From a virus: DNA of 25,304 bases. Positions 1 to 25,304 of this stretch are shown here, in pieces. Numbering within the stretch: the first letter of the stretch is position 1; the number at the start of each line of letters is the position of its first letter. A program made the translations under genes and the position numbers. The stretch spans positions 1 to 25,304 of the IMG/VR virus record IMGVR_UViG_3300020411_004002, one strand, 5' to 3'. The notes beneath the pieces are model-generated. The model did no database searches. It was not told where the DNA came from and worked only from the letters and a program-made list of their open reading frames with translations.

Positions 1-2
1 AC

Positions 3-602
3 GACCGTAAGCATGATGCGGCACTTCAAGCAGTCGCAGAAGCTGCAGCAGCCGGCGAAGGTGGCGGCTTAGGTGGTGATCTTGGCGGCGATTTGGGTGG
101 CGACTTGGGCGGAGATCTTGGCGGTGACCTGGGCGCCGACCTAGGTGGCGAAGAAATGCCAGCGGGTGACGCACCCGATCTTGGTGGTGATGCCGCCGGC
201 GATGCTGGTGGTGATGCTGGCGGTGGCGATGATTCTCCATTGTTGGCGGTTCCACCGGGATCTCGTAATGAACCGCGTCTTACACCCGGTTCAAAAGGTA
301 AGGTTTATCACCCTGTTAGAACCGACAAACGCAAGTCTGCAGGTCCGCGCACACGCAACTTTGCTGCACATGGAAACAAAGAAAGAGGCGGCAGTTCTAT
401 GCGAAATGTATTCCCCGGTTCTGAGATCTCGACTATACCAAGTATCTCAAAAGGTATTTACGAACAGGAAGACTCTATTTACAAGTTGAAGGAATCTTCA
501 GACGAGGCTAGATTATTTGAGTTAAACAACTCGGTGAGAGATCTCATAAAAGGTTTAGAAAGTCATTCAGAAACATTAACGGAGCAACAGAATGAAGAAT
601 AA
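3..602 (+). CDS. Probable portal protein, C-terminal part (gp20-like)
   Basis: This frame is open from the window edge to a TAA at 600-602, giving the last 199 residues of a longer protein. It starts with an Ala-rich helix, then a low-complexity tail of (G-G-D-L) repeats and Asp/Gly-rich residues, followed by a basic segment containing TPGSKGKVYHPV and a helical, acidic end. I infer a portal (T4 gp20-like) from position just upstream of the protease, scaffold and capsid genes, and from recall that portals of marine T4-like phages end with a similar TPGSKGKVY segment. The portal is the dodecameric ring through which DNA is packaged. The body that would prove this lies outside the window. An internal TTG at 93 falls within the repeat and is not a plausible start. 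Confidence 0.55.
   Translation, partial: DRKHDAALQAVAEAAAAGEGGGLGGDLGGDLGGDLGGDLGGDLGADLGGEEMPAGDAPDLGGDAAGDAGGDAGGGDDSPLLAVPPGSRNEPRLTPGSKGKVYHPVRTDKRKSAGPRTRNFAAHGNKERGGSSMRNVFPGSEISTIPSISKGIYEQEDSIYKLKESSDEARLFELNNSVRDLIKGLESHSETLTEQQNEE
60..149 (+). repeat. 12-nt tandem repeat encoding Gly-Gly-Asp-Leu units
   Basis: Seven degenerate 12-nt units (ggy ggy gay yts) encode G-G-D-L with one G-A-D-L variant. Third codon positions vary between units while the amino acids stay the same. This indicates selection on the peptide rather than a recent DNA expansion. A looser Gly/Asp/Ala-rich stretch continues to about 230. Confidence 0.8.
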
Positions 603-1428
603 GCATAATAAAAAGAGGAACAGCGCTTTTATTTATGAGGCCCTTGTTAGAGAGGCAACAGTATCAATATTGAAAAAGGACACTGAAAGACAACAAAAAG
701 CAATTGGTTTGATTAAGAAGTATTTTTGTGAAGGCAGCGTGTTGAAAAGAGATCTAGATTGTTATCGTTCGCTATATAAAACTCAAAACTTAGATAGATT
801 TACCACTGAGAAGATTATTAAAGAAGCAAAACTTACAAGAATGGTGATTAATCCTCAAGAATTATTTAATAAACAAACGGCACTAATTCATGATGTTAAC
901 AAAAAACTTTCCCCAGAGGTGTTTAACAATTATGTCCCAAATTATAAAACTTTAGCTACAATTGCTCAGATCTTTTCTCATAAAGCTTCACCTAAAAATC
1001 AAGTTATCTTAGAAAACGAAGTTGCTCAAAAAATGATGAGTGCTCAAAAGGCACAAACAGAAAACTTAACAGATATTGATAATGTGGTATATCGAACTTT
1101 TGTTCAAAAATTTAATGACAAATACAACGGAGAGCTTTTAGATGAACAGAAAGAACTCCTAACAAGATACATTGTTTCTTTTGTAGACAATGCTCTTGAT
1201 TTAAAAAGTTATTTAAACGAAGAAATTGCAAGACTTAAAATTGCGTTAGAAGAAGCAAAAACAAGTCAAGAAATTAAATCAGATACAGACATGGTTTTTA
1301 AAACTGATAAGGTGCTAAACCGCTTAAATGAGTTCTCAAAACAACCATTGAGTGATAACCTGCTCCTAACTGTTATGAAAACACAGCAACTCGTAAGGGA
1401 AATTAATACTGATGGCAATCGTAGTTAA
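592..1428 (+). CDS. Unrecognised helical protein between portal and protease genes
   Basis: The product is 278 aa. The start ATG at 592 overlaps the upstream stop by 11 nt and has a GGAG at 581-584, so translation is probably coupled to the portal gene. The N-terminus is very basic (MKNKHNKKRNSAFIYEALVRE). The rest is predicted to be mostly helical, with many Lys, Glu and Gln, no signal peptide, no membrane segment and no catalytic motif that I recognise. The position suggests a role in head assembly, such as prohead core or portal accessory, but this is inference from neighbours only. Codon use is more AT-rich than in the capsid and fibre genes downstream, consistent with lower expression. 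Confidence 0.85.
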   Translation: MKNKHNKKRNSAFIYEALVREATVSILKKDTERQQKAIGLIKKYFCEGSVLKRDLDCYRSLYKTQNLDRFTTEKIIKEAKLTRMVINPQELFNKQTALIHDVNKKLSPEVFNNYVPNYKTLATIAQIFSHKASPKNQVILENEVAQKMMSAQKAQTENLTDIDNVVYRTFVQKFNDKYNGELLDEQKELLTRYIVSFVDNALDLKSYLNEEIARLKIALEEAKTSQEIKSDTDMVFKTDKVLNRLNEFSKQPLSDNLLLTVMKTQQLVREINTDGNRS

Positions 1429-1951
1429 AATTGGAACAGAAGCTGAACCGCGCACGGTTCGGCTGGAGATGGATATCCGTAAAAGTCTAAGCGGAGATCT
1501 TATGATATTTGATCATGGAGATATCGATATTGTTCTTTCTACGGCTAAGAATAAAGTTACTGCTTTTCCTAAAGAGGTTATGAACGATTTAGTATACGGT
1601 GCACAAAATAGATTATTTGCACACTTGCGCAAAAAAGGTATAGTTGTTGCCGACTCGATTCAAGCCGGCTCGTTCTATGGTTCTATTGAAGCAACTTTAG
1701 AGAAGCCAATGGCAGAAGGTGTCAGCGCTCCCAAGATGGCGCTTATTAATATTTCACAATTCATTGATGAAGAACGCCCATACTTTGAATCCACTGAGGC
1801 GATTGTTTCAATGGCCGATGATGAACTTATACACCCTGATAAGGAAGACTCAACGGAATTAGGAGAAGTGCCCCAGCGCGATGAACAAGGCTCCATTCGC
1901 CCAGGTTACATCAGAGATCCCTACTCACTGAGCTATTTGTATACAATTTAG
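1412..1951 (+). CDS. Unrecognised protein, 179 aa
   Basis: ATG at 1412 overlaps the upstream gene by 17 nt, with a weak AAGGGA at 1395-1400. The first 120 residues read as a compact alpha/beta domain (MAIVVKIGTEAEPRTVRLEM, later GSFYGSIEATLEKP). The last 50 are acidic and end in a Pro/Tyr-rich tail (GYIRDPYSLSYLYTI). No transmembrane segment or known motif was found. I do not recognise the family. Tight packing with genes on both sides makes a head-morphogenesis role plausible but unproven. A minus-strand reading at 1675-1896 is a shadow of this gene. Confidence 0.82.
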   Translation: MAIVVKIGTEAEPRTVRLEMDIRKSLSGDLMIFDHGDIDIVLSTAKNKVTAFPKEVMNDLVYGAQNRLFAHLRKKGIVVADSIQAGSFYGSIEATLEKPMAEGVSAPKMALINISQFIDEERPYFESTEAIVSMADDELIHPDKEDSTELGEVPQRDEQGSIRPGYIRDPYSLSYLYTI

Positions 1952-1960
1952 GAACCTTTG

Positions 1961-2497
1961 ATGGAACAAATTTTTAAAAATTGGAATAGATTTATATTGT
2001 CTGAAGGGATTGAGGATTTAAAAAATAATAAAATTAAAACTTCTGACTTTATTAAGAAAGCTTCAAAAACAACAGATAAAAAAGAATTAGAGGCAGCGGG
2101 AAAAACCTTATTACAGGATCCAGATATTAAACAGGTTGTTCAACTTTTACAGAATATAGAAGAAGAATCTGAAAAAATGCAACAAGAGGGGCTTATGGAC
2201 GACATATCGGACTTAGGACTCAAAGCTGGAACGGCCACCTATCAAACCGGAATCGATTTAGCCAATAACCCAGCATTTAAGACTCTTTTAAAATTTGGAG
2301 GACCAGTTATCGCACTGGGACTTTTGGCGAAAGCCATGACAACTGGGGCGACAATAGATCCTGAGTATGCAATCAGTGCAGCGAAAGTTGCAAAAGCAAC
2401 TGCCCAAAAGGGTATTGAAAGTGGAGTTGAAACAGCTTTGGGTACCGTCGAACTAGTTGGCAAACGAGATATGCGGAGGCAAAAATGGAATTATTAA
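1961..2497 (+). CDS. Unrecognised protein with capsid-targeting-like N-terminus
   Basis: The product is 178 aa. I chose ATG 1961 over the in-frame TTG at 1958 because AGGA at 1950-1953 lies 7 nt upstream. The N-terminus MEQIFKNWNRFILSEG is a short amphipathic segment ending in L-S-E-G. It resembles in style the capsid-targeting sequence of T4 internal proteins (MKTYQEFIAEA), which is removed after an (I/L)-x-E site. Residues about 10-70 are Lys/Glu-rich helix, and residues about 107-125 form one hydrophobic stretch (LLKFGGPVIALGLLAKAM). The C-terminus is Ala-rich and basic. The family is unknown. A prohead core or internal head protein is a reasonable hypothesis. The gene overlaps the next one by 13 nt. 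Confidence 0.8.
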   Translation: MEQIFKNWNRFILSEGIEDLKNNKIKTSDFIKKASKTTDKKELEAAGKTLLQDPDIKQVVQLLQNIEEESEKMQQEGLMDDISDLGLKAGTATYQTGIDLANNPAFKTLLKFGGPVIALGLLAKAMTTGATIDPEYAISAAKVAKATAQKGIESGVETALGTVELVGKRDMRRQKWNY

Positions 2498-2808
2498 CTT
2501 TTATATTATGTGCTTACGGGCTAACACAAATTTTGGTATACAGCGATATGCCACTGTTAAAGAAAATACGACCTTCCAAAGACTTTTTGCGAGGATACGG
2601 AAAGGTATTTCACTGCCCTATGTGCATGGGGTTTCATGTTGGGTGGATTTTAATGTTACTTTCCCCATACACAGAACTATTTAATTTTGATGTCTCTGTG
2701 TTTAATTTTTTCCTTTTAGGCGGTTTAGCATCAGGCACGTCATATATATTTAACATGATTTTTGGAGACGAAGGAGTCAAACATGAACACAGACATGTGC
2801 ACAACTAA
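2485..2808 (+). CDS. Small membrane protein with CPMC motif
   Basis: The product is 107 aa. ATG at 2485 has GGAGG at 2475-2479 and lies inside the end of the previous gene. Hydrophobic segments cover residues about 3-20, 50-62 and 70-93. Between the first two lies FHCPMCMGFHVG, a C-x-x-C pair that could bind metal or be redox active, preceded by a basic loop (KKIRPSKDFLRGYGK). The C-terminus is His-rich (KHEHRHVHN), which also suggests metal binding. I have seen similar short CPMC membrane proteins in T4-like marine phages but know no tested function. It is unusual to find a predicted membrane protein between head genes. Confidence 0.8.
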   Translation: MELLTFILCAYGLTQILVYSDMPLLKKIRPSKDFLRGYGKVFHCPMCMGFHVGWILMLLSPYTELFNFDVSVFNFFLLGGLASGTSYIFNMIFGDEGVKHEHRHVHN

Positions 2809-2851
2809 GTGGATGCTACAACCAGTGAGACGGTGCTGTAAGGGATCTTAA
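2783..2851 (+). CDS. Possible 22-aa peptide upstream of protease gene
   Basis: A 23-codon reading frame starts at ATG 2783, 6 nt after AAGGAG (2771-2776), the best ribosome binding site in this stretch. It stops at TAA 2849-2851, 2 nt before the protease ATG. The peptide contains three Cys, including RRCC near its end. It overlaps the end of the CPMC protein gene in another frame. It may be a real micro-protein or a translational coupler that delivers ribosomes to the protease start, whose own AAGGGA is modest. It could also be chance. Confidence 0.35.
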   Translation: MNTDMCTTKWMLQPVRRCCKGS

Positions 2852-2853
2852 CT

Positions 2854-3477
2854 ATGAGTCAGAAATTATTACGAGAATATTATGAACTTTGTGAAGGTGG
2901 TGTTTGTCAAGACCTTTTAACAGAAGAAGAAAAAAGATTTGTGGCCAATGGCGGCATGATCTTGTCTGGTAAACTACAAGAAGCGGATGTTCAAAATGGA
3001 AATGGAAGAGTGTACCCTCATAAAGTTTTAATGCGCGAAATGAAAAATTACCAAAAATTGGTAAAAGAACGTAGAGCGTTGGGCGAGCTTGACCATCCCG
3101 ATGATTCGGTAATCAACCTAAAGAACGCCTCACACATGGTGACTGATGTTTGGTGGGAAAACAAAAATGTGATGGGTAAAGTAAAAGTTTTAGACACACC
3201 TTCAGGGGGTATTCTTAAATCCTTGGTAGAATCAGGTGTCAAACTAGGTATTTCCTCACGAGGTATGGGCTCTGTTACCGAGTCTGCACAAGGGCATGTT
3301 GTAGTTGAAGACGATTTTCAACTTATTTGTTTTGATTTTGTGTCTGAGCCTTCGACACCTAATGCTTTTATGATGCGCGAAGCTAAAGAATTTGATACAT
3401 CTCGCGTTTTTACAAAAGCTGATAGAATTAATAGACTTTTAAATGAAGTATTGAGTGACTTTGATGAAGAAGAATGA
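2854..3477 (+). CDS. 21: Prohead core maturation protease (gp21-like)
   Basis: The product is 207 aa, close to the 212 aa of T4 gp21. This serine protease sits in the prohead core and cuts capsid, scaffold and internal proteins after (I/L)-x-E, then itself, before DNA packaging. Visible support: the start of the fold (GMILSGKLQEADVQNGNGR, residues 34-52), the catalytic-histidine motif GELDHPDDS (His81), the nucleophile motif GISSRGMGS (Ser134/Ser135), and the following strand FDFVSEPSTPNAFM (160-173). This matches the herpesvirus-assemblin-like fold of the T4 protease family. Cys-containing N-terminal residues 1-33 may be a core-binding segment. AAGGGA at 2840-2845 is the likely ribosome binding site. 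The next gene starts inside its last codons. Confidence 0.93.
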   Translation: MSQKLLREYYELCEGGVCQDLLTEEEKRFVANGGMILSGKLQEADVQNGNGRVYPHKVLMREMKNYQKLVKERRALGELDHPDDSVINLKNASHMVTDVWWENKNVMGKVKVLDTPSGGILKSLVESGVKLGISSRGMGSVTESAQGHVVVEDDFQLICFDFVSEPSTPNAFMMREAKEFDTSRVFTKADRINRLLNEVLSDFDEEE

Positions 3478-3889
3478 TTTAAAAAAAATAATCAAACCTC
3501 TTGTAAAAGAGTGCATACATGAAGTCCTTTTAGAAGAAGGGCTTTTATCTGGAATTGTTTCAGAAGTGGCGCAAGGAATGCAGGGAGCTGTTTTAACAGA
3601 ATCCGTGCGGAATCAACGAACAATGAAAGAGCCCGCTCCTTCACAAATGCGAAGAAAGACGCAAAATGCCAATAAAAAAATACAAGAACATCGTGAAAAA
3701 TTAATGTCTTCAATTAATTCGGATGCCTATAATGGTGTCAATTTATTTGAAGGAACTGAAGCAATGAGTAGTTATGAGGCCGCTGAGCCAAAACCAGGCT
3801 CAGTCGATCTAGGAAGTCCCAGTGACGCAGGAGTAGACATTAGTTCTTTGATGGGCGGCGCTTCTCAAATTTGGCAGGCGATGAAGTAG
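3464..3889 (+). CDS. Unrecognised small head-region protein, possible protease substrate
   Basis: The product is 141 aa from ATG 3464, which overlaps the protease stop by 14 nt. GTG 3455 is an alternative three codons upstream. Neither has a strong ribosome binding site, so coupling to the protease gene is likely. Residues 1-35 form an amphipathic helix (DLKKIIKPLVKECIHEVLLE). The middle is basic and Gln/Lys-rich. The C-terminal third contains YNGVNLFEGTEAMSS and a Gly/Ser/Asp-rich linker ending MGGASQIWQAMK. L-E-E-G and L-F-E-G fit the (I/L)-x-E cleavage rule for gp21 proteases, so it may be a core protein cut during maturation. That is inference. I do not recognise a named family. Confidence 0.8.
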   Translation: MKKNDLKKIIKPLVKECIHEVLLEEGLLSGIVSEVAQGMQGAVLTESVRNQRTMKEPAPSQMRRKTQNANKKIQEHREKLMSSINSDAYNGVNLFEGTEAMSSYEAAEPKPGSVDLGSPSDAGVDISSLMGGASQIWQAMK

Positions 3890-3896
3890 GTGATTA

Positions 3897-4139
3897 ATGT
3901 CTAGAAAAGCGAATGTAACTGTTAAGGCGTCAGAGTGTCGGGGAAATCCTGAACGAATGATAAGAAGATTTATCAAAAAAGTTAAAAAAGAAAAGATCAT
4001 AGAAACCGTAAAAGACAATCGTCGATACAAAAAACCTTCTGTAGCTAAGAAAGAAAAAAGACTACGCGCAGAACGCACCAGACTTAGAGAACAGAGAAAA
4101 CGCCAAAGAGCGAAAGAAAGACGTAATAGAAAAAAGTAA
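3897..4139 (+). CDS. rpsU: Phage-encoded ribosomal protein bS21
   Basis: The product is 80 aa and extremely basic. The order of features matches bacterial bS21: a short N-terminal strand (ANVTVKASE), a helix with ERMIRRFIKKVKKEKI (residues 19-34), then VKDNRRYKKPSVAKKEK, equivalent to the E. coli ...EVRRREFYEKPTTERKR... segment, and a long Arg/Lys helix at the end. bS21 sits on the 30S platform next to the anti-Shine-Dalgarno end of 16S rRNA and aids initiation. Phage copies are known from marine and other phages. The start ATG 3897 is preceded by AGGTGAT (3888-3894), a near-perfect anti-SD complement overlapping the upstream stop. A nucleic-acid-binding core protein is the alternative, but the helix plus YKKPS pattern favours bS21. 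Confidence 0.85.
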   Translation: MSRKANVTVKASECRGNPERMIRRFIKKVKKEKIIETVKDNRRYKKPSVAKKEKRLRAERTRLREQRKRQRAKERRNRKK

Positions 4140-4142
4140 GGA

Positions 4143-4151
4143 CTAATTATA
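4143..4151 (+). promoter_or_regulatory. Late-promoter-like box CTAATTATA
   Basis: This is a member of the ACTANTTAWW box family found in most gaps here. It lies in the 44-nt gap after bS21, 32 nt before the next ATG, which leaves room for an mRNA leader carrying the AGGAG at 4172-4176. No -35 element is visible. Confidence 0.4.
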
Positions 4152-4183
4152 GTGAACAGTATTAAATTTATAGGAGCTTTATA

Positions 4184-4588
4184 ATGGCAACGAATTTCAC
4201 CCCATCCTGGCAAGCTAAGGTTGGAATTAATCATGTCGGAGCGTACCAAGTCAGCGGACAGCCTTACGCATCAGCAGGAATTGAGTGCGACGATGCAACA
4301 GTAGTAGAATTTCCCTATGTAACTCGCTGGGTAAGAATCGTTAATCTAGACAATTCAGTTCTTAGAGTAGGGTTTTCGGAAATAGGAGTTTCGGGAAGTA
4401 ATTATTTTTCAGTTCAGGCTAACGAGGAAACTCCTCCTTTAGAGTTAAAAGTTTCTCAACTGTGGCTCTATAGCCCAGGTAATGCTAATTCCGTTTGTGA
4501 TGTGGTAGCAGGATTAACCAGCATCGAAGTTGACAGATGTTCAGGCAGCGCAGGACCTAGCTGGAGTGGTTCTTCTGGAGTAGGGTAA
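4184..4588 (+). CDS. Probable virion structural protein, 134 aa
   Basis: ATG 4184 has AGGAG at 4172-4176, 7 nt upstream. The protein is beta-rich, with few charged residues and no membrane segment. It starts MATNFTPSWQAKVGINHVG, contains WVRIVNLDNSVLRVGFSEIG and LELKVSQLWLYSPGN, and ends in a flexible Ser/Gly tail (GSAGPSWSGSSGVG). Its position opens the fibre-type block, and the box at 4143 suggests it starts a late transcript. The composition fits a capsid decoration or fibre-base protein, but I cannot name a family. It stops 2 nt before the next gene, so the two are probably made together. Confidence 0.8.
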   Translation: MATNFTPSWQAKVGINHVGAYQVSGQPYASAGIECDDATVVEFPYVTRWVRIVNLDNSVLRVGFSEIGVSGSNYFSVQANEETPPLELKVSQLWLYSPGNANSVCDVVAGLTSIEVDRCSGSAGPSWSGSSGVG

Positions 4589-4590
4589 AT

Positions 4591-6552
4591 ATGTCTACTT
4601 TCGGCTGGGCTTATATTCGCTGTAGCGACACCGGCTCCTCGGAAGATATCCAAGGAAGCGCGGAACAGATTCTTTTTGTCACTGCTGACGATACTGCATC
4701 TGGTTCGAGCAATTTTGTCTTTTTAACCGCTTCTAACACTGTGGTCTTAAGCGGCTCTTTAAAGGTTGAAGGTCCAGTTACTGCTAGTGTTTTTGTGAGT
4801 GATTTATCGCTCACGGGTTCAACTTTTTTTGGTAATGACAACGCCGATGTTCATGTAAGAACCGGTAGTTTAATTATAAGTGGACCCTCTACTGCATATG
4901 CGACCCCCACACTATACGCAAGCTCCAGCTATGTTGGTATCAATACGATTACTCCTGACTATAGTTTGGCCGTCACAGGAACATTAGGAGTTTCAGGAAA
5001 CTCATCTCTTCATGGCAACGTTGCTTTAGGAAATGCTGCGACAGATGTTACCACAGTGACTTCACAACTTACTGCATCTGGAGGCTTATTAGTTAGTGCG
5101 CCGTTAACAGCTTCCGCCGCAGCGCATTTTGATAGCACGCTTACTGCTCGCGGGACTGTGACTTTAGGCGATGCAGCAGCAGACGTCACAACCGCAAACT
5201 CACAAGTCACAGCTTCTGCCGGGCTTAGTGTCACAGGAGATAAGTTCAACTCAACAGTTAATGCAAGCCTATTAGCCAATACGACCCTTGGCGAGAACAA
5301 CAGCGCTGCAATTACAATTGTTGGCGCCCATGTTAAATTAAGCAATGTTACGGCCAGCACAGACAATACTGTTCTTATACTCAACAGTGAAAATAAAATC
5401 GCTCATGATGAAATTGATTCTAAAGTTTGGGCTGGAAAACTTGTAGATTACACAGGTACCCCATCGGCAAATCAGCTTACTTTATGGTCTGATGAAGACA
5501 CCCTTAAAGCAGATAGTGATCTTGCTTGGAACGGCACTGATACATTGACTATCGGTGGTACCTTAACATCAAGTGTAGGAGTGTCCACCGGTGCAGTTAT
5601 AGCGCGAACATTATCAGCTAGTGCATTAACTGAGCTAAGTGGAACAGTGCACATGGGAACTGCATTCGCGACTAGCTTATCCGCGAGTACCTTTATTTCA
5701 GCATCCGCATTTGTTGGAGATGGAACAACATTAACCGGTATTCCTGACACATTTGGCTCGCCAAGCGCTAATCAAGTTGCAATTTGGCATAACGGTGATG
5801 CGATAAAAGGACACAATGCACTCCAAATGAATACCTCTACCGGGATATTAGCGGTCAATAGCCAAGTGTCTGCTTCCCAATTGGTTCTCGGAGGACAATT
5901 ACAAGCGTCAGGTAACATTAGTATTACACAACCTACTACTACTAATGGAGGCAACAGCTATCGATTGTTCATAGGCTCAGAAACCGAAGGTGGACTGATG
6001 TCTTACCTGCGGAATGATTCAGGTCAACTGCAAACAGTGCTTCAAGGTTTTAACACCACACTGCGTTTAGAAACCGGCGCAGGTAAAAACACAGAAGTAG
6101 TATTAGGCTCTAACGCCAATCAAGAGCAGTTTCAAGTTCGAAATCAATCCGACAGCGTGATGTTCCATGTTGATGTCACAGGAAGCGTATCCGCCAGTAA
6201 TCGAGTACAAGCCGGTAGCTTTACTGGATTAAACCTTTTAAATCGTTCTTACTTGCCTGTACGAACAACTCCCTATACAGCTTCTGTTAATACAGGAGGG
6301 TATATCTTGGGCGTCTCTCGTTCTGCTGGCGGTGATTTCAATATGGAAGTGAGATTACCAGAGGCTGACGACGTAAATTCAGGAGCAGTTTTTGTAATTA
6401 AAGATGAAGTATTAAACAGAACAACGACAGCAATTTATGTATCGGCCTCAGCTGGAGATACTATTGATGGCGCCGCATCATTCACTGTTACAGGTTCAAT
6501 GGCTTCCATTAACCTATATAGTGATGGGGATAGCAAGTGGTTTATCTTCTAA
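4591..6552 (+). CDS. Large fibre-type virion protein, 653 aa
   Basis: The start ATG 4591 follows GGAG at 4577-4580 and the previous stop by 2 nt. Nearly the whole protein is Ser/Thr/Ala/Gly-rich short beta repeats (xVSGNSSLxGNVxLGxAAxDVTT style) typical of trimeric phage fibres. One 23-residue unit occurs twice (5020-5088 and 5158-5226). FVGDGTTLTGI (around residue 375) is a motif often seen at fibre knots. The last 70 residues form a beta domain with FVIKDEVLNRTTTAI and DTIDG, ending LYSDGDSKWFIF, shared with other proteins in this window. The likely place is the virion surface, head fibre or tail fibre, with host-binding potential. Which structure it belongs to cannot be told from sequence. 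Confidence 0.85.
   Translation: MSTFGWAYIRCSDTGSSEDIQGSAEQILFVTADDTASGSSNFVFLTASNTVVLSGSLKVEGPVTASVFVSDLSLTGSTFFGNDNADVHVRTGSLIISGPSTAYATPTLYASSSYVGINTITPDYSLAVTGTLGVSGNSSLHGNVALGNAATDVTTVTSQLTASGGLLVSAPLTASAAAHFDSTLTARGTVTLGDAAADVTTANSQVTASAGLSVTGDKFNSTVNASLLANTTLGENNSAAITIVGAHVKLSNVTASTDNTVLILNSENKIAHDEIDSKVWAGKLVDYTGTPSANQLTLWSDEDTLKADSDLAWNGTDTLTIGGTLTSSVGVSTGAVIARTLSASALTELSGTVHMGTAFATSLSASTFISASAFVGDGTTLTGIPDTFGSPSANQVAIWHNGDAIKGHNALQMNTSTGILAVNSQVSASQLVLGGQLQASGNISITQPTTTNGGNSYRLFIGSETEGGLMSYLRNDSGQLQTVLQGFNTTLRLETGAGKNTEVVLGSNANQEQFQVRNQSDSVMFHVDVTGSVSASNRVQAGSFTGLNLLNRSYLPVRTTPYTASVNTGGYILGVSRSAGGDFNMEVRLPEADDVNSGAVFVIKDEVLNRTTTAIYVSASAGDTIDGAASFTVTGSMASINLYSDGDSKWFIF
5020..5088 (+). 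repeat. Protein-level repeat, copy 1 (fibre protein)
   Basis: It encodes VALGNAATDVTT followed by SQLTASGGL. The second copy at 5158-5226 encodes VTLGDAAADVTT and SQVTASAGL. The copies match at the amino-acid level with diverged codons, so this is an old internal duplication of a beta-repeat unit. Confidence 0.7.
5158..5226 (+). repeat. Protein-level repeat, copy 2 (fibre protein)
   Basis: Second copy of the 23-residue unit at 5020-5088. The spacing between copies is 138 nt, which is twice the unit length and suggests a repeating structural register. Confidence 0.7.
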
Positions 6553-6570
6553 AGGGAGGTGCGGTAAACT

Positions 6571-7323
6571 ATGGCCTACAACGTTTTATCAGGCACCACG
6601 GTAACTCCCCAAGAATTTGTTCCCGGTGATTTAATTGTCGAAAACATCGTCTCGGGAACTTATCGAGGCGACGGCACCGATATCGAAAATGTGCCACGTG
6701 TTTTTAATGCGACTAACAATGCAATAATAACAAATGTAGGTGGTGATGCAAACGTATTAAACTGCGAGGCCAATCTTACCTTTGACGGATCGGTCCTTTC
6801 TGTTACCGGAGATATTACAGCTAGTGCTGGCATTTCTGCTTCCTATCTTGAGGGAGATGGTTCACGATTAACAGGAATTACAGCAGGCGGTGGAGGTTCT
6901 GGTGGTGGTATATTCACTCAGATTAATTCTTCGCAAGCGTTTACTACAAGCAGTTTAAATGTGGGATCGAACGCAACTCCATCCCAGACACTCTCTGTAG
7001 TTGGAACTAGCTTTTTAAGCGGAGGGGTCATCCACCGCCGCGTAGCAATCACAAGCGACACAGTAGTTTCTACATCTGACTACTATTTAGGAGTCGACAC
7101 ATCAGGCGGAGCAGTCAAATTAACGCTGCCCTCTGCTTCAGCCGGAACATCAGGTCAAACGTGGGTCTTTAAGGACGAGGGAGGCTCTTCAAATCAAAAT
7201 AACATCACAATATCAGGATCTGGAAGTGATTTAATTGATGGGCAAACAATGGTGCTTTTACAGTCACCTTATGCATCTATTACGTTATATTGCAATGGCA
7301 TAAATAAATTCTTTATTACATGA
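6571..7323 (+). CDS. Fibre-type virion protein, 250 aa
   Basis: ATG 6571 is preceded by AGGGAGGTG (6553-6561), the strongest ribosome binding site in this block. N-terminal residues 1-110 contain YRGDGTDIENVP and YLEGDGSRLTGI, two GDG-type fibre motifs, then a Gly/Ser hinge (GGGGSGGG, around residue 112). The C-terminal 70 residues are the shared beta domain: LTLPSASAGTSGQTWVFKDEG, later DLIDGQ and LYCNGINKFFIT. It reads as a shorter relative of the 653-aa protein immediately upstream and shares its C-terminal fold. Probably a fibre or head-surface component. The 130-nt gap after it holds a promoter-like box and a hairpin. Confidence 0.83.
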   Translation: MAYNVLSGTTVTPQEFVPGDLIVENIVSGTYRGDGTDIENVPRVFNATNNAIITNVGGDANVLNCEANLTFDGSVLSVTGDITASAGISASYLEGDGSRLTGITAGGGGSGGGIFTQINSSQAFTTSSLNVGSNATPSQTLSVVGTSFLSGGVIHRRVAITSDTVVSTSDYYLGVDTSGGAVKLTLPSASAGTSGQTWVFKDEGGSSNQNNITISGSGSDLIDGQTMVLLQSPYASITLYCNGINKFFIT

Positions 7324-7344
7324 TATCTGCCGCTTGGTGTTAAA

Positions 7345-7353
7345 CTAATTATA
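7345..7353 (+). promoter_or_regulatory. Late-promoter-like box CTAATTATA
   Basis: Identical in sequence to the box at 4143. It lies 100 nt before the 588-aa gene start, giving the longest predicted leader in the window, and directly precedes ATG 7355 of a 19-aa hydrophobic mini-ORF. The overlapping TATAAATG (7350-7357) is also one base from the T4 late promoter TATAAATA. Confidence 0.4.
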
Positions 7354-7354
7354 A

Positions 7355-7414
7355 ATGAGCGCATTGGTTTATCTATATGTGCTTGGCATAATGATGGGGA
7401 TCATTGTGTCTTAA
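7355..7414 (+). CDS. Possible 19-aa hydrophobic peptide
   Basis: The frame ATG 7355 to TAA 7412-7414 encodes MSALVYLYVLGIMMGIIVS, a peptide that could span a membrane once. There is no ribosome binding site, and the promoter-like box ends only 1 nt before the ATG, so a leaderless or no translation scenario applies. Listed because the hydrophobic composition is striking, but chance is quite possible. Confidence 0.2.
   Translation: MSALVYLYVLGIMMGIIVS
7387..7408 (+). other. Leader hairpin CATAATGAT / ATCATTGTG
   Basis: Nine-base-pair inverted repeat (one T-G wobble) with a GGGG loop at 7396-7399. It is not followed by a T run, so it is unlikely to be a terminator. It lies in the predicted leader of the 588-aa gene, where it could stabilise the mRNA. 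Confidence 0.4.
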
Positions 7415-7453
7415 CCATAACTATAAAAACTATTAATTGGAGGGTTTTAAAAT

Positions 7454-9220
7454 ATGAGTTATAAATTTTTAAGAGGTAATTTATCGGGTGCCGTTGGCAA
7501 TTCTGATTTATATGTTACTGAATTAAGTGCTTCGGAGAAATTAACATTAGGTTCTGCCTACTCGTTTACTTCTGCTGGTGCTCTTACTGCTGGCGCCATC
7601 GCCGGCTCGACTGTTTCCGGTTCTGGAAACGTTTCTGTTGGTGGACAATTAACAATTAACGACTATAGCATCACTCGTGCTGGTGTTGCTACTCTTGGGG
7701 CCACATCTGTTAGCACTCTTGGTGCAAGCGGCTTAGCTAGCCTTGACGGCGGTATTAATGTTGATGACAAGTGGACTGTTTCTACTGCTGGTGCTGCTTC
7801 CGGTTCTTCTACACTTCACATCAAAGGAAATCTTCTTGCACAAGAAGGCGATTTTGCCGTAAGTGCGGGTGGTAACATTCTTTCGAATGGTACTTTAAGT
7901 GTTGATGGTTTGGCTAGCCTTGACGGTGGTATCAACGTCAATGATGCCTTTACTGTTTCTGCTGCTGGTGCAGTCGTTGCAGTGGGTGTCAGTGCTGGTG
8001 GTGCAATTTCCAATGCTACAACCATTTCTGGTTCGGGCGCCGGTTCTTTGGCCTCCCTCATTGTCGATGGCGGTGCTGGTTCGGGACAAATTGGACCATA
8101 CAGCGATCCTAACTTGCTGGTGCTAGCACCAGAAGCTTTAACTGTTAACGGTGACGTTACATTAGGTGCAGATACCGGCGATGACGTGACTATTACCGGT
8201 CGCATTGCTGCAGATATCGATCCAAAAGCTGACAACACCTATGACTTAGGTGCTGATGGATTAGAATGGAAAGATCTCTATGTAGATGGAATTGGTTACA
8301 TCGACGCCATTCGAGTCGCCGACGATAGTACCATTGGTCTCGATTCTGATACTGATTTGCTTACTTTGTCATCTGGAGTGTTAAAAGTTGCTGGTAACGT
8401 TTCTGCATCAGCCGCGATGGAAGTTGGAACTTCTTTGAGCCTTAAACAAGGAAGCGGAGTTAATGGTGGTGCTTCTAACTTTATCTTTGTTGGTAATACC
8501 GATGAAGCTGGTTTAGCATTGTACTTCCGTAATAACTCTTCGCAAATGCAAGGTGTTATTTCTATGGGTGGTACATCGGCCGCTAATCTTCGCTTAGAGG
8601 GTGATGCTGCTAAAGAAGTTGCTGCTGTTCTTGGTGACGCTGATGGTAATGCTAAATGGAGAGTCAAAGATTCTGCTGAAGCTGTCCTTTGGGAAGTCGA
8701 CTCTGACGGCGCTCTTTCGGGCTCTGGCGCGCTTCAAGCTTCAACGCTTAAAGCTAGCAACACTGTCGCTGCTGCTCCTACACTTGCTTCCGATTCGTTA
8801 GTTTGGATCGATAGTGGTGTTCTTAAGAGTCGCACCTTTAGTGCATATGCTAGTGCTATCGCTGGTACCGGTATTACCGCAACTAACGGTGTTCTTAGTG
8901 TTGACACAACTGGTGGTGACTCTGTTAGTGTGACTGATCACGGTGATGCAAATCAGGTACTTTCTGGTGGGCTCAACTTCTGTAGCGCAGGAATCACTGC
9001 CAACCGTACTTGGACACTCCCAGCATCTCCAGAAGTTGGTGATGTTGTTTATGTCAAGGGTGGTGCTGGATTAGATGATGCTAAAATCACAATTTCTCGT
9101 GCTGGTGCACAAGTTATTGACGATAGCTTAACAAGCATTGATCTTATTTCGCCTAACGCATCAGTTGGACTTGTGTTTACATCGGCTTCTGCTGGTACTT
9201 TGGGTTGGAAGATTATTTAA
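7454..9220 (+). CDS. Large fibre-type virion protein, 588 aa
   Basis: ATG 7454 follows GGAGGG at 7439-7444. The protein is Ala/Gly/Ser/Val-rich with low charge. Residues about 20-230 are short beta repeats, including GLASLDGGINV with TVS and AGA twice (7730-7795 and 7907-7972). Residues about 262-285 read KADNTYDLGADGLEWKDLYV, a motif common in phage fibre and adhesin proteins. The end (VGDVVYVKGGAGLDDAKITI and later LGWKII) is a divergent version of the beta domain at the end of the two proteins upstream. Codons are strongly biased to GGT, GCT, GTT and CTT, like the capsid gene, suggesting very high expression. It has its own promoter-like box and a strong terminator at 9247-9281, so it is probably an abundant virion protein. 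Confidence 0.85.
   Translation: MSYKFLRGNLSGAVGNSDLYVTELSASEKLTLGSAYSFTSAGALTAGAIAGSTVSGSGNVSVGGQLTINDYSITRAGVATLGATSVSTLGASGLASLDGGINVDDKWTVSTAGAASGSSTLHIKGNLLAQEGDFAVSAGGNILSNGTLSVDGLASLDGGINVNDAFTVSAAGAVVAVGVSAGGAISNATTISGSGAGSLASLIVDGGAGSGQIGPYSDPNLLVLAPEALTVNGDVTLGADTGDDVTITGRIAADIDPKADNTYDLGADGLEWKDLYVDGIGYIDAIRVADDSTIGLDSDTDLLTLSSGVLKVAGNVSASAAMEVGTSLSLKQGSGVNGGASNFIFVGNTDEAGLALYFRNNSSQMQGVISMGGTSAANLRLEGDAAKEVAAVLGDADGNAKWRVKDSAEAVLWEVDSDGALSGSGALQASTLKASNTVAAAPTLASDSLVWIDSGVLKSRTFSAYASAIAGTGITATNGVLSVDTTGGDSVSVTDHGDANQVLSGGLNFCSAGITANRTWTLPASPEVGDVVYVKGGAGLDDAKITISRAGAQVIDDSLTSIDLISPNASVGLVFTSASAGTLGWKII
7730..7795 (+). repeat. Protein-level repeat, copy 1 (588-aa protein)
   Basis: 22 codons encoding GLASLDGGINVDDKWTVS and then TAGA. 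Copy 2 is at 7907-7972, identical at 18 of 22 residues and highly similar in DNA, so it is a more recent duplication than the one in the 653-aa protein. Confidence 0.8.
7907..7972 (+). repeat. Protein-level repeat, copy 2 (588-aa protein)
   Basis: 22 codons encoding GLASLDGGINVNDAFTVS and then AAGA, matching copy 1 at 7730-7795 at a 177-nt offset. Confidence 0.8.
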
Positions 9221-9246
9221 TCTAAGAATATTTGTTCTTTTTCCTT

Positions 9247-9281
9247 GGGTGCCCCTCCTTGTGGGGGGCATCCTTTTTTTT
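9247..9281 (+). terminator. Intrinsic terminator after 588-aa gene
   Basis: Stem GGGTGCCCC (9247-9255) pairs with GGGGCATCC (9265-9273), nine pairs including one G-U. The loop is 9 nt, and a run of eight T follows at 9274-9281. Confidence 0.9.
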
Positions 9282-9284
9282 ATA

Positions 9285-9293
9285 CTATTTACT
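9285..9293 (+). promoter_or_regulatory. Late-promoter-like box CTATTTACT
   Basis: Member of the ACTANTTAWW family with one deviation (C at position 8). It sits right after the terminator T run and only 3 nt before the Smr gene ATG, so a transcript from it would be leaderless or nearly so. Confidence 0.35.
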
Positions 9294-9296
9294 ATC

Positions 9297-9515
9297 ATGA
9301 CAACTTTAGATTTACATGGATTATATCATTCGGCCGTTGAACGAAAGGTAGAGAATTTTATTTTATTAAACGACACACCTATGAGAATTATAACTGGCAA
9401 TTCCCCGCGTATGCAAAAAATAGTAAAACACATTGCACACAGACATAATTTTAAATGCCACTACGAAAGTGATTATAATTTAGGAAGTTTAATAATCTTA
9501 AATAACCTACAATAA
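9297..9515 (+). CDS. Standalone Smr-domain protein, 72 aa
   Basis: Residues 4-8 are LDLHG, the signature opening of the Smr domain. A helix follows (SAVERKVENFILLN), then a strand-turn MRIITGNSPRM (29-39) in the place of the usual HGKG/TGxG loop, a helix, and a final strand (GSLIIL). Length fits a single minimal Smr domain with no MutS2 part. Smr domains are known as nucleases acting on RNA or DNA; SmrB in E. coli cuts mRNA at collided ribosomes. ATG 9297 is chosen because LDLHG must be near the N-terminus. The frame is open upstream to at least 9138 through the terminator, which cannot be coding. There is no Shine-Dalgarno. The function in this phage is unknown. Confidence 0.75.
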   Translation: MTTLDLHGLYHSAVERKVENFILLNDTPMRIITGNSPRMQKIVKHIAHRHNFKCHYESDYNLGSLIILNNLQ

Positions 9516-9516
9516 T

Positions 9517-9525
9517 CTATTTATA
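9517..9525 (+). promoter_or_regulatory. Late-promoter-like box CTATTTATA
   Basis: Consensus member of the box family, immediately after the Smr stop codon and 17 nt before the next ATG. The only member preceded by T rather than A. Its reverse complement contains TATAAATA, the T4 late promoter, but no gene lies in that direction. Confidence 0.45.
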
Positions 9526-9541
9526 CTGAAAGAGGAAAAAC

Positions 9542-10414
9542 ATGGCTTATAACAAAGATGCGCATCGAGCAGATATTACGCAACAAACAATTAATGATTT
9601 GCAAAAATCAATTGACGACTTAAGAAATGAGTTGGAGGAATCTAAGAACAAAATCAGAGAGTTGTTAGCCGGCAACGGCGCACCATTAGAGAACATTCCG
9701 GCCACTAATTTAACTGGAGAACTTCCGCTTGAAGTCCTGCCTGTAAGAAATGACAGTGGGTTGTGTACTTTAGGGGGAGAACTTAGTCTAAGCCCACGTC
9801 ATGTAAAAAGACTTTCAGAAAAAGGACAAACTATTTCTCAAGATGATGTTGTACTTTTATATGATTCTTCTCGCGAAGAGATTCGTCAAGTTAATTTAAT
9901 GGAGTTGTATAAGCAGTTTATTCATTTGCAAATACCTCACGCCGCCGGCCATGGCGGACACATTCAAATCAAAGGCGGCGCCGATTTTACATCAACTCCT
10001 GACTTAAAATATGACGCATCGCGAAAAACATTTGTAATTAATAGTTTAACTGAGACTCAAAATCTAAAAGTAAAAGGCTCGTTTCAAACAAATATCTCTA
10101 AAATTGAAAATGATTATGTAGTTGAAGCAAGCGATCATACGTTAATTATTGATACAACTGAAAAAGATGTAACAGTGACGCTTCCTCGACCATCGTTATG
10201 TGAAGGGCGTTTAATAATTATTAAAAAAGCTAGCGATTTAAACCAGATAGCTCTTAATTGTGTCAATGCAAAAATTGACAACAAAGAGATTCAAATTCTT
10301 AAAGATGAAAATTCATATATAACAGTTCAAAGCGATTCTCATAACTGGTGGGTCGTGAATAAAGTAAGCGACACATCTGATTGGTGGATTAGTAAGAAAA
10401 CTCAACCACAATAA
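9542..10414 (+). CDS. Coiled-coil fibre-type virion protein, 290 aa
   Basis: ATG 9542 has AGAGGAAA just upstream (9531-9538). Residues about 12-45 form a heptad-patterned coiled coil (INDLQKSIDDLRNELEES), a likely trimerisation or anchoring stem. Then come IPATNLTGELPLEVLPVRND and a middle domain (QDDVVLLYDSSREEIRQVNL). The final 90 residues are the beta domain shared in this block: VTVTLPRPSLCEGRLIIIKK, KIDNKE, and a Trp-rich end (HNWWVVNK, DWWISKK). The charged, AT-rich codon use differs from the 588-aa protein. Head fibre or tail fibre placement cannot be resolved. Confidence 0.82.
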   Translation: MAYNKDAHRADITQQTINDLQKSIDDLRNELEESKNKIRELLAGNGAPLENIPATNLTGELPLEVLPVRNDSGLCTLGGELSLSPRHVKRLSEKGQTISQDDVVLLYDSSREEIRQVNLMELYKQFIHLQIPHAAGHGGHIQIKGGADFTSTPDLKYDASRKTFVINSLTETQNLKVKGSFQTNISKIENDYVVEASDHTLIIDTTEKDVTVTLPRPSLCEGRLIIIKKASDLNQIALNCVNAKIDNKEIQILKDENSYITVQSDSHNWWVVNKVSDTSDWWISKKTQPQ

Positions 10415-10437
10415 TAGTCGTTTTCGTTTTAACAGCA

Positions 10438-10446
10438 CTATTTATT
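10438..10446 (+). promoter_or_regulatory. Late-promoter-like box CTATTTATT
   Basis: Located in the 61-nt gap before the scaffold gene, 29 nt from its ATG and upstream of the AGGAG at 10464-10468. It would start a scaffold-capsid transcript, since the gap before the capsid gene lacks a box. Confidence 0.45.
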
Positions 10447-10475
10447 TTGAATTACTGTCATTTAGGAGCATATGA

Positions 10476-11735
10476 ATGTCTAATCTGTTGAACGAAGCTA
10501 TTGTCGATGCTAAGGCATTGCGCGAAGCAGCCTTAAGAAACGCCGAAGCTGCAGTTGTGGACAAGTATTCACAAGAAGTACAGACTACACTAGAAAAACT
10601 ATTAGAGCAAGAAGAGGAGTTAGGCGCCGATCTCGGTGGAGATTTAGGATCGCCGACCGAAGAACCTCTTGATGTTGCGGGAGAGGGAGAAGAAGCTCTT
10701 GAAGACGATTTATCGGACGATGTTCCTTATTCAGCCGCGAATGATATTGGTGGCGAGGATAGCACAGGACTGCGTGACGCCCCTGTTAGTGGTGACACTG
10801 TGGAACTTACAATTGATGTTGACGCTCTCCAAGAGGCAGTTCGCGAACTTGAGCAATCCATTGAAGAAGGTGAAGAAATCAACGTCAACGAAGAAGACTT
10901 GATGGAACTAATTGCATCCGAATTAGCTGAAGCAGCAGAATTGGTCGATGCCGATACTGCCGGAGAAGCTAGCGCTGCTGAATCAGAAGCAGAAGAGGAT
11001 GAATTCGAAGCCTCCGGTGAAGGCGGAGAAGGTCCGGTTTCCGAAAAGAAAGGTGACAAGGGCCCATATGCTGGCGGAGCGCGACACAAAGCCGGCGTCG
11101 ACGACGATGGTGACGGTGTTCCCGATGGCGGAGACAAAGACAAAGATGATCCAGAAATCCAAGAAGAAGATATCGATTTTCTTGTAGATGAAATCGTCGA
11201 AAGATTAACAGTAGATATGGGTGCAACTTTATCAGGTTGGGCCGGACGCTCTTCTGAAAGTCAGAAGTATGAGATGGAGCGCGAAATGGCGCATCGTCGG
11301 AGCACTGATGTTGAAGAAGAGATACAGACTTTAAAGAAAGCTTATGAAGAGTTAGTTTTCGAAAATAAACAACTCAATAAGTCTCTTGAAAACCATAAGC
11401 AAGTAGTTGGTAGCTTAGAGCAAACCTTACAAGAGGTTAATCTTTCCAACGCACGCTTGCTTTACACGAACCGTGTTTTGGGAAATGCCTCCCTAAATGA
11501 GCGGCAAAAAACTAAAATTGCCGATGCTATTTCACAAGCTGGTTCTGTCACAGAAGCGAAGACAATCTATCAAACGCTTGAAAGCGCAGTGCCGGCCGCA
11601 CCTAAGCGGTCTACTCAATCACTGAGCGAAGCAATTAGACGTCCTAGTACCTCTGTGATTCGTGCTTCCCGTAAGGAGAGCACTTCATCGGATCCGTTTT
11701 CGGATAGGATGAAAAAACTAGCAGGTATCGAATGA
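10476..11735 (+). CDS. 22: Prohead core scaffolding protein (gp22-like)
   Basis: The product is 419 aa. It forms the temporary core inside the prohead and is degraded by the gp21 protease. Residues 1-45 are helical. Residues 45-190 are extremely acidic low complexity, with GADLGGDLG at 50-58 echoing the portal tail. Residues 208-225 hold an Asp-rich D-x-D-G-D-G-x-x-D motif like calcium-binding thrombospondin type 3 or dockerin loops. Residues 278-322 form a coiled coil. Residues 328-372 (LLYTNRVLGNASLNERQKTK, then AKTIYQTLES) are the part I recognise from marine T4-like gp22 proteins. It lies directly before the capsid gene, as in T4. T4 gp22 is shorter (269 aa); the extra length is the acidic region. 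Start ATG 10476 has AGGAG at 10464-10468. Confidence 0.85.
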   Translation: MSNLLNEAIVDAKALREAALRNAEAAVVDKYSQEVQTTLEKLLEQEEELGADLGGDLGSPTEEPLDVAGEGEEALEDDLSDDVPYSAANDIGGEDSTGLRDAPVSGDTVELTIDVDALQEAVRELEQSIEEGEEINVNEEDLMELIASELAEAAELVDADTAGEASAAESEAEEDEFEASGEGGEGPVSEKKGDKGPYAGGARHKAGVDDDGDGVPDGGDKDKDDPEIQEEDIDFLVDEIVERLTVDMGATLSGWAGRSSESQKYEMEREMAHRRSTDVEEEIQTLKKAYEELVFENKQLNKSLENHKQVVGSLEQTLQEVNLSNARLLYTNRVLGNASLNERQKTKIADAISQAGSVTEAKTIYQTLESAVPAAPKRSTQSLSEAIRRPSTSVIRASRKESTSSDPFSDRMKKLAGIE

Positions 11736-11779
11736 TGCCAAATACAAATACAAAAAATACATATGGAGGTATATAAATT

Positions 11780-13597
11780 ATGGCTAGTATTATTGAAAGA
11801 TTGACCGAAGGCGTTGTCAATCGTGATATGAGAGCCGAGGGTCATGCCTTACTGAGTAAGTGGGAGCGCACAGGTCTTTTAGAAGGTCTTACCGATTCCC
11901 GTCAGAAGACATCGATGGCTCGTCTCTTGGAAAATCAAGCCAAGGAATTACTTCGTGAGAGCAGCACAATGGCTGGTGGTGATGTTGAGGGCTTTGCAGC
12001 CGTCGCGTTCCCCATCGTGCGCCGTGTTTTCGCAGGACTGATTGCAAACGATCTCGTTTCCGTTCAGCCCATGAGTCTGCCTAGCGGTCTCATCTTCTTC
12101 CTTGACTTTACATTCTCTTCGGAGATTGGTGAGAGCGGTACATTAAGTGAGCGTTTTGGTAACGTTTCTGGTTCGTCCATTTACGGTACTGACAAAGTTG
12201 GTAAGGGAATTGTGGATGGTGTTAACCTTGTGAGCGATAATGCGGCTGACCTTTCTGGTCCGCGCACTGTCGGCGCACGTGGTTATGCGTACGCATCTCC
12301 TACTGGCTCTGTTACGGTTGTTGATTCTTCTTATGCACTTAAGGGGCAATTTAACCTTGACGGAACTTATGAGTTGGCAGACGGCACAAGCGGTGATAAG
12401 CTGATCCAATATGATCCAGACTTGCTTGCTCTTTCCGGTAGCGGATATAAGGTAATTATCGTAGACATTGCTAAGTCTGTATTCGAGAGCATTAGTAACG
12501 TCGGTGATGCAGACTTTGACAACATGGCCGCTTTCCAGTGCAGCATTGCAAATCTTGGATTAGCGCTTTCTGGTACCCTTGCAGGTTCGGGCTCTAACGA
12601 GTACCAACTTGTACGTCGTCTCACTGACGTCGTTAGTGCTACAGAATCAGCTCAGTCGGTTGAAAGTGTTCGAGCAACAGTTGTTGCATTGTCGGCCGCT
12701 TGTGGTGTCGTTGTCGAGAAGGGTAACATGACCTGGGAAGTTCCTGTTAAGGATGACTTCGCAGCAGGTGGCGCTCTTGGCTCGGTTGTTGGTCAAACTG
12801 AGTGGGGTCTTGAAAATCAAGCACTCATTCCTGAGATCGACATTAAGGTCGACAGCATTGCTGTTACCGCACAAACCAAGAAGCTTAAGGCTAAGTGGAC
12901 TCCGGAGTTAGGACAAGATCTTAACGCCTACCACAACCTTGATGCCGAGGTTGAGCTTACCAGCATTCTCTCTGAGCAAGTTGCTCTTGAGATTGACCGC
13001 GAGATCCTTGCTGACCTCGTTGTCGGTGCAACAGCCGGTACTTATTACTGGTCTCGTTCCCCCGGTCTGTTCGTGGATCGCACTAGTGGAGCCGAAATCG
13101 GCGCTTCCGCTAAGGCCCCCGACTTCACCGGTACTGTGAGCGAGTGGTATGAGACACTTGCTGAGACCATCAATGATGTGTCTGCACAAATCCACCGTAA
13201 GACTCTACGTGGTGGAGCTAATTTCATCGTCTGCGGACCTGAAATTGCTAACATCCTTGAGTTCACCGCTGGGTTCCGTGCTTCTGTCACAGCAGATGAT
13301 GATCGCGGTAGCGTTGGCGCTGTCAAGGTTGGATCGCTTTCCAAGAAGTTTGATGTCATTGTTGACCCCTACTTCTTGCGTAATGTGGTTCTCGTTGGTC
13401 GTCGCGGCTCCTCTTTCCTTGAAAGCGGATATGTGTACGCACCTTACGTACCCCTGCAGACCACACCAACCATCTTTGGACCAGAGGACTTCGTGCCCCG
13501 TAAGGGCGTGATGACTCGCTATGCCAAGCAGATGGTTCGTCCAGATATGTACGGTCTTGTTATCGTGCGAGGACTCCTTGGTGAGAGCGGCGGTTGA
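11780..13597 (+). CDS. 23: Major capsid protein (gp23-like)
   Basis: The product is 605 aa (T4 gp23, 521 aa). The N-terminus MASIIERLTEGVV is followed by ENQAKELLRESSTMAGGD, then GFAAVAFPIVRRVFAGLIAN and VSVQPMSLPSGLIFFLDFTF, the hallmark of T4-type capsids. A second conserved block covers residues about 350-410 (IPEIDIKVDSIAVTAQTKKL, ELGQDLNAYHNLDAEVELTS). Residues about 115-335 are more variable and probably hold the insertion domain. L-R-E at 58-60 fits the (I/L)-x-E maturation site near where T4 gp23 loses its first 65 residues; L-T-E at 8-10 and L-L-E at 33-35 are other options. GGAGGT at 11765-11770 is a strong ribosome binding site. Codons are biased to GTT, GGT, CGT and AAG, fitting very high expression. 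A strong terminator follows. Confidence 0.96.
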   Translation: MASIIERLTEGVVNRDMRAEGHALLSKWERTGLLEGLTDSRQKTSMARLLENQAKELLRESSTMAGGDVEGFAAVAFPIVRRVFAGLIANDLVSVQPMSLPSGLIFFLDFTFSSEIGESGTLSERFGNVSGSSIYGTDKVGKGIVDGVNLVSDNAADLSGPRTVGARGYAYASPTGSVTVVDSSYALKGQFNLDGTYELADGTSGDKLIQYDPDLLALSGSGYKVIIVDIAKSVFESISNVGDADFDNMAAFQCSIANLGLALSGTLAGSGSNEYQLVRRLTDVVSATESAQSVESVRATVVALSAACGVVVEKGNMTWEVPVKDDFAAGGALGSVVGQTEWGLENQALIPEIDIKVDSIAVTAQTKKLKAKWTPELGQDLNAYHNLDAEVELTSILSEQVALEIDREILADLVVGATAGTYYWSRSPGLFVDRTSGAEIGASAKAPDFTGTVSEWYETLAETINDVSAQIHRKTLRGGANFIVCGPEIANILEFTAGFRASVTADDDRGSVGAVKVGSLSKKFDVIVDPYFLRNVVLVGRRGSSFLESGYVYAPYVPLQTTPTIFGPEDFVPRKGVMTRYAKQMVRPDMYGLVIVRGLLGESGG

Positions 13598-13626
13598 TAA
13601 TAATCAACTTTAATCAATAAAACATT

Positions 13627-13655
13627 AAGCCCCCATCGAAAGATGGGGGCTTTTT
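13627..13655 (+). terminator. Intrinsic terminator after capsid gene
   Basis: Perfect 11-bp stem AAGCCCCCATC (13627-13637) with GATGGGGGCTT (13642-13652), GAAA tetraloop, then TTTTT ending at 13655. Confidence 0.95.
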
Positions 13656-13668
13656 ACTATGTAAGATA

Positions 13669-13677
13669 CTACTTAAA
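13669..13677 (+). promoter_or_regulatory. Late-promoter-like box CTACTTAAA
   Basis: Lies 14 nt after the capsid terminator and 41 nt before the next ATG, the expected place for a new transcription start. Confidence 0.4.
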
Positions 13678-13718
13678 ACTGACTAGGTAAAGTCCATAGA
13701 AAACAAGGAGAGCACATT

Positions 13719-14192
13719 ATGGCGGTAACACCAAATTTAGCACGACTTAAAAAGTTGATGGCTGAAATTACAACAGATATAGCAATGACAGGGGCTCGGT
13801 TGAATGGGCTTGAACAACAGACAATTAGTCTGACCGGTGCAGGAGCAACAAAACAACTAGAAGCATCTGATTCTGGATGTGTGGTGTTTATGGGTGGTTC
13901 TGATCCGTCTACTTTGACCTTACCGGCCGTAGCAGATGGATTAAGATTTACTGTATATGTTACAAGTGCACAAATACACATCATTCAGGCAAAATCAAAC
14001 GTGATGCAAGGCAACTATCGTCACAATTCGGCAACAACTACCATGACACGTGTTGCTATCGCTAACAAGGGCAAGCTAACGCTTCATTCTTCTGGTAGAG
14101 CAATTGGTGATCGTCTTGAGTTTTGGTGCGATGGCACTAATTGGTATGTTGATGGAATTGTCAACAATGCACTGACTCAAGGTACAGTTTAA
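13719..14192 (+). CDS. Small fibre-type or decoration virion protein, 157 aa
   Basis: ATG 13719 has AAGGAG at 13705-13710. Residues 1-35 are helical (LARLKKLMAEITTDIAMTGA), probably an anchoring stem. The rest is beta-rich: CVVFMGGSDPSTLTLPAVAD, RFTVYVTSAQIHIIQAK, and RLEFWCDGTNWYVDGIVNN. The T-L-P...G-x-x-x-x-V and final D-G-T-N-W-Y-V pattern matches the C-terminal beta domain of the proteins at 4591-10414, so this is a minimal version of that domain on a short stem. It has its own box and terminator and follows the capsid gene, so an abundant capsid-surface protein is possible. No family name can be given. Confidence 0.8.
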   Translation: MAVTPNLARLKKLMAEITTDIAMTGARLNGLEQQTISLTGAGATKQLEASDSGCVVFMGGSDPSTLTLPAVADGLRFTVYVTSAQIHIIQAKSNVMQGNYRHNSATTTMTRVAIANKGKLTLHSSGRAIGDRLEFWCDGTNWYVDGIVNNALTQGTV

Positions 14193-14219
14193 TAATCAGT
14201 GTTAAATGTTTTAACCTTA

Positions 14220-14246
14220 GCCCCTTTCCTTTTGGACGGGGGTTTT
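14220..14246 (+). terminator. Probable intrinsic terminator
   Basis: Imperfect hairpin: CCCC (14221-14224) pairs with GGGG (14238-14241), and inner TCC (14227-14229) with GGA (14234-14236) around a TTTT loop. It is followed by TTTTGTTT. Confidence 0.6.
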
Positions 14247-14259
14247 GTTTATGTATTCA

Positions 14260-14268
14260 CTACTTATA
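14260..14268 (+). promoter_or_regulatory. Late-promoter-like box CTACTTATA
   Basis: 20 nt before the next ATG and after the terminator at 14220-14246. The GGGAG at 14274-14278 would be at the very 5' end of the transcript. Confidence 0.42.
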
Positions 14269-14287
14269 ATAGCGGGAGTTTATAACA

Positions 14288-15559
14288 ATGCCAACTGACT
14301 TAAATCCAACCTCTCAAGTAAGTGCTATTGTCTTGCCTGTAACTGGCACTGTCACAAAAGTAGCTGCTGGATGCCCTTTCGGGATGTACACTTCGTCAGA
14401 AGAATTTTTAAGTGGTGCTGCAGCCCAGGTAGATTACGTCTATAAAAAGCTAGGAGGAGATGTTGTTGACATTGAATTGACGGCCAATAATGTATACGCA
14501 TCTTATGAAGAAGCAGTGCTAGAATATTCGTATATTATCAATTTGCATCAAGGCAAAAATGTTCTTTCAAATGTTTTGGGCAACACTACGGGTACATTTG
14601 ATCATCTCGGCGAGCTAAAATCAGGACCTGAAAATGTAAATCTTAAATATCCACGGTTTCAAATGGCGACAGCTAAAACAGTAGGAGAAGGGCTTTCTGC
14701 CGTTGGCGGCTTCGGAGGAACTATAGAGCAATACTCAGCCTCTTTCTCGCCCACAGATGATGTGCAAGATTATGACCTCCAAGCAATCGTTGTAAGCGCT
14801 TCTGATGCGGGCGAAGACGACGCCGGAGGAGCTATTGGATATGCTGGAAAAGTAGATGGCAGTAAGATTGTTGTAACAAAAGTCTATTATAAATCTCCCC
14901 GTGCTATGTGGCGTTTCTATGGCTACTATGGGGGCATTGGAGTGGTAGGAAATTATTCTACGTATGGACAGTTCGCTGACGATTCTACATTTGAAATTAT
15001 CCCTACATGGCAAAATAAAATGCAAGCCATCATGTATGAAGATTCAATATACACACGCACCTCTCATTATTCATACGAGCTTATCAATAACAAATTACGA
15101 ATCTACCCAATACCCAGCAACTGGGGATTCCAAGAAGACGATAGAATCTGGTTTAGATTTTACATTGAAGAGAATGCGTTCTCTGGCTCTTCAGGGTATA
15201 CAGGAAGCATTGAAGGTATCAACAATATGAATACTATACCTTTTGATAACGTTCCATATATCAACATCAACGCAATTGGTAAGCAATGGATTCGCAAATA
15301 CTCTTTAGCTTTGTGCAAAGAAATGCTGGGACAAATTCGAGGCAAGTTTACCACAATGCCAATTCCTGGCGAGAGTGTTACTTTAAATCATGCTGAGTTA
15401 TTGTCACAAGCTAAAGAAGAGCAACAACAACTTAAAGATAAATTAGCGGAAATGTTAAAAGAGGTTGAATACTTACAACTTATCAAAGATGACAGTGAGA
15501 AAGCAGCTGCTACCGCCGAAACATTCAAATATTCACCGCTGCCAATTTTTGTGGGGTGA
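14288..15559 (+). CDS. Probable head completion / neck protein (gp13-like position)
   Basis: The product is 423 aa. ATG 14288 has GGGAG at 14274-14278. The protein contains YKKLGGDVVDIELTANNVYA and YEEAVLEYSYIINLHQGKNV near the N-terminus, the pattern of phage head-tail connector proteins (a short domain with a conserved helix pair). A middle segment carries VVTKVYYKSPRAMWRFYGYYGG. WQNKMQAIMYEDSIYTRTSH and LRIYPIP follow, and a helical, Gln/Lys/Glu-rich C-terminus ends KYSPLPIFVG. Family similarity to marine T4-like neck proteins is from memory. Order before the gp15 and gp18 genes supports gp13. T4 gp13 is shorter (309 aa). It stops 6 nt before the next gene, so they are co-translated. Confidence 0.6.
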   Translation: MPTDLNPTSQVSAIVLPVTGTVTKVAAGCPFGMYTSSEEFLSGAAAQVDYVYKKLGGDVVDIELTANNVYASYEEAVLEYSYIINLHQGKNVLSNVLGNTTGTFDHLGELKSGPENVNLKYPRFQMATAKTVGEGLSAVGGFGGTIEQYSASFSPTDDVQDYDLQAIVVSASDAGEDDAGGAIGYAGKVDGSKIVVTKVYYKSPRAMWRFYGYYGGIGVVGNYSTYGQFADDSTFEIIPTWQNKMQAIMYEDSIYTRTSHYSYELINNKLRIYPIPSNWGFQEDDRIWFRFYIEENAFSGSSGYTGSIEGINNMNTIPFDNVPYININAIGKQWIRKYSLALCKEMLGQIRGKFTTMPIPGESVTLNHAELLSQAKEEQQQLKDKLAEMLKEVEYLQLIKDDSEKAAATAETFKYSPLPIFVG

Positions 15560-15565
15560 TTATAG

Positions 15566-16054
15566 ATGTCAGATAAATGGAAGAAACCAGAGGCCCCACC
15601 GCCACCGTTATTTTTAGGACAAAAAGAACGAAACCTAGTTAAACAAGTAAATGATGAGTTAATTGAAAAGGTTATTGGACAGCAGATCTTGTATTATCCA
15701 ATTGACATGAGTTCAACTAATTTTAATGAACTTTATGGAGAAGCTATTGAAAAAACTTTTCTCCCTCCAATACGTGTATACGCCCTGGTTGAGTTTACTG
15801 AATACTCTACATCGTATCTAGAGAACATGGGAATTGATAAATCGTGGGAAATTGCTGTAAATTTTCATAGACGTCGATTAACCGAAGATCAGGATCTGTA
15901 TGTGCGCGAAGGAGATTTTGTTTTATACGGAGATTTCTATTATGAGATAGTTAAACTATCTGAGCCGCGCAAATTATTTGGACAAGTAGATCACAGTTTT
16001 GAGATTACCGCCACATGTAAACGCGCAAGAAAGGGGTTGTTCGATGCTACCTGA
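15566..16054 (+). CDS. Probable neck protein (gp14-like position)
   Basis: The product is 162 aa. ATG 15566 is preceded by GGGGTGAT (15552-15559), which includes the upstream stop. A Pro-rich start (KKPEAPPPPLFLGQKERNLV) leads to LYYPIDMSSTNFNELYGEAI and FLPPIRVYALVEFTEYSTSY. A beta-rich end follows, with VREGDFVLYGDFYYEIVKLS. This reads like a small connector or neck subunit. gp14 is suggested by synteny between the gp13-like and gp15-like genes. It is much shorter than T4 gp14 (256 aa), so another head-tail joining role is possible. It overlaps the next start by 11 nt. Confidence 0.55.
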   Translation: MSDKWKKPEAPPPPLFLGQKERNLVKQVNDELIEKVIGQQILYYPIDMSSTNFNELYGEAIEKTFLPPIRVYALVEFTEYSTSYLENMGIDKSWEIAVNFHRRRLTEDQDLYVREGDFVLYGDFYYEIVKLSEPRKLFGQVDHSFEITATCKRARKGLFDAT

Positions 16055-16937
16055 TAATTTTGATTTTGCACTTCTGCCACCTGGATTGAGTGGCAGCTAT
16101 AGCTTGAAAGAAGTAGGGATGTTGGAGTCAACTATAGAAACCATCGACTCAGCTATCGTAGAATGGGTAAACACTAAATTAGATATTTCTGCAAGAACAA
16201 ATGAAGGATTCAAAAAAATTCCAGTTCTATGGCAGGCGCCTGAAAGGGCCTATCAGGTTAAACATGAAAAAGCCCTCCGAGATGATGCCGGCGCATTGAA
16301 GCTCCCTTTAATCAGTGTGGAGAGGACAGCCATTGTAAAAGATCCAGCAAGAAAAGGTTCTTTTCAAGCCCACTTATTTTCTAAGCGCAAGAACGGTCGT
16401 GCTGGAAGAATGGTTATTGCTAAGCAGATAGTAAAAGATAAAACCAGGAACTTTGCGGTAGTGGATAATATGCGTCAAGGCAATGTGACTGACGGAACTA
16501 ATCAGCGTTATTACCCTCGTACAAACAAAAAAGTAGTAATTAAATCTTTATCGATTCCGATTCCAGTTTATGTAAATGTAGATTATAAGATTACACTAAA
16601 GTCTGAATATCAACAGCAAATGAACACAATGATGGCGCCTCTAATCACGCGCACTGGACAGATTAATGCATTTGTGATGAGAAGAAATGGTCACATGTAC
16701 GAAGGATTTATTGATCAAAATTTTAACCATTCGAACAATGTAAGTAATTTGTCAGAAGAGATGCGGATGTTTTCTACAGATATTAACATTCGTGTTTTGG
16801 GTTATTTGATCGGCGAAGGGGAGAGTGATGATCGCCCTATTGTTCGCGTGGATGAAAATACGGTCGAGATCTCTTTTCCTCAAGAATCCACAGCACCTCC
16901 GGGTGTTCCCAATATCTTTGGTGACATCCTGAAGTGA
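16044..16937 (+). CDS. 15: Tail sheath terminator / stabiliser (gp15-like)
   Basis: The product is 297 aa (T4 gp15, 272 aa). I chose ATG 16044, which overlaps the upstream gene by 11 nt and has AAGGGG at 16031-16036. The frame is open further upstream to a TTG at 15999, but that has no binding site. Key segments are VVIKSLSIPIPVYVNVDYKI, SEYQQQMNTMMAPLITRTGQ, FVMRRNGHMYEGFIDQNF and a C-terminal block with NIRVLGYLIGEG. These match my memory of gp15, which caps the finished sheath and tube as a hexamer and joins them to the head. Position directly before the sheath gene fits. Confidence 0.75.
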   Translation: MLPDNFDFALLPPGLSGSYSLKEVGMLESTIETIDSAIVEWVNTKLDISARTNEGFKKIPVLWQAPERAYQVKHEKALRDDAGALKLPLISVERTAIVKDPARKGSFQAHLFSKRKNGRAGRMVIAKQIVKDKTRNFAVVDNMRQGNVTDGTNQRYYPRTNKKVVIKSLSIPIPVYVNVDYKITLKSEYQQQMNTMMAPLITRTGQINAFVMRRNGHMYEGFIDQNFNHSNNVSNLSEEMRMFSTDINIRVLGYLIGEGESDDRPIVRVDENTVEISFPQESTAPPGVPNIFGDILK

Positions 16938-16984
16938 AACTTTATATTTATTGTGTGGTCAGGAGCTTTTTGAGAATAAAAATA

Positions 16985-16993
16985 CTATTTAAT
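16985..16993 (+). promoter_or_regulatory. Late-promoter-like box CTATTTAAT
   Basis: In the 101-nt gap before the sheath gene, 45 nt from its ATG. It also lies inside an 8-codon mini-ORF (TTG 16970 to TAA 16994-16996). A second AT-rich candidate, TATATTTAT, is at 16943-16951. Confidence 0.38.
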
Positions 16994-17038
16994 TAATGAT
17001 TGCAGTAGCGCATATTTCGTTAAAGAGAGGAATCTAAT

Positions 17039-20029
17039 ATGTCAATTAAAAGCTTTAAGTTTGTTTCACCAGGGGTTTTTATTAATGAGATTGACAACTC
17101 ATTTATCCCAGCTTCATCTGAAGAAATCGGGCCCGTAGTTATCGGAAGATCACAACGAGGCTTGGCGATGCAGCCAGTAAAAGTGGGGTCTTACTCTGAT
17201 TTTGTAGAAATGTTTGGAGATACAGTTCCTGGCGGTGGCGCGGGTAATGATGTTTATCGAGACGGAAATCTTCAGTCCCCGATGTACGGCACTTACGCCG
17301 CTAAAGCATTTTTAAATGCGAATGTTGCTCCTCTCACATACATTCGCCTTTTAGGACAGCAGTCTAACAATGCAACGGAAGCTGGCTATGCCGGCTGGCA
17401 AACCACAAGCAATATTAATGCAACTGCAGCCTCGAATGGTGGCGCTTACGGACTTTGGGTTTGGCCAAGTTCTAGCGGAAATCCTGCTGCTGACGGAGGA
17501 GTAGATCTTGGCACTGGACAATTAGCGGCTATTTGGTATTTAGATACAGCAGCAACTATTGCTCTAAGCGGCGCCCTTCTCGGTGGTTTCATATCAAGTT
17601 CTTACCCAAACCGCGACGGCTCGGACACGATGCAGACGGACGGTAACACAGCTGGTATCGGAAAAGTTATCGGAACAGACGCTAGCAATTATTTTACAGT
17701 AACAATTTCTAGTTCTTATGGGGGAGAAGAGAAGACCAAGTTCGGATTTGATGATTCTTCGGATATGTTCATCCGTCAGAGATTCAACACGAATCCTCAA
17801 TTGGCTTCTTCTCGTGGAACATTTTTCGCCAGTGATGCTTATAAGCAATATTGGCTTGGAGAGACATTTGAGCAAGATCTTCGAGATGGTACAGATGCAT
17901 TAGTCGGAAATGGTACTTCTAAGATTGGAGTAGCTCTTCATGGAGTTATTTTACCAATCGCATTAATAAGCGATCTCACCAAATCCCCAGCAAAAATGAA
18001 TAACCAGCCTAGCCGAGAAGCAGAGACCGGCTGGTTCGTTGGACAGGATCTTGGTGTTCCTGAAGACTTCTATCCTCAAAATTCTCAAAAGCTCTTTAAG
18101 CTTAAAGGTCGCGGACATGGAGAATGGCTACAAAAGAATGCTAAAGTTTCTATTGCAAACGTACGTGCATCAACGTCTCCAAGTAGTGACTATGGAACGT
18201 TTTCAGTTATTATACGAGCTTTAAGTGATACAGATAGCAATATTTCAGTTTATGAAAGATTTGACAACCTTAATCTAAATCCAGCTTCTCCTGACTTCAT
18301 TGGTCGTAGAATTGGTACTAAGTTTACACAATGGGATGATACTAGTCGCCGACTTAAAACTTACGGAGATTATCCAAATAATTCTAAATTTGTATACGTA
18401 GAGTTAAATTCAAAGGTGCAAGATGGACAAGCAAACGCCACATATCTTCCTTTTGGCTACTTCGGTCCACCTCGCTTTACAGGGCTAACGAATATTAGTG
18501 GTGGAATTGACGCAAGCAACATTCCTGATGGTGCGTTAGCTGGTCGATATGTTTATTGGGCAGCAGGCGCCTTCCCGGCAACACCCTCCAGCGCATTCAG
18601 CGGCGGACAGTTAGAAGCAGTGTTGTCGTGTTCGTACTCGGATCCCGGCTCTCGTGTTGGTTGCGGAATCACAGGATCCCTTGCATGGCCACGTACAAGA
18701 TTGCGCTTGTCGGCGTCAGACGGAGGATTATCCGATCCCACAAACGCCTATTTTGGATTCCAAACAACGCGCACACGTACTTCTACTATCAATGATGCTA
18801 GCGTTGCTGATGTTCAGCGTCTCTGGTTTGCTGGTCAAACAGACGCAGCATCTACTGGTGTTGACACATATTCATATGTTTTCTCCCTGGATGATATTGT
18901 CAAAGATGCTGGTAGCGGAGTATATTACTATGAGTCTGGTTCGCGCCAATCTGAAAAATCAGTCACATCTGCATCGTACGATGATTTGTTGTCCGCTGGA
19001 TATAGAAACTTTACCGCACCCTTCTGGGGTGGCGCTGATGGCTTTGATATTAAGCTGCCAGATCCTCTGTATAATGGTAGCATGGACTCTACATCCACCA
19101 ACCTTAATAGTTCGCCATATTACACTTGGCGCCGCGCAATGGACACCGTAGCAGATCCAGAGTCTGTTGACATGAACTTGATGGTTGCTCCGGGTCTTAC
19201 AGTTGATAATCTAACAAATCACATGATTGATGTGTGTAGTGAACGCGCCGATGCATTAGCGTTAATTGATTTGGCTAACGTTTACATCCCCCCACATGAG
19301 CAATATAAATCGTCTGTGGTCAATCGTATTGGTACAACCCCCACTGATGCTTCCAACGCATTATTAAATAGAAGAATTGATTCAAGTTATGGTGCAACCT
19401 TCTACCCATGGGTGCAAACACAAGATGCCGCAACTGGTATTCTGTTGTGGGTGCCACCTTCTGTCGCAATGGCCGGTGTTCTGGCTAGCTCTCAAGCAGC
19501 TACTGATGTGTGGTTTGCTCCGGCTGGTTTTAATCGCGGAGGTCTCTCCGATGGTGCCGCCGGAATTCCAGTCACAGCTGTGACCGAAAGGCTCACATCC
19601 AAAGATCGCGACACACTATACGAAGCGAGAATTAATCCCATTGCTTCGTTCCCTAACACGGGCATTGTGGTATTTGGACAAAAAACTCTTCAGGCAGATG
19701 CCTCGGCACTGGACAGAATCAATGTTCGCCGCCTTGTTATCTATCTTAAGAAGCAGATTTCTATCCTTTCTACGGAAGTATTGTTTGAGCAAAATGTTCA
19801 AGCAACGTGGAATCGATTTAAATCTCTCATTGAGCCTCTTTTGGCCAATGTAAAAGTTAATTTTGGTATTACAGAGTATAAATTGATTCTTGATGAGACC
19901 ACCACCACGGACGATCTCATCGATCAAAATATTCTTTATGCAAAGATTATGGTGAAACCTGCACGCGCGATTGAGTACATTGCTATTGACTTTGTTATTA
20001 GTTCGACAGGTGCATCCTTTGATGATTAA
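17039..20029 (+). CDS. 18: Tail sheath protein (gp18)
   Basis: The product is 996 aa, against 659 in T4. It polymerises around the tail tube and contracts at infection. The N-terminus is classic: FKFVSPGVFINEIDNSFIPA, then GPVVIGRSQRGLAMQPVKVG and SYSDFVEMFG. The C-terminal contractile domain from about residue 848 has TERLTSKDRDTLYEARINPI, GIVVFGQKTLQ, ALDRINVRRLVIYLKKQI and DDLIDQNILYAKIMV. The middle, residues about 120-650, is Ser/Gly/Tyr-rich and much longer than in T4, so it probably carries extra surface domains. GAGAGG at 17025-17030 is the ribosome binding site. A hairpin follows the stop. Confidence 0.95.
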   Translation: MSIKSFKFVSPGVFINEIDNSFIPASSEEIGPVVIGRSQRGLAMQPVKVGSYSDFVEMFGDTVPGGGAGNDVYRDGNLQSPMYGTYAAKAFLNANVAPLTYIRLLGQQSNNATEAGYAGWQTTSNINATAASNGGAYGLWVWPSSSGNPAADGGVDLGTGQLAAIWYLDTAATIALSGALLGGFISSSYPNRDGSDTMQTDGNTAGIGKVIGTDASNYFTVTISSSYGGEEKTKFGFDDSSDMFIRQRFNTNPQLASSRGTFFASDAYKQYWLGETFEQDLRDGTDALVGNGTSKIGVALHGVILPIALISDLTKSPAKMNNQPSREAETGWFVGQDLGVPEDFYPQNSQKLFKLKGRGHGEWLQKNAKVSIANVRASTSPSSDYGTFSVIIRALSDTDSNISVYERFDNLNLNPASPDFIGRRIGTKFTQWDDTSRRLKTYGDYPNNSKFVYVELNSKVQDGQANATYLPFGYFGPPRFTGLTNISGGIDASNIPDGALAGRYVYWAAGAFPATPSSAFSGGQLEAVLSCSYSDPGSRVGCGITGSLAWPRTRLRLSASDGGLSDPTNAYFGFQTTRTRTSTINDASVADVQRLWFAGQTDAASTGVDTYSYVFSLDDIVKDAGSGVYYYESGSRQSEKSVTSASYDDLLSAGYRNFTAPFWGGADGFDIKLPDPLYNGSMDSTSTNLNSSPYYTWRRAMDTVADPESVDMNLMVAPGLTVDNLTNHMIDVCSERADALALIDLANVYIPPHEQYKSSVVNRIGTTPTDASNALLNRRIDSSYGATFYPWVQTQDAATGILLWVPPSVAMAGVLASSQAATDVWFAPAGFNRGGLSDGAAGIPVTAVTERLTSKDRDTLYEARINPIASFPNTGIVVFGQKTLQADASALDRINVRRLVIYLKKQISILSTEVLFEQNVQATWNRFKSLIEPLLANVKVNFGITEYKLILDETTTTDDLIDQNILYAKIMVKPARAIEYIAIDFVISSTGASFDD

Positions 20030-20039
20030 AAGTCATACC

Positions 20040-20061
20040 GGAGGGGGTTTTTTCCCCTTCC
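20040..20061 (+). terminator. Hairpin after sheath gene, weak terminator candidate
   Basis: GGAGGGG (20040-20046) pairs with CCCCTTCC (20054-20061) with one bulged T. The loop is GTTTTTT and there is no T run after the stem. Partial termination or protection of the sheath mRNA 3' end is possible. Confidence 0.35.
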
Positions 20062-20064
20062 TCA

Positions 20065-20073
20065 CTAATTAAA
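20065..20073 (+). promoter_or_regulatory. Late-promoter-like box CTAATTAAA
   Basis: Directly after the hairpin and 28 nt before the tube gene ATG. It would allow the tube gene to be expressed independently of the sheath gene. Confidence 0.38.
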
Positions 20074-20101
20074 TTATAAGGCTTTATAGGAGTAACAAAT
20101 T

Positions 20102-20689
20102 ATGGCATTTTGGGCAGAAAACTTTGGTGAGAATTCAGCCATTAACGATCCAAAGAGAAAATTTAGATTTACGGTTGAGTTCCAAGGAGTGCAATCTTCA
20201 CAAGGTGGCGCCTTGTTGTGGTACGCAAAGACTGTTAATAAGCCGTCTTTCCAGATCGCTGAAGCTGAGCACAAATACTTGAACCATACGTTCTATTATC
20301 CTGGATCCGTTACATGGCAAGATATTAGTTTGACCCTTGTTGATCCTGTGAGCCCAGATATGGCTGCAACTCTGTCAGATATTGTGGTATTATCAGGATA
20401 TTCACCTCCTACTACTGCAAACTCTCTAGGTTCTATGTCTAAAGCTAAATCCGCTGGAGCGCTCGGTTCCGTAATTATTACTCAGATTGACTCCGAAGGC
20501 GAGCCTTTGGAAACTTGGACTCTGTGGAATGCTTGGATTAAAGAAGTAAAATATGGCGATTTGGAGTATGGTGGTGATGACTTGACTGAGATGACTGTTA
20601 CCCTTAAGTATGATTGGGCTCGCGTTGAAACTACAAACCCATCTATTGCTGTTGGCGGTGGCGGTGGTCAAGAATTCTTTACCGTTTAA
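20102..20689 (+). CDS. 19: Tail tube protein (gp19)
   Basis: The product is 195 aa (T4 gp19, 163 aa). Hexameric rings of it form the tube inside the sheath. The N-terminus has NDPKRKFRFTVEFQGV, then WYAKTVNKPSFQIAEAEHKY and LNHTFYYPGSVTWQDISLTL. This is the conserved tube-fold order with the inner beta strands. Later, ETWTLWNAWIKEVKYGDLEY and DDLTEMTVTLKYDWARVE form the closing strands. A Gly-rich tail (GGGGGQEFFTV) ends it. AGGAG (20089-20093) precedes ATG 20102. Its order after the sheath gene is typical. Confidence 0.94.
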   Translation: MAFWAENFGENSAINDPKRKFRFTVEFQGVQSSQGGALLWYAKTVNKPSFQIAEAEHKYLNHTFYYPGSVTWQDISLTLVDPVSPDMAATLSDIVVLSGYSPPTTANSLGSMSKAKSAGALGSVIITQIDSEGEPLETWTLWNAWIKEVKYGDLEYGGDDLTEMTVTLKYDWARVETTNPSIAVGGGGGQEFFTV

Positions 20690-20718
20690 AAATAAATTAT
20701 ATAACATAGAGGTGTATA

Positions 20719-21588
20719 TTGTCACGAAATAAAGATCGTTTGGGCATGGGACAGTCACGGCCGGATGCGGCTACCGACGCTCCCCCCACGGTGTTGCAAA
20801 ACGATAATCCTGGGTTCGCATTTGTGGTGCCAACTGAGTTTGTAGCGCTACCGTCAGAAGGGAGATATTACCCACCGCAGCATCCGCTTCACGGAGAAAC
20901 AACCATTGAGATTAGACAGATGACAGCCAAAGAAGAGGATATGTTAACGTCTAAAACTTTACTGAAAAAAGGAGTTGCTCTAGACAGAGTGATACAAAGC
21001 TTGATTGTTGAACGAACAATTAATGCTGAATCTCTTTTGGTAGGAGATCGCAATGCCATAATTATTGCTATGCGCGTAAGTGGATATGGGAGGGAATATC
21101 AAACTAGTATTACTTGCCCTCATTGTGGAGCAACCCAGCAAAATGCGTATGATTTAAATGACGCCACTGTGTACACTGGTGAAGTTCCACTTGATATGGA
21201 GATACAAGATAATCAAAATGGCACTTTTGATGTGGTTTTGCCACGTTCTGGGGCGACCGTAACAATGCGCCTCCTAACAGGACATGACGAAAACCGCATC
21301 AGCAAGTCATCTAATAATCGCAAGAAAGCCAAACAAGAACTTTATGAACAAGCAGTTACAACACAGCTATCTCATTTGGTATTGGCAGTAAATGGAGACG
21401 ACAGTGTTAGTGCCAGACGTTATTTGGTAGAAAATATTCCTTCTTTAGATTCCCGCTATTTGCGTAACGCATATCGGGTAGTTGCGCCAAACGTAGAATT
21501 GAATTATGATTTTCAATGCGACGAATGTGGACATGAGCAACTACTGGAGGTGCCGCTTTCAGCGAACTTTTTTTGGCCTGACAGCTGA
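20719..21588 (+). CDS. 26: gp26-like baseplate hub / tail assembly protein with zinc ribbon
   Basis: The product is 289 aa from TTG 20719, chosen because AGAGGTG (20708-20714) lies just upstream. ATG 20746 lacks a binding site. Residues 35-125 hold the family core: FVVPTEFVALPSEGRYYPPQ, EIRQMTAKEEDMLTS, LLKKGVALDRVIQSLI, GDRNAIIIAMRVSGYG. Two C-x-x-C pairs, CPHC (133-136) and CDEC (267-270), would make a zinc ribbon closed across a large insert. T4 gp26 (208 aa) is a hub-region protein. The position between tube and tape measure genes is that of lambda G-type tail assembly chaperones. The end of the gene overlaps the gp51-like frame, with a seven-T run at 21568-21574, so a frameshifted longer form of about 368 aa is possible. 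Confidence 0.8.
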   Translation: MSRNKDRLGMGQSRPDAATDAPPTVLQNDNPGFAFVVPTEFVALPSEGRYYPPQHPLHGETTIEIRQMTAKEEDMLTSKTLLKKGVALDRVIQSLIVERTINAESLLVGDRNAIIIAMRVSGYGREYQTSITCPHCGATQQNAYDLNDATVYTGEVPLDMEIQDNQNGTFDVVLPRSGATVTMRLLTGHDENRISKSSNNRKKAKQELYEQAVTTQLSHLVLAVNGDDSVSARRYLVENIPSLDSRYLRNAYRVVAPNVELNYDFQCDECGHEQLLEVPLSANFFWPDS

Positions 21589-21826
21589 ATATATAGAAAA
21601 TGTGTATGAACAATTCTTTTTCTTAAAATATTCTGGAGGGTGGTCTTTCTCGGAAGCATACAATCTGCCCATAGGGCTTCGAAAATGGTTTGTAGAAAGA
21701 TTAGTTAAACAGATTGAAATGGAAAACGAGGCTGTAAACCAAGCATCTAGTGGTAAAGGGCGCTCTCAAACTTTAAGTGTCCATAACCAGCCGGCTGTTC
21801 CTTCTCACTTAAAGGACAAACTCTAA
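21506..21826 (+). CDS. gp51-like tail assembly protein, probably lacking its own start
   Basis: The frame runs from ATG 21506 to TAA 21824-21826, 106 codons. The first 20 residues are only the other-frame reading of the upstream zinc-ribbon codons. Protein-like sequence begins at about TFFGLTAEYIENVYEQFFFL and continues with GGWSFSEAYNLPIGLRKWFV and ERLVKQIE. This helix-turn pattern resembles the short gp51-type proteins that follow gp26 in T4-like phages. T4 gp51 is described as a catalyst of hub assembly. ATG 21506, ATG 21533 and GTG 21602 all lack Shine-Dalgarno sequences. A +1 or -2 shift on the T run at 21568-21574 would produce it as a C-terminal extension of the gp26-like protein. The stop overlaps a terminator. 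Confidence 0.65.
   Translation: MIFNATNVDMSNYWRCRFQRTFFGLTAEYIENVYEQFFFLKYSGGWSFSEAYNLPIGLRKWFVERLVKQIEMENEAVNQASSGKGRSQTLSVHNQPAVPSHLKDKL
21546..21574 (+). promoter_or_regulatory. Candidate programmed frameshift site with internal SD
   Basis: GGAGGTG (21546-21552), a perfect anti-SD complement, lies inside the gp26-like gene with no start codon at a usable distance in the downstream frame. It is 15 nt before TTTTTTT (21568-21574), read as TTT TTT T in the upstream frame. A +1 or -2 shift continues into the gp51-like frame. A -1 shift stops after two codons (TTG GCC TGA at 21573-21581). Confidence 0.5.
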
Positions 21827-21842
21827 ATGTTTGTCTTTTTTT
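21815..21842 (+). terminator. Intrinsic terminator overlapping gp51-like stop
   Basis: Stem GACAAAC (21815-21821) with GTTTGTC (21829-21835), a 7-nt loop holding the stop codon, then seven T at 21836-21842. Confidence 0.88.
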
Positions 21843-21849
21843 GTTTAAA

Positions 21850-21858
21850 CTATTTATA
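21850..21858 (+). promoter_or_regulatory. Late-promoter-like box CTATTTATA
   Basis: Same nine bases as the box at 9517. Immediately after the terminator and 25 nt before the tape measure ATG, so a terminator-promoter pair separates the chaperone and tape measure transcripts. Confidence 0.45.
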
Positions 21859-21883
21859 ATGTGAAGAAGGAAATAATTCTACG

Positions 21884-24559
21884 ATGGCCGAAAGATTAGA
21901 CGACATAGAAGCCAAATTAGCAGCTTTAAAAAAAATTGAATATCAACTAGAGACGCATAAGAAGCTTGGCAAAGAGATGCAAAAGGAAGCTGAGCGTCTG
22001 GTGGACGCTTATGGTTCTCTAGAAGATGCTGCAAGAGAGTTGGCCATCAGAAAAGAGGCTATCCTTAAAGCGATTGTTAAATCTGCTGAAGCAGAAGAAA
22101 AAAGTTTACTTGCCATAAAAGAAAATGTTGCAAAATTAGAGAAAATGCAAGAGCTTTTAGAGAGTGGCAAAAAAACAATACAAGGGCGCGTCGAGGCTTT
22201 AGAAAACGAATTAGAATTAGAAAAAGCCAGACTAGAAGCCAAAATAGCAGCGGGAGAACTGACGGGCGAAGACCTCAAAAAAGCCAAAGAGGCCATACGG
22301 ATACTACAACGTAGACTTAATGCTTCAAAAAACTTGCTTAAAGCAACCGGCGAATTTGTTCTAAAGCTGGGAACCGCAGAGGGCCGCATGGAAGCTCTTA
22401 ATGACCTCGGAGATAGCCTGGCACAGAAGCTAGGTAAAGCTGTTGATTCGATGGCTAGTAAGCTTCAGAGCTTCGTCATCGGTGGTATTAAAGACCTAGT
22501 TTTCCAATTTAATACAGCGTATAAAGCTTTCGAGCGCACTACGGGTGGTAATGTTGAATTTACCGAAAGCATGATGCAAAGTTTCGATACTCTAAAACAA
22601 TACGGCGTAAGTATGGACGAAGCAAAGGAAGCTCATTTGGCTCTTTATAGAACAGTAACTGATTTTACGTTAGCCGAAGAAGGACAGAGACAGCAACTTG
22701 GAGATACTATTAGTACCCTGCAAGAATACGGAATGTCAGTGGAGGATCTTGCGCAAGGTGTACAAAATTCAATGAAGCTTTTTGGACAATCTATGGAGGA
22801 TTCCGGTGAGATAGCCCAAGATTTATTAACACTATCACAAGAGTTAGGGGTCATACCGGCAGATATGGCTGCTGCATATGCCTCAATGGGTAGCAGCTTA
22901 GCAAAATTTGGAAACGATGGAGTTCAAACTTTTAAAGAACTAGCTCGTGTGCAGAAATTGACTGGCATGGAGATGGAAAAAGTTTTACGTATTACGGAAA
23001 AGTTTGATACTTTTGAAGGCGCTGCAGAGGCTGCTGGTTCTCTTAACGCTGCGTTGGGACAGAATGCTGTTAATGCAATGGACCTGCTGATGGAGACTGA
23101 TCCAGTAGCCCGCTTTGGAATGATCCGAGATTCTATCCTAGACACTGGACTTTCGTTTGAGAGCATGTCTTATTTCCAGAAACAATATTTTGCACAAGCT
23201 GCTGGCTTAGATAATGTAAATGATCTAGCGCTAATGCTCTCGGGTCGCATGGACTTAATGGCTGGGGCCACTCAAATGTCAACTGAAGAACTCATCGCAC
23301 AGGCAGAAGCAGCTAAAGATTTGCAAAATTTTCAAGAACAAATGGCAGCTATTTTAGCAGAAAACGCGCCGCTTTTTGAATCAATAGCTCGCTCTGCAGT
23401 AGAGTTTATTAGAAAGCTGTCGGAGATGGAACACTTGCTTCCTAAAATTATTGGACTTCTGGTCCTATTAAAATCTGCCAGTATACTCATGCAGTTCTCA
23501 ATGCAGGCTGCTGCAGCGGGATCAAGTAGTCTGGCTTGGAAAACGGGACTTTTAGCGTTGGCACTCACCGCGCTAGCGTTTTTGCTTTTCCAGCAACAAT
23601 TTGCCTCCAACTTTTTAGAAGGGCTTCTTAAGTTTTCTGCAGCCATAGGAACTCTTGCACTATCCGCGCGTCTAGCTAGTCCTGTGATTAGGCAATTAGG
23701 CGCCTCAGCGGGAGCCGCATCAGTTGGGTTGATACCCTTTGGTGCGGGTATTGCCCTTATCGTTGGCAGTGTAGCAGCGCTGTATGCAGGTATGGGGCAG
23801 CTTATAACTGCTTTTGCTGGATTGTTTGAAGTTGCTCCCGTCGAAACAATGTTTAAATGGGTGGGCGCCCTGGTGTTGTTAGGGCCTGCAGGTGTCTTTG
23901 CTGGTGTTGGATTAGCTGCTATGGGCGTGGGCTTGACGTTGCTCGGCGTTGGGTTGTTTCTTGTAAGTGCTCGAAAGTTAGAGTCTATTGGGCAAATTAT
24001 GATGGGTCTCGGAAAGGCTGCTGAATTCGGAGCAGATTGGAATTCTATTTCGGGAGGTATAAGGTCTATAGCTAGCGCAGCAGATGACATGAGCGCTAGT
24101 TCATTAGATAGTCTGATAGAATTAGTAGAAATGTCGACACAATTTAATGCGTTTGCAAATTCTGTCAACTCTACGGCAACCGCATTTGAACGCCTAGGGT
24201 CAGCGATGAATTCTATTTCGGGCGCCCAAGCACAGCAAGTTTCACAAGCAATGCGGGATTCAGTGGAGGCTATTAACGATGTACCAGTGGTTAAAACCAT
24301 GATCATTTCAGCCGGCTTCGGCGCCATGTCCCTAGCAGCTGCCGCATTAGGACCTCTGGTTCGTGCACTTGGTGGAGCTAAACAACAGCGAGTCAGTCCG
24401 TTTGAGCCTGCAGGTTCCCAAGTGAGTAATTCGTCTGAAAGTGGGCCGGTCGAATTGTACGTACAATTAGATGCAGCACAAACACAGTCCTTCTTAGAGG
24501 GACAAATAACACAGATCCAAGGACGGCGAGATCGCTCTGCAGTTTTTGGAGATGCTTAA
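21884..24559 (+). CDS. 29: Tail tape measure protein (gp29-like)
   Basis: The product is 891 aa (T4 gp29, 590 aa). It sets tail length and passes through the tube during infection. Residues 1-165 are continuous coiled coil, rich in Glu, Lys and Ala (AERLDDIEAKLAALKKIEYQ, ELELEKARLEAKIAAG). Residues about 180-510 are helical (ITEKFDTFEGAAEAAGSLNA). Residues about 520-700 are strongly hydrophobic with several membrane-like helices (IIGLLVLLKSASILMQF, LALALTALAFLLF, VGLAAMGVGLTLLGVGLFLV), the usual membrane-active zone of tape measures. The C-terminus is flexible. AAGAAGGAAA (21864-21873) precedes ATG 21884. A 331-codon minus-strand frame inside it is a shadow. Confidence 0.88.
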   Translation: MAERLDDIEAKLAALKKIEYQLETHKKLGKEMQKEAERLVDAYGSLEDAARELAIRKEAILKAIVKSAEAEEKSLLAIKENVAKLEKMQELLESGKKTIQGRVEALENELELEKARLEAKIAAGELTGEDLKKAKEAIRILQRRLNASKNLLKATGEFVLKLGTAEGRMEALNDLGDSLAQKLGKAVDSMASKLQSFVIGGIKDLVFQFNTAYKAFERTTGGNVEFTESMMQSFDTLKQYGVSMDEAKEAHLALYRTVTDFTLAEEGQRQQLGDTISTLQEYGMSVEDLAQGVQNSMKLFGQSMEDSGEIAQDLLTLSQELGVIPADMAAAYASMGSSLAKFGNDGVQTFKELARVQKLTGMEMEKVLRITEKFDTFEGAAEAAGSLNAALGQNAVNAMDLLMETDPVARFGMIRDSILDTGLSFESMSYFQKQYFAQAAGLDNVNDLALMLSGRMDLMAGATQMSTEELIAQAEAAKDLQNFQEQMAAILAENAPLFESIARSAVEFIRKLSEMEHLLPKIIGLLVLLKSASILMQFSMQAAAAGSSSLAWKTGLLALALTALAFLLFQQQFASNFLEGLLKFSAAIGTLALSARLASPVIRQLGASAGAASVGLIPFGAGIALIVGSVAALYAGMGQLITAFAGLFEVAPVETMFKWVGALVLLGPAGVFAGVGLAAMGVGLTLLGVGLFLVSARKLESIGQIMMGLGKAAEFGADWNSISGGIRSIASAADDMSASSLDSLIELVEMSTQFNAFANSVNSTATAFERLGSAMNSISGAQAQQVSQAMRDSVEAINDVPVVKTMIISAGFGAMSLAAAALGPLVRALGGAKQQRVSPFEPAGSQVSNSSESGPVELYVQLDAAQTQSFLEGQITQIQGRRDRSAVFGDA

Positions 24560-24584
24560 TATATAGTAACAAGGAGATAAGATT

Positions 24585-25304
24585 TTGAGCGAAAGCGATT
24601 CTAACAGTGGTGACTCAGCCTATCGTAAATTTGGTAATTATTTCAATGCTGAAAGGATTGGAAGTCCGCGTACTACTCGCGTACGCGAAAACGTAGGATT
24701 TGTGGATGAAGAGGGAAACACAGCTTCAGAAGGCACTCCTTCGTCACGAAGAACATCTGGCGCCAATATCGGAACCCGTGCTTATATTGATGGTTCTGAT
24801 TATCTAGCAAATCAATACAAACAGGTTATAAGTTTTTTCCATATTCCTTCGCAGCTAGCTGTCTATTTTAAGGCTTTTCTTACTGCCTATAATGAGACTT
24901 ATAGTCCGGAGTGGACAGAAGAGAGCGTATACGGACGTGCCGATCCTATTTACATGTTTAAACAAACAACACGGAATATAACGGTAGGCATTAAAATACC
25001 CGCTGCAACTACAGGTGAGGCAGCAGAAAACCTAGAACGCCTACAAAGACTAATTCAGTTTTTGTACCCAGCATATAAAGATGTAGCCTCGGGAACGACT
25101 ATTTCCCAATCTCCTCTTATACGTTTAAAGTTTCAAAACATGATTTCAAAATACACTACAGCCGATGCCGGCACTGCAACTGAATTTGGAATACCCACAA
25201 ATACAAACCAGGCTGTTGATGGTTTGTTAGGGGTAGTAAAAAATCTTACCGTAAATTACAATATGGAAGGAGATGTGGGAGTCTTTCAGATGAACGGAAC
25301 AATT
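24585..25304 (+). CDS. Baseplate tube-initiator type protein (gp48/gp54-like), partial
   Basis: An open frame of 240 codons runs from TTG 24585 to the window end without a stop. AAGGAGATAA (24571-24580) makes TTG the clear start. The N-terminal 70 residues are Ser/Arg/Gly-rich and look disordered. Then come KQVISFFHIPSQLAVYFKAF, EWTEESVYGRADPIYMFKQT, a strand-rich stretch, and NLERLQRLIQFLYPAYKD followed by SPLIRLKFQNMIS. I recognise the YGRxDPI, LIQFLYP and LIRLKF order from proteins placed after tape measures in marine T4-like phages, where they serve as tube cap or tube initiator on the baseplate. gp48 and gp54 cannot be told apart without the rest. Confidence 0.6.
   Translation, partial: MSESDSNSGDSAYRKFGNYFNAERIGSPRTTRVRENVGFVDEEGNTASEGTPSSRRTSGANIGTRAYIDGSDYLANQYKQVISFFHIPSQLAVYFKAFLTAYNETYSPEWTEESVYGRADPIYMFKQTTRNITVGIKIPAATTGEAAENLERLQRLIQFLYPAYKDVASGTTISQSPLIRLKFQNMISKYTTADAGTATEFGIPTNTNQAVDGLLGVVKNLTVNYNMEGDVGVFQMNGTI

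What the first reader, a model, noticed from the sequence alone, without database searches (positions are those of the whole stretch)
21506..21826. Candidate programmed +1/-2 frameshift fusing gp26-like and gp51-like tail assembly proteins
The gp26-like gene ends just after a run of seven T at 21568-21574. The gp51-like frame begins to look like a protein exactly there, and no start codon for it has a Shine-Dalgarno. A +1 or -2 shift in the T run joins the frames into about 368 aa, while -1 hits TGA after two codons. A perfect GGAGGTG at 21546-21552, useless for initiation in that frame, could stimulate slippage as in dnaX. Genes between tube and tape measure in lambda, and in Mu (reported -2), make chaperones this way. 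T4 is not known to. This would extend the G/GT scheme to T4-type gp26/gp51.
Basis: partly seen in the sequence, partly recalled or inferred. Interest (0 to 1): 0.78.

Follow-up and report, generated by a model that had tools for sequence, protein, structure and literature searches.

The report
Frameshifted tail-chaperone gene in T4-like phages
A run of Ts near the end of a phage tail-assembly gene very probably makes some ribosomes slip one base forward and add a second domain, giving short and long versions of one chaperone; a similar arrangement was already reported for T4-like phages, but the forward direction and a conserved RNA element around the slip site may be new.

Summary
In detail: T7 at 21568-21574; -1 meets TGA after two codons; +1 (or -2) joins the gp26-like ORF to the next frame (368 aa). 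Comparative evidence for programmed frameshifting is strong. 259 of 262 distinct junctions keep the second domain in +1; in 29 of 251 its frame has no ATG/GTG/TTG from the upstream stop to 66 nt past the slip. Slip variants (TTT TTT TGG 200, TTT CTT TGG 28, TTC TTT TGG 17, TTT CTA 5) allow +1; the TTC and CTA forms fit -2 and RNA-polymerase slippage poorly. In the window's clade, silent sites of GGAGGT-N-CCGC-UNNNN-GCGG-AC-UUUU are mostly fixed where predicted to pair and free elsewhere, so an RNA element is probably selected; there is no covariation. The product looks like a tail assembly chaperone; its fold match to HK97's is weak. Homologous jumbo-phage genes use -1 at U UUU UUC (27 of 30 loci). 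Prior art: Vladimirov et al. 2022 on T4-like chaperones (title and citing passages seen). A +1 variant of a known kind; no experiment.

The parts
20102..20689 (+). tail tube protein (T4 gp19-like), upstream neighbour
   Evidence: phrog_4542 E 5.5e-26; PF06841 E 6.7e-7
20719..21588 (+). gp26-like protein, short chaperone form (TAC-N), 289 aa, TTG start, stop TGA 21586-21588
   Evidence: PF12322 E 1.7e-15, 57.7 bits vs cut-off 24.5; phrog_150 E 9.3e-19; AlphaFold model pLDDT 90.2, best Foldseek PDB match HK97 tail assembly chaperone 2ob9 prob 0.97, E 0.067
21546..21551 (+). GGAGGT: SD-like sequence and 5' arm of the predicted outer stem (pairs with 21566-21571)
   Evidence: GAG in 90 of 90 Glu codons among 96 non-redundant relatives; RNAalifold pairs columns 36-41 with 56-61
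21553..21565 (+). inner hairpin CCGC-loop-GCGG (here CCGC TTTCA GCGA, one pair lost in the window)
   Evidence: CCG 93 of 96 and GCG 88 of 89 codons fixed while loop codons vary; 98.0% of cells paired, slid controls 24-48%, no covariation
21568..21576 (+). slip site TTT TTT TGG; P-site codon TTT 21571-21573 proposed to slip +1 to 21572-21574
   Evidence: TTT TTT TGG in 200 of 262 distinct junctions
21575..21826 (+). C-terminal domain read in the +1 frame (TAC-C; long form 368 aa in all)
   Evidence: 84 open codons from the slip on (row L002, identical to the window); conserved FGLTxEY...GGxxFSExYNxPIxLR from the first codon on; PF20546 DUF6760 19.8 bits, below its 27-bit cut-off
21884..24559 (+). 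tape measure protein, downstream neighbour
   Evidence: phrog_167 E 3.9e-7

Best explanation
This is the tail assembly chaperone (TAC) gene of a T4-like phage, decoded by programmed +1 ribosomal frameshifting. Most ribosomes stop at TGA 21588 and make the 289-aa short form. A minority pause with tRNA-Phe on UUU (21571-21573) in the P site and UGG in the A site; the tRNA slips one base forward onto UUU (21572-21574), decoding resumes at GGC and a helical C-terminal domain is added (368 aa). In this clade an upstream RNA element (GGAGG plus a hairpin whose 3' arm runs into the slip site) probably tunes the shift. Short and long forms then help to load the tape measure protein and the tube, as gpG and gpGT do in lambda. 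Shown: frames, conservation, lack of start codons in part of the relatives, silent-site constraint. Inferred: that ribosomes shift, its direction and efficiency, the role of the element, chaperone function.
For: Same +1 relation in 155 loci plus the window, in 333 of 336 loci with a detectable second domain and 259 of 262 distinct junctions. Of 251 distinct junctions with an in-frame [TC]TT-TGG/TAC slip motif, 29 have no ATG/GTG/TTG in the second frame from its upstream stop to +66 nt; L138 has none in the whole frame. The conserved protein sequence of the second frame begins at the slip site (F and L invariant, G nearly so, in 63 sequences). Silent-site constraint in the window's clade: of 213 scored codon columns 10 exceed 0.3 above expectation, 7 of them among the last 13 codons and 3 at the gene start; GAG, CCG, GCG, GAC and the second TTT are fixed or nearly so, while the Val, Leu and Thr/Ser codons between are free. 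The second frame is closed by a stop within 15 nt upstream of the slip in 26 of 124 junctions of the clade, so overlapping coding does not explain the upstream constraint. Gene order tube - this gene - tape measure. HK97 TAC is the best Foldseek PDB match and second.
Against: No experiment. The window's own RNA fold is not more stable than shuffles (z -0.42) and the hairpin shows no covariation. The fold match to HK97 TAC is weak (E 0.067; Z 5.4, below the 8 that the tool advises). The C-terminal domain could not be linked to the T4 gp51 tail by profile comparison (prob 0.8%, 0.4%). In 15 of 124 distinct junctions of the clade an ATG/GTG near -11 has an SD, so those could initiate the second frame separately; most relatives have some in-frame start, with or without SD. 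2 of 262 distinct junctions (L340, L345) carry the second domain as a separate ATG-started gene. In the Mel-JY01 and immuto clades 5 of 8 and 4 of 8 high silent-site columns lie elsewhere in the gene, so the upstream signal is specific to the window's clade.
Confidence: 0.88

Rival explanations
1. -2 frameshifting at the T run (as in phage Mu), which would give one extra Phe.
For: T7 allows it by pairing in the 200 junctions with TTT TTT TGG; -2 is documented for Mu (PMC5009743 passage).
Against: In TTC TTT TGG (17 junctions) -2 puts tRNA-Phe on UCU (middle mismatch); in TTT CTA (5 junctions) and ATG TTT TGG (L392) -2 re-pairing is also poor, while +1 gives UUU or UUC (pairing argued by hand). 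TTT CTT TGG does not decide.
Confidence: 0.06
2. The downstream domain is an independent gene started by its own codon (for instance through GGAGG and a looped-out hairpin, or the ATG 22 nt after the slip).
For: Many relatives have an in-frame ATG at +22; 15 of 124 clade junctions have an ATG or GTG near -11 with GGAGG upstream; L340 and L345 do have a separate ATG gene.
Against: 29 of 251 junctions have no ATG/GTG/TTG up to +66, in all three clades; in the window's clade no ATG at +22 has an SD by the rule; a separate gene would not need the slip site or the sequence around it to be kept. Starts at rarer codons (CTG, ATA, ATT) were not tested.
Confidence: 0.05
3. Transcriptional slippage at the T run makes a mixed mRNA pool.
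For: Seven Ts in the commonest form.
Against: TTTCTTTGG, TTCTTTTGG and TTTCTATGG relatives have runs of only 3-4 T and keep the same frame relation.
Confidence: 0.02
4. Sequencing or assembly error in the homopolymer; the gene is really a single frame.
For: Homopolymers are error-prone (general knowledge).
Against: Same relation in 333 of 336 loci and in forms without a long homopolymer; records deposited as complete genomes (Mel-JY01, immuto, SP-15, LIS04, RM378) agree when read by eye.
Confidence: 0.01

Closest known systems
Tail assembly chaperones of T4-like phages (Vladimirov, Gautam, Davidson 2022, Virology 566:9-15)
   Same: Same idea for T4-like phages: short and long chaperone forms, with frameshifting in some groups and two genes in others (PRFect passage; that the T4 genes are 26 and 51 is recalled, and agrees).
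   Different: Paper not held; only title and citing passages seen, abstract recalled. I cannot tell whether it covers +1 shifts or this clade. The conserved GGAGG/hairpin element is not mentioned in the passages I read.
Lambda gpG/gpGT frameshift
   Different: Lambda shifts -1; here +1. Sequence relation not shown; only a weak fold match to HK97's chaperone.
-1 GTTTTT site of the tail chaperone in Vandenendeviridae/Andersonviridae (PMC12846349, section 24 read)
   Same: Poly-T slip site at the end of TAC-N, the extension annotated as a separate gene or intergenic.
   Different: Opposite direction. The jumbo relatives found here (27 of 30 loci with in-frame U UUU UUC) resemble this in direction.
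prfB (RF2) +1 frameshift
   Same: P-site slip from CUU or UUU onto UUU with an SD-like sequence upstream; part of the immuto clade has CUU U.
   Different: A-site codon is UGG, not a stop; GGAGG is 20 nt from the P-site codon rather than 3 (prfB features recalled).

Membership tests
Frameshifted tail assembly chaperone (G/GT type) | Located between tail tube and tape measure genes | tested here: met
   phrog_4542 tube upstream, phrog_167 tape measure downstream
Frameshifted tail assembly chaperone (G/GT type) | Overlapping downstream frame with no dependable start of its own, reachable by a shift at a conserved slippery site | tested here: met
   259 of 262 distinct junctions in +1; 29 of 251 without any ATG/GTG/TTG to +66; exceptions L340, L345
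Frameshifted tail assembly chaperone (G/GT type) | TAC-N fold | tested here: inconclusive
   HK97 2ob9 chains are ranks 1 and 2 in Foldseek PDB (prob 0.97 and 0.89, E 0.067 and 0.18; rank 3 prob 0.02); VIA-align ranks 2ob9 second (Z 5.4, 85 aligned, 5.3 A) after 3fgx (Z 6.8)
Frameshifted tail assembly chaperone (G/GT type) | Both products made in a fixed ratio, bind tape measure protein, absent from virion | not testable with these tools
   needs protein experiments
T4 gp26/gp51 family (PF12322) | Match above the curated cut-off | tested here: met
   57.7 bits vs 24.5; T4 gp26 and gp51 match the whole length of the same model
T4 gp51 C-terminal extension | Homology to the +1-frame domain | tested here: inconclusive
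   hhalign prob 0.8% and 0.4%; similar pattern by eye only
-1 frameshift (X XXY YYZ) | Extension in the -1 frame | tested here: not met
   -1 reaches TGA after two codons in the window; the jumbo relatives do have it in -1
prfB-like SD-stimulated +1 shift | SD about 3 nt upstream of the P-site codon | tested here: not met
   20 nt in the window; required spacing recalled
DUF6760 (PF20546) | Match above the curated cut-off | tested here: not met
   19.8 bits vs 27, 18.5 bits

The most novel reading that the evidence does not exclude
A dedicated recoding element of a new type: GGAGG pairs with the anti-SD of the elongating ribosome while the intervening CCGC/GCGG hairpin is looped out, shortening the 20-nt spacing to about 7 and setting the +1 rate; alternatively the same RNA switches between hairpin and SD pairing. 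Related phage lineages solved the same chaperone-ratio problem with opposite shift directions at the homologous Phe-Phe codons.
Probability: 0.3. Interest if true: 0.65.

Novelty: new variant of a known kind. Interest (0 to 1): 0.45.

Why it matters
It indicates that the two-form tail chaperone logic of lambda is kept, by forward slippage, in a large and diverse set of T4-like phages found in metagenomes, and that homologous genes in jumbo phages use backward slippage at the same place. That makes the direction of a programmed shift an evolvable trait that can be followed in one gene. The silent-site pattern gives a compact, testable RNA element. Practically, the long form is missing or mis-started in the annotation of several isolate genomes (LIS04, SP-15, GXN1, immuto).

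Tried and rejected
Single-sequence folding of the window junction gave no unusual stability (z -0.42). A DNA-level search of the phage collection found nothing; plasmids nothing for two protein queries. A link to the T4 gp51 tail was sought and not found. My first reading of LR756511 (L161) as a separate gene with its own ATG (notebook) was wrong: one search shows GGT TTT TTC and an open -1 frame. PF20546 was searched only in the window record and 14 control genomes (0 controls); PF12322 also in 392 genomes of the phylum of an Erysipelotrichaceae MAG (4 of 392); a link to injection systems was not pursued. PDB sequence searches gave nothing for the single protein and one chance-level hit for the profile. 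The last viral-contig scan was lost on a pattern that I wrote with one N too few; the corrected pattern was run on the window only. The VIA list names no other clear family.

Rows dropped before counts: 343 of 350 loci reached the junction analysis and 336 gave a hit to the second-domain profile; the 7 without a hit were L347 (contig ends early) and the RM378 (twice), PA5oct, Atu_ph07, BRock and RaK2 loci, of which the named phages were read by eye. The profile was seeded from the window clade, Mel-JY01, immuto and LR756508. 8 of the 259 distinct +1 junctions lacked the motif used and were left out of its 251. keep only the best 80 loci each, so distant forms are under-sampled. One search used 96 of 136, 45 of 57 and 64 of 86 sequences after removing near-duplicates. 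A1 holds 62 of the 64 sequences chosen. A5 holds 62 of the 63 listed (L121 left out, the window in place of its twin L082), A6 63 of 81. Searches examined 30 of 39 loci.

Literature: searches (open-access library only; listings seen, not the papers) listed nothing that I recognised as a +1 shift in T4-like chaperones; this is not proof that none is in print. Of the papers cited, PMC12846349 was seen as passages plus section 24; PMC5009743, PMC10274946, PMC3004832, PMC9603447, PMC12859696, PMC13222765 and PMC11131426 as passages; Vladimirov et al. not at all beyond its title.

Full report
What is there. The window is a 25.3-kb IMG/VR virus record. Between a tail tube gene (20102-20689) and a tape measure gene (21884-24559) lies a gp26-like ORF (20719-21588; PF12322 57.7 bits, phrog_150) that ends in ...GCG AAC TTT TTT TGG CCT GAC AGC TGA. 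The next protein-like sequence, FFGLTAEYIENVYEQFFFLKYSGGWSFSEAYNLPIGLRKWF..., is in the +1 frame and begins at the T run.

Is it more than chance. Relatives of either part were fetched from viral contigs (capped at the best 80 each): 155 loci plus the window, all with the same +1 relation, 111 distinct junctions. Four further scans used distant named phages as queries. Of 350 loci then held, 343 could be analysed at the junction and 336 matched a profile of the second domain: 333 in +1, 3 in the other frame, 7 without a hit. After removing duplicates there are 262 distinct junctions: TTT TTT TGG 200, TTT CTT TGG 28, TTC TTT TGG 17, CTT TTT TGG 3, other +1 forms 11, other frame 3. The 11 are TTT CTA TGG or TTT CTA TTC (5), TTT TTT TAC or TTT CTT TAC (3), and the SP-15, LIS04 and GXN1 forms (3). 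Of the three in the other frame, one (LR756511, L161) is a -1 type with T TTT TTC and two (L340, L345) have a stop and then a separate ATG gene.

No start codon. Of 251 distinct junctions with an in-frame [TC]TT-TGG/TAC motif, 29 have no ATG, GTG or TTG in the second frame between its upstream stop and 66 nt past the slip; they fall in all three clades (10 of 124, 10 of 52, 9 of 75). L138 has none at all in the frame. Against this, most relatives have some in-frame start, and 15 of 124 in the window's clade have an ATG or GTG near -11 with GGAGG at SD distance.

Direction. The variants let the P-site tRNA slip forward onto UUU or UUC: UUU-U, CUU-U, UUU-C (in LIS04 only at the first of its two Phe codons). 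A -2 slip needs re-pairing on UCU in the TTC forms and on non-Phe codons in the TTT CTA and ATG TTT TGG forms (L392), so +1 is preferred; for T7 alone, and for TTT CTT TGG, -2 is not excluded. Forms with runs of three or four T argue against slippage by RNA polymerase. This pairing argument was made by hand.

RNA element. In 96 non-redundant members of the window's clade the silent positions of the last codons show a pattern: GAG 90 of 90, CCG 93 of 96, GCG 88 of 89, GAC 79 of 84, second TTT 96 of 96 (first TTT 84 of 96), whereas the Val, Leu and Thr/Ser codons between them vary freely. Of 213 scored codon columns of the whole gene 10 pass 0.3 above expectation; 7 are in the last 13 codons and 3 at the gene start. 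RNAalifold on 62 sequences pairs GGAGGU with ACUUUU and CCGC with GCGG around a five-base loop: the fixed silent positions are paired ones or the slip codon, the free ones lie in bulge and loop, and the two that vary between C and U (Asp, first Phe) face G and stay paired. There is no covariation, and the shuffle control is uninformative because the columns hardly vary; partners slid by 1-3 columns pair in 24-48% of cells against 98.0%. So the constraint is shown, the hairpin is a candidate. Downstream of the slip, overlapping coding can explain the constraint. The Mel-JY01 and immuto clades lack the upstream element: there the high columns at the gene end are the slip codons, CCT and (immuto) GAC, with 5 of 8 and 4 of 8 high columns scattered elsewhere.

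What it makes. The first protein's model (61 sequences, pLDDT 90.2, pTM 0.85) finds the two HK97 tail assembly chaperone chains of 2ob9 first in the PDB (prob 0.97 and 0.89, E 0.067 and 0.18); the other listed hits have prob 0.08 or less. A second look gives 3fgx (uncharacterised, Z 6.8) and 2ob9 (Z 5.4) ahead of the rest, both on about residues 26-132. These are weak values, but with gene order and frame arrangement they point to a TAC. The second domain is predicted as helix-loop-helix with moderate confidence (pLDDT 71.2).

Wider family. Twelve distant phage records were read at the same place; by eye LR756508, Mel-JY01, immuto, LIS04, RM378, SP-15, GXN1 and BRock have the second domain in +1, and RaK2, PA5oct, Atu_ph07 and LR756511 in -1. 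In the jumbo set (39 loci; 30 examined) 27 of 30 have in-frame U UUU UUC near the end of the gene, 7 of these 27 without ATG/GTG/TTG in the -1 frame up to +66; the -1 frame is open for 70-86 codons in those loci, counting up to 12 before the gene's stop. The first proteins of the two groups are homologous (hhalign prob 99.4, E 3.4e-21), aligned up to Phe-Phe. T4 gp26 and gp51 each match the whole PF12322 model, gp51 with about 48 residues more: T4 appears to have the short and long forms as two genes. I could not show by profile that this tail is the same domain.

What is known. PMC5009743 (passages) describes the lambda scheme as widely conserved except in T4. Vladimirov et al. 2022 (not held; title and citing passages; abstract recalled) identified T4-like TAC genes, with frameshifting in some groups and two genes in others. 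PMC12846349 (section 24 read) describes a -1 GTTTTT site in Vandenendeviridae. So the idea of the finding is not new; a +1 form with its conserved element did not appear in the open-access listings I obtained.

Verdict. A real programmed +1 frameshift with high probability, in a tail assembly chaperone gene of T4-like phages; a new variant of a known kind.

Noticed in passing
window 20719-20721: The TTG start codon of the gp26-like gene is conserved: TTG in at least 87 of the 96 non-redundant clade members at the first alignment column (the local alignment may hide ATG starts), suggesting deliberately weak initiation.
   Followed up: no
window 4824-4832: A second TTTTTTTGG lies inside the 653-aa ORF 4591-6552; two in the window is within chance (0.88 expected).
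   Followed up: no
L159, L160, L163, L164: In deposited genomes (immuto, LIS04, SP-15, GXN1) the C-terminal domain is unannotated or annotated as a short ORF from an internal start.
   Followed up: partly
L340 and L345: Two relatives carry the second domain as a separate ATG-started gene after a stop, a natural contrast to the shift.
   Followed up: partly
L398:1251-1970: An Erysipelotrichaceae MAG contig carries a relative with TTT TTT CGT and a +1 frame that runs on as the second domain does (by eye), perhaps a prophage or phage contig.
   Followed up: partly
window 21596-21751: Sub-threshold similarity of the second domain to DUF6760 (18.5-19.8 bits, cut-off 27), a possible link to bacterial contractile injection systems (recalled).
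   Followed up: partly
window 17039-20029: Tail sheath of 996 aa; its best family matches cover about residues 683-994, leaving the N-terminal two thirds unmatched.
   Followed up: no
window 23332-24327, minus strand: A 331-codon open frame runs antisense inside the tape measure gene; probably composition.
   Followed up: no
L002 and L082: IMGVR_UViG_3300030333_006336 (67,669 bases) encodes both proteins at 100% identity to the window and would give more context of the same or a near-identical virus.
   Followed up: no
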